From NCBI RefSeq assembly GCF_023022965.1, contig NZ_CP095462.1, positions 3,638,001 to 3,702,000 of the forward strand: a DNA stretch of 64,000 bases. The letters are read 5' to 3'. The notes beneath the pieces are model-generated. The model was not told the origin of the DNA. It saw only the letters and a program-made list of their open reading frames with translations, and searched no databases. Of the stretch, positions 1 through 64,000 are shown one piece after another; positions within the stretch are counted from its first letter, which is position 1; the number at the start of each line of letters is the position of its first letter. This stretch comes from Ectobacillus sp. JY-23. GTDB taxonomy: Bacteria > Bacillota > Bacilli > Bacillales > Bacillaceae_G. Both the position numbers and the translations under genes were made by a program.

Positions 1-1
1 G

Positions 2-178
2 GAAATCGGGCAGATGCTGCCAATGGCACATTCTCTGCGCGGTCTGCAGGATGTAATCACGCTTGGAGATTGGTCGCAGCTGCGCGTACAGCTATTCATC
101 TTGCTTGGCTATCTGTTAGGTGCGGCTACCATCGCATGGATTGCGAGCTATTTACAGCATAAGCCAGCGCGGCAATAA
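2..178 (+). CDS. C-terminal end of a YhgE/Pip-like membrane protein (partial)
   Basis: The window opens inside a gene; the open frame runs from base 2 to a TAA stop. The visible 58 residues contain SLRGLQDVITLGDW followed by one hydrophobic segment (LFILLGYLLGAATIAWIA) and a short basic tail. This ending is typical of YhgE/Pip or ABC-2 permease-type membrane proteins, where a final helix follows a short extracellular loop. The N-terminus is outside the window, so the family call is tentative. A strong terminator follows directly. Confidence 0.5.
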   Translation, partial: EIGQMLPMAHSLRGLQDVITLGDWSQLRVQLFILLGYLLGAATIAWIASYLQHKPARQ

Positions 179-211
179 GAAAAAGACGATGCACTCCGCA
201 TCGTCTTTTTT
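179..211 (+). terminator. Rho-independent terminator
   Basis: A 12-bp perfect stem (AAAAGACGATGC with GCATCGTCTTTT, loop ACTCC) followed by a T run, directly after the upstream gene's stop. Confidence 0.9.
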
Positions 212-563
212 GCTGCTTTAGTGACACCGCGGGGATGAGAGTAAGGAAGAGGCTTACGGATTTTGAAAATTCCCTTTATTTATTTGGATGTTTATGGTAA
301 CCTATAAATGAGAGATGTAATGAGAGGGGAATCGATACTACATATGTGGATTAACTTGAAATGATGATGAAACTAGATAGAGACAATTGCAGTCCTTAAA
401 TCAGGGTACGTGTGTTTGTCGATCTCAAAATCATTCAAGGGACACATGATGTGGACAATGCTATTCCCATTGCCAAGCAGATACCTTTGTATATCTGTTT
501 TTTTTATGGGCAAATATACATCTCGATACACAATGATTGCGTCCCTAACTAGGGGGAATTGTA
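212..563. other. Intergenic stretch without a recognised gene
   Basis: About 350 bases separate the terminator from the phosphotransferase start. An 80-codon open frame on the minus strand reaches into the next gene and has no ribosome binding site, so I do not treat it as coding. No riboswitch or repeat is recognised. Confidence 0.5.
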
Positions 564-1361
564 ATGAACAGCCAGTACGAAAACGAAGAAAAGCTAACAG
601 GGGGAAATGTCTCAAGCGTCTATCGCGCAGGAAATACTGTTCGGCGAGAATGGAAGCCTGATAGTGTTAGGATTCACACATTGCTCAAACACCTGGAAAG
701 CAAAGGGCTAGATGGTGTGCCAAGATTTTTAGGGATTGATGAAAAAGGGAGAGAGGTCTTATCCTTTATTAAAGGAGAAGCAGGCAACTACCCGTTGAAA
801 ACATACATGTGGTCAGATAAGGCATTACAAAAAATCGCCAGCCTGCTTCGTCGCTATCATGATGCGGTGCGCGATTTTCCAATAGAAGAAGATTGGCAGC
901 CGCTTGATAACACGCCGCAGCCATTTGAAGTGATCTGTCATAATGATTTTGCCATCTACAACATTATTTTTCAGAATGAAACACCAGTAGGGTTTATTGA
1001 TTTTGATATGGCTGCGCCGGGGCCAAGACTTTGGGATATCGTCTATGCCCTTTACACCTGCGTTCCTTTAAGCCGGCTGTATCATACAGAAGCAGGCGAG
1101 GCTGTATATTATGACGCGGCAAAGGATGCCGAGCGAATTAAAAAGCGGGTTGCCTTGTTTTTTGATTCCTATGGTATGAAGGGCATAGAAAAAGGGTGTT
1201 TAGAAATGGTATTGCTGCGCGTAGAAGCCTTATGCAAAACCATGCAAAGGAAAGCCAGTGAAGGCGATAAGGCATTTCAAAAAATGATTGACGAAGGCCA
1301 TTATGATCACTATCAAGAAGAAATTGCATTCATTCGCAAGCATGGAAAAGAGTGGCTGTAA
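564..1361 (+). CDS. Aminoglycoside phosphotransferase (APH)-family kinase
   Basis: 265 residues, close to the usual APH length. The catalytic loop reads CHNDFAIYN (H126, D128, N133) and the metal-binding segment reads GFIDFD (D146 and D148), the APH/choline-kinase arrangement. The N-terminal lobe is short, and its glycine-rich loop is represented by LTGGNVSSVYR near residues 11-21. The ATG follows AGGGGG at good spacing. This family phosphorylates small hydroxylated molecules; genomic copies often have unknown substrates, so aminoglycoside resistance should not be assumed. It is a single-gene unit. Confidence 0.85.
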   Translation: MNSQYENEEKLTGGNVSSVYRAGNTVRREWKPDSVRIHTLLKHLESKGLDGVPRFLGIDEKGREVLSFIKGEAGNYPLKTYMWSDKALQKIASLLRRYHDAVRDFPIEEDWQPLDNTPQPFEVICHNDFAIYNIIFQNETPVGFIDFDMAAPGPRLWDIVYALYTCVPLSRLYHTEAGEAVYYDAAKDAERIKKRVALFFDSYGMKGIEKGCLEMVLLRVEALCKTMQRKASEGDKAFQKMIDEGHYDHYQEEIAFIRKHGKEWL

Positions 1362-1403
1362 CCGAGCGGGTGCACTTGCCTGCTGGGGACGTATTTATTC
1401 TCC

Positions 1404-1433
1404 TTGACGTAAAAATAGATTCGTGATTATAAT
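1404..1433 (+). promoter_or_regulatory. Promoter of the lysine-riboswitch transcript
   Basis: TTGACG, 18-bp spacer, TATAAT. It places the transcription start shortly before the L-box aptamer. Confidence 0.65.
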
Positions 1434-1460
1434 ATCGTATACAAATAAATATTATTTTAC

Positions 1461-1645
1461 TCTCTGAAGATAGAGGTGCATCATATCAAGAGTAGCTTGC
1501 TGGAGATGAATGGGATCGATGAAAGCAAGTGAAAGGGATTGTATGCCGAAGTATAGGATATCCATGCTATCGCTTATACTGGGTCAGTATTGAATAAGTG
1601 CTGAACTGTCACAAATAGATATATTTGTGGGGAGCTGTTAAAGAG
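1461..1645 (+). ncRNA. Lysine riboswitch (L-box)
   Basis: The sequence follows the L-box consensus in order: GAAGATAGAGGTGC, AAGAGTA, GGAGATGA, GTGAAAGGG, a GCCGAAG element, CTGGGTC, TTGAATAA, CTGTCA and a closing GGAGCTGTTAAAGAG. The ends pair (CTCT with AGAG) as P1. A terminator lies 60 bases downstream, so control is by transcription attenuation: lysine binding should stop transcription before the symporter gene. The match to the Bacillus lysC leader is from memory but extensive. Confidence 0.92.
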
Positions 1646-1707
1646 ATGTTGATGCTTAAAAAACGAGCTATTATTATTTTAGGATGATATAAATGATAAT
1701 TGTTTTC

Positions 1708-1742
1708 AAAAACGCGTGAACATCACTTCGCGCGTTTTTTTA
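1708..1742 (+). terminator. Expression-platform terminator of the lysine riboswitch
   Basis: Stem AAAACGCGTGAA / TTCGCGCGTTTT with one G-U pair, loop CATCAC, then seven Ts. It lies between the aptamer and the symporter gene, as expected for an L-box OFF switch. Confidence 0.88.
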
Positions 1743-1765
1743 TGTTTTGCGAATGCATCTCCATG

Positions 1766-1792
1766 TTCATGCGCCATCATATGGCGCATGAA
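1766..1792. repeat. Perfect 12-bp inverted repeat between riboswitch terminator and gene
   Basis: TTCATGCGCCAT and ATGGCGCATGAA flank a 3-base centre. There is no T run, so it is not a terminator. It could be a protein operator or a mRNA-stabilising 5' hairpin 50 bases before the start codon. Confidence 0.6.
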
Positions 1793-1843
1793 GCACACAA
1801 CAGGAACGGAGCTCTCAGAGAGTAGAATGGAGGGGGTTTTACC

Positions 1844-3106
1844 ATGATAAGCAATGTATTTAAAAATTACAAATCATCGTTTATTTTGCTGTTTGCAATC
1901 CTGCTTGGAGGAATTATCGGCTATATTGCTGGGCCGAAAGCATCTATCGTTAAACCGCTGGGAGATGTATTCCTTAATCTCATGTTTATGATTATCGTGC
2001 CGCTTGTATTTTTCAGTGTATCGTCGGCCATTGCGAACATGAACGGAATGAAGCGTCTTGGCAAAATTATGTCGAGCACCGCTCTTGTATTTGTTGCGAC
2101 AGCGATCGTTGCTGCGGTTCTTGGCATGTTTGGGGCATCTATTTACAACCCTATTCATAATACGGATGTTTCCGGCATCAAGGAATTGATGGCTGGCACA
2201 CAGCAAGGGGATGAGGACGTTTCGCTCATGAACCAGCTTGTTCTCACGTTTACTGTCTCTGACTTTTCAGATCTGTTTTCTAAATCTCACATTTTACAGC
2301 TCATTATTTTTTCTGTATTGTTTGGCACTGCAACGGCTCTGGCTGGTGAAAAAGGCCGTCCAATTGCGAGCTTTTTGGCTTCTGGGCAAGAGGTAGCTAT
2401 GAAGTTTGTCCACATTGTGATGTACTATGCGCCAATTGGACTGGGCTGTTATTTCGCTTCAGTCGTTGGTGAGCTGGGGCCGCAAATTCTCCAGGGCTAC
2501 GGTAGAGCATTTTTACTGTATCTTGTGATTACGCTTGTATATTACTTCGGCTTTTTTACCTTGTATGCCTGGATTGCTGGTCGAAAAGAAGGCGTGAAAT
2601 TATTTTGGAAGCATGCCGCAGCTCCTTCTATTACGGCAGTTGCGACTTGCTCTTCAGCCGCATCAATTCCGGTCAACCTGGCAGCGACAAAAAAGATGGG
2701 CGTGCCGCAGGATATCGCAGAAACGGTCATCCCATTGGGTGCGAATACACATAAAGACGGTTCCGTTATCGGTGGTATTTTAAAAATCGTATTTTTGTTC
2801 AGCTTATTTGGAAAAGACATGACTTCTTTTACAAGCATCGTCAGCATTCTTGCGGTGGCCTTTTTAGTAGGGGCTGTGATGGGGGCCATTCCAGGGGGCG
2901 GCATGATCGGTGAGATGCTGATTATCTCTATCTACGGATTCTCTCCGGAAGTGCTACCGATTATCGCGGTCATTTCGACCATCATTGATGCGCCTGCAAC
3001 CCTGCTAAACAGCACAGGAAATACAGTCTCAGCCATGCTGGTTACCCGCTTTGTGGAAGGAAAAGATTGGATTAAAAAAGCCGTCACACGTAGTCAGGCG
3101 GCATAA
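1844..3106 (+). CDS. DAACS-family sodium:amino acid symporter under lysine riboswitch control
   Basis: 420 residues with the GltP/DctA glutamate-transporter fold: N-terminal helices, the serine-rich hairpin motif (TCSSAAS, 268-274), the unwound helix-7 motif region (NTHKDGS, 301-307, where classic members read NMDGT) and helix 8. In helix 8 the line is D382-A-P-A385-T386-L-L-N389. The aspartate that holds the substrate amino group and the asparagine are kept, but the arginine that binds acidic side chains in GltPh is alanine. An acidic substrate is therefore unlikely. With the L-box upstream, lysine or a related cationic or neutral amino acid is the best guess. The start has a GGAGGGGG site. 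Confidence 0.88.
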   Translation: MISNVFKNYKSSFILLFAILLGGIIGYIAGPKASIVKPLGDVFLNLMFMIIVPLVFFSVSSAIANMNGMKRLGKIMSSTALVFVATAIVAAVLGMFGASIYNPIHNTDVSGIKELMAGTQQGDEDVSLMNQLVLTFTVSDFSDLFSKSHILQLIIFSVLFGTATALAGEKGRPIASFLASGQEVAMKFVHIVMYYAPIGLGCYFASVVGELGPQILQGYGRAFLLYLVITLVYYFGFFTLYAWIAGRKEGVKLFWKHAAAPSITAVATCSSAASIPVNLAATKKMGVPQDIAETVIPLGANTHKDGSVIGGILKIVFLFSLFGKDMTSFTSIVSILAVAFLVGAVMGAIPGGGMIGEMLIISIYGFSPEVLPIIAVISTIIDAPATLLNSTGNTVSAMLVTRFVEGKDWIKKAVTRSQAA

Positions 3107-3117
3107 TATACACATTT

Positions 3118-3152
3118 AGGCTGTGGAGAAGGTTTCTCTACAGCCTGTTTTA
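3118..3152 (+). terminator. Rho-independent terminator after the symporter
   Basis: AGGCTGTGGAGAA / TTCTCTACAGCCT, loop GGT, 13-bp stem with one G-U pair, then GTTTTAT. Confidence 0.88.
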
Positions 3153-3226
3153 TCCTGGTCTTCAGCTTAAACTAAGCGGAGCCTGCTAGGAAAACAGTAG
3201 ACTTTTATCATATACAGACAATTATG

Positions 3227-3255
3227 TTTACTTTTCCTATATGTTTAATTATAAT
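3227..3255 (+). promoter_or_regulatory. Candidate promoter of threonine synthase
   Basis: TTTACT, 17-bp spacer, TATAAT. The -10 is perfect and the -35 is weak. It would produce a leader that carries the downstream hairpin and terminator. Confidence 0.45.
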
Positions 3256-3312
3256 TTCGTATTATATAAGGGTTGTTTTTGTAGAATGGAATCGTACAAA
3301 TAACAAAATCGT

Positions 3313-3334
3313 GCTGACCAGAAAAACTGGAGGC
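3313..3334 (+). promoter_or_regulatory. Antiterminator-like hairpin (copy 0, weaker member of the family)
   Basis: GCT-GA-CCAG-AAAAA-CTGG-A-GGC folds as 3 bp (one T-G wobble), a 2x1 internal loop, 4 bp and a five-base loop. The 3' arm GGC is also the start of the following terminator stem, so the two structures exclude each other. The architecture matches the hairpins at 7591, 8129 and 15061, which have four-base loops. Confidence 0.45.
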
Positions 3335-3376
3335 GGCTTTTTCCTATGTGTAACTAGGTGAAGCCGTCTCTTTTTT
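3330..3376 (+). terminator. Leader terminator (attenuator) in front of threonine synthase
   Basis: GAGGCGGCTT / AAGCCGTCTC with one G-U pair, 21-base loop, then TTTTTT. It ends 30 bases before the start codon and lies downstream of the likely promoter, so it should control readthrough into the gene. Confidence 0.8.
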
Positions 3377-3407
3377 GTTTCATCAGCTCATCACAGGGGG
3401 AATGACT

Positions 3408-4646
3408 ATGAGATATAGCTATGTATCACACTTGCTTTGCCCAACATGCAATACGGAATATAGTACGGCGCACCAGCAACAGCTGTGTGCGTGCGGCTCT
3501 CCGCTACTCGTACAATATGACTTAGAAACGTTAAAGCATAAGCTCTCTCCGCAGGATTTAATAGGAAGAGAAGGAAGTCTGTGGAGATATCATGAATTGC
3601 TGCCGGTTGAGCGTCCGGAGCATGTTGTATCTATGGGAGAAGGTATGACACCCTTGCTTTCGATGCCTAGACTAGGGGCGGATATGGAGATTCGCCAGCT
3701 GTATATGAAAGATGAGGGTGTTATACCGACGGGCACATTTAAAGCACGTGGGGCGGCAGTCGGCGTTTCAAAAGCTAAGGAGCTTGGTGTGAAGGAACTG
3801 GCGATGCCGACAAATGGAAACGCCGGTGCAGCTTGGTCCTTGTATGCCGCGCGAGCAGGTATTAAAGCTACTATTGTTATGCCGACCGATGCACCAAGCA
3901 TTACAAGAAAAGAGTGCGTTGCCGCAGATGCCAACCTGCTGCTTGTAAACGGATTGATTAGTGATGCCGGTAAAATCGTAGGAAAAGCGGTAAAACATGG
4001 GGAGATGTTTGATGCATCTACGCTAAAAGAGCCTTATCGCATAGAAGGCAAAAAAACAATGGGTCTTGAGATTGCAGAACAGCTGCATTGGAAACTGCCT
4101 GATGTCATCTTATATCCTACAGGCGGAGGAGTAGGCCTTATTGGTATCTATAAAGCCTTGCGAGAGCTACAGGAGCTTGGATGGGTAACGGGCAAGCTGC
4201 CTAGATTAGTAGCTGTACAAGCGGAAGGATGCGCCCCAATTGTAAAAGCATGGCAAGAAGGAAAGGCAGTTTCTGCGTTTTGGGAAAGCTCTTCCACGAT
4301 CGCCTTCGGTATTAACGTGCCAAAAGCACTTGGTGATTTTCTTGTGCTAGAAGCGCTGTACGCCACAAATGGATGTGCCGTTGCGGTCAAGGATGACGAA
4401 ATCTTGGCGGAGGTAAGGACAGTGGCGTCACTCGAAGGAACCTTTGTTTGCCCGGAAGGAGCGGCTGTATTTGTTGCGGCTCGTCAATTGAGAAAAGACG
4501 GATGGATTGGACCGGACGAAACAGTAATTGCTTTGAATACCGGGGCAGGAATCAAATACCCTAATACCATTACGGCGGATGTGCCAATTTTACAGCCTGA
4601 TGATGAAATAGATGCTGTATCACGTAAAATGAACATGCGTACTTAA
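3408..4646 (+). CDS. thrC: Threonine synthase
   Basis: PLP enzyme converting O-phosphohomoserine to threonine; 412 residues from the chosen start. An N-terminal zinc-ribbon-like part (C11, C14, C27, C29) is followed by the fold-type II PLP domain with K112 in GTFKARG as the probable Schiff-base lysine. Further motifs are TNGNAGAAW, a phosphate-binding glycine loop (YPTGGGVGLIG) and the C-terminal NTGAGIKYP. A longer frame opens with TTG at 3375, inside the T tract of the leader terminator. I chose ATG 3408 because GGGGG lies 7 bases before it. It stands alone, not in a hom-thrCB operon, and has its own attenuated leader. Confidence 0.92.
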   Translation: MRYSYVSHLLCPTCNTEYSTAHQQQLCACGSPLLVQYDLETLKHKLSPQDLIGREGSLWRYHELLPVERPEHVVSMGEGMTPLLSMPRLGADMEIRQLYMKDEGVIPTGTFKARGAAVGVSKAKELGVKELAMPTNGNAGAAWSLYAARAGIKATIVMPTDAPSITRKECVAADANLLLVNGLISDAGKIVGKAVKHGEMFDASTLKEPYRIEGKKTMGLEIAEQLHWKLPDVILYPTGGGVGLIGIYKALRELQELGWVTGKLPRLVAVQAEGCAPIVKAWQEGKAVSAFWESSSTIAFGINVPKALGDFLVLEALYATNGCAVAVKDDEILAEVRTVASLEGTFVCPEGAAVFVAARQLRKDGWIGPDETVIALNTGAGIKYPNTITADVPILQPDDEIDAVSRKMNMRT

Positions 4647-4659
4647 GCCATAACACATA

Positions 4660-4695
4660 AAAAGGTCCTTAACTGCTCAAGGTTAAGGACCTTTT
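4660..4695. terminator. Bidirectional terminator between convergent genes
   Basis: A perfect 14-bp stem AAAAGGTCCTTAAC / GTTAAGGACCTTTT with T runs on both strands, between threonine synthase and the minus-strand amidohydrolase. Confidence 0.9.
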
Positions 4696-4701
4696 CAGGT
4701 A

Positions 4702-5871
4702 TTATCGGTCTTTACTCATTGTCTGTAATGTATCTATCGCCAATGTAGCAAAGTATTGCGCGCTAAGAGGTAAAGCGCGTTCATCTACCGTAAATGCGGG
4801 ATGGTGCCATTCCTCTGTTCCGGATGTACCCATAAATACGAAGGAGCCAGGAATGTCTTTTTGATAAAAAGCGAAATCCTCTCCTGCCATGGATGGCGTA
4901 GCTTCAACTATGGTCAAACCTGTCTTTTCAGCGGCTTGAACGGCAAGCGTTGTCAGCTGGGCATCGTTTTGTACGGGAGGAGGACCTGCATACCAATGCA
5001 GCTTTGCTTGTGCACCGTATGCATTTGCCGTACCATCCATTACTCGCCGAATCATTGTAGGAATAGTAGCGCGAACTTTTTCATCAAATGTACGAACAGT
5101 ACCTTCTAACATAGCGTTTGCCGGGATAACATTCCAAGTTGTGCCAGCATGTACATTTGCGACACTAATGACCGCGTGCTGGAACGGGCTAAGGTTACGG
5201 CTGACAATAGATTGTAGCGCGATGACAATATGAGAAGCGGCAACAATGGGATCAATACCAGCATCAGGAACTGCTGCGTGAGTGCCCATTCCTTGCACCT
5301 CAATCTCAAATCGATCTACACCAGACATTAAGGCCCCCTGTTTAATACCTATCGTTCCTACCGGTAAATCAGGCTTGTTGTGCATACCGAAAATGGCTTG
5401 CACATCTGTTAATAAACCTGCAGATATTACTTTTTTGGCACCGCCACCATTTTCTTCAGCAGGCTGAAAAATAAATCGTACAGTACCCTTCAATGCATGT
5501 TCTTTTTGTTTCAGCAAGTATGCAGCACCAATCATTGCCGCTGTATGAAAGTCATGACCGCAAGCGTGCATCTTTCCGGGGATTTTAGAAGCGAAAGGTA
5601 AACCACTTTGCTCGTTAACAGGCAAAGCATCAATATCGGCGCGTAAGGCAATGATTGGCCCCTCTGTATCACCCGATATTTCTGCAATGAGCCCTGTTTG
5701 TAATTCTGTTTCCAAAATAGTAATATTCGCCTCCTCTAAACATTGGCGTATATATTTTGTAGTCTCAAATTCCTCGTTGGAAAGTTCGGGATACTGGTGT
5801 AAATGTCGTCGAATAGCTACTAGCTTTTCTTCAAGATTGCTTAAGGTTGTTGTGGGAAGTGGAGCTTTCAT
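4702..5871 (-). CDS. M20D-family amidohydrolase, probable N-acyl-cysteine-derivative deacetylase
   Basis: 389 residues of the M20 dizinc amidohydrolase family (HipO, YxeP, YtnL type). Metal-site motifs: HACGHDFH (C104, H106), PAEE (E139, E140) and FGMHNKPD. The dimerisation lid domain lies roughly at 180-290. A longer frame begins at 5964, but the AAAGGA site points to the ATG at 5871. The neighbours (organosulfur monooxygenases, acetyltransferase, cystine importer) suggest it removes an N-acetyl group from S-alkylated cysteines or sulfoxides, like YtnL in Bacillus subtilis. The substrate is inferred from context. An inverted repeat lies 70 bases upstream. Confidence 0.85.
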   Translation of the reverse strand: MKAPLPTTTLSNLEEKLVAIRRHLHQYPELSNEEFETTKYIRQCLEEANITILETELQTGLIAEISGDTEGPIIALRADIDALPVNEQSGLPFASKIPGKMHACGHDFHTAAMIGAAYLLKQKEHALKGTVRFIFQPAEENGGGAKKVISAGLLTDVQAIFGMHNKPDLPVGTIGIKQGALMSGVDRFEIEVQGMGTHAAVPDAGIDPIVAASHIVIALQSIVSRNLSPFQHAVISVANVHAGTTWNVIPANAMLEGTVRTFDEKVRATIPTMIRRVMDGTANAYGAQAKLHWYAGPPPVQNDAQLTTLAVQAAEKTGLTIVEATPSMAGEDFAFYQKDIPGSFVFMGTSGTEEWHHPAFTVDERALPLSAQYFATLAIDTLQTMSKDR

Positions 5872-5940
5872 TATCATCAGTCCTTTCGGGTAATTCTTAT
5901 AACTGGGTTTAATCAGATATCTATGTTGAGAAAAGCAGAT

Positions 5941-5977
5941 ATTCCTATAAGATTCGAATATCAATGTTTATAGGAAT
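5941..5977. promoter_or_regulatory. Inverted repeat upstream of the amidohydrolase, possible CymR-type operator
   Basis: ATTCCTATAA and TTATAGGAAT are perfect 10-bp inverted arms 17 bases apart. The half site TAGGAAT resembles the CymR box of Bacillus cysteine-regulated genes, and a related TAGGAAT occurs upstream of the adjacent monooxygenase. Confidence 0.5.
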
Positions 5978-6014
5978 ATACTAATTTCTTAGCAAGGTAA
6001 AGGTGGTAGAAACT

Positions 6015-7019
6015 TTATCTTGGAATAAGCTCTGAAAAAGCATCTTTTAATATTTTGTAGGAATAAAGACGTTTGTTGAAATCTTTAATGGGGGTTGTAA
6101 TGATAAACTCTTCCAAATGATATGTTTGTTGAAGTGTTAATAATGTATTACGTACAGTCTCTTGAGAACCATGAATAATATTAGCATCGTGAATGGTAAT
6201 CGTATAATTTTCTCCAGCCTGTTTCCCGTACTCCTCCGCTTTTTCCACGCTTGGAAGAGTTAATGTCTTTCCGCTTTCGAGATGGATTTTGACGATTTTT
6301 GCATCAGCAGCCAACTCTTTAGCTTCTTCGTCCGTATCTGTTACGATAAGAGAGACTGCCAGAATAGAATGGGGCGTGCCTTTTTCCATATTAAAATTCT
6401 TCTGATAGGTTTTAAATGCTTCGGCAATGGTATTTTCATCGCTGTTGATAAATTGCGCGAATACATAAGAGAAGCCTAAGTTTGCTGCTACACTTGCACT
6501 AGATGTACTCGCTCCGAGCAAGTAAATGTGCAAAGGATATCGAGGAATGGGCTGCGCTTTTAAACCATGTAGAGGATGAGTTGGCTCCAACTTGTCATGA
6601 AGAAATTGTTCTAACTCTATTAGTTTTTCAAATAGAGGCCTCATATCATTTCCTTGTTGCAAAGCTTTTGTAGAATGTGGTAGTCCCCCTGGCGCTCTCC
6701 CAATTCCTAAATCGACACGATTAGGAGCCAGTGATTCGAGGACATGAAAATTTTCTGCCACTTTGTATGGACTGTAATGCTGCAGCATAACGCCTCCAGA
6801 GCCAATTCGAATTCGCTCGGTTTTTGCTAATAAGTGTGAAATTAAAACTTCGGGAGAAGAGCCGGCAACTTGATCTGAGTCGTGATGCTCGGATACCCAA
6901 AAACGATGATATCCCCATTTTTCCGCTTCTTGTGCAAGAAGAATGGTTCGTTGAAAGGCTTGAAGCGCCGTTTCGTTATCGTAAATCGGACTTTGATCTA
7001 AAATACTTAATCGTAACAT
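6015..7019 (-). CDS. ytmO: Luciferase-like flavin monooxygenase (YtmO/MsnO8-like)
   Basis: 334 residues of the bacterial luciferase-like family. MLRLSILDQSPIYDNETA at the start, WVSEHHDSD near residue 49, RIGSGGVMLQHYSPYKVAE, and RVDLGIGRAPGG are signatures of the MsnO8 group. These use reduced FMN and oxygen, supplied by an FMN reductase such as the one at 8200. I chose ATG 7019 because GGAAGGG lies 8 bases upstream; the frame itself opens at 7043. In B. subtilis the homologue lies in the ytmI operon for S-alkyl cysteine salvage. Here it is on the opposite strand, downstream of its own TAGGAAT motif. Confidence 0.85.
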   Translation of the reverse strand: MLRLSILDQSPIYDNETALQAFQRTILLAQEAEKWGYHRFWVSEHHDSDQVAGSSPEVLISHLLAKTERIRIGSGGVMLQHYSPYKVAENFHVLESLAPNRVDLGIGRAPGGLPHSTKALQQGNDMRPLFEKLIELEQFLHDKLEPTHPLHGLKAQPIPRYPLHIYLLGASTSSASVAANLGFSYVFAQFINSDENTIAEAFKTYQKNFNMEKGTPHSILAVSLIVTDTDEEAKELAADAKIVKIHLESGKTLTLPSVEKAEEYGKQAGENYTITIHDANIIHGSQETVRNTLLTLQQTYHLEEFIITTPIKDFNKRLYSYKILKDAFSELIPR

Positions 7020-7057
7020 GCAAGCAGTCCCTTCCGTTATCAATTGAAATACACTTT

Positions 7058-7085
7058 AATCCCTATAAAACCTGTAGGAATAATT
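7058..7085. promoter_or_regulatory. CymR-like motif upstream of the monooxygenase
   Basis: AATCCCTATAAAACCTGTAGGAAT carries imperfect inverted halves (CCTATA and TGTAGG) and the TAGGAAT half site also seen at 5971. It sits 40 bases upstream of the minus-strand start. The regulator is inferred. Confidence 0.4.
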
Positions 7086-7225
7086 AGGTGCTATTCTAAC
7101 AGAACGGGTAAAAAAAGAAAAGCATATATTTGTTTGAAGAAGGAAGGCTATGGACTGAAACGTATGAGACATATAACTTTGACTAAACAATAAAGTTTTA
7201 AAAAATTAAAAAATTAAAAAAATTG

Positions 7226-7254
7226 TTGACATTCGCTTTCTAGGATTATATATT
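7226..7254 (+). promoter_or_regulatory. Promoter of the S-box transcript
   Basis: TTGACA, 17-bp spacer, TATATT, placed 60 bases before the SAM riboswitch. Confidence 0.7.
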
Positions 7255-7314
7255 TTAGTAAATCCTCGAGAAACCGAGGAGAGTTACATAAAGCCAATTG
7301 AATAGTGGACGTAA

Positions 7315-7419
7315 TTCTTATCAAGAGAGGTGGAGGGACTGGCCCGAAGAAACCTCGGCAAAAGACTTTTAAAGTACTGTGCCAATTCCAGCGGGTCATA
7401 TAACCCGAAAGATAAGAAG
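7315..7419 (+). ncRNA. SAM-I riboswitch (S-box)
   Basis: The core follows the S-box consensus: CTTATCAAGAGAGG, TGGAGGGACTGGCCC, GAAGAAACCTCGGCAA, GTGCCAATTCC, GCGGGT...ACCC and GAAAGATAAG, which closes P1 with the 5' CTTATC. The base 7411-7421 (GATAAGAAGAG) can instead pair with CTCTTCTTATC at 7438-7448 as antiterminator. This is the standard SAM-OFF design. No gene follows immediately; the next start is at 7694, behind a second attenuator. Confidence 0.93.
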
Positions 7420-7434
7420 AGATCTTACATAGGG

Positions 7435-7475
7435 GACTCTTCTTATCGTATTGATACAGAAGAGTCTTTATTTTT
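7435..7475 (+). terminator. S-box expression-platform terminator
   Basis: GACTCTTCT / AGAAGAGTC, then TTTATTTTT. Its 5' arm is part of the competing antiterminator. Confidence 0.88.
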
Positions 7476-7590
7476 AGCTTCTTCATCAATAACGACACTT
7501 TGTTTGTAAATCTTATATTACCTATAAGTAAAATTGGACATAACTTTTTTGTGAGGTACTATAATAGTTCATATATTGTAGTGAAATGTG

Positions 7591-7611
7591 GCTAACCGGT
7601 CCACCGGAAGC
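7591..7611 (+). promoter_or_regulatory. Antiterminator-like hairpin (copy 1)
   Basis: GCT-AA-CCGG-TCCA-CCGG-A-AGC: 3 bp, 2x1 internal loop, 4 bp, tetraloop. A TATAAT at 7560-7565 would start transcription about 19 bases upstream of it. The 3' AGC is also the first part of the terminator stem at 7609, making the two folds alternatives. The same architecture with different bases recurs at 8129 and 15061. Confidence 0.6.
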
Positions 7612-7653
7612 TCTTGGTATAAAGTAGCGATACTTGTGCTAAGAGCTTTTTTT
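7609..7653 (+). terminator. Leader terminator before the orphan gene
   Basis: AGCTCTT / AAGAGCT with an inner GTAT/ATAC helix, followed by TTTTTTTAT. It lies 40 bases before the start at 7694. Confidence 0.85.
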
Positions 7654-7693
7654 ATATAGGTGAGTAATTATGTAAGAAAGGAGGCAGTTGTGT

Positions 7694-8056
7694 ATGAAGC
7701 GTCGTGCGAATGCATCCGACAGTAAATCACAAACAAAAAAGAGCAACCCTCTTGAGAAAAGTCAATACCTACACCTTCCTGATGTCCACTTTTTTCATTG
7801 GTGTAACCATCGCTATAAGCTGAACAAATCAGTATACAACACAATTGATAAATGGTTTTATAGCAGCGGTGTACATAATATTCTGTATCGCCGTACCTAC
7901 ATTGTGGCCTTCTTGCATTTTGTAAGAGAAACGGAGTCAGAGCCGGAAGAACAAAAATTTGTGCGATTTGGGAATGGAGGGCTGGTAAAAAAACTGATGG
8001 AATTTGAAGCAGGTCTGGCTACAAAAATAAAATTCGGCAACGAATATTTTGAATAA
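7694..8056 (+). CDS. Orphan protein inside the sulfur cluster
   Basis: 120 residues, family not recognised. The ATG has a strong AAGGAGG site at 9-base spacing. The first 20 residues are basic and polar. The middle is rich in aromatic and basic residues (FFHWCNHRYKLNKSVYN) and the end is acidic to mixed. There is no signal peptide or membrane helix. It sits between two attenuated leaders and downstream of the S-box, so it is probably expressed under sulfur control. It could be a small RNA- or DNA-binding regulator, given its charge and position, but that is a guess. Confidence 0.6.
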   Translation: MKRRANASDSKSQTKKSNPLEKSQYLHLPDVHFFHWCNHRYKLNKSVYNTIDKWFYSSGVHNILYRRTYIVAFLHFVRETESEPEEQKFVRFGNGGLVKKLMEFEAGLATKIKFGNEYFE

Positions 8057-8128
8057 TTCGCTTCAAATTAGCCTAAAATCATAGTTTACAGATGTGTTTA
8101 GTTAGTTTTAGGGTTTGAGAATAATAAA

Positions 8129-8149
8129 GCCGATTGGACCACCAAAGGC
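8129..8149 (+). promoter_or_regulatory. Antiterminator-like hairpin (copy 2)
   Basis: GCC-GA-TTGG-ACCA-CCAA-A-GGC. It has the same fold as the copy at 7591, with compensating changes at the outer pair and two inner pairs. The 3' GGC is shared with the terminator stem that follows. Confidence 0.6.
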
Positions 8150-8175
8150 TCCTGTATATGACAGGGGCCTTATTG
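8145..8175 (+). terminator. Leader terminator before the FMN reductase
   Basis: AAGGCTCCTGT / ACAGGGGCCTT, loop ATATG, followed by a weaker TTATTGTGTT tract. The start codon of the next gene is 25 bases downstream. Confidence 0.7.
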
Positions 8176-8199
8176 TGTTCAAATGTGAGGAGGAGAACG

Positions 8200-8739
8200 A
8201 TGACAAACATTATATTGATTTCTGGAGGCGTTTCAAATAACTCTAGAACATCTCAGGTCATTCACTATGTTGCTACTTTGATTCAAGCGCAGGGAAGAAG
8301 CACCAAAAGCTTTGCAATACGTGATTTTGAAGCAGAGGACTTAATCTATGGAAATTTTCAAAGCCCCCAAGTTACAGAGCTTATCAAACACATTGAAGAA
8401 GCCAGTGCGATTGTAATTGCAACTCCCATTTATAAAGGATCCTACACAGGGGCTTTGAAAACGGTTCTTGATTTGCTGCCATCCAATATCTTAAGAGGCA
8501 AGGTTGTTCTCCCCATTGTTGTAGGAGGTACAGCAAAGCATGTATTGAGTCTTGAATTCAGTCTTAAGCCTTTACTTAGTATTCTGGGATCTGAACAAAT
8601 TCTTTCGGGTGTTTTCGTTTTAGATTCTTATGTGCTAGAAAATCAGGTGACTGACGATGATACAGCTAAACGACTTAGCAACTCTGTCGAAAAGCTATTG
8701 GCTGAGCGAAATGTCACATCTGGTGAAGCAAGAAGGTGA
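8200..8739 (+). CDS. NAD(P)H-dependent FMN reductase (SsuE family)
   Basis: 179-residue flavodoxin-like protein. LISGGVSNNSRTSQV at the N-terminus is the FMN-phosphate loop, IVIATPIYKGSYTGALKTVLDLL is the isoalloxazine-side motif, and VLPIVVGGT follows. This family supplies reduced FMN to two-component monooxygenases, here the products at 8800 and 6015. A longer frame opens at 8134, within the terminator, but GAGGAGG sits just before ATG 8200. First gene of the plus-strand organosulfur operon. Confidence 0.88.
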   Translation: MTNIILISGGVSNNSRTSQVIHYVATLIQAQGRSTKSFAIRDFEAEDLIYGNFQSPQVTELIKHIEEASAIVIATPIYKGSYTGALKTVLDLLPSNILRGKVVLPIVVGGTAKHVLSLEFSLKPLLSILGSEQILSGVFVLDSYVLENQVTDDDTAKRLSNSVEKLLAERNVTSGEARR

Positions 8740-8799
8740 GGAAAAGATAGCTTTGTTGTTTATAACTCGTTTGTAATCAGTTAAGAAGGAGGCGTTGAA

Positions 8800-10143
8800 G
8801 TGGTAAGTAAACGAAAACTTAAATTGGGAACAATGCTTCATGGACCAGGAGGACATATAGCCGCATGGCGACATCCAAATGCTGTAGCGGATGCAAGTGT
8901 AAATTTCGCATTCTATAAACAACTCGTAGAAAAAGCTGAATCAGGAAAATTTGACTTGGCCTTTGTAGCTGATGGCTTATATATCACTGAGAAATCGCAT
9001 CCAAACTTTTTAAACCGTTTTGAGCCGATCACGTTATTGGCCGCTTTGGCGGGAGCAAGCTCTCATATAGGGTTAGTGGGCACTCTTTCTACTTCCTATA
9101 GTGAGCCTTATACGGTCGCAAGGCAATTTGCTTCCATCGATAAGATTAGCAAGGGCCGAGCAGGGTGGAATGCAGTCACCTCTCCTTTGGAGGGATCAGC
9201 TTTGAACTATAGTAAGGATAAGCATCCTGCACATGAACTTCGCTATGAAATTGCAGAAGAGTTCATTGAAGTGACAAAAGGATTATGGGATTCGTGGGAG
9301 GATGATGCTTTTATTCGAGATAAAGATAAAGGGATTTTCATTGATTCAAAAAAAATGCATCGATTAAATCATAAAGGAAAGTTTTTTTCCATTCAAGGAC
9401 CACTGAATATTGCCAGGTCTGAGCAAGGGCACCCCGTCGTTTTTCAAGCTGGTTCTTCAGAAGCTGGCAAAGAGCTAGCAGCAAAGCAAGCGGATGCCGT
9501 ATTTACAGGTCATGACAATATAGAAGAAGCGAAGCGTTTTTATCAGGATGTGAAAAGTAGAGCAATCTCTTATGGAAGAGCCGCCACAGATATTCTTATT
9601 TTTCCAGGAATCAGTCCTATCGTAGGAAGAACGGAAGAGGAGGCGGACCGAAAGTATCAAGAGATTGCTAGTTTAGTAGATATTCATATAGCTCTGGACT
9701 ATTTGGGACGCTTTTTCGATCACTTTGATTTTTCTCGATATCCACTGGATGAAGCGTTCCCTGACTTGGGGGATTTAGGAAGTCAAGGGTTTCAGAGTAC
9801 CACAGAAAAAATCAAGCGGATGGCCAAAGAAGAAGATTTAACCCTACGTGAAGTTGCTTTACGAGTCACCACGCCAAAGAAAGAGTTTATAGGTACACCG
9901 CTTCAAATTGCGGATGCAGTGCAAAGGTGGTTTGAAGAAGAAGCTGCTGATGGTTTTATGATTGCGAGTGCGGTGTTCCCTGATGGTTTGAATGATTTTG
10001 TGGATTATGTGGTTCCTATTTTGCAAGAACGCGGTTTATTCAGAACGGAATACGAACATGATACGCTACGAGGAAACTTGGGACTAAAGAAGCCTGTAAA
10101 TCGCTATACACGGCAAAGGGAAGAAAGTAAGATCAACAGCTGA
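8800..10143 (+). CDS. ytnJ: FMN-dependent monooxygenase, NtaA/SnaA/YtnJ type
   Basis: 447 residues of the NtaA/SnaA/DszA class of luciferase-like monooxygenases. Typical stretches are [22 protein letters not shown]-type [37 protein letters not shown] and [12 protein letters not shown]. The B. subtilis homologue in the ytmI operon catalyses oxidative S-dealkylation of N-acetylated S-alkyl cysteines. It starts with GTG 8800 behind AAGGAGG. It is preceded by its likely FMN reductase and followed by an acetyltransferase, which completes an acetylate, oxidise, deacetylate pathway with the amidohydrolase at 4702. Confidence 0.88.
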
Positions 10144-10170
10144 ACAAATTTAGTAAACGGAGGGGTAAAT

Positions 10171-10680
10171 ATGGGGGAAAGATACCGGTTGGCCACCTTG
10201 GATGACGCTGAGGAGCTGCTGCATGTTACGTTGCGCGCTTATGAGCCAATCAGAGAGCTGGGCATTCAATTTCCGGCGGCAACCGCCGACCTAGAGTTAG
10301 TAAAGCACAACATTGAAAATCATGATTGCTACGTCTTAGAGAAAGATGGTGTCATTGCAGCCACTCTTTCCGTGAGAGCATTTGAAGAGGTGACGGATTT
10401 GCCGTGCGTTTGGTGGTTTGCTGTAGATCCCATCTACAAAAAACAGGGACTGGGTTCAAAGATCTTAACTTACGTTGAGGAAGTGATTATTAGAGATACA
10501 TTAAAAGCTTCAGCTGTAGCGTTAGGAACATCCGATAAGCATCCGTGGTTGATTTCAATGTATGAAAGAAAAGGATATGAACGATTTTATGAAGTGGATT
10601 ATGGGGAGCATGGAAAAGGTGTATTTTTAAGAAAAGTCTTACGACCAGAATTGTTTGTAGCTGAAGCTAAACAGCAGTAA
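10171..10680 (+). CDS. ytmI: GNAT N-acetyltransferase (YtmI-like)
   Basis: 169 residues with a GNAT fold. The acetyl-CoA pyrophosphate loop reads KKQGLGSKI (about residues 90-98), preceded by the hydrophobic strand CVWWFAVDPIY, and the C-terminal part has MYERKGYERFYEVDY. In the ytmI cluster this enzyme N-acetylates S-modified cysteines before the monooxygenase acts. The ribosome site GGAGGGG is 5 bases from the ATG, 27 bases after the upstream stop. Confidence 0.82.
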   Translation: MGERYRLATLDDAEELLHVTLRAYEPIRELGIQFPAATADLELVKHNIENHDCYVLEKDGVIAATLSVRAFEEVTDLPCVWWFAVDPIYKKQGLGSKILTYVEEVIIRDTLKASAVALGTSDKHPWLISMYERKGYERFYEVDYGEHGKGVFLRKVLRPELFVAEAKQQ

Positions 10681-10695
10681 GTAACCGGCACAGGA

Positions 10696-10736
10696 AGGGG
10701 GAACAGAAAATTAGGCCAGGAATCGTTCCCTCTTTT
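10696..10736 (+). terminator. Internal terminator-like hairpin
   Basis: AGGGGGAAC / GTTCCCTCT with one wobble, then TTTT, between the acetyltransferase and redoxin genes. It may reduce expression of the transporter part or mark an operon boundary. Confidence 0.55.
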
Positions 10737-10797
10737 GGCATATGAAACAGATATATTATAGAAGAAACTCGATTACAGGAGAGGAGGAGTCCAGTTA

Positions 10798-11058
10798 ATG
10801 TCAGAAACAAAAACAATCGTTGTTTGGAGCAGAACAGGTTGCCATCATTGCGATGAAATCAAAGCATATTTGCAAGCAAACAAATATGCCTATGAGCTTG
10901 TTGATATAGAAGGGCGAGATTACCTCAGAGATATTCTGGAGCTGAAGTATGGTGTTCGATATGTGCCGGTTGTTGAGATTGGAGCAAATGGAAGATTTGA
11001 GGCGGTGCTGGAAAAAGACTATAAGCGTATCGAAGAGCTTGTAGAAAGGAACGCTTAA
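10798..11058 (+). CDS. ytnI: Glutaredoxin-like protein (YtnI-like)
   Basis: 86 residues with a thioredoxin fold. The redox motif C-H-H-C is in SRTGCHHCDEIK near residues 15-18, and the cis-proline region reads RYVPVVEIG. This matches the small redoxin of the B. subtilis ytmI operon, thought to reduce an intermediate of cysteine-derivative processing. The start has GAGGAGG upstream. It follows a terminator-like hairpin and precedes tcyJ by about 40 bases. Confidence 0.8.
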   Translation: MSETKTIVVWSRTGCHHCDEIKAYLQANKYAYELVDIEGRDYLRDILELKYGVRYVPVVEIGANGRFEAVLEKDYKRIEELVERNA

Positions 11059-11099
11059 GGCGTACAAATTACAAAAACATGATAAATAGGGGGAAGAAG

Positions 11100-11918
11100 A
11101 TGAAAAAGTTCAGTATAACAGCGCTTGTGCTTGCTGCTGGTTTAGTGGTTTCGGGATGTGGGAGTGTAAAAGAGACGACAAGTTCAAGTAATTCGGAGAA
11201 AACAGCTCAAGTCAAAAAAATTATTGTCGGCACAGGGACACAATTTCCTAACATCTGCTTTATTGATGAGAAAGGGAAATTGACTGGTTATGATGTGGAG
11301 TTAATACGTGAGATTGATAAACGTCTACCGGACTATGAGTTCGAGTTCAAGACGATGGAGTTCTCCAATTTACTTTTAAGCTTGGAGACGAAAAAGATTG
11401 ATTTAATTGCGCATCAGATGGAAGTGAATGAAGAAAGACAAAAGAAGTTCCTATTCAACAATGAGCCTTATAATGTTTTCCCGTTAAAAGTGGTTGTACG
11501 ACAAGATAACAACGATATCAAGTCAGTCGAAGATTTGAAAGGAAAGAAGGTCATTGTGAGCGCAACAAGTAACTCAGCCGTTCTGATTGATAAATATAAT
11601 AAAGAGAATGGAAACAAAATCAATATTGTATACGCAGGTCAAGGAGCAGACGACACAAAAACACAGCTGAAAACAGGTCGTGTAGATGCGACAATTAGTA
11701 CCCCATTTGCAGTGGATTTTTTGAACAAAGCAGCGGATGCGCAACAAAAGGTTGTCGGTCCGGCGCTTTCTAACTCAAAAGTATACTTCCTTTTGCGTAA
11801 AGACGAAGAAAAGCTGAAAAGTAGAGTGGATGAAGCGGTAAAAGAAATTAAGAAAGATGGAACTCTGACCAAACTGAGCACAAAATGGCTGGGAGCGGAT
11901 TATACAGTACAAGAATGA
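11100..11918 (+). CDS. tcyJ: Cystine/organosulfur ABC transporter substrate-binding lipoprotein
   Basis: A lipoprotein signal (KKFSITALVLAAGLVVSGC) places the lipid-modified Cys at residue 20 (a one-residue uncertainty is possible). It is followed by a type-II periplasmic amino-acid-binding domain with IDEKGKLTGYDVELIREID and DLIAHQMEVNEER. A longer frame starts at 11079, but GGGGGAAG points to ATG 11100. The next gene is a clear paralogue, so two receptors feed one permease, as TcyJ and TcyK do in B. subtilis. Substrates there are cystine, cystathionine and S-methylcysteine; I infer the same range here. Confidence 0.88.
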   Translation: MKKFSITALVLAAGLVVSGCGSVKETTSSSNSEKTAQVKKIIVGTGTQFPNICFIDEKGKLTGYDVELIREIDKRLPDYEFEFKTMEFSNLLLSLETKKIDLIAHQMEVNEERQKKFLFNNEPYNVFPLKVVVRQDNNDIKSVEDLKGKKVIVSATSNSAVLIDKYNKENGNKINIVYAGQGADDTKTQLKTGRVDATISTPFAVDFLNKAADAQQKVVGPALSNSKVYFLLRKDEEKLKSRVDEAVKEIKKDGTLTKLSTKWLGADYTVQE

Positions 11919-11934
11919 TAGGGAGAGAAGCATA

Positions 11935-12741
11935 TTGAAGAAAATCAGAGTCATGTTGCTTTTGACGATGCTTACAGTCATAGGAGGGTGCAATGACACT
12001 GTGTCAACTAAAGCTGATAAAGATAATCAGCGTGTAAAGAAAGTCGTAGTCGGAACGGGGACGCAATTTCCTAATATCTGCTTCATTGACAAAAATGGCA
12101 AATTGACAGGTTATGATGTAGAAGTTGTCAGGGCAATTGATAAGCTTCTGCCCGAATATGAGTTTGAATTTAAAACGATGGAATTCTCAAATTTGCTGTT
12201 GAGTTTAGAAACAAAAAAGATTGATATGATTGCTCATAATATGGCTGTCAATGAAGAGCGTAAGAAGAAGTTTTTATTCAATGATGAAACATATAACTAT
12301 TCCCCTCTTTACATTACAGTCAATAAACATACAAATGACATTGCTTCCATTCATGATCTGGACGGGAAAAAAGTTATTGTGGGAGCAACCAGCAATGCAG
12401 CTGTTTTCCTTGAAAAATATAACAAGCAAAATGGAAAGAAAATTGAAATTATATACGCAGGTCAAGGAGCCGATGATGCCAATACACAGCTGAAGACTGG
12501 ACGTGCAGACGCCACCCTTGCCACACCTTTTGCGGTGGATTTTAACAATAAGGCGATTGATGCTCAGCAAAAGGTAGTGGGAGATATCATCATCAATTCA
12601 AAGGTATATTTTTTATTTAATAAAGAGGAAACGGATTTACAAGCCAAAACAGATCAAGCTATTAGAAAACTAAAAGCCGACGGCACACTCAAGAAATTAA
12701 GCAAACAGTGGCTTGGTGACGATTACTCTGTTGAAAATTAA
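11935..12741 (+). CDS. tcyK: Second substrate-binding lipoprotein, paralogue of tcyJ
   Basis: It begins with TTG 11935 (GGGAGAG upstream) encoding a lipoprotein signal ending MLTVIGGC. Without the TTG start the two lysines before the hydrophobic core would be lost. The mature part is about two-thirds identical to the preceding gene over its full length (shared FPNICFID, FKTMEFSNLLLSLETKKID, IYAGQGADD). A tandem duplication is the simplest origin. It is 17 bases after tcyJ, in one operon. Confidence 0.87.
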   Translation: MKKIRVMLLLTMLTVIGGCNDTVSTKADKDNQRVKKVVVGTGTQFPNICFIDKNGKLTGYDVEVVRAIDKLLPEYEFEFKTMEFSNLLLSLETKKIDMIAHNMAVNEERKKKFLFNDETYNYSPLYITVNKHTNDIASIHDLDGKKVIVGATSNAAVFLEKYNKQNGKKIEIIYAGQGADDANTQLKTGRADATLATPFAVDFNNKAIDAQQKVVGDIIINSKVYFLFNKEETDLQAKTDQAIRKLKADGTLKKLSKQWLGDDYSVEN

Positions 12742-12757
12742 GTGAAAGAGGTGAACC

Positions 12758-13462
12758 ATGGGGCAAGCATTCGATATTGCACTTGTTTTGAATTTCTTTC
12801 CTAAACTCATTTCCTACCTTCATATTACATTGTTGATACTTGTAGTTTCTGTTCTGCTTGGCATCGTTATTGGATTTATCGTAGCGCTGCCTCGCATCTA
12901 CCATATTCCAGTAGCTCGTCAAATTGCTGCTGTATATGTGTCGTTTATGAGAGGTACGCCCATACTCATTCAACTATTTTTGATTTTTTACGGATTACCA
13001 GCCATTTTAGAGTGGATTTATATTGACCTTTCTCGGGTTGATCCATTGGTGTTTGTCATTATCACCTATGCATTAAGCAGTGGAGCCTCTTTCTCTGAAA
13101 TCATCAGAGGCGGCGTGGCAAACGTAGAAAAAGGTCAGGCTGAAGCGGCATACACAATAGGAATGAATGAAAAGCAAACCTTTATACGTATTGTGCTCCC
13201 GCAAGCCCTAGTTACTTCGTTTCCTAACTTTGCTAATTCTGTGATTGGGTTTCTTAAAGATACTTCGCTCGCTTTTACAATCGGTGTAATGGATATGCTG
13301 GGGAGAGGTGATACCTTAATATCGGCGACTGCGCATGCTTTGGAAGTATATATTACATTGTCTATCATTTACTATCTGATAGCGATCTTGCTCGAAAAAC
13401 TATTCACTCTGTCTGAAAGCAAACTGCAGCGTCATAAGCAACAGCTAGTCTCCAATCAATGA
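12758..13462 (+). CDS. tcyL: Cystine ABC transporter permease
   Basis: 234-residue polar amino acid permease (HisMQ family). It has five hydrophobic segments, SFMRGTPILIQLFLIFYGLP in the first half and the EAA loop GQAEAAYTIGMNEKQTFIRI near residues 128-147, the contact site for the ATPase. It pairs with TcyM in the membrane. It follows tcyK by 16 bases. Confidence 0.9.
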   Translation: MGQAFDIALVLNFFPKLISYLHITLLILVVSVLLGIVIGFIVALPRIYHIPVARQIAAVYVSFMRGTPILIQLFLIFYGLPAILEWIYIDLSRVDPLVFVIITYALSSGASFSEIIRGGVANVEKGQAEAAYTIGMNEKQTFIRIVLPQALVTSFPNFANSVIGFLKDTSLAFTIGVMDMLGRGDTLISATAHALEVYITLSIIYYLIAILLEKLFTLSESKLQRHKQQLVSNQ

Positions 13463-13508
13463 ATTTCTACTAACATATTATTTTGCTAAAAAGAGAGGGG
13501 GAGATACT

Positions 13509-14219
13509 ATCGTTATTGATGTTCCGTTCATTTTCATTGCTCTTGTTGAAATTATAAAAGCTTTGCCGCTTACGCTGATTATTACGATTGTTCCTTTACT
13601 AGTCGGTTTCGCTATAGGTATCATCGTGGCTTTCATTAGACTTTATAAAGTGAAAGGACTCCATCATATCGCTGATTTTTATGTATCATTTCTTCGCGGC
13701 ACGCCTATTCTGCTACACATTATGTTAATTTACTTAGGGCTACCGATGATTATTGATCAAATCGCTGCATATTATGGTTGGTCATTTAAGTCAAATGAAA
13801 TCCCCATTTTATTGTTTGTGTTAATTGCATTTTCCCTTACAGCCAGTGCATACATGTCGGAAATCATCAGAGCAGGGATATTGGCAGTAAGCAGGGGACA
13901 AATCGAAGCTGCCTATTCTGTTGGTATGAGTGTTCCGCAAGCTATGAGAAGAATAGTGTTTCCCCAAGCGGTTACAGCTGTTCTCCCTAATTTATGCAAT
14001 ATATTTGTCGGCTTTTTGCATACATCCTCCATTGCTTTTATTGTTTCTCAAAAAGAACTAAATGGAGCTGCCAATATTGTGGCTTCCAGCAACTTAAAGT
14101 TTTTGGAGTCTTATATAGCCGTTGCAATCATCTATTGGACATTAACAATGATAGCAGAGTGGATTACAGCTTTATTAGAAAGACGGGCAGCTGTATTTCA
14201 TAAAGGGGGCATAGCATGA
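13509..14219 (+). CDS. tcyM: Second cystine ABC transporter permease, probable non-canonical start
   Basis: HisMQ-type permease with [20 protein letters not shown] and the EAA loop [18 protein letters not shown]. The first standard start in frame is TTG 13563, which lacks a ribosome site and removes the beginning of the first helix. The strong site AGAGAGGGGG lies 7 bases before an in-frame ATC (13509), and ATT (13515) follows two codons later. The intervening codons read [15 protein letters not shown], a plausible N-terminus. I place the start at 13509. The end overlaps tcyN by four bases (ATGA). Confidence 0.85.
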
Positions 14220-14971
14220 TTTCCTTACGTAATATACAGAAATCGTTCGGTAAACAAAACGTGTTAAATGGAATTAATCTTAACGTAAATAAGGGAGATG
14301 TAGTAGCAATTTTGGGACCAAGTGGGTCAGGTAAAACCACCTTACTTAGATGTATCAATTTCTTGGAACGTCCTACTGTCGGAGAAGTAACCATCGGTGA
14401 TCTTACTGTGAACTGCAAACGCGCAAACAAGCAAGATGTTATGAAATTACGCAAAAAAACAGGTATGGTATTCCAGCATTATAACCTTTTCAAGCATAAA
14501 ACGGTTCTAGAAAACATCATGGAAGGCTTAGTAATCGTCCAGAAATATTCCAAGGACGAAGCAAAAGTAAAAAGCTTGGAAGTTCTTGAAAAAGTAGGTC
14601 TAGCCGATAAAGTAGATGCTTATCCAAGTCAACTATCTGGTGGTCAACAACAACGTGTTGGTATTGCGCGTGCTCTTGCTTTGAACCCTGAAGTCATTTT
14701 ATTTGATGAACCAACATCAGCATTAGATCCCGAACTAGTGGGAGAGGTTTTGGAGGTCATTCGCAATATTGCACGTGAAGGAATCACCATGGTAATTGTG
14801 ACACATGAAATGGGCTTTGCTAGAGAAGTGTCCAATCATGTTATCTTTATGGATGAAGGCGTTATCGTAGAAGAAGGAAACCCAGCAGAGATATTTACGA
14901 ATCCAAGAGAACATCGAACAAAGCAATTTCTAAAGCGAATTACGTCAAGCGTCATTTTTGGTGTATCTTAA
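14216..14971 (+). CDS. tcyN: Cystine ABC transporter ATP-binding protein
   Basis: 251 residues: Walker [10 protein letters not shown] (about 34-42), Q-loop FQHYNLF, signature LSGGQQQR, Walker [13 protein letters not shown], and switch VTHEMGFA. It belongs to the polar amino acid importer group. It drives TcyL/TcyM and is translationally coupled to tcyM. No clear terminator follows; a promoter for the sulfate operon begins about 35 bases after its stop. Confidence 0.92.
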
Positions 14972-15006
14972 AAGTTTTATTTTAAAGAGAAAATTCAAAA
15001 ACATAG

Positions 15007-15035
15007 TTGACAGATAGGAAAAGTAGAAATAAAAT
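15007..15035 (+). promoter_or_regulatory. Promoter of the sulfate transport operon
   Basis: TTGACA, 17-bp spacer, TAAAAT. Transcription would begin near 15042, about 19 bases before the antiterminator-like hairpin. Confidence 0.75.
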
Positions 15036-15060
15036 AAAGAAAATTAAGTTAATTTCATAC

Positions 15061-15081
15061 GCCGATCAGTTGACTGAAGGC
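15061..15081 (+). promoter_or_regulatory. Antiterminator-like hairpin (copy 3)
   Basis: GCC-GA-TCAG-TTGA-CTGA-A-GGC. The layout is identical to copies 1 and 2, with yet another inner helix, all paired. The 3' arm overlaps the terminator stem that starts at 15077. Confidence 0.6.
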
Positions 15082-15122
15082 ATACAGCATCCATTTTATG
15101 GATTGTTGTATGCCTTTTTTAT
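15077..15122 (+). terminator. Leader terminator of the sulfate operon
   Basis: AAGGCATACAGCATCC pairs with GGATTGTTGTATGCCTT (small bulge), then TTTTTTAT, 22 bases before the start codon. It is downstream of the promoter at 15007, so it acts as an attenuator. Confidence 0.85.
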
Positions 15123-15144
15123 ATTGAAAAAAGGAGAGATGAAA

Positions 15145-16206
15145 ATGCTGCGTAACAAAATGCTGTTCAGAAATGCTCTTGCTGTGATTTCGACTGTTAC
15201 TTTATTGTCAGCTTGCTCAAATTCGACGGGAGGTACAGAAAGCGTAAGTGACAAAGCGCCTGAGGAGCCTAAGGCTGTAGAGCTGCTAAATGTTTCATAT
15301 GATCCTACGCGCGAGCTGTATCAGGACTTTAACACAGAGTTCGCTCAGTACTGGAAGGAGAAGTCTGGGCAAACAGTTACCATCAAGCAGTCTCATGGCG
15401 GCTCTGGTAAGCAAGCTCGCTCTGTTATTGATGGCTTAGAAGCTGATGTGGTCACGTTAGCACTTGCCTATGACATTGATGAAATCAGTCAACAAGGAAA
15501 GCTGTTAACACCTGAATGGCAAAAAAGCTTACCTAACAATTCTACACCCTACACATCCACGATTGTATTTTTAGTGCGCAAGGGGAACCCAAAGCAAATT
15601 AAGGATTGGAACGATCTTGCTAAAAAAGGGGTCTCTGTCATTACGCCAAACCCGAAAACCTCTGGAGGTGCTCGCTGGAATTACTTGGCGGCTTGGGGAT
15701 ATGCTCTGAAAAACAACGGCAACAACGAAGCGAAGGCAAAGGAGTTTGTGGGCAATATTTATAAAAATGTCGAGGTGCTTGATTCGGGAGCGCGGGGTGC
15801 CACGACGACTTTTGTAGAAAGAGGCATTGGCGATGTATTAATATCATGGGAAAACGAGGCCTTGCTGTCATTGCACGAGCTTGGCAAGGATAAGTTTGAT
15901 ATTGTCGTTCCGTCTGTCAGTATTTTGGCTGAACCGCCTGTAGCTGTTGTGGATAAAGTAGCCGAGAAAAAGGGAACAACAAAGGTTGCAAAAGCTTACT
16001 TAGAGTACCTATATACAGACAAAGGGCAAGAAATTGCAGCAAAGCATTATTATCGCCCTCGCAATGAAAAAGTAGCCCAAAAATATGAATCTCAATTCCC
16101 TAAAATTGAATTGTTTACAGTGGATGAACTGTTTGGCGGCTGGAAAAAAGCACAGGACACCCACTTTAAGGATGGCGGTGTATTCGATCAAATTTATCAG
16201 AAATAA
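15145..16206 (+). CDS. Sulfate/thiosulfate-binding lipoprotein
   Basis: 353 residues from ATG 15145, chosen because AAGGAG lies 8 bases upstream; a longer frame begins in the promoter at 15007. The signal peptide ends TLLSAC, a lipobox. The mature protein belongs to the Sbp/CysP family: [59 protein letters not shown]. It captures sulfate for CysT/CysW/CysA, which follow in order. Confidence 0.9.
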
Positions 16207-16237
16207 GGAGTAGGTCAACATAACGGGGGGAACGGAA

Positions 16238-17071
16238 GTGCGAAAAAAACGGCAGCATATTTTGCCAGGGTTTGGAATCTCTTTAGGTTTTACAACTGCC
16301 TACCTCAGTTTATTTATTTTGCTGCCTCTCTCGATGATTGTAGTCAAAACATCAGATTTAGGCTGGGGGCGGTTTATCGAGATAGTAACAAGCGATCGCA
16401 TTGTCGCAGCCTATAAGCTTAGCTTTGGTACAGCTTTTATAGCGGCTATCATCAATGCCGTTTTTGGTTTTCTGCTTGCCTGGGTGTTAGTACGGTATCA
16501 GTTTCCGGGCAAGCGAATCATTGATGGGCTGATTGATTTGCCTTTTGCGCTGCCGACTGCGGTTGCGGGCATTGCGCTTACATCGCTGTATGCTAAAAAC
16601 GGCTGGATTGGGAAGTGGCTTGCAGAGCTTGGGATTAAGGCTGCTTTTACACCACTAGGAATCACCATAGCACTGACCTTTATTGGGTTACCCTTTGTCG
16701 TACGAATGGTACAGCCGGTGCTGCACAATATAGACAAAGAGCTTGAAGAGGCAGCTGCTAGTCTCGGGGCCTCCAAATGGAGAATTTTTCGTAAAGTAAT
16801 TTTTCCCGAGACAGTGCCTGCCCTGCTGACAGGCTTTTCACTGGCCTTTGCTAGAGGGGTAGGAGAGTATGGTTCGGTTGTGTTTATCTCAGGTAACATG
16901 CCTATGAAAACAGAAATTGCTCCGCTGCTTATCATGACCAAGCTGGAGCAATATGACTACGCGGGAGCAACAGCGATTGCCACAGTAATGCTTGGCATTT
17001 CGCTCCTCTTTCTGTTGCTGATCAATGTCATCCAGGCGCGAAGCAGAAGGTATGAAGAGGAAGCTTCTTAG
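16238..17071 (+). CDS. cysT: Sulfate ABC transporter permease
   Basis: 277 residues with six hydrophobic segments, the sulfate-permease marker [17 protein letters not shown] and the EAA loop [20 protein letters not shown]. It starts with GTG 16238 behind GGGGGAAC. It forms the membrane channel with CysW. Confidence 0.9.
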
Positions 17072-17085
17072 AAGGGGGAGAGGAT

Positions 17086-17949
17086 TTGAGTTCACCTGTT
17101 TTGCAATCCGTACCGAGTAAACAAAGGAAAGCGTTACGGCGTAAGTCAGAATCCAAATGGATACCTGTCTTGCTGATTGCGATCGCGGTCATCTATTTGG
17201 TTTTCTTTTTACTTATTCCCTTGCTGACGATTTTCCTTAAGGCATTCGAAAAAGGGATGAGCGTGTATGTCGCATCGATTACAGATCCGGATGCTTTATC
17301 AGCTATAAAGCTTACCATAGTAGTCGCTTTGCTTGTTGTGCCGCTGAATACATTGTTTGGCGTTGCAGCCGCTTGGGCCATCACGAAATTTCGCTTTCGC
17401 GGCAAACAACTGCTATTAACCGTTATTGAATTGCCCTTTGCTGTATCGCCCGTTATTGCTGGACTTATTTTCGTATTGACCTTCAGTCCAAGGGGGATAT
17501 TGGGACCTTGGTTAGTGGAGCATGGCATTAAGATTATCTTTTCAGTGCCGGGCATTGTGCTTGCGACGATATTTGTGACATTGCCATTCGTTGCCCGCGA
17601 ATTAATTCCGGTGATGCAGGCGCAGGGAACAGCGGAGGAAGAAGCGGCTTTGTCGCTGGGAGCGGGGGGCTGGAGAACCTTTCTGTTGGTGACGCTTCCG
17701 AATATCAAGTGGGGACTTCTGTACGGTATGATTTTATGTAATGCCAGGGCAATTGGAGAATTTGGAGCAGTATCTGTTGTGTCGGGACATATTCGCGGCG
17801 TGACAAATACGATGCCGCTTCATATTGAAATTTTATATAATGAGTACCGTTTTTCGGCCTCCTTTGCGGTTGCATCTTTAATGTCTCTTTTGGCACTACT
17901 CACATTGGTGATCAAGCACTGGATCGAATGGAAAGCTGAAAAACGGTAG
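17086..17949 (+). CDS. cysW: Sulfate ABC transporter permease
   Basis: 287 residues. PFAVSPVIAGLIFVLTFSPRG and the EAA loop EEEAALSLGAGGWRTFLLV mark it as CysW. It starts with TTG 17086 after GGGGGAGAGGA. The 25 N-terminal residues are basic and cytoplasmic. It is 14 bases after cysT. Confidence 0.9.
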   Translation: MSSPVLQSVPSKQRKALRRKSESKWIPVLLIAIAVIYLVFFLLIPLLTIFLKAFEKGMSVYVASITDPDALSAIKLTIVVALLVVPLNTLFGVAAAWAITKFRFRGKQLLLTVIELPFAVSPVIAGLIFVLTFSPRGILGPWLVEHGIKIIFSVPGIVLATIFVTLPFVARELIPVMQAQGTAEEEAALSLGAGGWRTFLLVTLPNIKWGLLYGMILCNARAIGEFGAVSVVSGHIRGVTNTMPLHIEILYNEYRFSASFAVASLMSLLALLTLVIKHWIEWKAEKR

Positions 17950-17958
17950 GAGGAGCAT

Positions 17959-19032
17959 ATGATGATTGAGATTCAGCATCTATCAAAGCATTATGGTTCG
18001 TTTCATGTCCTGCAGGATATCAATCTTACCATTCAAGAGGGAGAGCTTGTTGCGCTATTAGGCCCGTCCGGCTCGGGAAAGACAACGCTGCTGCGTGTAA
18101 TTGCAGGACTGGAAATAGCAGATGAGGGCATCGTTGTATGTAATGGAGAAGACTTGACTCACGTGCATGTACAAGATCGGCAAGTTGGCTTTGTATTTCA
18201 GCATTATGCACTATTTAAACATATGACGGTGTTTGAGAACGTAGCGTTTGGGCTGAAAGCGCGTAAAAAGAAATGGAGACCTTCACCGGTAGAAATAAAA
18301 GAGAAAGTACAAACGTTGCTTGAACTAGTTAAGATGCAGGAGTTTTCCAGCAGATATCCGTCTCAGCTTTCTGGCGGGCAAAGGCAGCGCATTGCCTTGG
18401 CACGTGCCTTGGCGGTCGAACCAAAAATTTTGCTTTTAGATGAACCCTTTGGCGCTTTGGATGCGAAAGTTCGTAAAGAGCTAAGAAGGTGGTTAAGAAG
18501 ATTACATGATGAATTTAAAATTACGAGTATATTTGTCACACATGATCAAGAGGAAGCTCTTGATGTAGCAGATCGAATTGTGATTATGAACCAGGGAAAA
18601 ATTGAGCAAATCGGTACACCGCAAGACATATACGAACAACCTGCCAGTTCATTTGTATACGACTTCCTCGGAAACGTAAACTTGTTTCACGGGCGTCTTA
18701 GAGAAGGGAAGCTAGATATTGGTGCAGCACAGTTTAGCGTAGCAGATGACCATCATCCGTTTGACATAGAAACGGTAGGCTATGTGCGGCCGCATCACCT
18801 TATGATTTCACGGCAAAAAACCGAACAAGACACTATTACCGCAAGGATATCACACCTCCACACAGTCGGGCCGATTGTACATGTGGAATTAAAAAGGGAA
18901 GAAACACAAGAATACTTAGAAGCACAAATGAGTGTAGAGCAATTTCATGCGTTACAGCTGCGTATAGGAGAAACAGTGTATGTCTCACCCCAGCAAGTAA
19001 AAGTCTTTATCCCTTCAGATTTTGTAATCTAA
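17959..19032 (+). CDS. cysA: Sulfate ABC transporter ATP-binding protein
   Basis: 357 residues: Walker [11 protein letters not shown]-loop FQHYALF, signature LSGGQRQR, Walker [13 protein letters not shown], switch VTHDQEEA, and then a C-terminal regulatory domain with VGYVRPHHL, typical of CysA. The start ATG follows AGGAGGAG. It is the last gene of the sulfate operon and is followed by a terminator and the 53-bp repeat array. Confidence 0.92.
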
Positions 19033-19042
19033 TACGTATATG

Positions 19043-19072
19043 CAGCCATCGGTTTACATCCGGTGGCTTTCG
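19043..19072 (+). terminator. Terminator of the sulfate operon
   Basis: AGCCATCGG / CCGGTGGCT with one wobble, loop TTTACAT, then TTTCGTT. Confidence 0.7.
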
Positions 19073-19082
19073 TTGATATATG

Positions 19083-20170
19083 GGGGATGGAATTTGAGAG
19101 TAGGTGTCCCGCAAGAGCGTCTCGCGGAGCAGGAGAGAGGGGAAATTTGAGAGTAGGTGTCCCGCGAGAGCGTCTCGCGGAGCAGGAGAGGGAGGGAATT
19201 TGAGTTTAGGTGATCCGCAAGAGGGTTTCGTGGAGCACGAGAGAGAGGAAATTTGAGAGTAGGTGTCCCGCAAGAGCGTCTCGCGGAGCACGAGAGGGAG
19301 GGGATTTGAGAGTAGGTGTCCCGCAAGAGCGTGTTGCGGAGCACGAGAGGGAGGGAATCTGAGAGTAGGTGTCCCGCAAGAGGGTCTCGCGGAGCACGAG
19401 AGGGAGGGAATTTGAGATTAGGTGTCCCGCGAGAGCGTGTTGCGGAGCACGAGAGAGAGGGAATTTGAGTTTAGGTGTCCCGGGAGAGCATCTCGCGGAG
19501 CAGGAGAGGGAGGGAATTTGAGTTTAGGTGTCCCGCGAGAGCGTTTCGCGGAGCAGGAGAGAGGGGAAATTTGAGAGTAGGTGTCCCGCGAGAGCGTCTC
19601 GCGGAGCAGGAGAGGGAGGGAATTTGAGTTTAGGTGATCCGCAAGAGGGTTTCGTGGAGCACGAGAGAGAGGAAATTTGAGAGTAGGTGTCCCGCAAGAG
19701 CGTCTCGCGGAGCACGAGAGGGAGGGGATTTGAGAGTAGGTGTCCCGCAAGAGGGTTTCGTGAACCACGAGAGAGAGGAGATTGGAGTTTAGGTGTCCCG
19801 GGAGAGCATCTCGCGGAGCACGAGAGAGAGGGAATTTGAGTTTAGGTGTCCCGCGAGAGCGTCTCGCGGAGCACGAGAGAGAGGGAATTTGAGTTTAGGT
19901 GTCCCGGGAGAGCATCTCGCGGAGCAGGAGAGGGAGGGAATTTGAGTTTAGGTGTCCCGCGAGAGCGTTTCGCGGAGCAGGAGAGGGAGGGAATTTGAGT
20001 TTAGGTGTCCCGCGAGAGCGTCTCGCGGAGCACGAGAGGGAGGGGATTTGAGAGTAGGTGTCCCGCAAGAGCGTGTTGCGGAGCACGAGAGAGAGGGGAT
20101 TTGAGTTTAGGTGTCCCGGGAGAGCGTCTCGCGGAGCACGAGAGAGAAAACCTGAGTTTAGGTGCCTCGC
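19083..20170. repeat. Tandem array of 53-bp hairpin-forming units (21 units)
   Basis: The landmark GGTGTCCCG (or GGTGATCCG) occurs at 19103 and then every 53 bases without exception to 20110, with a degraded last copy at 20161. Each unit has a palindrome, in its best form CCGCGAGAGCGTCTCGCGG, followed by AGCACGAGAGGGAGGGA and TTTGAGTTTAGGTG. Four units (19103-19314) recur 424 bp (8 units) later. Because 53 is not a multiple of 3, the open frames across it (LLRDTYSQIPSLSCSARRS and similar) drift between frames and are not genes. Units also occur singly near 39664 and 44254. Confidence 0.95.
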
Positions 20171-20182
20171 ATAAAGAAATTG

Positions 20183-20432
20183 AAAGGCCCTATAGATAAC
20201 AGGAACGAGTACCTTCGCCCTCCTAAAAAACTGCTGTTATTCATGCACAATTAGTCACACGTGTTCGAGCTGCTTGTGCAAGATAAGACGACGAAGGAAA
20301 ACGCTAACGAACCCTTTGCGAATTGAATCTGAAGATACATAGGAAAGGTCTTTGGGGTGTCAGAGGCCTTTTTCTTTATTTGTAAATTGCATTTATATGA
20401 ATTCTGTCCAACTCAATGTGGTCTATCTAGTG
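20183..20432 (+). repeat. gerE-derived mobile element, copy A (left part missing)
   Basis: The stretch 20261-20299 reads VFELLVQDKTTKE, the GerE helix-turn-helix N-terminal part. A deletion follows, then the tail CELNLKIH-like segment, a terminator (AAAGGTC...GGCCTTTTT) and the right terminal repeat TGTCCAACTCAATGTGG. It directly follows the 53-bp array. Confidence 0.7.
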
Positions 20433-20556
20433 TTTTTTGCAGTTCACACGTGCATCCAATTGTTATAATATTAAGAAAAATTTCGCATAACCAATGGGTA
20501 TCTAGTATGATAGGGATGAGATAGAATAAATACTGCATGTAGAGAGGGAGATTCAT

Positions 20557-21234
20557 TTGAAGGAATATAAGATAATCTTATTTGATTTGGACGGGACACT
20601 ATCTGATCCTAAAATAGGGATAACCAAATCCGTTCAATTTGCGCTTGAGAAGATGGAGATTTTAGAGCCGGATCTTAATAATCTGGATTGTTTTATTGGG
20701 CCACCACTACAAGAATCATTTGCCATGTATTACGGCTTTAATACCGAAGATGTAAAACAGGCAATTGATTTTTATAGAGAAAGGTTTAAAGAAAAAGGGA
20801 TGTTTGAGAACGCGTTATATGCTGATATCCCTTCACTTTTAGATATGTTAAAAAAGCAAGGATATATTTTAATTGTAGCAACTTCTAAGCCTACTATATT
20901 TGCAGAAAAAATATTGGAATACTTTAAAATAGACTGTTATTTTGATCTTGTTGTAGGAAGTAATCTGGATGGGACTAGAAGTTCAAAAACTGAAATCATT
21001 CAATACATAATTGATACATATCATGGATATAAACGTAGCGACTTCATTATGATTGGCGATCGTAAGCACGATATCATTGGTGCAAATAATACGGGAGTTG
21101 ATTCTATCGCGGTTACATATGGTTATGGTTCGTTGGAAGAATTACATGCATCTAATTCTACATATATAGTTAATAATGTTAAAGATATAGGGAATATCCT
21201 GTTGAATTTTACTAATCCCGCTTATGTGAATTAA
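20557..21234 (+). CDS. HAD-family phosphatase
   Basis: 225 residues of subfamily IA. Motif I is ILFDLDGTLSD (residues 7-17), motif II VATSKP, motif III lysine near TRSSKTE, and motif IV MIGDRKHDIIGA. A cap domain lies between motifs I and II. It starts with TTG 20557 (site AGAGGGAG). Related enzymes are phosphoglycolate phosphatase-like; the substrate cannot be read from sequence. It stands alone. Confidence 0.82.
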   Translation: MKEYKIILFDLDGTLSDPKIGITKSVQFALEKMEILEPDLNNLDCFIGPPLQESFAMYYGFNTEDVKQAIDFYRERFKEKGMFENALYADIPSLLDMLKKQGYILIVATSKPTIFAEKILEYFKIDCYFDLVVGSNLDGTRSSKTEIIQYIIDTYHGYKRSDFIMIGDRKHDIIGANNTGVDSIAVTYGYGSLEELHASNSTYIVNNVKDIGNILLNFTNPAYVN

Positions 21235-21258
21235 AAGTCCCAAAAGGGGCTTTTTATT
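21232..21258 (+). terminator. Terminator after the HAD phosphatase
   Basis: AAAAGTCCC / GGGGCTTTTT around a short AAAA loop, then TTTTTATTG. Confidence 0.7.
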
Positions 21259-21521
21259 GTTTGCGAAGCAAAAACAGTCTTAGTATATAAAAAATTTTCG
21301 TTTACATTGCTTATATAAACTCACAGCATATGTTTTCTATGTTAGATTATATAACATGAAAATGAAAAAATCATTTACAGAGCAAGAAAAAAATACTATA
21401 CTACACTTTGTGTGAATTTTATTTGTACTCCCAATAGGGTTATATTCTTTGTTTTTTAATAATTCTTTTTAAAGAATCCTAAACATTTTTATAGTTTAAA
21501 AACATCAAAGGAGTGTGCAAC

Positions 21522-22949
21522 ATGGATATTTTAGTGTCAAAAATGAATGACCTTTTATGGACATATTTAATTGTTATCTTTCTTGTGGGAATTGGAATTT
21601 ACTTAACTGCAAGATTAGGATTTTTACAAATTCGTTTCTTCCCAGAAATGTTTCGCTTGCTTTTTGAAAAAAATCCATCAAAAAGTAAGAAGTCTGTTTC
21701 ATCTATTCAAGCCTTCGCAATTGGTATGGCTGCCCGTATTGGAACGGGAAATATTGCCGGAGTTGCAACAGCGGTTGCGTTAGGCGGACCCGGTGCTGTT
21801 TTTTGGATGTGGCTGATGGCGTTAATTGGTTCTGCATCTGCATTCGTTGAAAGTACGCTGGCGCAAGTTTATAAAGTAAAAGATGGCGAGTCCTGGCGCG
21901 GTGGCCCTGCATATTATATGGAGAAAGGTTTGGGCAACCGCAAACTTGGGATTGCTTTTAGTATCCTGATTACATTATCTTTTGGCTTAATTTTTAATGC
22001 AGTACAAGCAAATACAATTGCAGCATCATTAAACAATGAATTTAACGTAAGTACAATGACTGTGGCTATTATTCTAGCAGTTATTACAGCTCTTATTATT
22101 TTTGGTGGTGTACAATCTGTAGCCAAGTTCTCTATCGTGCTAGTACCTATTAAAGCAGGTGTGTATATTTTACTTTCTGTTTGGTTAATGATAGCAAACT
22201 ATGAAGTGCTGCCAAGTGTATTTGGCGCTATCTTCTCTGAAGGTATTTTCAGCTTGAAACAGCTCTTTGGCGGTGTAATGGGAGCGGCAGTTTTACAAGG
22301 GATTCGCCGCGGGTTATTTTCAAACGAAGCAGGTATGGGTTCTGCACCCAATGCCGCTGCTGCTGCTGAAGTAACACATCCTGTAAAGCAAGGGTTTATT
22401 CAGGCGCTTGGTGTTATTGTAGATACATTTGTCATCTGTTCATCTACAGCAATGATTGTTTTAGTATCCGGCGTTTATAAAACATCTGAGTTATCAGGAA
22501 TTCCGTTAACACAAGAATCACTTCGTGTAAGTGTAGGAGACTTTGCGGCTACATTTATTTCAATTTCTGTATTCCTATTTGCCTTGAGCACCATTATGGG
22601 TAACTATTATTATGGAGAAGCAAATATCAGCTTTATGAAAAACAATAAACGTACGCTTACTTTGTACCGCATTGGGGTAATTGCAATGGTCATTTTTGGT
22701 ACACTGTATAGTGCAGAATTAGTATGGGCGTTGGCGGATATTTTTATGGGAATGATGGTTTTAATTAACCTGTATGCTATTACAAAATTATCCGGTCTTG
22801 TACGTGCAGTACTAAACGACTATGTCAAACAAAAGAAAAAAGGGCTGGATCCTGTTTTCCATGCAGATAATATTGAAAATATCCCAGGACGTAATCAATT
22901 AGAAGCATGGGTGGATACTGCTGAATCAAAAAAAGTAAGTAATATTTAA
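21522..22949 (+). CDS. alsT: Sodium:alanine/glutamine symporter (AGCS family)
   Basis: 475 residues with about ten hydrophobic segments. Family signatures: AARIGTGNIAGVATA (the AGCS motif), GGPGAVFWMWLMALIGSA, RGGPAYYMEKGLG and RGLFSNEAGMGSAPNAAAAA. AGCS proteins import alanine, glycine or glutamine with sodium; AlsT of B. subtilis prefers glutamine. ATG 21522 was chosen (AAGGAG at 8 bases) over the in-frame GTG at 21513. The 250-base leader upstream is AT-rich and shows no riboswitch I recognise. Confidence 0.9.
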   Translation: MDILVSKMNDLLWTYLIVIFLVGIGIYLTARLGFLQIRFFPEMFRLLFEKNPSKSKKSVSSIQAFAIGMAARIGTGNIAGVATAVALGGPGAVFWMWLMALIGSASAFVESTLAQVYKVKDGESWRGGPAYYMEKGLGNRKLGIAFSILITLSFGLIFNAVQANTIAASLNNEFNVSTMTVAIILAVITALIIFGGVQSVAKFSIVLVPIKAGVYILLSVWLMIANYEVLPSVFGAIFSEGIFSLKQLFGGVMGAAVLQGIRRGLFSNEAGMGSAPNAAAAAEVTHPVKQGFIQALGVIVDTFVICSSTAMIVLVSGVYKTSELSGIPLTQESLRVSVGDFAATFISISVFLFALSTIMGNYYYGEANISFMKNNKRTLTLYRIGVIAMVIFGTLYSAELVWALADIFMGMMVLINLYAITKLSGLVRAVLNDYVKQKKKGLDPVFHADNIENIPGRNQLEAWVDTAESKKVSNI

Positions 22950-22957
22950 TAGAAACG

Positions 22958-23003
22958 AAAAAAGCTAATCGTCTTTCATTAGAAATAACGATTAGCTTTT
23001 TTA
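22958..23003. terminator. Terminator after alsT
   Basis: AAAAAGCTAATCGT / ACGATTAGCTTTTT, 14 perfect pairs with A and T tracts on both sides. Confidence 0.9.
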
Positions 23004-23310
23004 TTTGACCTTCGTTTTCCATTTAAATATCTAACATGATGTACGTACGAATAACCTCAGGATTCGTATGAAGAAGTGAAGCCATTCTGTACAGTGTTAA
23101 GTGAGCTTAGTTGTACATTTTTAGGTTAGCATTTCCACTCTGATTCAACTTTATATCTAAAATATTAAAATTTCGTAATGCGAGCTATAGACCCAGTACC
23201 AACGTTGCTGTAATCAAGTGCAAAGAAGCAAACTATCATAATACGCTACTACTCTGCCCTTTTTGTGTATCTCATTCATTATTTTTTTGCTGCATATTGA
23301 TAAGCTATAT

Positions 23311-23430
23311 TGAACTGGACAGTTTTATGAAGGTTTACTTCTGCCTATCTTATCAAATACTTTTTGAATAAAGTCCTCAACCAATTAACATATCCGTTTA
23401 CCACCCTACATAAAGGCATTAAAAGACTGA
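23311..23430. repeat. Left half of the gerE-type mobile element (copy H)
   Basis: TTGAACTGGACAGTTTTAT, then a segment that aligns with the left internal part of copies B and D (ACTTTTTGAATAAAGTCCTC, ATTAACATATCCGTTTACC). It stops at the start of the IS3-family remnant at 23437, which probably inserted here or recombined. Confidence 0.6.
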
Positions 23431-23496
23431 TGCTAGACTAACAAGTAGACACAGGTTGTTATAATAAAAATATAAATGATAACGAGGTGTCTTTAA

Positions 23497-23763
23497 ATGG
23501 CAAAAGCAAACGAAAAGCGTTACGAAGAATCATTCAAGAAAGAAACGGTGAAGTACATCGCCGAGAACAACAAATCTGTAGCGCAGGTAGCGAGAGAGGT
23601 GGGCGTAAACGAAAACACCTTGCATGGCTGGATAAAGAAATATAGTCAGCAACCTGAAATAAAAGCAGCACAAACATTTTCTACACCGGAAGCCGAGTTG
23701 AGAGCCTTACAAAAACAAATTCGTGAGCTGAAAAATGAAATCTTAAAAAAGGCGATGCACTAA
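23497..23763 (+). CDS. IS3-family transposase OrfA (helix-turn-helix)
   Basis: 88 residues. KKETVKYIAENNKSVAQVAR and NTLHGWIKKYS form the HTH-type DNA-binding part, followed by a leucine-zipper-like helix (ELRALQKQIRELKNEILKKA). It is similar to the OrfA at 49944. The transposase is non-functional because OrfB is truncated. Confidence 0.85.
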   Translation: MAKANEKRYEESFKKETVKYIAENNKSVAQVAREVGVNENTLHGWIKKYSQQPEIKAAQTFSTPEAELRALQKQIRELKNEILKKAMH

Positions 23764-23778
23764 TTTGCGAAAAGCCCT

Positions 23779-24029
23779 CGGTAAAGTATGGATTCATCCA
23801 TGAATACCGCTCCCAATTTTGGGTGGAGAAGATGTGCAGCGTTTTGGGAGTATCGAAAAGCGGCTATTTCAAATGGGTAAAACGCCTAAAAAGCGAACGA
23901 CAGAAAAAGAATGAACAACTCTCTCAAAAAATCTTACAAACCCATCTGGAGTTCCATCAAAGATATGGGAGTGTAAAAATTTCCAAGACATTAAACAAAC
24001 GCGGTATAAAGGTAAGTGAGCGTACCTAA
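23779..24029 (+). pseudogene. IS3-family transposase OrfB, truncated
   Basis: The -1 frame relative to OrfA reads SVKYGFIHEYRSQFWVEKMC and on through SGYFKWVKR, QRYGSVKISKTLN and VSERT, where it meets a stop at 24027. The whole DDE catalytic domain is missing. Confidence 0.85.
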
Positions 24030-24060
24030 CACCTAAACTCGTAATGAATTTAGGTGTTTT
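24026..24060. terminator. Terminator between the IS remnant and the arsR-type operon
   Basis: ACACCTAAA / TTTAGGTGT, loop CTCGTAATGAA, followed by TTTTC. Confidence 0.75.
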
Positions 24061-24094
24061 CATTTATCTTGACATCAATCTTCGCATGTGTGGT

Positions 24095-24122
24095 AAATAA
24101 ATCAATTTTTTTTGATTTATTT
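24095..24122. promoter_or_regulatory. ArsR-type operator 1
   Basis: AAATAAATCAA and TTGATTTATTT are perfect 11-bp arms around TTTTTT. A TTGACA lies 20 bases upstream, so the site overlaps the promoter of the regulator gene. The core ATCAA...TTGAT is repeated at 24523. Confidence 0.85.
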
Positions 24123-24188
24123 GTTGTAAAATTGAAACATATGGAATAAAATACTAATATCAAAAGAATTTGATTAAAGGAGCAAAAC

Positions 24189-24509
24189 ATGAAAGAAATT
24201 AAATTGTATAATGCATCTATAGTCCAATCCTTTGCTTCTTATGAAAAAAGGTTTAAGGCATTGGCTGATCAGAAGCGCCTACATGTTTTATATGAACTTT
24301 GTCAACGTGGGGAAACATGTGTATGCGATCTTACAGAAGTGTTGGGCTTGTCACAATCAAAGCTCTCATACCATCTGAAAATTCTACTGGATGCAAATCT
24401 AATCACCAAAGAGACGAGAGGAACATGGAGTTACTACAATATTAATAAAAAAGAAGTAGATGCTTTACTCTCTGAACAGCTATGTTGTATTTTTCGTCCT
24501 ATGTCTTAA
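24189..24509 (+). CDS. ArsR/SmtB-family metalloid-sensing repressor
   Basis: 106 residues with winged HTH. KALADQKRLHVLYELCQRGE is followed by TCVCDLTEVLGLSQSKLSYHLKIL. The C-V-C pair in the recognition region matches the arsenic/antimony sensor ArsR (ELCVCDL), and two more cysteines lie near the C-terminus (QLCCIF). It probably represses itself and the oxidoreductase operon through the two operators. Confidence 0.88.
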   Translation: MKEIKLYNASIVQSFASYEKRFKALADQKRLHVLYELCQRGETCVCDLTEVLGLSQSKLSYHLKILLDANLITKETRGTWSYYNINKKEVDALLSEQLCCIFRPMS

Positions 24510-24522
24510 AAATTTTTCGTTT

Positions 24523-24546
24523 ATAAATCAATTTTTTTTGATTAAT
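24523..24546. promoter_or_regulatory. ArsR-type operator 2
   Basis: ATAAATCAA, six Ts, TTGATTAAT, an almost exact copy of operator 1, placed between the repressor gene and the FAD oxidoreductase. The second transcription start of the operon is therefore also under ArsR-type control. Confidence 0.82.
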
Positions 24547-24606
24547 AAAATCGTTCTTTAGCATAACTGCTTTATACATTATGGAAATGAAGACAGGGGG
24601 AATACG

Positions 24607-25968
24607 ATGAAGCCAATTCAATTGCAAGGAAAAAACACGCAAGGTTGTTGTACAACATCGACAGCACCCGTATTGAAAAACATGCAGGAGCAAAGTATTA
24701 AGCATTTACCTGTTGCAATTATCGGAGCGGGACCTGTAGGGCTTGCTGCAGCTGCTCATTTAGCAAAAAGAGGAGAAGCATTTTTAGTGTTAGAGGCAGG
24801 GTTTGAAGTCGCAGCGAATATTTTAACTTGGGGACACGTTAGATTGTTTTCACCTTGGCGTTACAACATGGATAAAGCGGCAGTTGAACTACTTGAAAAG
24901 CATGATTGGAAAGCGCCTGATTTAGATCAACTTCCTACGGGAAAAGAGCTTATTGAAAATTATCTGCAGCCTTTATCAAACCTTCCAGAAATTCATCCAT
25001 ACTTACATCAAAATACAAAGGTATTAGGGATTAGTCGGAAATATACGGATAAGATGAAGACATCTGGACGTGAACAGGTACCGTTCACATTATATGCAGA
25101 GAAAGATGGGGTATTTACAACATATGAAGTCCGAGCTGTTTTAGATGCTTCTGGTACATGGGGGAACCCGAATCCTGCCAATTCAAGTGGTGTATGGTTA
25201 GAGGAAGAAAAATCTCTGCAACAATATATTTTTTATGGAATTCCTGAAATTTTAGGAAGCGCGCGAACCCGTTATAAAAATAAAAGAATAGCTGTAGTGG
25301 GAGGCGGTCATTCAGCCATCAATACATTGTTGGAACTAGCTGAACTAAAAGAAATGTATCCAAAAACAGATATAGTTTGGATCATGAGACGTCAAAAGGT
25401 TGAAGAAGCTTACGGTGGAGAAGAAAAAGATGCCTTGGCCGCTCGCGGTGCTTTAGGAAGTCGTGTTCATGAAGTGGTTGATAGTGGGAAAGTAAAGGTT
25501 ATGACACCTTTTCAAATACAGCGTGTATCAAAGGTGAACAATGTGATGAATATACATGGCAATATGAATGGAAAAGAACAGATGATTGCAAATGTGGATG
25601 AAATCATTGTCAATACAGGAAGCCGCCCGAATTTGGATATGCTTCGCGAACTGCGCACTTCAATTGATACGACAACAGAAAGTGTAGAGGCTTTGGCGCC
25701 ATTGATTGATCCCAATGTCCATAGTTGCGGAACAGTTCGTGCACATGGAGAAAAAGAACTGCGGCAACCGGAAAAAGACTTGTATATCTTGGGTTCTAAA
25801 AGTTACGGACGCGCACCTACATTCTTGATGGCAACAGGTTATGAACAAGTGAGATCTGTTGTTGCGCATTTGACGAGAGATTACGAAGCAGCAAGTAAAG
25901 TCGAATTGGATTTGCCTGAGACAGGAGTTTGCAGTACAAACCTTAACACGGGAAGCTCTTGCTGTTAA
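24607..25968 (+). CDS. FAD/NAD(P)-dependent oxidoreductase of a metalloid-resistance operon
   Basis: 453 residues. FAD-binding GAGPVGLAAAAHLAKRG (near 40-56) and the second dinucleotide fold VVGGGHSAINTLLELA (near 236-250) resemble flavin monooxygenase/ArsO-type proteins. Cysteine pairs occur at both ends (GCC near residue 14 and GSSCC at the very C-terminus), fitting binding or transfer of a thiophilic metalloid. With an ArsR-type repressor upstream and an exporter downstream, arsenic or organoarsenical processing is the likely role. The exact reaction is not known from sequence. Confidence 0.78.
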   Translation: MKPIQLQGKNTQGCCTTSTAPVLKNMQEQSIKHLPVAIIGAGPVGLAAAAHLAKRGEAFLVLEAGFEVAANILTWGHVRLFSPWRYNMDKAAVELLEKHDWKAPDLDQLPTGKELIENYLQPLSNLPEIHPYLHQNTKVLGISRKYTDKMKTSGREQVPFTLYAEKDGVFTTYEVRAVLDASGTWGNPNPANSSGVWLEEEKSLQQYIFYGIPEILGSARTRYKNKRIAVVGGGHSAINTLLELAELKEMYPKTDIVWIMRRQKVEEAYGGEEKDALAARGALGSRVHEVVDSGKVKVMTPFQIQRVSKVNNVMNIHGNMNGKEQMIANVDEIIVNTGSRPNLDMLRELRTSIDTTTESVEALAPLIDPNVHSCGTVRAHGEKELRQPEKDLYILGSKSYGRAPTFLMATGYEQVRSVVAHLTRDYEAASKVELDLPETGVCSTNLNTGSSCC

Positions 25969-25983
25969 GATACACATTTTGTA

Positions 25984-26010
25984 AGGGAGCTGGAATGTCC
26001 GGCTCCTTTT
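25984..26010 (+). terminator. Hairpin terminator after the oxidoreductase
   Basis: GGAGC-TGG / CCG-GCTCC around AATGT, followed by TTTT. Partial readthrough would be needed for the two downstream genes. Confidence 0.65.
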
Positions 26011-26043
26011 GGTATACCAATATGGAATAGGAGGAACGAATCT

Positions 26044-26241
26044 GTGACAATCAATCATGCAGGGGTGCTAGGAAAAAAATACTTCCTTTCTTATATGAAG
26101 CTTGTTATGCAAGCTCGTCAATATTCAGCAGAACAGGCTAGGCAATATGTATTCCAAAACCTGTTTGGCATGAACTGTGAAAGTCTAGGGCCAATCTCAT
26201 ACCAAAGCTTTTTGGAGGCGTATAAAGAACTGAAACAGTGA
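26044..26241 (+). CDS. Small protein of the ArsR-controlled operon
   Basis: 65 residues from GTG 26044, with an AGGAGG site 9 bases upstream. Helical and basic, with no membrane segment or CxxC; one cysteine (GMNCES). It is encoded between the oxidoreductase and the exporter, 16 bases before the latter's start. I do not recognise the family. Confidence 0.65.
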   Translation: MTINHAGVLGKKYFLSYMKLVMQARQYSAEQARQYVFQNLFGMNCESLGPISYQSFLEAYKELKQ

Positions 26242-26257
26242 GCATAGGAGGATGGTG

Positions 26258-27496
26258 ATGAATGCCACATATAAGGAAATTAGGCAATCTAGGAATATTG
26301 TCCTTGTTGCAGTGATTACAGCACTTAGTTTACTTGGAGATTCAATGTTGTATATTACTTTGCCGATTTATTGGAAAGAAGTTGGTCTGGATTCTTTATG
26401 GCAGGTTGGGATACTACTTTCTATAAATCGACTTATAAGATTACCTTTTAATCCGTTAGCAGGATGGCTTTATCAAAAAATTTCGTTGCAAACGGGGTTG
26501 CTTATCGCTGTTATACTTGGAACTATAACCACATTGGGGTACGGTGTAGCGAAAGAGTTTATCACTTGGATAATTCTGCGTGGATTATGGGGTATAGCTT
26601 GGTCATTTTTTCGAATTGGTGGTCTTACAACAGTTGTATATTACGCTAATGAGAATAGTCGTGGCAGATCCATGGGCTTATATAACGGTGTGTATAGGTT
26701 AGGTAGCCTATTTGGAATGCTGATTGGCGGAATATTGGTACCTATAATTGGAATACAGTATGTTTCCATTTTATTTGGCTGTCTAACCTTCTTGGGATTG
26801 CCTATTCTAATGCTAACACTTAAAGAGATGGGAGAAAGTGAAACAACTAGCAGTAATAATGAGCCGGGGAAAGTAAATATATCTACACCTGTAAAACATA
26901 GTATATATAAATTCAGTGTAGTTCTCAGCGGTTTTTTGATTACGATGTTAATTCAAGGTGTATTTATTGCAACGCTCAGCTTAGTCATTGAGCATTACTA
27001 CGGCAAGGAAGTGAGCTTATTTGGTACCGTTATGAGTGTTACGTTTTTGTCTGGTCTTATGCAGTCTGCTCGATGGGGATGGGAACCATTCTTAGGAAGT
27101 CGGTTTGGCTATTGGTCAGATGGATCCAGAGGAAGATTGCCGTTATATGTGATAGCTCTTTTATTTGTAGGATTAATCTTTGGTATAGTTGCAAGCGATG
27201 TATGGTTACCTGTTTGGATTATAACTGCATTGGCTATCATGATGGGAGCAACCGCACTTACGACTTTAACGGATGCGTTGGCTTCAGATGTGGCTACAAC
27301 AACAAATGTAGTATCCTTTTTGACGATATATTCGATTGTATTGGACGTTGGAGCAGCGTTAGGACCAGCAATCAGTTATGTTCTAATAACTATGAATAAT
27401 GGAATTATGTACTTATATTGGGGTGGATCAGGCATATTTTTGTTATTAGGTATATTTTGGTACGTAATGTATCTAAATGTAAAAAATTTCAATTGA
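26258..27496 (+). CDS. MFS transporter, probable metalloid or organoarsenical exporter
   Basis: About 412 residues, 12 predicted membrane segments in two halves split by a hydrophilic loop near 195-220 (GESETTSSNNEPGKVN). Signature regions: LPIYWKEVGLDSLWQVG, NRLIRLPFNPLAGWLY, and RGRSMGLYNGVYRLGSLFGM after helix 4. ATG 26258 is preferred because AGGAGG is 6 bases upstream. Export function is inferred from ArsR-type context; a drug exporter remains possible. Confidence 0.8.
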   Translation: MNATYKEIRQSRNIVLVAVITALSLLGDSMLYITLPIYWKEVGLDSLWQVGILLSINRLIRLPFNPLAGWLYQKISLQTGLLIAVILGTITTLGYGVAKEFITWIILRGLWGIAWSFFRIGGLTTVVYYANENSRGRSMGLYNGVYRLGSLFGMLIGGILVPIIGIQYVSILFGCLTFLGLPILMLTLKEMGESETTSSNNEPGKVNISTPVKHSIYKFSVVLSGFLITMLIQGVFIATLSLVIEHYYGKEVSLFGTVMSVTFLSGLMQSARWGWEPFLGSRFGYWSDGSRGRLPLYVIALLFVGLIFGIVASDVWLPVWIITALAIMMGATALTTLTDALASDVATTTNVVSFLTIYSIVLDVGAALGPAISYVLITMNNGIMYLYWGGSGIFLLLGIFWYVMYLNVKNFN

Positions 27497-27603
27497 GACT
27501 GTATAAATTAAAAATATACAGGACATACTAATAAGTCACGGGTATATCCTGGCTCGCTGTACCAGTATATCAAGCGAAGATATACTCCTAGAAGGACTGG
27601 AAA

Positions 27604-28070
27604 GGCTACACCAAACTGGACAAATTTATTAAGGTCTACTTATTCTTATCTCCTTAAACACTGTTTGAATAAAGACTTGAGATGATTTACATATTCATCC
27701 ACAAATCCGCATAAATTAATGGAAAGCCCTTATACATAACAAGAACGAGTCCCTTTCGCCCTCTAAAAAACTGCGGTGATGCATGCAAAATTAGTCACAC
27801 GTGTTCAAGGTGTTTATGCAAGACTACGAAGGAAATCGCCGGTGAATTGTTTATCAGCGAGAAAACAGTCTTGGCCACATCAGCAATGAGATGTGTAACC
27901 TTTGCGAACTGAAATTGAAGACACATACGAAAGGTCTCTGGGTTGTCAGAGGTCTTTTTCTTTATCTATTTATTATATATATTCTGTCTAACCAAGTGTA
28001 ACCTATTCACATAACAAATCTTTACATGTTGGTTATGAATTCTGTTCAACTCAATGTAACCTATCCAATT
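27604..28070 (+). repeat. gerE-derived mobile element, copy B
   Basis: The left end GGCTACACCAAACTGGACA and the right end TGTCTAACCAAGTGTAACC are imperfect inverted repeats 400 bp apart. A second right end (TGTTCAACTCAATGTAACC) follows at 28040. Inside, 27826-27873 reads TKEIAGELFISEKTVL, the recognition helix region of GerE, then a one-base deletion, and a terminator GGTC...GGTCTTTTT. No transposase is present. Confidence 0.75.
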
Positions 28071-28141
28071 GGCATATAAAACCACCTTTCTATTTTTTAG
28101 AAATATAACCACTTTATTTTTTTATAGGGAGGTTTTGGCGT

Positions 28142-28231
28142 ATGCCAATCAACCTAGGCATTCGTTATGCAACTACTTTTATTTTTCTACCGAACCTGTA
28201 CAGGCTAGGGAGTATACTTATTAATCGTTGA
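28142..28231 (+). CDS. Possible short peptide
   Basis: 29 codons from ATG (MPINLGIRYATTFIF at the start) behind GGGAGG. No family is recognised; it may be a remnant of a transposable element. A start with similar sequence (MPIKPTVRNSS) occurs at 48799. Confidence 0.2.
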   Translation: MPINLGIRYATTFIFLPNLYRLGSILINR

Positions 28232-28358
28232 ACACTCTACTGATTAGGTTAACTTAATGTGGATGAGTGTAGTCAACAACACAGCAAGATATTGATAAAA
28301 AGGAGATTGCTGTGAGTATGTTGAATATATGGTTAAAATAATTTTTAGGGGGATAAGA

Positions 28359-28550
28359 TTGGGGAAGAAACCTATTCTGACATTACCGGCAGTATTGACT
28401 GGGATTACTACAGGATTATCAACTTTTATTGCAAACTACGCTATCCCTGATTCCGATTCCAAATCTACTACCATTTCATTACTTGCTGCAGTGGTTGCTT
28501 TTATATCTGGAACTATCTTTAAAAAAATTACTAAAGAAAAGCAACATTAA
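28359..28550 (+). CDS. Small membrane protein
   Basis: 63 residues from TTG 28359, which has AGGGGGAT at suitable spacing; the frame's ATG at 28329 has no site. Two hydrophobic segments (ILTLPAVLTGITTGLSTFI and SLLAAVVAFISGTIF) are separated by a short polar loop, with a lysine-rich end. It resembles small holin-like or immunity-type membrane peptides; function unknown. Confidence 0.5.
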   Translation: MGKKPILTLPAVLTGITTGLSTFIANYAIPDSDSKSTTISLLAAVVAFISGTIFKKITKEKQH

Positions 28551-28562
28551 TGTTCTTTCTTA

Positions 28563-28706
28563 GTGCAAAGGCTACTTAAAACGATAAAACTTATTGTTCT
28601 TGTTATTTTGGGTCTAAGTTTGTTGTATTTATTATCATCTGTTATAGCTATAACACAAATACTCTTACCAACATTACAAATTTCAACTTTTTACATATTT
28701 CCTTGA
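28563..28706 (+). CDS. Possible small hydrophobic peptide
   Basis: 47 codons from GTG with one long hydrophobic stretch (LIVLVILGLSLLYLLSSVIA). There is no ribosome binding site, so translation would depend on coupling to the gene before it. Confidence 0.22.
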   Translation: MQRLLKTIKLIVLVILGLSLLYLLSSVIAITQILLPTLQISTFYIFP

Positions 28707-28806
28707 ATTTTTCTATATTGGTTCGCACGCCTAGTAAAAGCATTTGAGTTTAAGTAAAGCTGTTAATGAGTTGTATGTTAACTGATAAGAGGGAGGAGAA
28801 TATACA

Positions 28807-29177
28807 GTGAATGATGTGGATATACTGCCTCAATATTTAAAAAATAAATCTTTATCCGATAAAGAGATAATACTTAGCTTCTTTGACGCCTTAGAAGCCA
28901 TTAAAATTTTAGCCGATAATGAACGGGCCATCTTGGGTGGAAAGGTATAATTAAATACTCTGACGGAAAGTATGGACACCCATCTGTTGTTATAGATAGT
29001 GAGGTACTAAAAGGAGAACAGGAATCTTGGCGAGCTTATGCTCAGTCAACAGCTCATTTCTGTAAAGAGACGATCGAGGAAGAAAAATATAGATGGGAAC
29101 AATCTACCATAGAACCTGTTCCTAATTGCGAATTATATTTTTGTATTACTGCAGCAAACGAAAATGATGATGAGTAA
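28807..29177 (+). pseudogene. Frameshifted small immunity-like gene
   Basis: From GTG 28807 (GGGAGGAG upstream) the frame reads NDVDILPQYLKNKSLSDKEI and on to ILGGKV, stop near 28949. The next frame continues without a break as WKGIIKYSDGKYGHPSVV and ESWRAYAQSTAHFCKET to a stop at 29177. A single-base change near 28942 would join them into a protein of about 123 residues. A decayed copy of its start lies at 43190. Family not recognised. Confidence 0.6.
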
Positions 29178-29210
29178 CTTCTTGTAATCCCGTTTATATG
29201 AACATGGATG

Positions 29211-29241
29211 CCCTCCAGCCAAGAGACCTGGAGGGTTTTTA
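29211..29241 (+). terminator. Terminator, repeated three times in the island
   Basis: CCCTCCAG / CTGGAGGG then TTTTTAT. Copies occur at 42667 (within the direct repeat) and 45904, each behind GAACATGGATG. Confidence 0.85.
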
Positions 29242-29391
29242 TAAATTGATTAAGTACGTTAAACTCCAATAATGATATCCTATAGTAACTAGAACTGTAT
29301 AGAACATACAAAAGAAAATCCATACCTCATTTATAAATATACATGCTACGATTAAATATCTGATAATTCTAAAAAGGGGAAGAGTTATGCC

Positions 29392-29706
29392 ATGATAATA
29401 CTTATTATTATTTTAATGTGTTTAAGCATTTTTACATTTTATATTGGATATCTGCTTTTAATTAAAAATCATTGGAAACTCGGAAAAATATCCTTTGCTT
29501 CTGCGAGTACAGTAAGAAACAAAAAAGGATATTGTACATATATGGGGTATGTATCATTTACAATGTCAGCAATCTATGCAATATTAGCTGTCCTAATGAT
29601 TCTAATTCCCTCTATTCAAGATTCTTCTATTCCTTTAATATTTGTTGGTGCAGCAATGATTATAGGGGTATCAAGTGAAAGTTTTGCTAAGGGAAAATAT
29701 GCATAG
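29392..29706 (+). CDS. Four-helix small membrane protein (duplicate 1)
   Basis: 104 residues. Hydrophobic segments at 2-24, about 50-71 and 75-93 surround a polar NHWKLGKISFASASTVRNKK loop. The ATG follows AGGGGAAGAG. An almost identical gene lies at 42848, where the start is GTG and H29 is N. Located among immunity-type genes, it could be a membrane immunity protein; no family is recognised. Confidence 0.65.
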   Translation: MIILIIILMCLSIFTFYIGYLLLIKNHWKLGKISFASASTVRNKKGYCTYMGYVSFTMSAIYAILAVLMILIPSIQDSSIPLIFVGAAMIIGVSSESFAKGKYA

Positions 29707-29821
29707 TAACTTCCAATAATATGATCTTATGTTAACTTGACATGTATAGGATATACAAGCAGACTTCTTCAGCTTTCTGTCCGTTCTGCATGGTACAATG
29801 AAGAAAAAAGGAGAGTTAAAA

Positions 29822-30184
29822 ATGGAAACTATTAAACAAAGAAACAGAAGAGAACAGTTTGATACAGAAACCATTCAAGCATTAGTAGATGCAGGGTCTA
29901 ATCTTTCTAAAATGCATTACGTAGAACATTGCTTTTTCTTAGATGACGAAGAGACAGCTCATAAAGTCGCAAGTTCACTACATAAGCAAGGTTATGAAAT
30001 TTATGAGCCCCAAGAAGCCGTTGATGATGATGGAACTCCATTTTTAGTCATGATTGTAGGAAAGCAACATATGATTACTCCCGAAATCGTATTTGAGGAA
30101 ACACGTAAAATGACAGAACTTGCAATTAAGTACACTGGCTTTGCGGAAAGTTACGATGGTTGGGAAACGAAAGTCATGGAATAA
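29822..30184 (+). CDS. RraB-family (ribonuclease-activity regulator fold) protein
   Basis: 120 residues from ATG 29822 (AAAGGAG upstream). The pattern EHCFFLDDEETAHKVASSL, then QGYEIYEP, VMIVGKQHMITPEIVFEE and YDGWETKV at the end is that of the RraB family. In Firmicutes such proteins often sit in polymorphic-toxin loci, so immunity is as likely as RNase control. Confidence 0.72.
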   Translation: METIKQRNRREQFDTETIQALVDAGSNLSKMHYVEHCFFLDDEETAHKVASSLHKQGYEIYEPQEAVDDDGTPFLVMIVGKQHMITPEIVFEETRKMTELAIKYTGFAESYDGWETKVME

Positions 30185-30380
30185 CTATAGCTTCTAATAA
30201 CGGTGTTTATGTAAATGAACAGTCTCGAACAGGATTTTTTTTATGACTCGTGAAACAAAAATACAACTGGCTTTTGAAAACAGTCTGGGTGTACAAAATC
30301 TACATTTTACTGTCTTAATTATCAAAACTAAGCTAGATAGCTTGATTAAGCTTTACTTATTGATTTCTATTTATGTGCTC

Positions 30381-30425
30381 TTAACTTTTCTGTCCAACTA
30401 AGTGTAGCCTGTCCAGTATCTCTAC
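30381..30425. repeat. Solitary right end of the gerE-type element (copy I)
   Basis: TGTCCAACTAAGTGTAGCC matches the right terminal repeat of the other copies. No internal part precedes it. Confidence 0.5.
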
Positions 30426-30589
30426 CTTTTTGCCAATATACTTAGTGGGGACTAAATACAGGTTGGCTTTGTAGGATATCATACTTGATGCATTGACAAG
30501 CACCGTATGGCGCTTCAGTCGATAAGAGTACCGACAGATTACAGATACATTAAGAAAGAATAGGAAAAAATAGGGGGAGCTGATTGTAA

Positions 30590-31003
30590 ATGCTTAACAA
30601 TGATAAAATACAGTCTCTATTAGACAGTTTTTTTGGGACTGTAATTGACAAGCTTGATTTTGATCTTGTAAATAATAAGATTTCTCTTAGGCTGGATATG
30701 AATGGAAGGAAAACAACTTATCGCGAAATCGAGTTCACAGATGTTTGGGCTCACTACTATATAAAAGATCCCGCTTCACTTGAAGTCGATTTTTCAGAAA
30801 CTGGTTATTTACAACTTGCAGCAATTGAATACTATCCAAAAGGAATAGGTTCAATAAAATGTCATTCTAAAATTGATGAATGGTTTAATCAAGTTTCTTC
30901 AAATGCCAATTTTGCTTTAGATATATGGGAAAGTTTATTACTGATTGAAGCAAGAAGTATTAAGATTAATCAGGAATTTTTTGTTTTAGAAAATATCAAC
31001 TAA
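30590..31003 (+). CDS. YxiG-like protein, candidate immunity protein
   Basis: 137 residues. LDSFFGTVIDKLDFDLVNNK, then the WAHYYI and LAAIEYYPKGIGSIKC stretches resemble the YxiG family, which in B. subtilis accompanies the WapA contact-dependent toxin. There is no signal or membrane segment. It sits in an island with RHS remnants, consistent with a retained immunity gene. The ATG has AGGGGGAG upstream. Confidence 0.6.
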   Translation: MLNNDKIQSLLDSFFGTVIDKLDFDLVNNKISLRLDMNGRKTTYREIEFTDVWAHYYIKDPASLEVDFSETGYLQLAAIEYYPKGIGSIKCHSKIDEWFNQVSSNANFALDIWESLLLIEARSIKINQEFFVLENIN

Positions 31004-31040
31004 AAGCCTATTTTAATTCGTAGATTAAAAAAATCGATAT

Positions 31041-31352
31041 CATTCCGATCGTGGAAGCCAATACGCTTCAAACGATTACCAAGCTCTTCTGCAAACCCAT
31101 AATATGCAAGTGAGCATGAGTCGAAAGGGAAACTGTTACGACAATGCGGTAATCGAATCATTCTACAGCCTGTCGAAAAAAGAATGGCTATATCCAAGAA
31201 AATTAAAAACAAGAATAGAAGGAAAGCAAGTTATTTTCGAGTACATTGAATGTCTCTACAATCGAAAATCAAGCCGTGCCTCATCGGGATATGTATCGCC
31301 TTGTGAATTTGAGGCGCAATATTACGCTAAACAGAGACAAGTAGCTGCATAA
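31041..31352 (+). pseudogene. C-terminal fragment of an IS3-family OrfB
   Basis: The frame from 31041 reads HSDRGSQYASNDYQALLQ and then MSRKGNCYDNAVIESFYS and EYIECLYNRKSSRASSGYVS. It holds the second aspartate and the catalytic glutamate of the DDE triad. The N-terminal half is absent. A terminal-repeat-like CGTGTCCATTCTATTG follows at 31378. Confidence 0.85.
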
Positions 31353-31399
31353 ACTCAGCTATTTCTCTCTGTTTAACGTGTCCATTCTATTGACATAGG

Positions 31400-31640
31400 T
31401 CCAAAACTGTTACTTACGAAACGTGAGAGGGGAGTATTCGAGCAGCTTATGCAAGACAATGAAAGACATCGCTGGCAAATTTGTTGTTCATCAACGAAAA
31501 AACAGCTTTGACCACATCAGCAATCAGATATGTACCCTTTGCGAACTGAATACAAAGATACATATGAAGGGCCTCTGGAGTCAAAGGCCTTTTTTCTTTA
31601 CCCACATATGAATTCTGTCTAACTAAGTGTAGCCTATCTG
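31400..31640 (+). repeat. gerE-derived mobile element, copy C
   Basis: The frame from 31403 reads KLLLTKRERGVFEQLMQD, the best-preserved GerE N-terminal segment in the window, followed by frame-shifted remains of the HTH, a terminator and the right terminal repeat TGTCTAACTAAGTGTAGCC. Confidence 0.75.
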
Positions 31641-31651
31641 CTTTGAAAGAT

Positions 31652-31692
31652 AATGAAAAAGGCACTCCTCCTTAAAATAAGCAGGAGGAGTG
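31652..31692 (-). terminator. Terminator of the minus-strand WXG100 cluster
   Basis: On the minus strand CACTCCTCCT / AGGAGGAGTG is followed by a CTTTTTCATT tract. Confidence 0.75.
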
Positions 31693-31705
31693 TTCAGAAA
31701 GAAGA

Positions 31706-31975
31706 TCATTTTCGCTTTTTTTTATCTTTTTGATAGAAAAGCCAGTAAAAAAAGTACCAGCCCGCTGTAACTATAATACCTATTAAGGCTATTCCAAATT
31801 CTTTAGCTATAATACAGAAAATAATAAGCCCAATCATGGCAACTATTACAATAATCATAAAATATTTTACGATAAATTCCAATAGAGAGTACGCTAATGC
31901 AAAAATACCAGCAACAAATTGCAGGGCAGGAAGGACCTTTGCTTCAAAGAAGCTGTTGTTCTTAGATTTATTCAT
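31706..31975 (-). CDS. Small membrane protein of the WXG100 cluster
   Basis: 89 residues with hydrophobic stretches at about 17-36, 40-56 and 60-80 and a strongly basic tail (QKDKKKRK). It overlaps the upstream gene by 8 bases. It may be an immunity or accessory membrane protein for the effector encoded upstream; family unrecognised. Confidence 0.6.
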   Translation of the reverse strand: MNKSKNNSFFEAKVLPALQFVAGIFALAYSLLEFIVKYFMIIVIVAMIGLIIFCIIAKEFGIALIGIIVTAGWYFFYWLFYQKDKKKRK

Positions 31976-32789
31976 GAGGTACCTCTATAGAGTCTGAAAT
32001 ATGTAATAGGCTTCTTAGCTGTCTTTCGAATAGTTTTTTTGACAAATAGGAGACAAAAAACGATTTATTATCATCAGATTGATATAACAACCATTGATGC
32101 TCGTTAGATTCCAAAATCATAATCCCCTGGTCGGCTTTAAGTATCTGTGAAGAAGTTGTCTCAATCTTCATAATGCTATAAACATATTTAATATGTTGCA
32201 AGTCATTTAGAAATAAGGTTAGATTTTCGGAAGAGAAGCCATATTGAATCAATTTTTCAGTGCTTTTTTGTATAGGTTGTTGAATAAAGTCAGAGATGTT
32301 TTCTACAACTTCAGCGGGCAAACAAGCCAAAATATCAGGGGATTTGTTCCCATCATGTATTTGTAAATCTAATAACAAAGCACTCTCTTTATATAGTACC
32401 TCATCTATCATAACTTCTTTTATCATATGTGTAATACCATCCTGACTTTGATAAGAAACAAGGGTATTGTTTACTTTGTGAATATGTCCTGTATACATAG
32501 TTTCTTCTTTAATATCTAATTTTTGATAGTGCAAAGAAAAATCTGGATTTAACATATTATTCAATAATAAATCTAGGCTTTCTATAATCTGTAAACTTGT
32601 TTCATTGACTGTAACCAACTCTTTAGAAATTAATGAATGGGATGCCGTAATGAATATTTTTTCAAGTTCTGATGGAGTTACTTCCTCAAAAGCAATTTGT
32701 AATAGTTCTTTTGCCTGCAGTTCTTCATTTTTTAGGTGCAGTAGCAGTGCCGTTTCTTCTAAAGAAATTTTAAATTGATGTATTGTCAT
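31968..32789 (-). CDS. Unrecognised 273-residue protein between WXG100 effector and membrane protein
   Basis: Soluble, alternating helices and strands, no signal peptide. Its position (after a WXG100 protein, before a membrane protein) and size recall secretion-associated chaperones of the EspG or EsaE kind, but I see no diagnostic motif and the proposal rests on context. No good ribosome site precedes the ATG at 32789. Confidence 0.55.
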   Translation of the reverse strand: MTIHQFKISLEETALLLHLKNEELQAKELLQIAFEEVTPSELEKIFITASHSLISKELVTVNETSLQIIESLDLLLNNMLNPDFSLHYQKLDIKEETMYTGHIHKVNNTLVSYQSQDGITHMIKEVMIDEVLYKESALLLDLQIHDGNKSPDILACLPAEVVENISDFIQQPIQKSTEKLIQYGFSSENLTLFLNDLQHIKYVYSIMKIETTSSQILKADQGIMILESNEHQWLLYQSDDNKSFFVSYLSKKLFERQLRSLLHISDSIEVPHE

Positions 32790-32848
32790 AGTTTTAGTGA
32801 ATTAAGTGTAAAGTTGCTCTTAATTCTGCAGTCCTCCTTCCGGTAAAT

Positions 32849-33816
32849 TCATATAAGACTAGTGATTTTATTTGCGAAATCCTTAAATCTTTTTCTTGGC
32901 AATACATTATCAAATATCATATTGCTTGCTGTACCAGTTGCCGCGGATCCGACGATCGCTCCAGCAATTCCGCCAACAGCTGTACCGATTGGGGGAAGAA
33001 AGCACGGTAATGAACCAATCATGGCTCCCAATTCAGCCCCGCCTGCTGCTCCGCCGTAAGAAGACGCGAGATTACTAATAACTTTACCTGTTGAATAAAA
33101 GGAATCTGTAGCAATGTTCAAGCCAGCTTTCAAACCATCGTATTGCTCCATATCCGATTTAATAGCCGCAGTTAAGGAACTGACCTCTGAAAGTCCTCCT
33201 ATTGCTACTCCTGCTAGACCAAACGGCTTCAATGTATTGCGAATGTGCTTTGTAATATTATCTGCTCGTATGCTATTTCCTGGCAAAGATTTATCGAGAT
33301 TAGCAAGACCTGCAAACATTTTCTCAGGTGTATTATGTGTTTTAATGTGTTTCAAAAATTTTTCCCAGGTACTGGCGAACTTACCTTCCTTAATCCATAC
33401 TTTGGGTATAATATCAACTAAGTCTGAACGTTTGGTATTCGGCGCAATCGTAAGCGCGCTAGTAATAAGAGCCAGTTTTCCAGTGGTGGTCAATGTCGTC
33501 ATTGCGGCTGTTTTAAGATTTTCTCCTAATGATTTTCCTAAGGCGTCTACATTTTGATTGTCTGTGTTGGAAAATCTTTTGCTAATCTCTTTTAAACTCA
33601 CTTCTACGTCATGAAGCACGCGCCCATACTGATCAATGACCCGATTGGATTGCTGGAAATTTTGAAAAACCTCTCCCTCGTGATGCCACCCCATTGTGAC
33701 TCCAGGTTATATATACTTTTTCTTAAGTTTGAGGCCAGCGTTTGGGCTTGCTGCTGGGCCTGGTGAAACTGCTGAGCGACCTCCATGACCTGCTCAGTTT
33801 TTATCTGAATCTTCAC
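32849..33816 (-). pseudogene. WXG100-type effector with a frameshift
   Basis: The N-terminal frame (from ATG 33816, strong GGGGGAAC site) reads MKIQIKTEQVMEVAQQFHQA and LESQWGGITRE, a WXG100 domain. After GAGAGG a run of five Ts shifts the frame; with six Ts it would continue FFQNFQQSNRVIDQYGRVLH in the second frame, to 32849. The joined product would have 322 residues, ending with a glycine-rich hydrophobic region (YGGAAGGAELGAMIGSLP and GTAVGGIAGAIVGSA). Either a true loss or a homopolymer error. Confidence 0.75.
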
Positions 33817-33907
33817 ATGTGTTCCCCCTTAACACTTACAACAAATTGTATATGTATCTTTATATAACATAAGATTTACTACAATTACATAGTAAGCGCA
33901 TTTCAGG

Positions 33908-34054
33908 ATGGAATTCAATAAGAATTTGGATTTTTTGGAAGTAGCAGCGAAATCCTATTTTAATGTAGTAATTGATACCATTGAGACGGACGGAAAGCCT
34001 GCTGCGTTTTCATCTTCTCAAAGGTTGAAACGCCTTTCATTGATAGTACAGTAA
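33908..34054 (+). CDS. Possible short open frame
   Basis: 48 codons (MEFNKNLDFLEVAAKSYFN at the start) without a convincing ribosome site, in the 400-base gap between the minus-strand effector and the next plus-strand gene. May be a remnant. Confidence 0.2.
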   Translation: MEFNKNLDFLEVAAKSYFNVVIDTIETDGKPAAFSSSQRLKRLSLIVQ

Positions 34055-34234
34055 TAACTCTACTTTGGCGGGTTTCATTGAACTTTAAATGAGATGAAAA
34101 TATTATTTTATTGAACAGATTTATGGAAAAAGGTACATATGTAATTAATAAAGATATGAGTCAAGTGTAGACATTTTGTTATTTGGCAGTATGGATGCTC
34201 TGTATAGAGCAAACCGATGATCTATTAAGGGCTG

Positions 34235-34672
34235 GTGATATGTTTGAATGGAGAATACTATATAAAGAAACAAAGACACACCTTGGTACTTATCAATCAT
34301 GACAAATATAATGAGCTTACAGGAGAGTATGAAGTGTTCCCAAAAACAATTCATACGATTATCAAGTCACTTCATGAAAAGTATCCGTTATATATCTACT
34401 ATATGGAGCGCTATGGGGCTAAAAAAGACGCAGACATTCATGTTACCATTAACAGCTTCTTGAAGCGTAGAATAGTTATTATTGAGCCTCTATGTTTAGC
34501 TGATTTTAATGAAGAATATATAGGAGAACGTTATATATTCAGTTCAGAAAATATAAATAATCTTTTAGAAAATCTGAGGGCTAACAAATTCAATGATTTA
34601 CATGAGGTAACAGAGGTATTAAAAGATAATTGCGATATTGTATGTAAAATATTCGATTCAGCTTATATCTAA
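34235..34672 (+). CDS. Unrecognised small protein, candidate immunity protein
   Basis: About 145 residues, soluble, mixed alpha/beta (ALVLINHDKYNELTG-like start, then IHTIIKSLHEKYPLYIYYME). The start is GTG 34235 (AAGG at 4 bases) or TTG 34244. No motif is recognised. AT-rich, like the other orphans of the island. Confidence 0.5.
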   Translation: MICLNGEYYIKKQRHTLVLINHDKYNELTGEYEVFPKTIHTIIKSLHEKYPLYIYYMERYGAKKDADIHVTINSFLKRRIVIIEPLCLADFNEEYIGERYIFSSENINNLLENLRANKFNDLHEVTEVLKDNCDIVCKIFDSAYI

Positions 34673-34902
34673 ATAACAGCGAACGAACCTAATATGATTA
34701 AACGTTTGAATGATCTTGTATAGAAGTAAGTAATTTTAATCGAGAATGAGTTAGATATATGCTTTGGAGGGTGCTGTGTTCTTTAGTATTTGAATTGCAA
34801 TTCCTGTAAAACATGTAAGGAAAACACCTGTAAAGGGGTTAGAAGGAATACAAAAGGCAAGAAAAACTCTAATGCAATGAAGAGAAGATAGGGGATATAA
34901 AT

Positions 34903-35256
34903 GTGTTAGTATTCTTACTTCATCTTTTGATAAGTTTCATGGTGTTAGGAATAACGTTGATTCCCGCACAAATAGTAGAAAGTAAGGATAACATCCTGAA
35001 AAATATTGTTGGGATATCTGGACTATTAGGGATTATCTTAGTAGGTACAGGTATTTTCATTGGAGGAGAGTCTCTACATACATATCTTTATATAACATTT
35101 ATATTACAATTGGTTATTCTAGGTCTTCTCTTTTTACTCTACCGTCTGTTTAAACAGGTGGGGTATTCAAAATTTATAAATATCTGTTCAATTTGCTTAG
35201 TCATAATTAGTCATTTAGCTTATATTTACTACATCATCGCGAGTTTTATATATTAA
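34903..35256 (+). CDS. Small membrane protein
   Basis: 117 residues with four hydrophobic segments covering most of the sequence (LLHLLISFMVLGITLIP, IVGISGLLGIILVGTGIFI, a third near 62-82, a fourth near 95-115). It starts with GTG 34903 behind AGGGGAT; the ATG two bases earlier is out of frame. Possible membrane immunity protein. Confidence 0.55.
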   Translation: MLVFLLHLLISFMVLGITLIPAQIVESKDNILKNIVGISGLLGIILVGTGIFIGGESLHTYLYITFILQLVILGLLFLLYRLFKQVGYSKFINICSICLVIISHLAYIYYIIASFIY

Positions 35257-35360
35257 TACGCGCACCTTTATGGTATGCGTGATAAGTGATCCTAAGTCAT
35301 GAGATATCGGTTATTTGGTTCTGGTGCAAAAATAAAACAGCAATATCCTATTCACTACGC

Positions 35361-35432
35361 GATTCAGCATCTAACTGAGCCCGATGGAATACAAGAGGAC
35401 GCACCTTACTAAAACGGTCTAGTTTGGTGCTG
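35361..35432 (+). pseudogene. IS3-family OrfB C-terminal remnant
   Basis: LSPMEYKRTHL followed by a stop and the element end CTAGTTTGGTGCTG. The same tail appears on the minus strand at 39340 and 43937. Confidence 0.55.
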
Positions 35433-35467
35433 AAATTCCACCTTTGATGTTTTTAAGGAGGTAACGT

Positions 35468-36304
35468 ATGAGAAGAGTAAGCTTTAATAGAATAAAGTGT
35501 CTAGATGCATATGCAAATCAGATTAAAAGAATGTATACGGGAAATCAAAATGAATTAATCCTAGTATGCCAAAAAGCAGAAGGTAAGCCTTATATTATTC
35601 AGTGGAACGGTAGTGACAATTATAGAAAACATACGCAGTTATCGCATGTTATCGATTTACAGAAACTCTTATTTGTTCAAAACATACAAAACAATTGGTT
35701 GTTAATCAATCATGAAGATAGTGATAATGCCTATATCCTAAATGAAGAAGGAAAGGTAATGCATCAGTTTTATGTTGGAGATGGTATTCAAAACTGTCAG
35801 GTTGATGATGAGAACAATATATGGATTAGTTATTTTGACGAGGGGATATTTAGTGAAACGGAAATTTGTTGGGATGGAATTATAGCATTCGATTGTTATG
35901 GACAAATCGTTTTTAAGGAATACGGTAAGTTTGTTGATGAACTAGGAATTCCGTCCATCGATGATTGTTATGCCATGAATGTCAATGGTAATGAGGTATG
36001 GTTATATTATCATTCTGAGTATCCCTTAGTTTGTATAAAGAATAAAAAACTCTATCAATGGTGGCCAGAAGTAACGATAGGAACATATCATGATTCTAAT
36101 GGATTTGCTGTTGGAAAAGACAAAGTTTTATTTGCTACTAATCGTGGAAAGCTAGTGCTATATTCTTGTATTACCAATAAGACTGAAACTGTGATTCCAT
36201 ACAATGAATTAAATGAAGAGATTACATTTATATCTTATGTAGGACAAGGATCTGCGTTGTATTTACAAACAACAGAAGGTGTATATATAATTGACCTGCA
36301 ATAA
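35468..36304 (+). CDS. Beta-propeller-like protein of unknown function
   Basis: 278 residues with AGGAGG close to the ATG. Repeated strand-turn units (WNGSDNY, NNWLLINHEDSDNAY, NEEGKVMHQF, DENNIWISYFDEG, GNEVWLYYHSEYP) suggest a propeller of about six short blades. There is no signal peptide. Proteins of this kind are frequent orphans in toxin-immunity islands; no specific family is recognised. Confidence 0.6.
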   Translation: MRRVSFNRIKCLDAYANQIKRMYTGNQNELILVCQKAEGKPYIIQWNGSDNYRKHTQLSHVIDLQKLLFVQNIQNNWLLINHEDSDNAYILNEEGKVMHQFYVGDGIQNCQVDDENNIWISYFDEGIFSETEICWDGIIAFDCYGQIVFKEYGKFVDELGIPSIDDCYAMNVNGNEVWLYYHSEYPLVCIKNKKLYQWWPEVTIGTYHDSNGFAVGKDKVLFATNRGKLVLYSCITNKTETVIPYNELNEEITFISYVGQGSALYLQTTEGVYIIDLQ

Positions 36305-36462
36305 CAAAATGACGTTTAATTAGTTTTCCTACAATCATTATAGAGTTGGGATGATAAGGTAGGAGTAATCATAGAAAATAGCTTTGTTACAACCTTCTTC
36401 TATAAGGAATTCATTTTTATGATGCAACAAAAACTTAATGCTGTAGAAGCAGAAACATCTGG

Positions 36463-36884
36463 AAATGCTACCCTAAGCTGGACAATTTTATTAAGGTTTA
36501 CTTATGCTCATCTCTTCAGGCGCTTTTTAAATAAAAACCTGAGATAATTAACATACCCGTCCACCAACCCGCATAAACTAATGGAAAGCTCTTATACATA
36601 ATAGGAACAAATAGCCCTTCACCCTTCAAAAAAACTGCGGTGATACATGCAAATTAGTCACACGTGTTCACGCAACTTATGCAAGACAATGAAAGACATC
36701 GCTGGCAAATTTGTTCATCAGCGAGAAAACAGCTTGGACCACATTAACAATGAGATGTGTACCCTTTGCGAACTGAATCTGAAGATACATACGAAAGGTC
36801 TCGGGGTTGCCAGAGGCTTTTTCTTTATCTCTTTATCAATTAAATTTATATGAATTCTATCCAATTCGATATGATCTATCCAGT
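36463..36884 (+). repeat. gerE-derived mobile element, copy D (both ends present)
   Basis: From GCTACCCTAAGCTGGACA to TGATCTATCCAG, about 420 bp. The internal order equals copy B: left segment, CTTATACATAATAGGAAC, AAAAAACTGCGG, the decayed GerE segment (ATGAAAGACATCGCTGGCAA...), the terminator and the right end. Confidence 0.75.
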
Positions 36885-37083
36885 GAAAGAGGTAGCAAAT
36901 GCATTAAGAATTGATTTAGGGTAGCTGAATTACCACTCTTTTGGCTCAAATGGTGTTGAAAGCAAGTATTAATGTACAGTTTTACAGACGGATAGTTTAT
37001 TTTAAAGGACAAATATTTATTTAATTCTTATATTTTTTAGGCTAGAATTGAGATCATATTATGCTTTATTGAGGGGGAATATG

Positions 37084-37608
37084 ATGCGTAATTATACAAA
37101 GGGTTATGTATGTAGATGTTGCGGGAAGTATCATGATGAACTTCCAATGAGTTATGGAAGTCCGGTTCCTGATTATGTTTATGAAATACCGATGGAAGAA
37201 GTGCAAAGTCGTGTTGAAATGAATGAAGATCTATGTGTAATTGATGAGAAATTATTTTTCATTCGTGGATGTATTGAAATTCCAGTATTAGATGGAGAAG
37301 AAACATTTATTTGGGATGTTTGGGTTTCGTTAAGTGAAGAGAACTTCGGTATAACAATTGATTCTTGGGAAGAGGAAGGAAGAGAACACCAATTAGAACC
37401 GATGTTTGGCTGGTTATCAACTTCAATTCCTTGTTATCCTGAAACAATCAATTTAAAAACGATGGTTCATACTCGTGAAGTTGGGGTACGTCCTTATATC
37501 GAATTAGAACCCACTCAGCACCCATTAGCAGTTGAACAAAGAGAAGGTATAGGATTAGAGCGCATAAAGCAAATTGCACAAGAGTTATGTAATCAAGAGG
37601 AGCAATAA
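37084..37608 (+). CDS. DUF2199-family protein
   Basis: 174 residues from ATG 37084 (GGGGG at 6 bases). The N-terminal CRCCGKYHDELPMSYGSPVPDY motif and the central DVWVSLSEENF and GWLSTSIPCYPET stretches match the DUF2199 family. The paired cysteines at the start probably bind zinc. Function unknown; commonly found as a lone gene or near toxin loci. Confidence 0.72.
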   Translation: MRNYTKGYVCRCCGKYHDELPMSYGSPVPDYVYEIPMEEVQSRVEMNEDLCVIDEKLFFIRGCIEIPVLDGEETFIWDVWVSLSEENFGITIDSWEEEGREHQLEPMFGWLSTSIPCYPETINLKTMVHTREVGVRPYIELEPTQHPLAVEQREGIGLERIKQIAQELCNQEEQ

Positions 37609-37853
37609 TAATCTTGCTTTTTAAAGTAGTAGGTGTTTCATGTAGTAAAACTGATAAGAAGATTAATTTATTCCGCCTCTTTCATTTGATTATAAAATTG
37701 AAGATGGTACATAGTCTTAATCAATAGTAAACGTCAAGTAAATTCCAAATATACAATAAAAGTTGATTTTGGGTTTACTTGATGTTTATATAGAGAATTT
37801 AAGAGAAAGTCATTCTTTTTTTCATTTTCTTTCTGTAAAGGTACTTCATTATC

Positions 37854-38429
37854 TTAAGTTAATAAACCTTTCCGTTTCTTCCATTCAGACTGCAGTATTG
37901 CATATTGATATTCATCAACCCATTGTCCTTTTGACATATAATTTTGTAATAAATGTCCTTCCTGTCTCATGTTTACACGCTCTAGGACAGCAATGGACTT
38001 TTGATTTCGAACATCAGAGAAAGCAGTTACTTTGTGTTTTCCCAATGAATGAAATATATAGTGTAATAAACCCGAGACTGCTTCGCTTGCATATCCATTG
38101 CCCTGGTATTCTGGGGAAAGAGTAAATCCAATTTCTACAATGCGAGGTTCATTTAAAGGTGTATGAAGCGCGCAGTCTCCAATAAGCTGGTCATTTTTAG
38201 CTAGAGCAATCGCGAATTGAAACCAAGTACCTGGTTGATTGGGCATATTTTTTATTTGATCATTAACAAACGATTCTGCTTCAGAATATTGATAATTCTC
38301 CCATGATTGAAATAGAGAAACTGCTGGATTGGAGCGGTATGAGTGAAAGTATTTGATATCATTTACACTAAATCTTCTTAAAACGAGACGATCTGTTTTT
38401 ATAAAAACCGAATTATCGTATATTTCCAT
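37854..38429 (-). CDS. GNAT acetyltransferase (RimJ/RimL type)
   Basis: 191 residues. TDRLVLRRFSVNDIKYFHSY at the start, GDCALHTP, EIGFTLSPEYQGNGYASEAV (acetyl-CoA loop) and NQKSIAVLERVNMRQEG are classic for the RimJ/RimL group, which acetylate protein N-termini or small amines. The stop lies close to the plus-strand sequence with no shared terminator. Confidence 0.85.
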   Translation of the reverse strand: MEIYDNSVFIKTDRLVLRRFSVNDIKYFHSYRSNPAVSLFQSWENYQYSEAESFVNDQIKNMPNQPGTWFQFAIALAKNDQLIGDCALHTPLNEPRIVEIGFTLSPEYQGNGYASEAVSGLLHYIFHSLGKHKVTAFSDVRNQKSIAVLERVNMRQEGHLLQNYMSKGQWVDEYQYAILQSEWKKRKGLLT

Positions 38430-38559
38430 GAATATCCTCTCTATTCTTTACACCTTTTGTGAGGCGTGTTTTGTTGCTTTCCTGGTCTTTTTTATTAGTT
38501 CTCTTGAACAGCATCATTGAACCTTATTTAAAACAGTGCAACTTTATTATGAAACAATT

Positions 38560-38868
38560 GCATCCCTAATACAACAAATACACTGAGCTCCGAGATGGTC
38601 GCCGCATTGAAAAAACAGTGAATGGCATCACAACCCGTTATCATTATGGCGGCGACAGCATTAACATATTGTATGAAACAAACACAAGTGGTGCCATACT
38701 GCAGCAGTACGTGTACAATGCTAGCGGCGTACGTCTCACGATGAAAACACAAGGGCAAACATTCTACTAGCACTACAATCCACACGGTGATGTCATTGTG
38801 ATGACAGACAGCATAGGCAAAGTCGTGGCGTAATATACGTACGATGCAGGGGGCAATGTGCTGACAAG
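38560..38868 (+). pseudogene. RHS-repeat core fragment with in-frame stops
   Basis: Translation gives KYTELRDGRRIEKTVNG, TTRYHYGGDSINILYETN, QQYVYNASGVRLTMKTQG, a TAG, HYNPHGDVIVMTDSIGKVVA, a TAA, and YTYDAGGNVLTSHAEGLAAD. These are YD-repeats of an RHS/WapA toxin. There is no start and the frame has two stops. Confidence 0.85.
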
Positions 38869-39271
38869 TCATGCAGAAGGCTTAGCAGCAGATAATCCGT
38901 TTGGGTATGATAAGGATAGTGATGAAGTTATATGTTCTCTAGGTTTACAAAAATCAAATTACTCAAATTGTTACTATGTGAATGTGGGGATTGTAATAAA
39001 AGAAATTAACCCTAATCTGGAATTACCAAGAGATGTTGATGGTGATATTAGATGTAGGTTCTACTTTGAAGTTGATGGGAATCAAATTGACTGCTTACCA
39101 ATAGACAAATTAAGCGAAAGAAATGTTATTGCCTCTTTAGAGAAAAATATTTTGGAACTAGTTGACCCATCATTAGAACCTGAAGGAATTAAAAAACTAT
39201 TAAACGATAAGCCAGTCCTTTTATATCAGACTAAAATGGTAGTTAAAAAGCACTTAGGTATAGAAGGATAA
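38858..39271 (+). CDS. Chimeric frame: RHS tail joined to a DUF4304-like immunity domain
   Basis: Residues 1-20 (MLTSHAEGLAADNPFGYDKD) are the end of the RHS core. From about residue 27 the sequence NCYYVNVGIVIKEINP and CRFYFEVDGNQIDCLPIDKL resembles DUF4304 immunity proteins, whose N-terminal strand region is missing. This looks like a recombination joint that removed the toxin tip and the start of its immunity gene. No ribosome site, so it is probably not expressed. Confidence 0.6.
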   Translation: MLTSHAEGLAADNPFGYDKDSDEVICSLGLQKSNYSNCYYVNVGIVIKEINPNLELPRDVDGDIRCRFYFEVDGNQIDCLPIDKLSERNVIASLEKNILELVDPSLEPEGIKKLLNDKPVLLYQTKMVVKKHLGIEG

Positions 39272-39339
39272 AAAGGTAGCCATAGGGAAACTCCTCTATG
39301 GCTATTCTTGTACCCAGTGTTTAGTAAATCTAATATTGG

Positions 39340-39475
39340 ATTATCAATACTAAACTAGACAGTTTTATTAAGGTGCGCCCTATTGTATTCCATCGGGCTC
39401 ATATAGTCTGATGTTCTATAAGTTTTGATATGATTAAACTAACGAACGTAATCTCGCAACTCTCTCTAAGTCTGC
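39340..39475 (-). pseudogene. IS3-family OrfB C-terminal remnant with element end
   Basis: On the minus strand RDYVRLFNHIKTYRT-like sequence ending SPMEYNRAHL precedes CTGTCTAGTTTAGTATTG. It forms the left edge of a composite repeat that continues through 53-bp units to the gerE segment at 39772. Confidence 0.6.
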
Positions 39476-39629
39476 ATTCTTTTGTGCACCTGCGCTGTAA
39501 TCTGTGATTTTTTTGTTAAAGATGGTATAAACACAAAGAAATTCAGCCGGAATGTCTTGAGTAGGAATCGGACTTGGAAACCTTTGAACAAATATGCGTT
39601 TTATTCTTAATATGGGTATAATGCTAGGC

Positions 39630-39770
39630 TCGCGAACCACGAGAGAGCGGAGATGGGAATTTAGGTGTCCCGCAAGAGCGTCTCGTGGAGCACGAGAGGA
39701 AGGGAATTTGAGTTTAGGTGTCCCACAAGAGAGATGGAGTTTGAGTTTAGGTGTTCCGCAAGAAAAATTG
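39630..39770. repeat. 53-bp units, small cluster
   Basis: GGTGTCCCG landmarks at 39664 and 39717 (53 apart) and a shortened third at 39750. Same unit as the array at 19083. Confidence 0.85.
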
Positions 39771-39771
39771 C

Positions 39772-39963
39772 GCTGACTCATGTGAAATTAGTCACACGTG
39801 TTCAAGCAGCTTATGCAAGACAATGAAAGACATCGCTGGCAAATTTGTTCATCAGCGAGAAGACAGCCCGGTCCACATTAGCAACGAGATGTATATTTTT
39901 TGTAAACTAAATCTGAAGATACATACGAAAGGCCTCTGGGTGTCAGAAACCTTTTTTTATATA
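39772..39963 (+). repeat. gerE-derived segment, copy E
   Basis: CACGTGTTCAAGCAGCTTATG, ATGAAAGACATCGCTGGC and the terminator GGCCTCTGG...AACCTTTTT follow the 53-bp units directly. The right terminal repeat is lost. Confidence 0.7.
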
Positions 39964-40060
39964 AGATTTTCTTTTTGACTCCCTATATTTTGTTGTAAAA
40001 TTAAGGTATTACTAATAGAAGGAAGTAGTTTAGACTTAGAATAATAGGGAGAGGCATATT

Positions 40061-40084
40061 ATGCTGCACAAAGAAAGAGCGTGA
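40061..40084 (+). CDS. Possible 7-codon leader peptide overlapping the toxin start
   Basis: ATG with AGGGAGAGG upstream encodes MLHKERA, and its TGA overlaps the toxin's GTG (GTGA). The toxin GTG has no good site of its own, so translation may be coupled. Confidence 0.4.
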   Translation: MLHKERA

Positions 40085-41211
40085 AGATACAAGTCACACC
40101 TGAGAAATTGGAAGAAGTGGCAAATAGCTTTTCGAAAGCTAAAGTGCAAAGTATACAATTACAAACAATACTGCAACAGTCTATTGGGCATTTGTGCAGT
40201 GTATGGAAGGGGTCGAAAAAAGAAACGTTCCAGAAGCAGTTTGGGCAATCTGTTCGTATGATGGATAAGTATATACAAGCTCTGCATCAAACGGAAAGAG
40301 AACTTAAGAGTATTGCGACAAAGTTTCGTCAAGCAGATGCAAGGACTGGTTCTAACAAGATATTAGAAAAAGATTCTATGCCGCAAGACGTATGGGATGG
40401 AATATATAAAGGTACTGGAAAAGCTATAGAGGAGACTGTTGATGGTGTAAAGGAATTACTTTCTGATCCAGGTGAAGTAGTAGAAAATCTTGTACAAGCT
40501 GTTTCACATCCAGTTGATACATGGAATTCTATGAAAGACGTCTTAGTGAGGTCATGGGACGAGGAAGTAGTAAATGGTGATGTGGAGAGTCGCTCAGAAT
40601 GGTTTTCCTATGGAGTAGTACAAATAGGAATAGGATTTCTAGGGGCTAAGGGCGTAGATAAAGTTATGAAAATGACTGAAAGTATAAATCTAATGAGCAC
40701 TACTGCTAATTCATTACAGAGTACGAATAAATTAAAGACAGTAGGTATAGATATTACTTCTCCAACAGGTATGTGGGGGAAATCATTAAGCGAAGATGTA
40801 TTTCAAAACAGTGTAAAGATGACTCTTGAAGATGGTAGAACCATTAACGTAAGGAATGGCCATTTAGCTGAAGGAGAGCATCCTACCACAAAAGTTCCCT
40901 TTGATGAAAAAGGATTTCCAATTTTTGAGTCATATGCAGAACAGTATTTGAATGTAGAGGATTATACTAAGGGAAGGGATGTTCATTTTAGAAGGGCTAG
41001 TAAAGCACTGTATGAAGAAATTCAGCAAAATCCTGAAATAGCAAGTCTTTTTACACCAGATGAAATAGAAGATTTTAAATATGGGGATGTTCCAGAGAGG
41101 TTTACATGGCATCACCATCAGGATTTCGGAAGAATGCAATTAGTTGATTATGAAACACATAGAAAAACAGGTCATACAGGAGGTTATCATATCTGGGGAT
41201 CTGCAAAATAA
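40081..41211 (+). CDS. WXG100-headed nuclease toxin with WHH domain
   Basis: 376 residues. The N-terminus (KIQVTPEKLEEVANSFSKAK, VWKGSKKETFQKQF) is a WXG100-type domain that targets the protein to a type VII secretion system. The middle (100-230) is a linker and helical pretoxin region. The C-terminus ends RFTWHHHQDFGRMQLVDYE and GHTGGYHIWG, the signature of HNH/endonuclease VII-type WHH nucleases (W343, H344-H346). The next gene is a SUKH immunity protein, 24 bases downstream. Intact, unlike most toxin material in this island. Confidence 0.85.
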   Translation: MKIQVTPEKLEEVANSFSKAKVQSIQLQTILQQSIGHLCSVWKGSKKETFQKQFGQSVRMMDKYIQALHQTERELKSIATKFRQADARTGSNKILEKDSMPQDVWDGIYKGTGKAIEETVDGVKELLSDPGEVVENLVQAVSHPVDTWNSMKDVLVRSWDEEVVNGDVESRSEWFSYGVVQIGIGFLGAKGVDKVMKMTESINLMSTTANSLQSTNKLKTVGIDITSPTGMWGKSLSEDVFQNSVKMTLEDGRTINVRNGHLAEGEHPTTKVPFDEKGFPIFESYAEQYLNVEDYTKGRDVHFRRASKALYEEIQQNPEIASLFTPDEIEDFKYGDVPERFTWHHHQDFGRMQLVDYETHRKTGHTGGYHIWGSAK

Positions 41212-41235
41212 TTGTATCATAGGAGTGAATAAGAA

Positions 41236-41685
41236 ATGGATATTAATTGGAGAAGAGTTCGTGAAAAAAAGATTACAGATGAGATGATTCAAAAGGTAGA
41301 AGGCTATTTTAATATTGACTTCCCTAGAGAGTTTGTAGAATGTATTAAAAAATATGATGGAGGAAGGCCAAATCCAAGAGTGTTTTGTATAGCAGAGCAA
41401 GGTAAAAATATTTTTCACAATTTGTTAACCTTTGATCTTGATGACAATCATTCAATTATACAGGTATATGAAGATATTTGTGACAGACTTCCACAACATG
41501 TCTATCCATTTGCACGGGACCCATTTGGGAATTTTATATGTTTTTTTTATAAGAGTATAGAAAATCAACCTAATATCGTATTTTGGGATCATGAAAAAGC
41601 AGCAGAGGATCCTCAGAACTCTATCTTTGTGGTTTCAGATTCTTTTTCAGCACTTTTGAACAGTTTGGAAGAGGATGAAGAGTAA
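41236..41685 (+). CDS. SMI1/KNR4 (SUKH) immunity protein
   Basis: 149 residues. The SUKH pattern EMIQKVEGYFNIDFPREFVE, YDGGRPNP, and ARDPFGNFICFFYK ... VFWDHE is complete. SUKH proteins bind and neutralise nuclease toxins, so it is the cognate antidote of the WHH toxin directly upstream. It has AGGAGTG before the ATG. Confidence 0.87.
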   Translation: MDINWRRVREKKITDEMIQKVEGYFNIDFPREFVECIKKYDGGRPNPRVFCIAEQGKNIFHNLLTFDLDDNHSIIQVYEDICDRLPQHVYPFARDPFGNFICFFYKSIENQPNIVFWDHEKAAEDPQNSIFVVSDSFSALLNSLEEDEE

Positions 41686-41699
41686 GCTGATATTTAAAT

Positions 41700-41722
41700 A
41701 AAGAAAGTAGACACGGCATATT
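41700..41722. repeat. Solo IS150-like terminal repeat
   Basis: AAGAAAGTAGACACGGCATAT matches the left end of the IS at 49057 (GAGAGTAGACACAGATAT). No IS body is attached. Confidence 0.5.
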
Positions 41723-41734
41723 AATTAGGGAGCT

Positions 41735-42383
41735 GTCAAGGCTTAAGGCTCGCAGTGAAAACGCAAGGCCAAGCGTTCTACTACCATTACAACCTACACG
41801 GTGATGTTATTGCAATGACATACAGCTTGCGGCATGGATGCATGGGGCAATGTGCTGAGCCATGCAGAAGACTTAGCAGCCAGATAATCCGTTTGGGTAT
41901 ACGGGATACATGCACGATAAAGAAATTGGCATGTATTACTTGATGGTACGTTATTATCATCCAAAGCAAGGTGTATTCATTTCGATGGACCCAGATCCAG
42001 GTGATCCGATTACGCAGAATGGGTATACGTATGTAAATAACAATCCGTTTATGGGTGTTGACCCAGATGGACACTTTTTCTGGCTAGCTGTGAATGCGGG
42101 ATTTGCAGCATATGATGGATATAAGGCTTATAGGGCAGGGCAAGGAGCTTTGGGGGTACTAGCAGCTGGTGGTTCTGCATTTGTAGGAGGATCTAGGATT
42201 AAAGCCGCAAGGGCAACTGGTGCTCTTACAAAAGATATGTCGCCAAAAGATTAGGGGCAAAGCAACCTCATTTACAAGTTAGTTTTAATGCGAAAATAGG
42301 TATGAAAAACCTTAAGCGGCGTGCCGATATAGTTAAAAATAATGTGTTATATGAGGTTAACATAAATAGAGTTTCTTGAACTT
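41735..42383 (+). pseudogene. RHS core end plus nuclease-tip remnant, frameshifted
   Basis: The pieces read RLAVKTQGQAFYYHYNLHG, AWGNVLSHAEDLAA, then GYTGYMHDKEIGMYYLMVRY and NPFMGVDPDGH, the standard end of an RHS core. A 70-residue linker follows, a frameshift near 42250, then LGAKQPHLQVSFNAKIGMKN and RRADIVKNNVLYEVNI, which resembles a restriction-endonuclease-fold toxin tip. At least three frame changes, so non-functional. Confidence 0.8.
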
Positions 42384-42386
42384 TGG

Positions 42387-42420
42387 AAAGGCTACACTAA
42401 ACTGGAAAAGTTTATGATTG
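42387..42420. repeat. Left end fragment of the gerE-type element
   Basis: GGCTACACTAAACTGGAAAAG matches the left terminal repeat of copy B. The rest of the element is absent. Confidence 0.5.
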
Positions 42421-42640
42421 TAAGGACTTAACTAAATTGTGTCGAGGAAACTATACTAACTCCAGAGGTATTTTTAATTAAACTATTAGTGAAAAAAGAT
42501 ACTCAATAATGGTATCAGTTTTCATTGTTAGCATTAATTCAAGTAACATGGAAAATCCTATAATTGCCTTCGGGTTAGATGTGGTGTTTACAGTGTTAAT
42601 CATGAGTTATGATTTTTTCCATAATTTGTTGTGCTTTCAA

Positions 42641-43176
42641 TAATCCCGTTTATATGAACATGGATGCTCTCCAGCCAAGAGACCTGGAGGGTTTTTATAA
42701 ATTGATTAAGTACGTTAAACTCCAATAATCATATCCTATAGTAACTAGAACTGTATAGAACATACAAAAGAAAATCCATACCTCATTTATAATTATACAT
42801 GCTACGATTAAATATCTGATAATTCTAAAAAGGGGAAGAGTTATGCCGTGATAATACTTATTATTATTTTAATGTGTTTAAGCATTTTTACATTTTATAT
42901 TGGATATCTGCTTTTAATTAAAAATAATTGGAAACTCGGAAAAATATCCTTTGCTTCTGCGAGTACAGTAAGAAACAAAAAAGGATATTGTACATATATG
43001 GGGTATGTATCATTTACAATGTCAGCAATCTATGCAATATTAGCTGTCCTAATGATTCTAATTCCCTCTATTCAAGATTCTTCTATTCCTTTAATATTTG
43101 TTGGTGCAGCAATGATTATAGGGGTATCAAGTGAAAGTTTTGCTAAGAGAAAATATGCATAGTAACTTCCAATAAT
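42641..43176 (+). repeat. 536-bp direct repeat, second copy
   Basis: Gapless match to 29185-29720, including the terminator at 42667. After the repeat, 43180-43250 continues with a decayed copy of the segment that lies before the first copy (28765-28850), which suggests an originally longer tandem arrangement. Confidence 0.9.
42848..43162 (+). CDS. Four-helix small membrane protein (duplicate 2)
   Basis: Near-identical to the product of 29392-29706. Visible amino-acid differences are H29N and G100R. The start is GTG instead of ATG. Being intact in both copies suggests selection or recent duplication. Confidence 0.65.
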   Translation: MIILIIILMCLSIFTFYIGYLLLIKNNWKLGKISFASASTVRNKKGYCTYMGYVSFTMSAIYAILAVLMILIPSIQDSSIPLIFVGAAMIIGVSSESFAKRKYA

Positions 43177-43189
43177 GAGTTCTATGTTG

Positions 43190-43250
43190 ATTGATAAGAG
43201 GTAGAAGAACATACAGTGCATAATATGGATATACTTCCTCAATCTTAATA
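43190..43250 (+). pseudogene. Decayed start of the immunity-like gene of 28807
   Basis: AAGAGGTAGAAGAACATACAG, TGGATATACTTCCTCAATC matches 28790-28840, then stops. Confidence 0.55.
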
Positions 43251-43301
43251 TTAGTTAGCTTCCTTACTTAAATACTTCGATTAGCCAAAGGATTGGTATG
43301 A

Positions 43302-43826
43302 ATGAATAACTTAGAAGAGTTACAACAACTACTAATAGAAGGACAAAAATTATCAATGCAAGGTGCTTATCAGAGAAGAGCACCTGCAAAAAAAGCGATA
43401 CCCTACCTTTTAAAAGCGCGAACGGGTTTAAAGGTATATGTAGAACATGAACCTAATCAAGCTTTAGCATGGCATTTATTATCACAAGTAGAGGAATATT
43501 TACTAAATTATAATGCTGCCATCTTCAGTCTACAAAAGGCTTTAGAATTAGGAGGAAGAAATCGCAAAGATTTAAAAAGACTAGCTATGTTAAAAGAGTA
43601 TGGGGGACAATGGCAGGAATTGAATATGTCACCGGAAAAATTGGAATCATTAGGTGTATATTTACAGAATAAGATAGAATTCTTTGGCTGTGATCATACA
43701 CTCACGTATACAAAAGAATGGCTAGATGAGAATGTGCCTAAGAGTAGAAAATCTAAGGTTGTAAGAGCGATACAGAATCAAGGGGGCTTTTGCGATTGTG
43801 AAGTCCTTATGAATGTGATGGATTAA
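43302..43826 (+). CDS. TPR-like plus DUF2695-domain protein
   Basis: 174 residues. Residues 20-100 contain two helical repeats (ALAWHLLSQVEEYLLNYNAA, IFSLQKALELGG). The C-terminus reads DHTLTYTKEWLDEN and GGFCDCEVLMNV, the DUF2695 signature with its C-x-C pair. Function unknown; the family accompanies toxin or antitoxin islands in Bacillaceae. Confidence 0.7.
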   Translation: MNNLEELQQLLIEGQKLSMQGAYQRRAPAKKAIPYLLKARTGLKVYVEHEPNQALAWHLLSQVEEYLLNYNAAIFSLQKALELGGRNRKDLKRLAMLKEYGGQWQELNMSPEKLESLGVYLQNKIEFFGCDHTLTYTKEWLDENVPKSRKSKVVRAIQNQGGFCDCEVLMNVMD

Positions 43827-43895
43827 GTTATAAATGACTCTTATGTTGCGATTTCTGGTTCTTTTATGTAAGATAGACTCATTTTATTTGATTTA

Positions 43896-43932
43896 GGACA
43901 GATTTCTCACTGAGGGAGATTTGTCCTTTTTT
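43896..43932 (+). terminator. Terminator after the DUF2695 gene
   Basis: GGACAGATTTCTC / GGGAGATTTGTCC, loop ACTGA, then TTTTTT. Confidence 0.85.
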
Positions 43933-43936
43933 GGAT

Positions 43937-44075
43937 TGTCAACACCAAACTGGACAGTTCGGTGCGCCCTCTTGTATTTCATCGGACTCATATAGTCTGA
44001 TGTTTTATGAATTCTGATACGATTAAACCAACGAACGTAATCTCGTAACTCTCTCTAAGTCTGCATCCTTTTGTG
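43937..44075 (-). pseudogene. IS3-family OrfB C-terminal remnant with element end
   Basis: The minus strand reads RELRDYVRWFNRIRIHKTSD and YMSPMKYKRAH, then the end CTGTCCAGTTTGGTGTTG. It is the left edge of a composite repeat ending at 44596. Confidence 0.65.
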
Positions 44076-44214
44076 CACCTGTGTTGTAATCAATGGATTT
44101 TTTAGTTAAAAATGGAATAAATGCAAAGGAATTCAGCAGGAATATTTGAAGTAGGAAGCTGACTTTGCAACCTTTGAACAAATATGCGTTTTATTCTTAA
44201 TATGTGTATAACAC

Positions 44215-44275
44215 TAGGTTCGCGGACCACAAGAGGGAGGAGATTGGAGTTTAGGTGTCCCGCAAGAGAGTGTAA
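44215..44275. repeat. Single 53-bp unit
   Basis: GGTTCGCGGACCACAAGAG, GGAGATTGGAGTTTAGGTG, TCCCGCAAGAGAG. Landmark at 44254. Confidence 0.8.
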
Positions 44276-44289
44276 ATCTAAGATCAGGG

Positions 44290-44596
44290 GTATCACCACC
44301 CCGCCTAAACCACCCTAAACCCCCTATACATAACAAGAACGCCCCTCGTCCTCCTAAAAAACTGTCACGATTCATGCAAAATTAGTCACACGTGTTCAAG
44401 CGGCTTATGCAAAACAATGAAAGACATAGTTGGCAAATTTGTTCATCAGCGAGAAAACAGCTTGGACCACATTACAAATGAGATATGTACCCTTTGCGAA
44501 CTGAATACTAAGATACATACGAGGGGCCTCTGTTGTTAGAGGTCTTTTTCTTTACTCATTTATAAATTCTGACCCACTCAATGTAGCCTATCCGCT
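44290..44596 (+). repeat. gerE-derived mobile element, copy F
   Basis: CCTATACATAACAAGAAC, AAAAAACTGTCACG, the decayed GerE HTH segment, the terminator and the right terminal repeat ACTCAATGTAGCCTATCC. Together with 43937-44275 it forms one composite element of about 660 bp. Confidence 0.72.
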
Positions 44597-44643
44597 GTTG
44601 AATAAGAAAACCTCATAGGGAACACTAAAATGAGGTGATTCCT

Positions 44644-45360
44644 ATGAAGAGATACAGTCCTTTATTGTTAACAATTATGTTAATTGTTCCTCAACATATT
44701 AAAGCTGCAGATGAAGGATATATGGTGATTTCAAAGTTAGACAAGGAAAACATAACCTTGTATGCCAAAAAAACAGGAAGTATGTATAGAGATTTTAAAA
44801 TTCATTTTAAAGGTGAGACTTATTTTAGGCCGTTCTGGATGAATGTAACTAACCCTACCTATGCCCCGCAAATTTTTTACGAGGATATCAATACAGATAA
44901 AAAGAAAGAATTAATTATCATCTTAAACAAAGGCTATGGTACAGGAGTATTAGATGAAGAAGTTTACGTTTATAGATATGCAAATGGATTGATTGACGAA
45001 CTTGTTGATAATCCTTTAGCGATTATTTATAAAAATGTAAAAACAAAATTAACAACGGAAAAAGCGGAAGTGATTGTAGGTGATAAAGTATCTATTGTTG
45101 ATACTAAGTCAATAGCCCCTTCATATCTATTTGAAGATGTAGGTTTTGGGAGTGTCATTGATTATGAAGTAATGAACAATCATCTTATGGCAAGAGTAAG
45201 CGGGCAAATAACACCTGCTATGTTTATTGGAGATATGATTATTGTTTATGAGCATCGCGATAAAATGTATCAAGCGAAAAAAATGGAATTCATACCACAT
45301 CATGTAATGGATAAAAATCCTTTTTATAATCCATCAATCATTCCTAAAATCTTCAACTAA
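44644..45360 (+). CDS. Secreted protein of unknown function
   Basis: 238 residues from ATG 44644 (GAGGTGA at 5 bases). A signal peptide (KRYSPLLLTIMLIVPQHIKA, probable cleavage after A) precedes a beta-rich domain. YEDINTDKKKELIIILNKG resembles a VCBS/EF-hand-like D-x-N-x-D loop. Family not recognised. It is convergent with another secreted protein. Confidence 0.65.
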   Translation: MKRYSPLLLTIMLIVPQHIKAADEGYMVISKLDKENITLYAKKTGSMYRDFKIHFKGETYFRPFWMNVTNPTYAPQIFYEDINTDKKKELIIILNKGYGTGVLDEEVYVYRYANGLIDELVDNPLAIIYKNVKTKLTTEKAEVIVGDKVSIVDTKSIAPSYLFEDVGFGSVIDYEVMNNHLMARVSGQITPAMFIGDMIIVYEHRDKMYQAKKMEFIPHHVMDKNPFYNPSIIPKIFN

Positions 45361-45408
45361 CACATGGTTATGTTCATATTGATGTACTTACGACTTTAAC
45401 GTTACGTA

Positions 45409-45444
45409 AAACCCGGTTGTCTCTGTAACAAGACAACCGGGTTT
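45409..45444. terminator. Bidirectional terminator between two secreted-protein genes
   Basis: AAACCCGGTTGTCT / AGACAACCGGGTTT, a perfect 14-bp stem with loop CTGTAAC. T tracts are short on both strands, and the minus-strand stop codon lies within the hairpin's edge. Confidence 0.75.
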
Positions 45445-45835
45445 ACTTGCGTTCAGATATAATATTGAATAAGTCATTACTTACATTGGTATGACTCAGT
45501 GCTTGTACTTGAATATGGTTATGTAAATCGAGCCCATCAATACTCCATTTTAAAGACCAGCCATCTGTTGGATCGGTATCATAGCCAATTAATTTTCTTT
45601 CTTGCCATGTTGCTGTTCCTGTTGGTATAAGCCAAAACAATACAGTTTCTGTGTGATCAGCTTCTACATGAATTGTAATGGTTTTAGTACCCTTTGGAAC
45701 CACTACCCAATTCTCTTTTTCAGGAAGATTGGTGTAAGTTTTTTTGATTAAAGGAAGCGGTTCTTGAGGTATGTTGCTGACATGCAAAATACTTACAGTT
45801 CCGCATAGGACGAAAATTTTATGCAGATAAAACAT
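45443..45835 (-). CDS. Small secreted protein
   Basis: 130 residues. The hydrophobic N-terminus (FYLHKIFVLCGTVSILHV) may be a signal peptide. The mature part is beta-rich (WVVVPKGTKTITIHVEADHT, TVLFWLIPTGTATWQE, DGWSLKWSI), suggesting a small beta-sandwich. Family not recognised. Confidence 0.6.
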   Translation of the reverse strand: MFYLHKIFVLCGTVSILHVSNIPQEPLPLIKKTYTNLPEKENWVVVPKGTKTITIHVEADHTETVLFWLIPTGTATWQERKLIGYDTDPTDGWSLKWSIDGLDLHNHIQVQALSHTNVSNDLFNIISERK

Positions 45836-45903
45836 GTGATCACCTCATAGGGTAGTATGTTCTAAAAGAACTTCTCATAATACTGCTTATGTGAACATGG
45901 ATG

Positions 45904-45934
45904 CCCTCCAAATAAGAAATCTGGAGGGTTTTTT
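45904..45934 (+). terminator. Third copy of the island terminator
   Basis: CCCTCCA / TGGAGGG then TTTTTTAT, with the same upstream GAACATGGATG as at 29206. Confidence 0.8.
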
Positions 45935-45969
45935 ATAAATTAATAAGTACGAGGAGAAAGGGGCAAAGC

Positions 45970-46266
45970 ATGAATTATTTATCAGGTGGATATTATCTAG
46001 TTAAACCGGCTTCTGTAAAAGACAGTACAGATCGAGGCAATAATTCTACACACCTTTCAGCTAGTGATTGTATATGCGATATGTATCCTGATATTTTTAA
46101 AGTATTGTGGAGTGGTCCTAAAAGGCAAGAAATAACTAGGGAAGAATTACATCTTACGTCCCAAGAGTTCTCAAAGTTTGAGTCTTGGCTGAATGAAGGC
46201 ATATCGAATCAATCTATTTTAGCTCCGCCCATTTTGTTCTGTAATCTCGATATAGTAAAAACTTGA
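45970..46266 (+). CDS. Unrecognised 98-residue protein
   Basis: ATG with GAGGAGAAAGGGG upstream. Soluble; CICDMYPDIFKVLWSG and SQEFSKFESWLNEG are the distinctive stretches. It is followed 15 bases later by a lipoprotein gene, probably in one transcript. Confidence 0.55.
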   Translation: MNYLSGGYYLVKPASVKDSTDRGNNSTHLSASDCICDMYPDIFKVLWSGPKRQEITREELHLTSQEFSKFESWLNEGISNQSILAPPILFCNLDIVKT

Positions 46267-46281
46267 ATTGGAGGTTTTTCT

Positions 46282-46836
46282 ATGAAAATTGTCCCTTTTT
46301 TATTACTGTCTAGTTCGATTTTATTAGCTACAGGCGGCTGTACTTCAAATCAAAGTAGTAATGAAAGTAACTCAGTAAAATCAGAGGCTGCTTTACATGA
46401 TATATACGAATACAATCATTCGGTTTTTTTATTCAGATTTGGGAATGTTGTAAAAACATTGTCCCAAGCAAATAGTCCAACAGATCTTATATATGCTAAA
46501 GGTTATATCGACTCATATTTAATGGATAACCCTAATTTTATTCCTGGTGTCATAAGTGAAAACAAATCAACCTACAATAAATTAGTAGTTACCAAAATCC
46601 AGGCGGATATGGATAATTTATTTGTAGATATTGGATTATACACAAAGTATCTGCAAAACCTAGTCCAAAAAGATGATATTGAGACCATAAAGAAATTAAA
46701 ACCGGAATTAGACAAGATGTATATGCTAGAAAGGGAACTAAACGATGACAGATATTCTAAAGAGAAAGAAGTTAAGGAATATCAAGAAAAGCTGAAGGAA
46801 CTACATTTTTTAATTAAAGATAGGTTGAAAAAATAG
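46282..46836 (+). CDS. Lipoprotein of unknown function
   Basis: 184 residues. The signal ends LLATGGC (lipid-modified Cys near residue 20), followed by a serine/asparagine linker and a fully helical domain. The last 60 residues are rich in K and E (ELNDDRYSKEKEVKEYQEKL), coiled-coil-like. Confidence 0.7.
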   Translation: MKIVPFLLLSSSILLATGGCTSNQSSNESNSVKSEAALHDIYEYNHSVFLFRFGNVVKTLSQANSPTDLIYAKGYIDSYLMDNPNFIPGVISENKSTYNKLVVTKIQADMDNLFVDIGLYTKYLQNLVQKDDIETIKKLKPELDKMYMLERELNDDRYSKEKEVKEYQEKLKELHFLIKDRLKK

Positions 46837-46989
46837 CATTGGCTTCTTAATGTCCCTAAATGTTTTTATTTTGCTTTTCCCGTAATTTTGGTGAAGAATT
46901 ATGCTCGAGATTAGGTATAATACACATGTTTTTTAAACGTATTATTCGCTTTGAAACAGGACTTTTCTAGTTAATAGGTCTAATTTTGC

Positions 46990-47404
46990 AAGCCCATAAG
47001 ACAGCCTATCAGTGGGCGAATGCCCCGTTGGAACATCCACTTGCATAGACAAAGGCTATTATACGGTGGACTGCAAAACAGATAGCAGCGGCATGAGCGA
47101 GGCTGAACTCGCTCGTCTGTTGGCAGGAAGCAATGACCATGGGATAAACCGCTTCTTTCAGCAAATCCGCCGACGATTGTCTACGTTGGAATGTCCGCTT
47201 GTGACCGCTCGCGGCGACGGAAAAAGCTATATTTACGCTAATTTCAATCCGAAATACGCCCAATATGCTCTGATCATTCTGCGGACGTACTACAACTTCT
47301 GTCTGCCGTTTAAAACAGGAAAGCATGATGAGCGGACACCTGCTCAACGACTGGGACTGACAGAAAAAACTTTCAGTTTGCACGATCTTCTTTATATACG
47401 ATAA
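46990..47404 (+). pseudogene. C-terminal fragment of a transposase-like protein
   Basis: The open frame carries FFQQIRRRLSTLECPLVTAR, NPKYAQYALIILRTYYNF and ERTPAQRLGLTEKTFSLHDL. The latter resembles the C-terminal region of IS1/IS1595- or integrase-like transposases. Higher GC than its surroundings and no convincing start. The exact IS family is not recognised. Confidence 0.5.
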
Positions 47405-47470
47405 AGGAATGGATTTATATATACCGAATATAGTGGAAGTGATAAATATTTCCAATTAGGGGGAGTTGCT

Positions 47471-47938
47471 TTGAAGAAAGTCCTTGTCGCGTTTCTGCTT
47501 GCTTCTTCTCTTATCGTTGCTTGTAGTAAAGGGAACAATGACCTCCAAAATTTTGACAAAACAAAACTCGTTTCAGAAGTAAAAAAGGCAGAATTCCAAC
47601 CCAAATTACCAACTCAAATGCCTTTTCAAGTTAAGAGTACAGATGTAAGTTCTTTAGGAACACAGAAAAATGTGATGACGATTATGTTTGTAGGTGAAGG
47701 TGGCGAGCAAATGGGGCTCCAAATTGTAAAGGGCAATGTGGAATACGCGGATGATTTGAAGCGCGAAACAATAAAAATCGGCTCCAAAGAAGGGTACTAT
47801 GTAAAAAATGATGCGGGCGCACAAATGTTGAATTGGAAAGACAACGGTATTTCCTATGACTTAACCTATTTTTCTAAGCAGTCCAAAAAGGAAATCAGCA
47901 AGGAACAACTCATTGGAGTAGCAGAATCATTCAAATGA
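47471..47938 (+). CDS. Lipoprotein
   Basis: 155 residues from TTG 47471 behind GGGGGAG. The signal ends SSLIVAC. The mature domain (LPTQMPFQVKSTDVSSLGTQ, GGEQMGLQIVKGN, GYYVKNDAGAQMLNWKDNG) is similar to DUF4367-like beta domains of Bacillus lipoproteins. Function unknown; a terminator follows. Confidence 0.72.
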   Translation: MKKVLVAFLLASSLIVACSKGNNDLQNFDKTKLVSEVKKAEFQPKLPTQMPFQVKSTDVSSLGTQKNVMTIMFVGEGGEQMGLQIVKGNVEYADDLKRETIKIGSKEGYYVKNDAGAQMLNWKDNGISYDLTYFSKQSKKEISKEQLIGVAESFK

Positions 47939-47945
47939 ATGTAAA

Positions 47946-47990
47946 AGTCAAAAGGGATTGGTTATTTTGCCAATTCCTTTTGACTTTTAT
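47946..47990 (+). terminator. Terminator after the lipoprotein gene
   Basis: AGTCAAAAGGGATTGG / CCAATTCCTTTTGACT around TTATTTTG, then TTTAT. Confidence 0.85.
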
Positions 47991-48095
47991 GTGCAATACG
48001 ACTGCGATTTAGGGTGTAATTTGAAATGCAAAATACCATACTAATTCACTTTTTCTCCCTCAAAAGAGAACCCGTTAACAAAATTCCTACCCTTT

Positions 48096-48527
48096 TTAAT
48101 TTTTCCTTAGAATGTGCTGCAAATGCGGTGGGAAATTCTTTTCAGTTTTTAAATGTGTGAATCTAATTATTTTAAAGGTACTGCTATCAATATAAAACAC
48201 AAATTCATCAAGACCGACATCAATATGAGCCCCTACTACTGGACTTACACGCACAGTTAATAGAAATTGGAATGTTCGTCCTTCCCCTATTCGCTTTGCT
48301 TCTCTTACAGTAATTTCATATGGGTAGACTACAGGATCAACCGTTAGTATAGTTTTATAAAATTCGTTCATTTTCTGTTGAATGGTAGGGTGAAGAAGAC
48401 TGATAAAAATATCTTGGTACAGTTCCTCTTTTGAGCCCCCTACTGGAAAAGTTGTATTTGCAGCACAAGTATTAGAATAGAGAATAAAATTACATGAAAT
48501 TGCTAGTGTAATGAACGCTTTTTTCAC
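48096..48527 (-). CDS. DUF3888-family secreted protein
   Basis: 143 residues from GTG 48527 (TTAGGGTG upstream); the frame also has an ATG at 48545 without a site. A signal peptide (KKAFITLAISCNFILYSNTC) is followed by YQDIFISLLHPTIQQKMNEF and a beta-rich half (TFQFLLTVRVSPVVGAHIDV), the DUF3888 layout found in Bacillaceae. Confidence 0.7.
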   Translation of the reverse strand: MKKAFITLAISCNFILYSNTCAANTTFPVGGSKEELYQDIFISLLHPTIQQKMNEFYKTILTVDPVVYPYEITVREAKRIGEGRTFQFLLTVRVSPVVGAHIDVGLDEFVFYIDSSTFKIIRFTHLKTEKNFPPHLQHILRKN

Positions 48528-48609
48528 TGTATTCACCCTAATCATTTTTGTACTTTATTATCTGCGCAATTATGAGCTTCTATTAATTAAACTGTCAATC
48601 TGGATCGTC

Positions 48610-48738
48610 AACACTAATGAGTTGAGCCCCCTTTGTAAACAAAATCTTAGAATACATACGGAAGGCCTCGGGTGTCAGAGGTCTTTTTCATTCTGCATTT
48701 ATGAATTTTGTCCAATTAAATGTTAGCCTATCCAGACA
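48610..48738 (+). repeat. gerE-derived mobile element, copy G (right half)
   Basis: CCTTTGTAAACAAAATCTTAG, ATACATACGGAAGGCCTCGG, terminator AGAGGTCTTTTT and the right repeat TGTCCAATTAAATGTTAGCC. GerE codons are lost. Confidence 0.6.
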
Positions 48739-48915
48739 CCAAAACGAAAATTTTGGGGTAGTTTACTTTCATTAGATGAATAACTGGGGGTAGCGTCACA
48801 TGCCCATCAAGCCAACGGTGAGAAACTCTAGCTACACCTTGATTTTTGTACTGTAACTAATGAGTTTTGGAAAAATAAACATGCCAAATAAACCTATGAA
48901 AATGTGATTTTTTCG

Positions 48916-49039
48916 CTAGGCAGCTTGTCTTTTATTCACCGTCGTTTCATAGACAACACCAAGAATATCGAAGACAGTCATTTTTTTGTAACGATGACAT
49001 TTACGACCATGCTTTTTAAGCAATTGATAGAGGCGATGT
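48916..49039 (-). pseudogene. Transposase C-terminal remnant
   Basis: On the minus strand the frame reads [41 protein letters not shown], stop. A transposase tail of a DDE-type IS that I cannot name. It abuts the left end of the IS150-like element. Confidence 0.45.
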
Positions 49040-49110
49040 GATATTAAGTAAAGAGAGTAGACACAGATATTTTACAATTATGCAGCATTTTTAGAGTACA
49101 TACGTTCGTA

Positions 49111-49905
49111 TTAAGATGGAGAACGATACCCCAAGGTCGAGTGAATACGTTGGTTATTGTAAAATATTTCTATATACTCAAAGAGCTGTTGTTTCGCTTC
49201 CTCACGTGTCGCAAACTTCGTCTGGTAGACGAGCTCTCGCTTGAGAATCCCGTGAAAGGACTCGATGCAGGCATTGTCGTAACAGTTGCCCTTGCGGCTC
49301 ATACTGCCTTGCATCCCGTATTGAGCCAGGCGCTTTTGATATTCCAGCGAGGCATATTGGCTTCCTCTGTCGCTGTGATGGAGCACCGAACCCTTCGGTT
49401 TTTGTCGCATGTGGGCTTGTTCCAGCGCCTTCAGGACGAGCTCTTTTGTCATGCGGTCACTCATATGCCAGCCAACGATTTTGCGCGAGTATAAGTCCAT
49501 GAGCGTCGCGAGGTAGAGCCACCCCTCATCTGTCGGGATGTAGGTGATGTCCGCTACCCACTTCTCATTGGGCTTAGTCGCGACGAACGACTGATCCAGC
49601 ACATTTTCCTGCACAGGGTGGTTATGCTTACTGTTCGTCGTCGCTTTGTACTTTTTTACAGTGCGAGACTTCAGCCCTTCTGCTTTCATGATGCGCGCCA
49701 CCGTGCGTTGCGAAATGCTGACGCCCTCTTGGTTCAGCTTCTTGGCCACTTTTGGGCTGCCGTAGAGCTGGTGTGAACGAAGGAACACTTCCTTCACCTG
49801 CACGGTCCATTCTTTGCGTTGCTTGTCACGCTGGCTTTCGTCTCTGTCGCGCCACTTGTAGTATCCACTTCGAGATACATGTAACACCTTGCACATCTTC
49901 TCCAA
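49111..49905 (-). CDS. IS3-family transposase OrfB
   Basis: 264 residues from the first ATG; the natural product is probably a longer OrfAB frameshift fusion, since the same frame continues upstream (SVRYQFIHEHRFEYRLEKMC). The DDE triad is visible in VADITYIPT, HHSDRGSQYAS and ACIESFHGILK. The frame ends GYRSPS, then TAA, then reads on YERMYSKNAA to a second stop at 49078. This looks like a CAA-to-TAA change removing the last 12 residues. Confidence 0.9.
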   Translation of the reverse strand: MEKMCKVLHVSRSGYYKWRDRDESQRDKQRKEWTVQVKEVFLRSHQLYGSPKVAKKLNQEGVSISQRTVARIMKAEGLKSRTVKKYKATTNSKHNHPVQENVLDQSFVATKPNEKWVADITYIPTDEGWLYLATLMDLYSRKIVGWHMSDRMTKELVLKALEQAHMRQKPKGSVLHHSDRGSQYASLEYQKRLAQYGMQGSMSRKGNCYDNACIESFHGILKRELVYQTKFATREEAKQQLFEYIEIFYNNQRIHSTLGYRSPS

Positions 49906-49943
49906 TCGGTACTCGAAGCGGTGTTCATGAATGAACTGGTACC

Positions 49944-50222
49944 TTACCGATGGTCTCTCGCGAAGAAGTGCATCGCCTTTTTTAGGATGGCGTTCTCCTC
50001 CTCCAAATCCTTGATGCGCTTTCTCATCTCCCGCAGTTCATGTTCTTCGGAGGAAAACACCTGAAGGCTCTGAATCTCTGGTTCCTTGGTATATTTCTTT
50101 TTCCAGCCATGCAGGGTATCCACGCTGATCTTCAGTTCCCGGGCCACTTGGGCTACACTCTTCCCCTCCGAAACCAGGTACTGCACCGTTTGTTTCTTAA
50201 AGTCTTCATCATATCGTTTCAT
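49944..50222 (-). CDS. IS3-family transposase OrfA
   Basis: 92 residues: HTH (KKQTVQYLVSEGKSVAQVAR, DTLHGWKKKYT) and a coiled coil (ELREMRKRIKDLEEENAILK). The end AILKKAMHFFARDHR contains the A-rich slippery region used for -1 frameshifting. Confidence 0.9.
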   Translation of the reverse strand: MKRYDEDFKKQTVQYLVSEGKSVAQVARELKISVDTLHGWKKKYTKEPEIQSLQVFSSEEHELREMRKRIKDLEEENAILKKAMHFFARDHR

Positions 50223-50383
50223 GTAGACACCTTATCCTCAATTTCTCTCTTATTATAATCTGTGTCTACACTCTAGTCTAACATCAATGCTACTAGCAAT
50301 TGGATGGTGCGAGCTGTGACAGCTACCTTGCCGACCGAAGCGCGCTTCCCCAAAATTTCACAGGCTTGAGGGCCACAGGTACA

Positions 50384-50416
50384 AAAGGGATATGTGTTGA
50401 CATATCCTTTTTGTAC
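50384..50416. terminator. Terminator-like hairpin beside the IS
   Basis: AAAAGGGATATGT / ACATATCCTTTT around GTTG, T-rich on the plus strand. The remaining bases 50271-50495 show no gene I can support. Confidence 0.55.
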
Positions 50417-50495
50417 TATCCACGTGTTATTGTAAAGCAAGCACCTAATAGTGGAGCAATCCATTATAATGATCAGTATTGTAAGGCGCCGTATA

Positions 50496-50933
50496 CTAGA
50501 GAATCTTATAGTATAAATCATATCCTTCAGCTTCGTTTTCGGGTGTATACTGTATCTTAAAATCTTCTTTATCTAGTGTATATCCCTTCTTGTTCGCCCA
50601 TTCCATCATATCCTGAAAGGCACCGGCTATTTCTGTTATAGGTCCAGCATATTTCATAGAAATGTAGCGCTGAGTGGGAATGGTGACGCCTTCTAGACCA
50701 GCAGGGATGGATGCCAATCTTTCTACCTCAACACCCACCAGCTGTGTGAAAATGCCATGCCGAAGATGGAGACAAATATCTAGTATGTAAGGCGATGTAC
50801 GATGGGAGATTTCTTCGCGTCTTTCCATTACTTCCCTCCAAGCCTTTGGCATCTCGGTACCAAGCCGCTTCCAATTCCCTTGTACTTTTTTCCCAACCAC
50901 ATATAAGGCTGGCAGGCTTTTGATTTCGATCAT
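50496..50933 (-). CDS. GyrI-like effector-binding domain protein
   Basis: 145 residues from ATG 50933 (AGGTTGAGG upstream; the frame opens earlier at 50993). MIEIKSLPALYVVGKKVQG is the first strand of the AraC-effector-binding/GyrI fold and GYDLYYKIL the last. Such stand-alone domains bind small hydrophobic molecules. Divergent from a regulator that has a similar C-terminal domain. Confidence 0.75.
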   Translation of the reverse strand: MIEIKSLPALYVVGKKVQGNWKRLGTEMPKAWREVMERREEISHRTSPYILDICLHLRHGIFTQLVGVEVERLASIPAGLEGVTIPTQRYISMKYAGPITEIAGAFQDMMEWANKKGYTLDKEDFKIQYTPENEAEGYDLYYKIL

Positions 50934-50969
50934 GTTCCTCAACCTTTCCGCATTTGCAGTATTCTTTTT

Positions 50970-50984
50970 TATCATACTATGATA
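50970..50984. promoter_or_regulatory. Palindrome in the divergent promoter region
   Basis: TATCATACTATGATA, a perfect palindrome around one central base, next to TTGACA at 50987. A likely operator for the adjacent regulator. Confidence 0.5.
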
Positions 50985-51026
50985 TCTTGACAATACCTGT
51001 CATATTTTAAAAAATGGAGGTGTGTT

Positions 51027-51752
51027 ATGAGCAAGACGAATCGGCTGCTTGCTGTTATGGAACGAGTGCGTTTGAAACGCAGTTTTACCGTACAAGAACT
51101 TGCTGACGAGTTTCAAGTATCTTATCGAACCATGTTACGTTACTTAGAGGAACTGAGTACGCTTGGTGTACCGCTATATGCAATACCAGGCCGAAAAGGC
51201 GGCTTTCGGATGTTAGAAAAAAGCCATTCTACTTATCCTGCAGAAATAGTTCATCTTCCTCGGCGCACTTATATCGGCTATTGTTTCCAAGCACCTTATA
51301 CAGCGAAAGCAGAAACAGAGCTTTTGGCTCCGAGACTGTGGATGCAATTGTTGTTAGAAGCGCCGCATCTTCCCGGCATTAAGCTGCCTCTTGTGAAAAC
51401 CGCCTTGGCATTGTTTGAAAGGGATTCTTTCTTGTATTATGTGACCGTAGAAGCTACAAGTGCCACTGTGATTGCCAACAACATGACTGCACTATCTTTG
51501 CCAGCAGGATGTTATGTGAAAAAGAGCCATATGCTCGGTCTAGAGCTGGCAGAAGTTACGAAAACCTATGAGGAGATTTTTGCATGGGCACGTCAGCATA
51601 ATAGGGAAGTACAATCCAAACAATTTTGTATGGAGATATATGGAGAGAACTTCAACCCAAAGGGACAAGCTGCTAATTTTGATATTTATGTTCCCGTAAT
51701 GGAATCACAAAATGTGGATAGTGCTTCGTTTGTGGAGGCGCTACAGCAGTAG
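51027..51752 (+). CDS. DeoR/HTH_11-type regulator with effector-binding domain
   Basis: 241 residues. The N-terminal winged HTH (LLAVMERVRLKRSFTVQELA, VSYRTMLRYLEEL) is followed by a GyrI-like half from about residue 75 (EIVHLPRRTYIGYCFQAPYT to ANFDIYVPVM). Combined DNA-binding and ligand-binding parts suggest a ligand-responsive regulator of itself and the divergent gene. Confidence 0.8.
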   Translation: MSKTNRLLAVMERVRLKRSFTVQELADEFQVSYRTMLRYLEELSTLGVPLYAIPGRKGGFRMLEKSHSTYPAEIVHLPRRTYIGYCFQAPYTAKAETELLAPRLWMQLLLEAPHLPGIKLPLVKTALALFERDSFLYYVTVEATSATVIANNMTALSLPAGCYVKKSHMLGLELAEVTKTYEEIFAWARQHNREVQSKQFCMEIYGENFNPKGQAANFDIYVPVMESQNVDSASFVEALQQ

Positions 51753-51862
51753 AAAAGCTTTGTGCGATGTGTCGTGCAAGGCTTTTTGTTGTGTGTGATT
51801 GACACTGTGGTTGTATTATGGATATTATAGAGTTGTTTAGTCTATAATTAGGAGGTAAACAA

Positions 51863-52303
51863 GTGAAGTATTCAAAAGCAACAAACTATGCTCTGCATAC
51901 GATTGTGTATTTGGCGCTATTACCGAGCGGCAAAACAATCGGGGTAAAGCCGCTAGCAGAAGTGCAAAAGGTATCGCCAACCTATCTGTCCAAGGTACTG
52001 ACTAATTTGGTTAAGGCGGGCTTCATTGAGTCGAGCACGGGAGTCAAGGGTGGATATACATTGGTGAAAGATGTTCGGGACATCACCTTTTTGGATGTGA
52101 TACATGCGATTGAGGGAACGGCCTTTTCCTTTCACTGCAGTCTTGAGAATGCAGTGCATGATAAACACAATTGCTTTATCGGTCACGTAATGAATGAAGC
52201 AGAACGTAAAAAGGAAGAATATTTACGGGCACAAACAATTGCAAATGTGCTACGGCAAGTGGATCAAGAGATCGTAGATTATATCATGAATGCAGCAAAC
52301 TAA
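51863..52303 (+). CDS. Rrf2-family transcriptional regulator
   Basis: 146 residues from GTG 51863 (GGAGGT at 6 bases). The HTH MKYSKATNYALHTIVYLALL, SPTYLSKVLTNLVKAGFIES and GVKGGYTL are typical. It has cysteines near 92 and 103 (FHCSLEN, NCFIGH), not the three-Cys iron-sulfur pattern. The next gene is a flavin disulfide reductase-like enzyme, so a redox or thiol signal is plausible. Confidence 0.85.
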   Translation: MKYSKATNYALHTIVYLALLPSGKTIGVKPLAEVQKVSPTYLSKVLTNLVKAGFIESSTGVKGGYTLVKDVRDITFLDVIHAIEGTAFSFHCSLENAVHDKHNCFIGHVMNEAERKKEEYLRAQTIANVLRQVDQEIVDYIMNAAN

Positions 52304-52364
52304 TTTTTTTGGATTAATTATAGATTGTAAATATCTTTAATATCTGTAAAAGGAGTGAAGTATC

Positions 52365-53276
52365 ATGCTGGAATGCGCAATTATCGGCGGCGGGCCTGCG
52401 GGATTAAACGCGGCACTGGTGTTGGGGCGAGCGAGACGAAGGGTGATGTTGTTTGATAACAAGAAGCCACGTAACAGGGTGACCCGCCATTCATACGGTT
52501 TTCTCACAAGAGACGGCGTCACACCAAGCGAGTTTAGAGATATGGCACACCGCGATATTAAAAAATATCCGTCAGTAACGATAAAAACGGCTGAAGTGCT
52601 GGAAGTGAAACGGGAAGATGACGGGACGTTCCGGATTATGACTATCGAAGGAGAATCACATAGCAGTAAAAAAATCCTCATTGCGACGGGGCTAAAAGAA
52701 GAGCTGCCAGATGTAACGGGAATACGGGACTATTATGGAACAAGCATCTTTAGCTGTCCGTATTGCGATGGCTGGGAGCTGCGCGATCAGCCGTTAGCAT
52801 TGCTTGCAGGGCACGGGACGACGTTTCATCTTGCTCAAACGATGTATCAGTGGAGCAAGGACATCGTTGTTTGTACGAACGGTAAAGAGCTTCTGTCAAA
52901 AGAAGAACTACAGGTACTTGGGAGAAAAGGCATCCGCATTAACGAGCTGCCTATTTTGCATTTGGTCGGTACAGACGGCAAGCTGGAGCGGATTGTGTTT
53001 GCCGACGGCACGTCATTGGAGCGAGCAGGTGGCTTTGCGACTACGCTGCTTACACAATCGAACGATTTGGCGGTTTCGCTTGGCTGTAAATTGAACAAAC
53101 CAGGCGGCATCATCGTCGAGCAATTAGGGCAGACGAGTGTACAGGGTGTATATGCCGCAGGCGACGTGTCTTTGGCCGGGCCGGCACAATTAATTATCGC
53201 CGCCAGTCAAGGCATGCATGCTGCGATTGGTGTGAACCATGATCTGACGATGGAGGAGTTTGAAGCACAAGAATAG
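52365..53276 (+). CDS. Thioredoxin-reductase-like FAD oxidoreductase
   Basis: 303 residues. FAD site CAIIGGGPAGLNAALVLGRA, redox motif C-P-Y-C in FSCPYCDGWELRD (near 129-132) and the C-terminal VYAAGDVSLAGPAQLIIAAS. True thioredoxin reductases read CATC or CAVC; CPYC is typical of related dithiol oxidases (GliT-like) and uncharacterised Bacillus enzymes. Follows the Rrf2 gene by 60 bases and is followed at once by a methyltransferase, probably one operon. Confidence 0.85.
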   Translation: MLECAIIGGGPAGLNAALVLGRARRRVMLFDNKKPRNRVTRHSYGFLTRDGVTPSEFRDMAHRDIKKYPSVTIKTAEVLEVKREDDGTFRIMTIEGESHSSKKILIATGLKEELPDVTGIRDYYGTSIFSCPYCDGWELRDQPLALLAGHGTTFHLAQTMYQWSKDIVVCTNGKELLSKEELQVLGRKGIRINELPILHLVGTDGKLERIVFADGTSLERAGGFATTLLTQSNDLAVSLGCKLNKPGGIIVEQLGQTSVQGVYAAGDVSLAGPAQLIIAASQGMHAAIGVNHDLTMEEFEAQE

Positions 53277-53292
53277 GGAAGCAGGGGGAAAT

Positions 53293-53889
53293 ATGGCATA
53301 TAACGTGTTTGAACAGCTGGCAAATAGGTATGATACAAAAGAACGAATTGAATTGGCGCAAGTGATAGTGAAGGAAATACGACGTGAATTACGAAACAGC
53401 GAATCGAAATCCTTACTAGATTATGGGAGTGGCACAGGTCTAATCAGCTTGGCATTATGGGATGTGGTGGACTCTGTTTTGCTGGTGGATTCATCCAAAC
53501 AAATGCTGGAGGTGGCGCAAGCTAAAATCGACCACAAAGAAATTGCCAACGCGCAAGTGCTGCATGCGGATTTTGCGCAAGAAACGCCTACATGTAAGGC
53601 GGACATCATTTTACTGTCACTCGTCCTTCTTCATATTTCCGGTACAAAGAGCATGTTACAAACATTGTTTGGCATTTTAAATCGCGGCGGCAAACTGATG
53701 ATTGTGGATTTCGACAAAAACGATGCCGTGTATCACCCCAGCGTTCATAACGGTTTTTCGCAGGAAGAACTGAAAAAAACACTATCCGAAGTGGGATTTA
53801 CATGTATCGAAATCAGGACATTCCATCATGGAAACCGTATTTTCATGAATCAAGATGCCTCGCTGTTTGTAGCCAGCGGTATAAAGTAA
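53293..53889 (+). CDS. Class I SAM-dependent methyltransferase
   Basis: 198 residues from ATG 53293 (AGGGGG at 4 bases); an earlier in-frame start at 53260 overlaps the upstream gene. Motif I LLDYGSGTGLISLAL (near 47-61), motif II VDSSKQMLEVAQ and motif IV DIILLSLVLLHI are visible. Substrate unknown; the operon partner is a thioredoxin-reductase-like enzyme. Confidence 0.85.
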   Translation: MAYNVFEQLANRYDTKERIELAQVIVKEIRRELRNSESKSLLDYGSGTGLISLALWDVVDSVLLVDSSKQMLEVAQAKIDHKEIANAQVLHADFAQETPTCKADIILLSLVLLHISGTKSMLQTLFGILNRGGKLMIVDFDKNDAVYHPSVHNGFSQEELKKTLSEVGFTCIEIRTFHHGNRIFMNQDASLFVASGIK

Positions 53890-54098
53890 TATCTTGTTTC
53901 TTTGCAGGTACTCGCCATGATTGAAGGTTTAACATAAATTTTCAGGTAAAATGTAGTGAAATTTCAAATTTTTATAAATAAAATTAAAGGTTTGTGTTTA
54001 CTAAAAAGTTATTTAATGGTAAATTAACTAATGTTATCCTTTTGGAGTGTAATAGCTTAATATTTTGGATGATAAATTAGTATTGTAGGAGGCTTTAT

Positions 54099-54836
54099 AT
54101 GAAAAAATTACGTGCTTTAGCTCTAACGGTTGGCGTAGTGACTTCAGTTGCGGCGCTACCGACTTCTTCGCTTGCCGCAAGTAATAACTTACCTTACATT
54201 AATGAGATTAAGAAGCTACAGCCAGGTGTAAGTCAGGCGGAGCTTATCTCAAGTATCAACGAAATAGCTAAAAACACAGGAAATACAAAAGAGCAAATTG
54301 CCAAGCAGATTTTACAAGAATTAAAGAAGAATGACGCTAAAGGAATTGAAGAGTCACGTAAGGGGATACGTGCCCAAGGCGGGGGTGGTGGTACTGTTCC
54401 AGTAGGACCTAGTAGTGTGGGGAATATTTTTTACACAGCTTCTCAAACCGCTTATTTAAATCATGGTCATGTCGGAATGTATTCTTCTAAAGAGAAAATA
54501 GTTGAATCTGTACCAGGAGATGGTGTTCGTACTAAGACTGCAAAAGAAAGAAAAGTTGATAAAGGTGATGCGGTTATAAAGTCTGTTAATACATCTTCAA
54601 CCAACAAACAAAATGCAGCCAAATGGGCTTTAGGTCGTGTAGGTGTAGATTCCTATTCCTATAATTTTGCCACCAATCGTCATACGTCACATTATGGTGC
54701 TAAAAATTGCTCTAAGCTTATATGGTCAGCGTATCAACTCAATGGCAAGCTGGACTTAGATGTTGATGGTGGCGCAGGTGTGTATCCACGAGATGTTCGT
54801 GATGCAAAACAAACTTCAGTAGTACGCAAGATATAA
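54099..54836 (+). CDS. Secreted YycO/YiiX-like cysteine peptidase-fold protein
   Basis: 245 residues with a signal peptide ending SSLAA. Residues 30-90 form a helical region, then a glycine linker (AQGGGGGTVPVGP). The catalytic domain has GHVGMYSS (His), and KNCSKLIWSAYQLNG (Cys), the order of permuted NlpC/P60 domains such as YycO. Possible cell-wall or amide hydrolase. The ATG has AGGAGG upstream. Confidence 0.78.
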   Translation: MKKLRALALTVGVVTSVAALPTSSLAASNNLPYINEIKKLQPGVSQAELISSINEIAKNTGNTKEQIAKQILQELKKNDAKGIEESRKGIRAQGGGGGTVPVGPSSVGNIFYTASQTAYLNHGHVGMYSSKEKIVESVPGDGVRTKTAKERKVDKGDAVIKSVNTSSTNKQNAAKWALGRVGVDSYSYNFATNRHTSHYGAKNCSKLIWSAYQLNGKLDLDVDGGAGVYPRDVRDAKQTSVVRKI

Positions 54837-54842
54837 TTGTAA

Positions 54843-54875
54843 AGAAGTGCAGCTGTTACTGCTGTGCTTCTTTAC
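54843..54875 (+). terminator. Terminator after the NlpC-like gene
   Basis: AAGAAGTGCAGC / GCTGTGCTTCTT (one wobble) around TGTTACT, then TACTT. Confidence 0.65.
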
Positions 54876-54893
54876 TTATTAGGAGAGAGACAT

Positions 54894-56099
54894 ATGAAAA
54901 AACGATATATCGTATTTGTTGCAGCACTCATCTTACTAGCTGTCCTATCATATATTTTCTTTTTTAGTAAGCGGGGACTTACTATTCTATCAGAAGCAGA
55001 CATTGGACATCCAAGTTTTTTACAAGATAAACAAGCAGTCGTTTATCTTTCAACGACTGCTGACCAAGATATGGACGGGAAGGGCTTTAGTTATGCAATT
55101 TTTATAGATAGAAAGGGAAGAGCAGCGGGATATCAGATGAAAGGATTGGAATCGGGCAATATCAACATATCAGATGATAAAAAGCAGTTATTGCTTGAAA
55201 CCAAAGACAGCATCCGACTTATTGGAAAGAAAGCCGCTACTTACAAGACAAAGTATCAGCATACCGGGGAATATAACACTTATTTGCCAAAAGAGCAGCG
55301 CTTTGTGAATATCTACAACTCAGGTTTTGACAAGAAGAACGGCGGTTATAACTCCAACGTCATTCATATTGATAGAAAAGGTATTCATACGGCCAATATA
55401 CCGCATTATCTAATGAGTGAGGGGAAAGACGGAGAGAAGGTTGTTATCATAGGAAATGAGCAGGAGAACGACACATATATCATGAGATCAATCACATTTG
55501 CTGGTACAAGTATGTCAATGACTGATCCGGTAGTATTAAATCTGCCAAAAACCATGACTTATTCAAGTGTATCGTCTATTGTAAGTGATGCAAAATACCA
55601 CTATCAAGTGATTGCCGGAATAGGGGAAGAAGAAACAGAAATGACGTATGTGCTTCGGATAGATAAAGAAACAGCTGAAGTCGATTTAACACCTATTTAT
55701 GAGAAAGCAAGAAGTTTTGAGGATGCGATTGCTATAATTCCTTTTGACACAGAGCGTTCCGCATATTTATATGAAGACAAATTATACTACATAGATGGTC
55801 TCGGTGATATGATTACGTTTGATACAAAAACGAAAGCCGTTAGCAGAAAGTTTAAAATTGATTATCATGTGACAGACGGCGTCCGTTTTCATGAACAAAG
55901 TTATTTTGAAAAAGATCGTCTGTACGTGCTTCGTCATGATTTTGACCGCAAACACAAATATTATATAGAGGAATACAGTCTACATAATGGAGAAAAAGTG
56001 AAGGAAACAGATGTTATAGGTATGGACAAGCTATTGAAGTCAGTGCCATGGGGCAAGAAAATTTATTCTTATGACTTTATTATGTTACAAAAAGAGTAA
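54894..56099 (+). CDS. Membrane-anchored beta-propeller-like protein
   Basis: 401 residues from ATG 54894 (AGGAGAGA at 5 bases). One N-terminal membrane anchor (RYIVFVAALILLAVLSYIFF), then a long extracellular beta-rich domain with repeated short blades (AIFIDRKGRAAGYQ, NINISDDKKQLLLE, VIHIDRKGIHTANI, VLRIDKETAEVDLT, DMITFDTKTKAVS). Family not recognised. Confidence 0.7.
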   Translation: MKKRYIVFVAALILLAVLSYIFFFSKRGLTILSEADIGHPSFLQDKQAVVYLSTTADQDMDGKGFSYAIFIDRKGRAAGYQMKGLESGNINISDDKKQLLLETKDSIRLIGKKAATYKTKYQHTGEYNTYLPKEQRFVNIYNSGFDKKNGGYNSNVIHIDRKGIHTANIPHYLMSEGKDGEKVVIIGNEQENDTYIMRSITFAGTSMSMTDPVVLNLPKTMTYSSVSSIVSDAKYHYQVIAGIGEEETEMTYVLRIDKETAEVDLTPIYEKARSFEDAIAIIPFDTERSAYLYEDKLYYIDGLGDMITFDTKTKAVSRKFKIDYHVTDGVRFHEQSYFEKDRLYVLRHDFDRKHKYYIEEYSLHNGEKVKETDVIGMDKLLKSVPWGKKIYSYDFIMLQKE

Positions 56100-56168
56100 T
56101 GGGTGCCATAAAGTACCCTCAAGGCATGTATTTTGATCGTACATATAGTAGAATAGGAGTGGAATTTT

Positions 56169-56279
56169 ATGTACGCAAACAAGCGTGAGCTTGGGAAGGG
56201 GCTGGTGAACAACGGAATTTTGGGTGGTATTTCGGTCATGTTACTTGGTATCATGGTATTGGTTTACGTATTGCTATAA
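56169..56279 (+). CDS. Small membrane protein (36 residues)
   Basis: MYANKRELGKGLVNNGILGG followed by ISVMLLGIMVLVYVLL: a short basic head and one membrane helix. AGGAGTGG precedes the ATG at good spacing. Too short for most gene finders. Confidence 0.55.
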   Translation: MYANKRELGKGLVNNGILGGISVMLLGIMVLVYVLL

Positions 56280-56378
56280 TCGTTACACAATACGGGCTAA
56301 ACAAAGACTGTTTTGCGGGAATGGTTCAATAAAAAGGTCAAAAAGACAATGTAAAGCATCTTTTTCCGAACCGATGCA

Positions 56379-56437
56379 ATCGCCGCCAGTCAAGGTCTGC
56401 ATGAATCATAACCTGACATTTTGAAGCGCAAGAATAG
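56379..56437 (+). pseudogene. Decayed duplicate of the 3' end of the thioredoxin-reductase-like gene
   Basis: ATCGCCGCCAGTCAAGGTC and GAAGCGCAAGAATAG match the last 75 bases of the gene at 52365 (ATCGCCGCCAGTCAAGGCA ... GAAGCACAAGAATAG), with internal deletions. Confidence 0.75.
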
Positions 56438-56463
56438 ACTGCCAGGCCAGGCAGTCTATTTTC
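56433..56463. terminator. Bidirectional terminator
   Basis: AATAGACTGCC / GGCAGTCTATT, 11-bp stem, loop AGGCCA, T-rich downstream on the plus strand; it overlaps the end of the minus-strand serine hydrolase. Confidence 0.8.
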
Positions 56464-57508
56464 CTATTTCCTTTTTGGCGAGATGGTGTATGCTTCTTGC
56501 TTTTGCATAGGTCTCTTCTTTTGAAAACTGACGATATAAAAATACCTGTAGTGGTGTCGTGCCTGTGTTGTTCATCATAGCAACGACCAACTTATTTGCT
56601 CTATCAACAATAATGAACTGTCCACCTGCGCCTACCGCCCATTGTAGCTTGTTGTTATCCTCTAGCCACCAAAGATAGCCGTATCCTGTGAACTGATCGA
56701 CATCTTCAATGGTGGAATAGGCAGTAAAGCTTTTATCAATCCAGGTTTTTGGAATAATTTGCTTACCATTCCAGACGCCATCGTTGGCATATAATGCGCC
56801 AAAACGCGCCAAATCCTCTGCACACATATAAAATCTGTACATCGGAATGGAGGTATCTTCAGCTGTGTTGTACACAACATTTTCTGGACGAAATTGCTTC
56901 ATGTGGGTAGGTTTCGCAATCCATTCATAAAATGCTTCACCGATGGACAGACCTGTCTCTTGCTCGAAAATGACACCGAGCACATTAAAGTCCCAATTGT
57001 TGTAGTAATAATGTTCATTTGGCTGATAAGACCCGCGCTTTGGACGTAACTCTTTCATTTGTTGAGACTCACCGATCGACGGCAGGTATACACCTGAGCG
57101 TGCCTTCAATAAATCTTCGATTGTGGCGGACTTTTCGGTTTCAGTCAACGGATTGACAGTATCGTTAATGCGTAATTCACCTAGTGTTTGCTGCAGATTG
57201 ACCAATTGCTTGTCCTCTGCAATTCCGAACAAGGCACTAATCAAGCTTTTACGAACGGAGGCTACGTTAGATATTGTGTCAGTTTCTCCCCATTCTGCTA
57301 GCAGTTTGTCACCTTCTAACATTACCACTGCATCCGCTTCGCCCTTTTTCATTTCTTCGTTAAGTGTTTTCTGTAACGCGGCTGATGCCTGCGGTGAACG
57401 CGTGAACGGTTGATAAAAGTCATTTGTTTCAGATGTAGTGAAGGGAATACTAAAGTACCCCAAGATGGCGATACATAGGATACAAGTCAGTATAATGATT
57501 TTTTTCAT
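56456..57508 (-). CDS. Serine hydrolase (class C beta-lactamase/penicillin-binding-protein fold)
   Basis: 350 residues from ATG 57508, chosen for AGGAGGT at 9 bases. N-terminal membrane or signal segment (KKIIILTCILCIAILGYFSI). Active-site SxxK is S84-V-R-K87 (ASVRKSL); the YxN-like motif is in YYYNNWDFN; the third motif is represented by GAGGQ near 305. A family of esterases and peptidases; no evidence for beta-lactam resistance. Convergent with the gene before it and divergent from the MerR gene. Confidence 0.85.
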   Translation of the reverse strand: MKKIIILTCILCIAILGYFSIPFTTSETNDFYQPFTRSPQASAALQKTLNEEMKKGEADAVVMLEGDKLLAEWGETDTISNVASVRKSLISALFGIAEDKQLVNLQQTLGELRINDTVNPLTETEKSATIEDLLKARSGVYLPSIGESQQMKELRPKRGSYQPNEHYYYNNWDFNVLGVIFEQETGLSIGEAFYEWIAKPTHMKQFRPENVVYNTAEDTSIPMYRFYMCAEDLARFGALYANDGVWNGKQIIPKTWIDKSFTAYSTIEDVDQFTGYGYLWWLEDNNKLQWAVGAGGQFIIVDRANKLVVAMMNNTGTTPLQVFLYRQFSKEETYAKARSIHHLAKKEIGK

Positions 57509-57548
57509 AATAATGTAACCTCCTGATATGATACTAGTATGTATCATA

Positions 57549-57573
57549 AAGGTTCAAGTTACTTGAAGGTCAA
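57549..57573. promoter_or_regulatory. MerR-type operator in the divergent promoter region
   Basis: GGTTCAAGTTACTTGAAGG, arms TTCAAG / CTTGAA around TTA. It is placed between the serine hydrolase and the MerR gene, in the position of an extended promoter spacer. Confidence 0.65.
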
Positions 57574-57607
57574 TATACTATAATAAAATAAGATTAAGGA
57601 GATTCCA

Positions 57608-58474
57608 ATGAACAACAGTTATACCATAGGAGAAATGGCCAAGCTGTGCGGTGTAGCACCATCTGCGCTGCGATATTACGATTCGGTTGGGCTTATCACA
57701 CCGAGACAAGACAGTTCTAATCATTACCGATATTATACGTATCAAGATGTTGCGAAGGTCCGCATTATTCAAAATTTGCGGGAGCTTCGTTTTTCTATTG
57801 AAGACATTGTCGACATGCTCGGAGAAAACGATGTGGACCATCAACTAGCTCTCATGGAAAAGAAGCGGGCGGAGATAGAAGAGGAGGTGAAGGCGCTACA
57901 AACCTCCCTACAGGTGCTGACAAACAGAATTGCAGGCATACGCAGTGCGATGGAACAAGAAAAGTCTTTCTTTTCAGCGCAAATGAAACAGCTTCCAGAT
58001 AGGCGTGTGTTATCCCTTCGCAAGAAAAGTCATGCCGCTAATTTGGAATCCTATACTCTCTACTTTAATGAATTAATAAGTCTGGCGAAAAAGTATGACA
58101 TTGTCATCCCTTCTCATTTTATGATAATTCACCATCATATCGATGTGAATCAACCATGGCGTTTTATAGCTGAAGCAGAAAAGGACATTGAAGTATGCTT
58201 GCCGCTCGATCATACTGAGAAGTTAGAAGCGGAGCGCGTAATCGATGGGGGACTGTATATGACCATGCTTGTAAAAGGCATGGCCGGTAAAGAACGTTTT
58301 CAAGATATTATGCAGTTTGTGCAAGTCTGGCTAACCGAACATGGCTACCGAGCAGCTGGTCCGATTACGGATGTTCTTCTTACAGATATGAGCCAATTGC
58401 AGCCGGAGAGGCTTCCAGAGCAAGTAAGGGCGGAAATGCAGATTAGACTGGTAAAGCAGCAGAGCAATATATGA
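57608..58474 (+). CDS. MerR-family regulator with GyrI-like ligand domain
   Basis: 288 residues. The MerR HTH (YTIGEMAKLCGVAPSALRYY, GLITPRQDSSNHYRYYT), a dimerisation helix (80-125), then a multidrug-binding GyrI-like domain (130-288), as in BmrR/BltR. Probably senses a hydrophobic compound and controls the divergent serine hydrolase. Confidence 0.87.
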   Translation: MNNSYTIGEMAKLCGVAPSALRYYDSVGLITPRQDSSNHYRYYTYQDVAKVRIIQNLRELRFSIEDIVDMLGENDVDHQLALMEKKRAEIEEEVKALQTSLQVLTNRIAGIRSAMEQEKSFFSAQMKQLPDRRVLSLRKKSHAANLESYTLYFNELISLAKKYDIVIPSHFMIIHHHIDVNQPWRFIAEAEKDIEVCLPLDHTEKLEAERVIDGGLYMTMLVKGMAGKERFQDIMQFVQVWLTEHGYRAAGPITDVLLTDMSQLQPERLPEQVRAEMQIRLVKQQSNI

Positions 58475-58593
58475 AGGAAAAAGAATGGCTGCCGTTAATG
58501 GAGAGCTCATTTTTGCATGTGGCATATAATATAGAAAGGATTATTCACTCAGCACATGGTGTAAAGGAAGGTCTCTATATAAAGGAAATAATC

Positions 58594-58971
58594 ATGCAAG
58601 TCTACGATTGCTGCAGCAGTTTCAATCGGTATTGCTGTTTTTCAAATTTTACTTTTTGTAGGGTTTCCTCTTGCAGCATATAGCTGGGGCGGTAAATACG
58701 ACGGCGTGCTTGCAAAGAACATGCGAGTGATGAGCTTACTGTCTGCATTTGTGTTACTCCTGATGAGCTTTGTCTTTCTCATACATATAAGAATCATAAT
58801 GCTAGGTTTTAATGTTAGAACAGATATGATTCTAATGGTTATAACGGTATTGATGGGGCTCAATACTGTAGGCAATTTTGTTTCAACAAGCAAAAAAGAA
58901 AGATTGGTCATGACCCCTTTAGCAGCCATAAATTTTTTTGGATGTTGACTTATATTCCTAGCTTCTAAGTG
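58594..58971 (+). pseudogene. DUF5391-like membrane protein, two lesions
   Basis: The ATG at 58594 has a good AAGGAAAT site, but the reading frame shifts by one base in codon 2. The open frame then reads KSTIAAAVSIGIAVFQILLF, FPLAAYSWGGKYDGVLAKNM and RTDMILMVITVLMGLNTVGN, four membrane segments. A TGA replaces what is probably a Trp after NFFGC, and the frame continues LIFLASK to a second stop at 58971. Both changes point to a pseudogene; the DUF5391 assignment is from memory of the family. Confidence 0.65.
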
Positions 58972-58989
58972 AGATGATGTATACGAATG

Positions 58990-59016
58990 AGAGGTGCCGT
59001 GCTGCACTTCTTTTTT
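58990..59016 (+). terminator. Terminator after the DUF5391-like gene
   Basis: GAGGTGC / GCACTTC (one wobble), then TTTTTTG. Confidence 0.65.
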
Positions 59017-59078
59017 GTATTTCAAGAAAGTTCTGATATGGTGTATGATGGAAAAAGAGACAGATGGGAGGATGAACA

Positions 59079-60017
59079 ATGCGCGAGGAATTGAAGCAAG
59101 CTATGAAACTACGTGAAGACGGGAAGCTAAAGGAAGCGAATGCGTTGTGCTTGCAGTTGGTCAACCGATATCCAAATGATCCGGATGTGCACTATCAATG
59201 CGCGTGGAGCTTTGATGTGCTAGGGGAGGAAGTAGCGGCGGTACCGTATTATGAAAAAGCGATTGCACTTGGCCTTCCTGATAAGGAGCTAGCAGGGGCT
59301 TACTTAGGTCTTGGCAGTACATATCGAACGCTAGGAAACTATGAAAAATCGAAAGAAACATTCCAAAAGGGAATGTCACGATTTCCAGAGAACCGGGCGC
59401 TTTCGGTGTTTTATGCAATGACCCTACATAATTTACATCAGCATGAGCAAGCCATGGAGATTCTGCTGCGTTGCATCGCTGATACGACAAATGATGCTGA
59501 GGTGCTGTCATATCAGCGCGCGATTCGTTTTTATGCCGGGCAGCTTGACCGTGTTTGGCGCGTGCGCATGCAGGTGGACGACTTGAGCGATGAACGCGTG
59601 CAGGCATTAATTATGAATCATCTCGAAAGTATGGCGCTACATTCACCGCCGGAAAGCAGGCATGCGCTGCATTTTGATGGTCTGCGTCAGCCGGATGTGA
59701 CGTTTTGGAGTGCATGGGAGGGGGAAGAGCTTGTCGGGTGCGGTGCGCTGAAGGAACTGGGTGCAGCGCACGGCGAAATTAAGTCAATGAAAACAGATCC
59801 CCGTCATGTGCGAAAGGGCGTAGCGCGGCAGGTGCTTGCGCATATTATCGACGTAGCCAAAGAGCGCGGATACACAAGACTCAGCCTGGAAACAGGTTCG
59901 ATGGCGGCGTTTGCCCCGGCGCGTAGGCTGTACGAAAGCTTTGGCTTTACCTACTGTGAGCCGTTTGCCCATTATAAGCATGACCCAAACAGTATGTTTA
60001 TGACAAAGGAGCTATGA
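59079..60017 (+). CDS. TPR-GNAT fusion protein
   Basis: 312 residues. Residues 1-150 contain about four tetratricopeptide repeats (LKEANALCLQLVNRYPNDPD, AVPYYEKAIALG, AYLGLGSTYRTLGNYEKSKE). Residues 160-312 are a GNAT domain (TFWSAWEGEELVGCGALKEL, HVRKGVARQVLAHIID, RRLYESFGFTYCEPF). The two parts are joined without a stop or frameshift. The TPR half may dock the acetyltransferase onto a protein substrate. Confidence 0.82.
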   Translation: MREELKQAMKLREDGKLKEANALCLQLVNRYPNDPDVHYQCAWSFDVLGEEVAAVPYYEKAIALGLPDKELAGAYLGLGSTYRTLGNYEKSKETFQKGMSRFPENRALSVFYAMTLHNLHQHEQAMEILLRCIADTTNDAEVLSYQRAIRFYAGQLDRVWRVRMQVDDLSDERVQALIMNHLESMALHSPPESRHALHFDGLRQPDVTFWSAWEGEELVGCGALKELGAAHGEIKSMKTDPRHVRKGVARQVLAHIIDVAKERGYTRLSLETGSMAAFAPARRLYESFGFTYCEPFAHYKHDPNSMFMTKEL

Positions 60018-60024
60018 GAGGCAT

Positions 60025-60504
60025 ATGAAGACAATTTCACTAGCATTCTATCAACCACAATATGAAGAACAGCTTAAAGCTTTTTATTTGCCGCCGCATC
60101 AAAGTGATTTTACCGTTTTGCCGTATGAGGCCTTGCAGGTAAGTCAAGAAGATGAGGAGCGCCATCCTGTTGTGATTTTACAGGATGGTCAAGTAGCCGG
60201 TTTTTTTGTTCTCCACGGCTGGGGCGGTGTGCAATCATACAGCACCAATACAAGCGCCATGTTACTTCGTGCCTTTTCTGTGCATCCAAATTTTCAAGGA
60301 CAAGGAATTGCGAGCGAGGCAATTCAAATATTGCCGAAGTTTGTGCGAGAGCATTTTCCTTGGTGCGATGAAATTGTACTCGGCGTGAACCACGCGAATG
60401 AGGCGGCGCAGCGTGTGTATGCGCGAAACGGCTTTGTCGATCAAGGTAACCGGGTAATGGGGCGCAAGGGTGAGCAGTATGTGATGCATATGGTTTTGAA
60501 GTAG
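60025..60504 (+). CDS. GNAT acetyltransferase
   Basis: 159 residues. HPVVILQDGQVAGFFVLHGW, RAFSVHPNFQGQGIASEAIQ (acetyl-CoA loop) and NEAAQRVYARNGFVDQG show the complete GNAT core. It begins 8 bases after the TPR-GNAT gene, so the two are in one transcript. Confidence 0.85.
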   Translation: MKTISLAFYQPQYEEQLKAFYLPPHQSDFTVLPYEALQVSQEDEERHPVVILQDGQVAGFFVLHGWGGVQSYSTNTSAMLLRAFSVHPNFQGQGIASEAIQILPKFVREHFPWCDEIVLGVNHANEAAQRVYARNGFVDQGNRVMGRKGEQYVMHMVLK

Positions 60505-60588
60505 AAGGTGTTTTGCGAAACGATAAGCGTTTGTCAGATGGAAACTACTACAACACGGTACTCATGGGACGACTGCGAAAGTAGTGTC

Positions 60589-60906
60589 TCACCGCGTTGC
60601 AAAATAGAGATGATAGTGCGTTTTACAGCCCTCATTGAATGCAGACTTACAGGTTGGACAATGCGTCACGCTTTGATATTCGTTGATGGTAAGCTCTGTT
60701 TGACAGGCGCCGCACAAAATCGCTTTCTCATGCCACTCTGCTTTTGGCCAAACCGCACGCGGGTGGTCTTCACAGGCATCGTGGCATTCGTAGCACGGAT
60801 AATATTTGTCGCAGCACTTAAACCGAATGGCAATAATATCTTTTTCGGAATGATAGTGAACGCAGCGTGTTTCCTGATCAACAGTTGGTCCGTATACAGT
60901 AATCAT
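60589..60906 (-). CDS. CHY zinc-finger protein
   Basis: 105 residues with the CHY pattern: CVHYHSEKDIIAIRFKCCDK, YYPCYECHDACEDHPRAVW, ILCGACQTELT and HCPTCKSAFNEGCKTHYH. About 14 Cys/His ligands would bind three or four zinc ions. A stand-alone cytoplasmic protein of unknown role. Convergent with the GNAT gene before it. Confidence 0.88.
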   Translation of the reverse strand: MITVYGPTVDQETRCVHYHSEKDIIAIRFKCCDKYYPCYECHDACEDHPRAVWPKAEWHEKAILCGACQTELTINEYQSVTHCPTCKSAFNEGCKTHYHLYFATR

Positions 60907-60954
60907 ATAAAAGCCTCCTTTTTATTTATTGTACAATATGTTAGGGGGGAAGAA

Positions 60955-61418
60955 ATGAATTTTGTGTGGATAAGCATGAGTATATTTGGTTTGGTAAATC
61001 TTATTATCTATTTCATTTTACAGCGCGTAAAAGACGAGAAAGACCATGAGCTACCGCTGCGGTATAAGCTTCTCATACAGATGGGCTGTAGTTTTATATG
61101 TACCGTACCAATCTTGGCTATTTTTGCATTGTACTTCGGTGTGCTAACAGGGATGAACGCTCTATTTGGTCATTTGTTTGTCATCCAAAATAGTACGGCA
61201 CTGCTTTGGGCAGTCGGAACGGTCCTGGGTTGGTTGTTAGTGAGCGAAGTGCTGGTGCAGCCTTTGTTACGAGTGGCGATGATGCTGTAGCGATCTATTA
61301 TTTGCTGCTTTGGGTGCCCGGGATTGAAATGCGTAGTCTTGCGGTGCCGGCTATGATTGCGTTACTAACAGCGCCACTAGATGTCACAGTTGCATTCATT
61401 CAGAGGAGGAACAAATGA
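60955..61418 (+). pseudogene. Membrane protein gene with a probable frameshift
   Basis: ATG 60955 (GGGGGG upstream) opens a frame with helices FVWISMSIFGLVNLIIYFIL, FICTVPILAIFALYFGVLTG and ALLWAVGTVLGWLLVSEVLV, stopping at 61290. From about 61275 the next frame carries on with SGDDAVAIYYLLLWVPGIEM and AMIALLTAPLDVTVAFIQRR to 61418, a further two helices ending 3 bases into the next gene. A one-base indel near 61275 explains both frames. Confidence 0.6.
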
Positions 61419-61666
61419 TGGAGACCGTTTTACTATGTTTTATCGCTATGCTGCTTGTATATATTGTGCTATTGCAGAAAGAGCTGCAGCGCTTAAAGGA
61501 GAAAGTTCGGCAGCCATTGTCTGAGTCAGAGCAGCGCGCTCTTACAGAAAAGGTGAGAGAGCTACTTAGGCGCGGGGCGAACGTGGAGGCGGTAAAGTTC
61601 GTTCGCCAAGAAACAGGTATGGGACTTCTTGCGGCGAAGCAGTATGTCGATGCGGCGAAAGAGTAG
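61415..61666 (+). CDS. Small membrane-anchored protein with L7/L12-like C-terminal motif
   Basis: 83 residues with GAGGAGG 5 bases before the ATG. An N-terminal helix (VLLCFIAMLLVYIVLL), a charged coiled coil, then ANVEAVKFVRQETGMGLLAA, which resembles the C-terminal domain of ribosomal protein bL12. The start overlaps the stop of the upstream frame, indicating coupling. Confidence 0.65.
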   Translation: MMETVLLCFIAMLLVYIVLLQKELQRLKEKVRQPLSESEQRALTEKVRELLRRGANVEAVKFVRQETGMGLLAAKQYVDAAKE

Positions 61667-61881
61667 CTTATAGTATAATGCAGGCATATCGTGGGGACTC
61701 ATTGCAATTACGTATAGCTATGGAAGAAACGCTGATACAGCTGAAGCTCATGTATACAAACAGTGAGGCAATCATTATTTGATTGTCTAGCTCATAAAAG
61801 ACAATACATTCGTAAGGGTTTTGGGATTAGGTGAGATCTTAAGCGGGAAGTGTCCAAACTCAAAGGTATATGACATACCTA
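61667..61881. other. Intergenic stretch
   Basis: No gene, terminator or repeat is recognised before the MarR promoter. Confidence 0.5.
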
Positions 61882-61911
61882 TTGACAAACACATAGTTTA
61901 GTTCTAAACTA
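61882..61911 (+). promoter_or_regulatory. MarR promoter with overlapping operator
   Basis: TTGACA at 61882, 17-bp spacer, TAAACT at 61905. The palindrome TAGTTTAGTTCTAAACTA (61894-61911) covers spacer and -10, so a bound repressor would block RNA polymerase. Confidence 0.82.
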
Positions 61912-61951
61912 CGTGTATGCAGAATAAAACTTCATTTAGGAGGACTTGAGT

Positions 61952-62374
61952 ATGCAGCCCGTTTCACGAGGAAGAGCAGTCGAAATTTGGTCGAGGATGA
62001 TTAAGGTGGTTCATAAGGTGAGTCAAGCTGGAGGCGAGCATTTACGTAGGTGGGAGTTAACGCCGCCGCAGTTTGACTTAATTGTGCGCATTGGTTTTAA
62101 AGAAGGAATCACTCAGAAAGAATTAACAGATCAGATTTCAGTTACTAAGGGCAATATTTCACAGCTTATTAAAAAGCTAGAGGAGCAGGAGTATTTGTTT
62201 CGAAAAAAAGAAGGGGTGTATCATTTTTTATATTTGACGGAAAAGGGAAGAGATATATTTGGACATATTGTTCCTGAGCATGATACATTTATTGATATGC
62301 AATTTAAAGGGCTAACAACTGAGGAACAAGCCACGCTAAATCGGTTATTAAAAAAGCTCGATGAGTCTCTTTAA
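61952..62374 (+). CDS. MarR-family repressor
   Basis: 140 residues from ATG 61952 (AGGAGGA at 7 bases; an in-frame TTG at 61946 is less likely). Winged HTH: LTPPQFDLIVRIGFKEGITQ, SVTKGNISQLIKKLEEQ, FLYLTEKGRDIF. It has no cysteine suited to thiol sensing. Autoregulated through the operator in its promoter and expected to control the following operon through two further copies. Confidence 0.87.
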   Translation: MQPVSRGRAVEIWSRMIKVVHKVSQAGGEHLRRWELTPPQFDLIVRIGFKEGITQKELTDQISVTKGNISQLIKKLEEQEYLFRKKEGVYHFLYLTEKGRDIFGHIVPEHDTFIDMQFKGLTTEEQATLNRLLKKLDESL

Positions 62375-62383
62375 AAATTTTAA

Positions 62384-62417
62384 CCTAATAGTTTAGTTCT
62401 AAACCATTAGGTTTTGA
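62384..62417. promoter_or_regulatory. MarR operator 2, also a terminator-like hairpin
   Basis: CCTAATAGTTTAG TT CTAAACCATTAGG contains the operator core (TAGTTTAGTTCTAAAC) inside a longer hairpin followed by TTTTG. One sequence may both stop the marR transcript and bind the repressor. Confidence 0.65.
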
Positions 62418-62453
62418 ATATGGTCCATGCCTAAATGAAGAGTTTTGCTTACA

Positions 62454-62471
62454 TGGTTTAGTTCTAAACTA
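62454..62471. promoter_or_regulatory. MarR operator 3
   Basis: TGGTTTAGTTCTAAACTA, the same palindrome, 18 bases before the start codon of the NmrA-like gene. Confidence 0.8.
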
Positions 62472-62489
62472 TAGATAGGAGGAATACAA

Positions 62490-63404
62490 ATGAAACAGAC
62501 ACAAAAGGTTTTAGTAGTGGGAGCTACCGGTCACCTTGGAAGTAAAGTAGTGAACGAGTTGCTTCAGCAAGGAAAAAAAGTGCGAGTTTTAATTCGTGAG
62601 GGTACAGATGCGGCGGTGTTTCAAAACAGAGGAATTGAGGTGGTATATGGTGATCTAACCAAACCACATACACTATCACCCGCTGTAAAGGGAATGGATG
62701 CTTTAATTACAACTGCAATTGGTTATGCGCAGAGGAGAAAAGGAGATAGTCTAACTTCAGTTGATGACATTGGCAACAAGAACTTAATTGATGCAGCGAA
62801 GCAAGAGGGGTTACAGCTATTTGTATTTACGAGTATTTTGACTGCAGATAAAGCAGTGAATGTACCACATTTCTACCAGAAGAAACTGGTGGAAGATTAT
62901 TTGGAAGCAAGTGCTGTACCTTTTATTTCACTTCGTCCTGGCGGTTTTTTAGATAGCCTTCTAAATGCGAAAGACATAGCGAATGGAAATATAAAGGCGA
63001 TGGTAAGTAAGAACGCTATTGCAAGCACGGTTCTGGCAGATGACGTAGCTAAATATCTGGTTGCGGCACTCGACATACCGGAAGCTGTTGGAAAACGTAT
63101 TGACATTGCCGCAGATCGTCCTGTCGGTCTTCAGGAAATCGCCATATTGATTTCCGAAATGATAGAGAAAAACGTGAATGTGAAAGCAATGCCGGCGTGG
63201 TTAACTGCGATCATAATGAATGTACTGGGTTTGTTTAATCCGATGATAAAAGGCTTGAAGCCTTCACTGGATTATGCAGCATCGGGACAATATGTCGCAG
63301 ATACAACAATGCAAGCACGTTTATTTGGCGAGGTGCCAACAATAGAAGATTCGATTAAAAGATGGGTGCAACAACACGATGTATTAGGAAAAGGAGGCTT
63401 ATAA
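62490..63404 (+). CDS. NmrA-like NAD(P)-binding atypical SDR
   Basis: 304 residues. The nucleotide-binding loop VLVVGATGHLGSKVVNELLQ is of the atypical SDR/NmrA type; RVLIREGTD and VVYGDLTKP follow. VFTSILTADKAVNVPHFYQK holds a YxxK-like element. Members reduce quinones or sense redox state. It is the first gene of a MarR-controlled operon with GGAGG before the ATG. Confidence 0.85.
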   Translation: MKQTQKVLVVGATGHLGSKVVNELLQQGKKVRVLIREGTDAAVFQNRGIEVVYGDLTKPHTLSPAVKGMDALITTAIGYAQRRKGDSLTSVDDIGNKNLIDAAKQEGLQLFVFTSILTADKAVNVPHFYQKKLVEDYLEASAVPFISLRPGGFLDSLLNAKDIANGNIKAMVSKNAIASTVLADDVAKYLVAALDIPEAVGKRIDIAADRPVGLQEIAILISEMIEKNVNVKAMPAWLTAIIMNVLGLFNPMIKGLKPSLDYAASGQYVADTTMQARLFGEVPTIEDSIKRWVQQHDVLGKGGL

Positions 63405-63406
63405 AT

Positions 63407-63826
63407 ATGCATGATAAAATTGTAGGTAAGAAGCTGGTGTTAACGAGCTTAATCACTATTTTTGTGGCAGTAGTGATAAACACATTGGTGTATTGGATTG
63501 CGACTACATTAGGAGCCTTTCCGGATGACTTGATTATCGAAATGGCAAAGGCACCGATGACTTTGCCGCCAGTCATAGTAAGTACTATCGTTGGTATGCT
63601 AGGGGGGATTCTTGTATTTTGGGTGTTTTCGTTTATCTTCCGTCGCACATTTGTTAAAGTATTTCGTATTGTTGCGGTTATCGTATTGCTGTTGTCTTTT
63701 GTGACGCCATTTAGTGTTCCAGATGCTACTGTTGCATTCATCATAGCATTAAATGTGATGCATATTGTCGCCGGCATACTGGTCATTATTTTTATACCAA
63801 GTCATTCGATTCAGGAAGTCAAATAA
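63407..63826 (+). CDS. DUF6069-family membrane protein
   Basis: 139 residues from ATG 63407 (AAAGGAGG upstream; the frame opens inside the previous gene). Four membrane segments (LVLTSLITIFVAVVINTLVY, PPVIVSTIVGMLGGILVFWV, VFRIVAVIVLLLSFVTPF, TVAFIIALNVMHIVAGILVI), the DUF6069 pattern. It starts 2 bases after the NmrA-like gene's stop. Confidence 0.78.
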   Translation: MHDKIVGKKLVLTSLITIFVAVVINTLVYWIATTLGAFPDDLIIEMAKAPMTLPPVIVSTIVGMLGGILVFWVFSFIFRRTFVKVFRIVAVIVLLLSFVTPFSVPDATVAFIIALNVMHIVAGILVIIFIPSHSIQEVK

Positions 63827-63843
63827 AGAAAGGATATTTTGAA

Positions 63844-64000
63844 ATGAAGCATATATACGAGGATTTAACAGATAAAACAGCTTTAGTTACAGGTGGAACG
63901 GGCGGTATTGGTAAAACTACTGCACAAGCTTTGGCAGGGCTTGGTGCTACCGTTCTAATTACAGGTCGCGATAAGAAAAGAGGAGAACATGCTGTAGAGG
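63844..64000 (+). CDS. Short-chain dehydrogenase/reductase, N-terminal part
   Basis: The window ends 52 codons into the gene. TALVTGGTGGIGKTTAQALA is the classical SDR T-G-x3-G-x-G loop, and LITGRDKKRGE follows. Third gene of the MarR-controlled operon. Confidence 0.85.
   Translation, partial: MKHIYEDLTDKTALVTGGTGGIGKTTAQALAGLGATVLITGRDKKRGEHAVE

Follow-up and report, generated by a model that had tools for sequence, protein, structure and literature searches.

A Compact Hairpin Overlapping Terminators Ahead of Sulfur-Scavenging Genes in Bacilli and Its Candidate Partner Proteins

Many soil bacilli carry, ahead of their sulfur-scavenging genes, a short RNA hairpin that is very probably an on-switch, as judged from the comparison of genome sequences; the foremost candidate for the protein operating this switch is DUF2292 (OscA/YezD). 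The hairpin is described here in a window of Ectobacillus sp. JY-23, the whole 64 kb stretch of DNA that was analyzed, and in leaders from other genomes.

Hairpin Copies and Leaders in the Window

Three copies of one fold had been listed in an earlier note on this DNA, and their sequences read as given there: GCT-AA-CCGG-TCCA-CCGG-A-AGC at 7591–7611 (copy 1), GCC-GA-TTGG-ACCA-CCAA-A-GGC at 8129–8149 (copy 2), and GCC-GA-TCAG-TTGA-CTGA-A-GGC at 15061–15081 (copy 3), all on the plus strand. The 64 kb were scanned on both strands for the hairpin architecture (3 bp, RA, 4 bp, a four-base loop, and then 4, A, and 3) with a terminator starting in the 3′ arm, and exactly 7591, 8129, and 15061 were returned. 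The same scan of 40 first-order Markov windows gave a mean of 0.225 matches and a maximum of 2, none with GC...GC ends. The covariance model R1 was built from 52 leaders, all from genomes other than that of the window, although one training row (L225, sister species) is nearly identical to copy 3. Copies 1, 2, and 3 score 47.3 bits (E 3e-11, over 7591–7653), 51.7 bits (E 1.9e-12), and 47.0 bits (E 3.6e-11) with this model. A fourth copy, overlooked in the earlier inventory and outside the result of the four-base-loop scan, first surfaced through R1 (34.2 bits, E 1.3e-7) at 3313–3334 of the plus strand, where GCT-GA-CCAG-AAAAA-CTGG-A-GGC carries a five-base loop. Another R1 match of 23.5 bits at 4658–4709 on the minus strand is taken for a plain terminator.

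The 3′ arm of the hairpin is the start of a rho-independent terminator in all three of the listed copies, and hairpin and terminator exclude each other, as had been claimed. These terminators extend over 7608–7653, 8145–8175, and 15078–15120 of the plus strand, and T-rich sequence follows each stem begun by the hairpin 3′ arm. For copy 1, the 5′ arm of the terminator opens with the 3′ arm of the hairpin, and the minimum-energy fold of the leader (−27.0 kcal/mol) is the terminator fold. The terminator of copy 4 (3330–3374, plus strand) also overlaps its hairpin. The −10 elements proposed earlier fit copies 1 and 3: TATAAT is found at 7560–7565 of the plus strand, and a plus-strand promoter at 15007–15035 combines TTGACA at 15007 with TAAAAT at 15030 at a spacing of 17 bases. 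The distance from the TATAAT-like box to the hairpin varies among 140 leaders.

The genes downstream in the window, all on the plus strand, include sulfur genes, as had been claimed. Copy 2 is presumed to control an SsuE-type NADPH-dependent FMN reductase at 8200–8739 (TIGR03567, 183.7 bits, above cut-off), which is perhaps in an operon with an NtaA/DmoA-family FMN monooxygenase at 8800–10143 (TIGR03860, 559.3 bits). Behind copy 3 lies the gene of a sulfate-binding protein of the Sbp type at 15139–16206 (start at 15139 or 15145; TIGR00971, 520.9 bits), and behind copy 4 that of a threonine-synthase family enzyme at 3408–4646 (NF006050, 654.2 bits). Copies 1 and 2 are placed as the earlier note had them; the gene of 119 codons between them, at 7697–8056 of the plus strand, had been overlooked as a regulator candidate. 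Behind the sulfate transporter operon, at about 19007–19768, the unit 'RDTYSQIPSLSCS...' recurs in minus-strand ORFs, pointing to a tandem repeat.

The whole window was compared with the Rfam 15 models, and only a lysine riboswitch at 1463–1645 and a SAM riboswitch (S-box) at 7315–7418 match, with none at the hairpins. The lysine riboswitch (118.3 bits) precedes a membrane transporter-like ORF at 1844–3106. A permissive Rfam search of 7540–8200 gave four matches, all under their own cut-offs, and in a check of nine loci only SAM riboswitches beside the hairpins of L258 and L406 scored above cut-off. The view that the hairpin is not a T-box, S-box, L-box, or PyrR site agrees with these searches. 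The S-box resembles the hairpin in attenuating transcription of sulfur genes, but it is another RNA, and R1 and the SAM model match different places. The S-box at 7315–7418 is separate from and upstream of hairpin 1, so that the two stand in tandem, and an S-box likewise lies just before the hairpin in L406. Such tandems, the conserved internal loop, the restricted loop length, and the sulfur genes downstream would suit a miniature riboswitch with a small sulfur metabolite as its direct ligand. That reading is nevertheless highly improbable for a hairpin of only 7 bp with a GA/A internal loop and a variable loop, which is, to our knowledge, smaller than the smallest known aptamers.

Conservation of the Hairpin and Its Competition with the Terminator

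All of the loci fetched together yielded 220 distinct leaders (≤85 nt) with 133 distinct hairpin sequences, every leader having been chosen for the presence of both hairpin and terminator. The element is a hairpin of 21 or 22 nt with 3 bp, GA or AA opposite one A, 4 bp, and a loop of 4 or 5 bases, and its consensus is GCY-GA-YYRG-(4/5)-CYRR-A-RGC. The loop has four bases in 181 of the 220 leaders and five in 39; among hairpins with GC...GC ends, no loop of 3, 6, or 7 was seen. Conservation of the internal-loop A's and of the loop-closing G-C is not independent, as these were imposed by the scans or the pattern. The base before the first internal-loop A is G in 133 of 140 leaders and otherwise A, the scan having permitted G or A. 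Variant hairpin ends (ACC/GGT, GTC/GAC, and GGT/ACC) were also seen.

Base pairing was assessed with a pattern that is blind to it. All three variable inner pairs are Watson–Crick in 52 of 84 distinct sequences among the matches listed, and 2000 re-pairings of those 84 gave a mean of 15.3 and a maximum of 27 that are fully Watson–Crick. Among the matches listed, 67 doubly changed cells were counted versus 32.0 after shuffling, and the covariation score is 0.387 versus 0.279; each value was reached in 0 of 500 shuffles. The earlier statement that pairing is kept at every position holds for the three copies; across the wider unselected set, again among the matches listed, the variable outer pair 3–19 is at chance (39 Watson–Crick versus 40.6 expected). 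The hairpin and terminator stems both covary in the 52-leader alignment (A5), the rows of which were preselected for both stems. By the test that is blind to pairing, the hairpin holds as a conserved RNA family with its pairing kept.

Overlapping terminators were sought with the same rule at three kinds of site, a comparison that does not presuppose pairing. They are present in 160 of 194 distinct paired pattern matches with enough sequence, in 4 of 23 unpaired pattern matches, and at 206 of 4000 random GGC sites. For the 220 leaders, the mean energies are −6.0 kcal/mol for the hairpin alone and −20.0 kcal/mol for the terminator. The 3′ arm of the hairpin sits in the terminator in the minimum-energy fold of 217 of these leaders, which had been selected for both structures. 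The predicted folds show that hairpin and terminator are two competing, mutually exclusive structures, the terminator being much the stronger. A few hairpins that precede DUF2292 genes are without a terminator (L255, L392, and L406). In L255 (290–567), inspection by eye suggests a translational variant, since the hairpin before DUF2292 would exclude a stem that holds the start codon.

The mechanism toward which we lean is that of a cis-acting RNA antiterminator of a sulfur-limitation regulon. By default, the leader would fold as the stronger terminator and transcription would stop. When sulfur is limiting, a protein would bind the hairpin and hold it co-transcriptionally, terminator formation would be blocked, and RNA polymerase would read into the operon. 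The likeliest such protein would be DUF2292, which is often encoded adjoining a copy of the hairpin; where it is present, the C-terminal domain of RibR (RibR-C, here the 119-aa gene product at 7697) would be a second binder or a modulator.

Genes behind the Hairpin and Comparison with Known Systems

The genes behind 90 distinct leaders were assigned by the nearest blastp match to 21 representatives, so that the class of SsuB-type ATPases may include other ABC ATPases. This tally contains only pattern-fetched loci, although which of the listed matches to fetch was chosen. Genes matching representatives such as SsuB, Sbp, SsuE, SsuD, TauE, CysH, and DUF2292 follow 73 of the 90 leaders. The classes are SsuB-type ATPase (18), Sbp (13), SenS/FbpB-like (9), DUF2292 (7), SsuE (5), SsuD (4), TauE (4), CysH (3), NMT1-type binding protein (3), alpha/beta hydrolase (2), FbpA-like (2), and acyl-CoA-dehydrogenase-like, LysR, and LLM monooxygenase (1 each). 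Behind the other 17, inspection by eye found LLM monooxygenases, TauD-like and methionine-synthase-like proteins, an Rrf2/CymR-like regulator, and in a few cases no clear gene. The earlier note had staked its proposal on the hairpin not being missing from relatives, and in many genomes it does recur upstream of sulfur genes, orthologous ones and others.

Hairpin–terminator leaders are found upstream of RibR-C genes as well as sulfur genes in many loci. In a tally of 225 leaders (195 classified), the nearest recognized gene is DUF2292 in 16 and RibR-C in 17, numbers that are inflated for both since many loci were fetched for these proteins or for the pattern. In L244 and L331, a hairpin–terminator is followed some 700–900 bases later by a FabH-like ORF, and the interval contains no obvious sulfur gene. 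Similar uncharacterized proteins of 96–98 aa, without a Pfam match, are encoded directly behind the hairpin in L247 and L248, and in L248 a flavodoxin-like ORF follows.

Genome G427, which we take to be Bacillus subtilis 168, carries two copies of the hairpin, one before an SsuB-type ATPase and one before a 72-aa FbpB-like protein (NCBIfam FbpB, 29.9 bits, below the cut-off of 60). The two leaders of this genome are located at 959239 and 961295. A third pattern match in this genome has one position unpaired and was set aside as chance. The gene context of the two copies agrees with that of the sulfonate attenuator of Naville and Gautheret (2010), and the leader reported there may be the same element. 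In section 14 of that paper (PMC2965389), the attenuator is given one sentence, and no protein candidate or wider regulon is named there. The existence of the element was thus probably glimpsed in 2010. No prior description of the structure class, its breadth, or its link to DUF2292 or RibR-C was found in the excerpts of the literature searched.

A close mechanistic parallel is RAT, a short imperfect hairpin with asymmetric internal loops that overlaps a terminator and is read by a protein of the BglG/SacY/LicT type. A small hairpin overlapping a terminator is present here as well, as the paired and unpaired pattern matches given above indicate. The hairpin here is, however, shorter (21/22 nt, one internal loop), has another consensus, and precedes sulfur genes rather than sugar PTS genes. 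The candidate proteins differ too, in that neither matches an antiterminator Pfam model. The 119-aa protein and six of its homologues match no Pfam family at E ≤ 1 and hence no CAT/PRD antiterminator model, and the small proteins linked to hairpins match PF10055.

Candidate Partner Proteins

A protein is favored as the partner of the hairpin, and the two candidates are DUF2292/OscA and RibR-C. The 119-aa protein encoded between hairpins 1 and 2 has no Pfam or NCBIfam match at E ≤ 1 and is predicted by AlphaFold as a small helical domain (mean pLDDT 82.7). Homologues were found in 5 of 60 genomes (its own included), in 40 of 397 genomes of the order, and in 11 of 44 of the genus of G154. With the pattern YNTIDxWF, relatives were found encoded in 100 stretches, of which the best 80 were used further; a flavokinase motif is present in the same ORF or ≤1.5 kb upstream in 22 of these best 80 of 100. 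Flavokinase and domain are fused in one ORF in L066, L109, G351, G180, G205, and G293, and the Pfam flavokinase occupies residues 37–153 of the 264-aa ORF of L066. An alignment search returned 236-aa ORFs with the flavokinase motif and this domain in G427, G402, and G407, that of G427 presumably being RibR. The 119-aa protein is, by this alignment, homologous to the part of RibR that follows the flavokinase and is a candidate RNA-binding protein. Unlike in RibR, the domain here has no flavokinase attached and follows a hairpin leader of its own.

The second candidate was recognized in four small proteins encoded behind hairpins (L233, L255, L003, and L070), which match PF10055 (DUF2292) at 49.9–65.6 bits with a cut-off of 22. 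The candidate thus belongs to the same Pfam family as OscA/YezD, annotated in the excerpt of PMC10433965 as a sulfur starvation response protein; the Pfam entry itself lists an uncharacterized small protein. The DUF2292 protein of L318 matches the NCBIfam model 'sulfur starvation response protein OscA' with an E of 3.8e-10 and 39.6 bits, below the cut-off of 85. DUF2292 proteins are short and mildly basic (mean net charge +1.9), and the predicted helix and beta-hairpin gave no significant match among solved structures. No link of DUF2292 to an RNA hairpin was found in the excerpts of the literature searched.

DUF2292 was found in 190 of the 397 genomes of the order sample and in 124 of 309 genomes, and the hairpin pattern in 171 of the 397; the genome-wide pattern covers four-base loops only, and some of its matches are not real hairpins. 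All 35 order-sample genomes with at least three pattern matches carry DUF2292, versus 190 of 397 overall. The mean number of matches per genome is 3.54 with both proteins (n = 35), 0.95 with DUF2292 only (n = 155), 0.40 with RibR-C only (n = 5), and 0.24 with neither (n = 202). In the class sample without that order (281 genomes), DUF2292 is present in 94 of 122 genomes with a match and in 16 of 159 without. Four class-sample genomes (G479, G573, G583, and G602) have at least three matches and no DUF2292; none of the three sites of G479 is fully paired. Within 30 genera of mixed state, DUF2292 is found in 62 of 102 genomes with the pattern versus 15 of 67 without, and 0 of 20,000 within-genus permutations were as extreme; the share is higher in 22 of these genera, lower in 3, and tied in 5.

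Proximity was also examined. Among the matches listed, 40 of 150 sites lie ≤2.5 kb from a DUF2292 gene on the same strand and 0 on the opposite strand, and this proximity is spread over 34 of the 52 DUF2292 genomes with listed sites. A hairpin with terminator is present at 25 of 39 DUF2292 loci, which are the best-scoring ones and not a random sample; in most of the 25 it closely follows the gene, and a CysH-like ORF often comes after it. The scan found no hairpin at the other 14 of these loci or at three plasmid DUF2292 loci, including a YezD gene before a PAPS reductase gene. Neither of two control sets, 30 FMN-riboswitch loci and 30 loose-pattern loci from the window's own genome, contained a hairpin with terminator, and Markov copies of the locus sets gave 0.1 matches per set. 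In G154, G127, and G292, the DUF2292 gene lies directly before the RibR-C gene.

Further copies were seen in the genome of the window (G000; fetched as loci L223 and L417). One at G000:C1:3234965-3234985 on the minus strand precedes an alpha/beta-hydrolase gene, with a DUF2292 gene about 1.2 kb on; a copy at about 3235198 on the divergent plus strand has a five-base loop, and a copy at about 707117 on the minus strand lies beside a second DUF2292 gene.

According to the excerpts of PMC9863419, no protein of known function resembles the RibR C-terminus, and ribR is generally silent. Excerpts of PMC7693651 describe RibR as an RNA-binding protein, place its gene in a sulfur operon, and report induction of ribR with methionine or taurine and repression with MgSO4. 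RNA binding and induction of this kind would suit RibR-C as the principal hairpin binder and as a regulator of its own gene, with DUF2292 only a member of the regulon. The basic character of the domain (mean net charge +4.3), its place as nearest gene in the 225-leader tally, for which loci were partly fetched with RibR-C, and the 3.5 matches per genome with both proteins versus 0.95 with DUF2292 alone point the same way. We nevertheless regard this arrangement as unlikely. A RibR-C match is absent in 135 of the 171 pattern-bearing genomes of the order sample, and RibR-C alone therefore cannot be the hairpin protein. These genomes include the sister species G001, which has the same sbp leader, and, from genus g2, 11 pattern-bearing genomes among the 12 sampled, RibR-C being found in none of the 12. 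The five genomes with RibR-C and without DUF2292 average only 0.4 matches each, and the reported target of RibR is the FMN riboswitch, no such hairpin being found in 30 FMN riboswitch loci.

The persistence of hairpins without RibR-C could also mean that a third, widespread protein or complex binds them and that DUF2292 and RibR-C are controlled genes or accessories. At least one genome (G311), with no match to either protein, has a convincing hairpin–terminator before a gene that is TauD-like by eye, and the co-occurrence of DUF2292 could mirror a shared sulfur-scavenging lifestyle. Such a third binder is improbable in our estimate, as the within-genus association and the close same-strand adjacency of DUF2292 in several families and orders exceed what we would expect of an ordinary regulon gene. 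DUF2292 itself could be a member of the regulon and not its regulator, which adjacency and co-occurrence cannot distinguish. With DUF2292 as the preferred partner, a wider and more tentative proposal may be made from the genome comparisons: DUF2292 might constitute a new family of tiny RNA-binding antiterminators for the sulfur-starvation regulon (sulfate uptake, cysH, sulfonate, and sulfite genes) across Bacilli, with RibR-C as a second reader of the same hairpin that links it to flavin supply.

If this is true, bacilli would possess, in addition to CymR and the S-box, a global sulfur switch that acts after transcription initiation, and the leaders at ssu and other sulfur operons would be explained. 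DUF2292/OscA, a family whose sole annotation is that of a sulfur-starvation protein, would receive its first molecular function and would join the known kinds of antiterminator such as BglG/SacY and HutP. The C-terminal domain of RibR, itself unexplained, can also be probed with the hairpin as a defined RNA.
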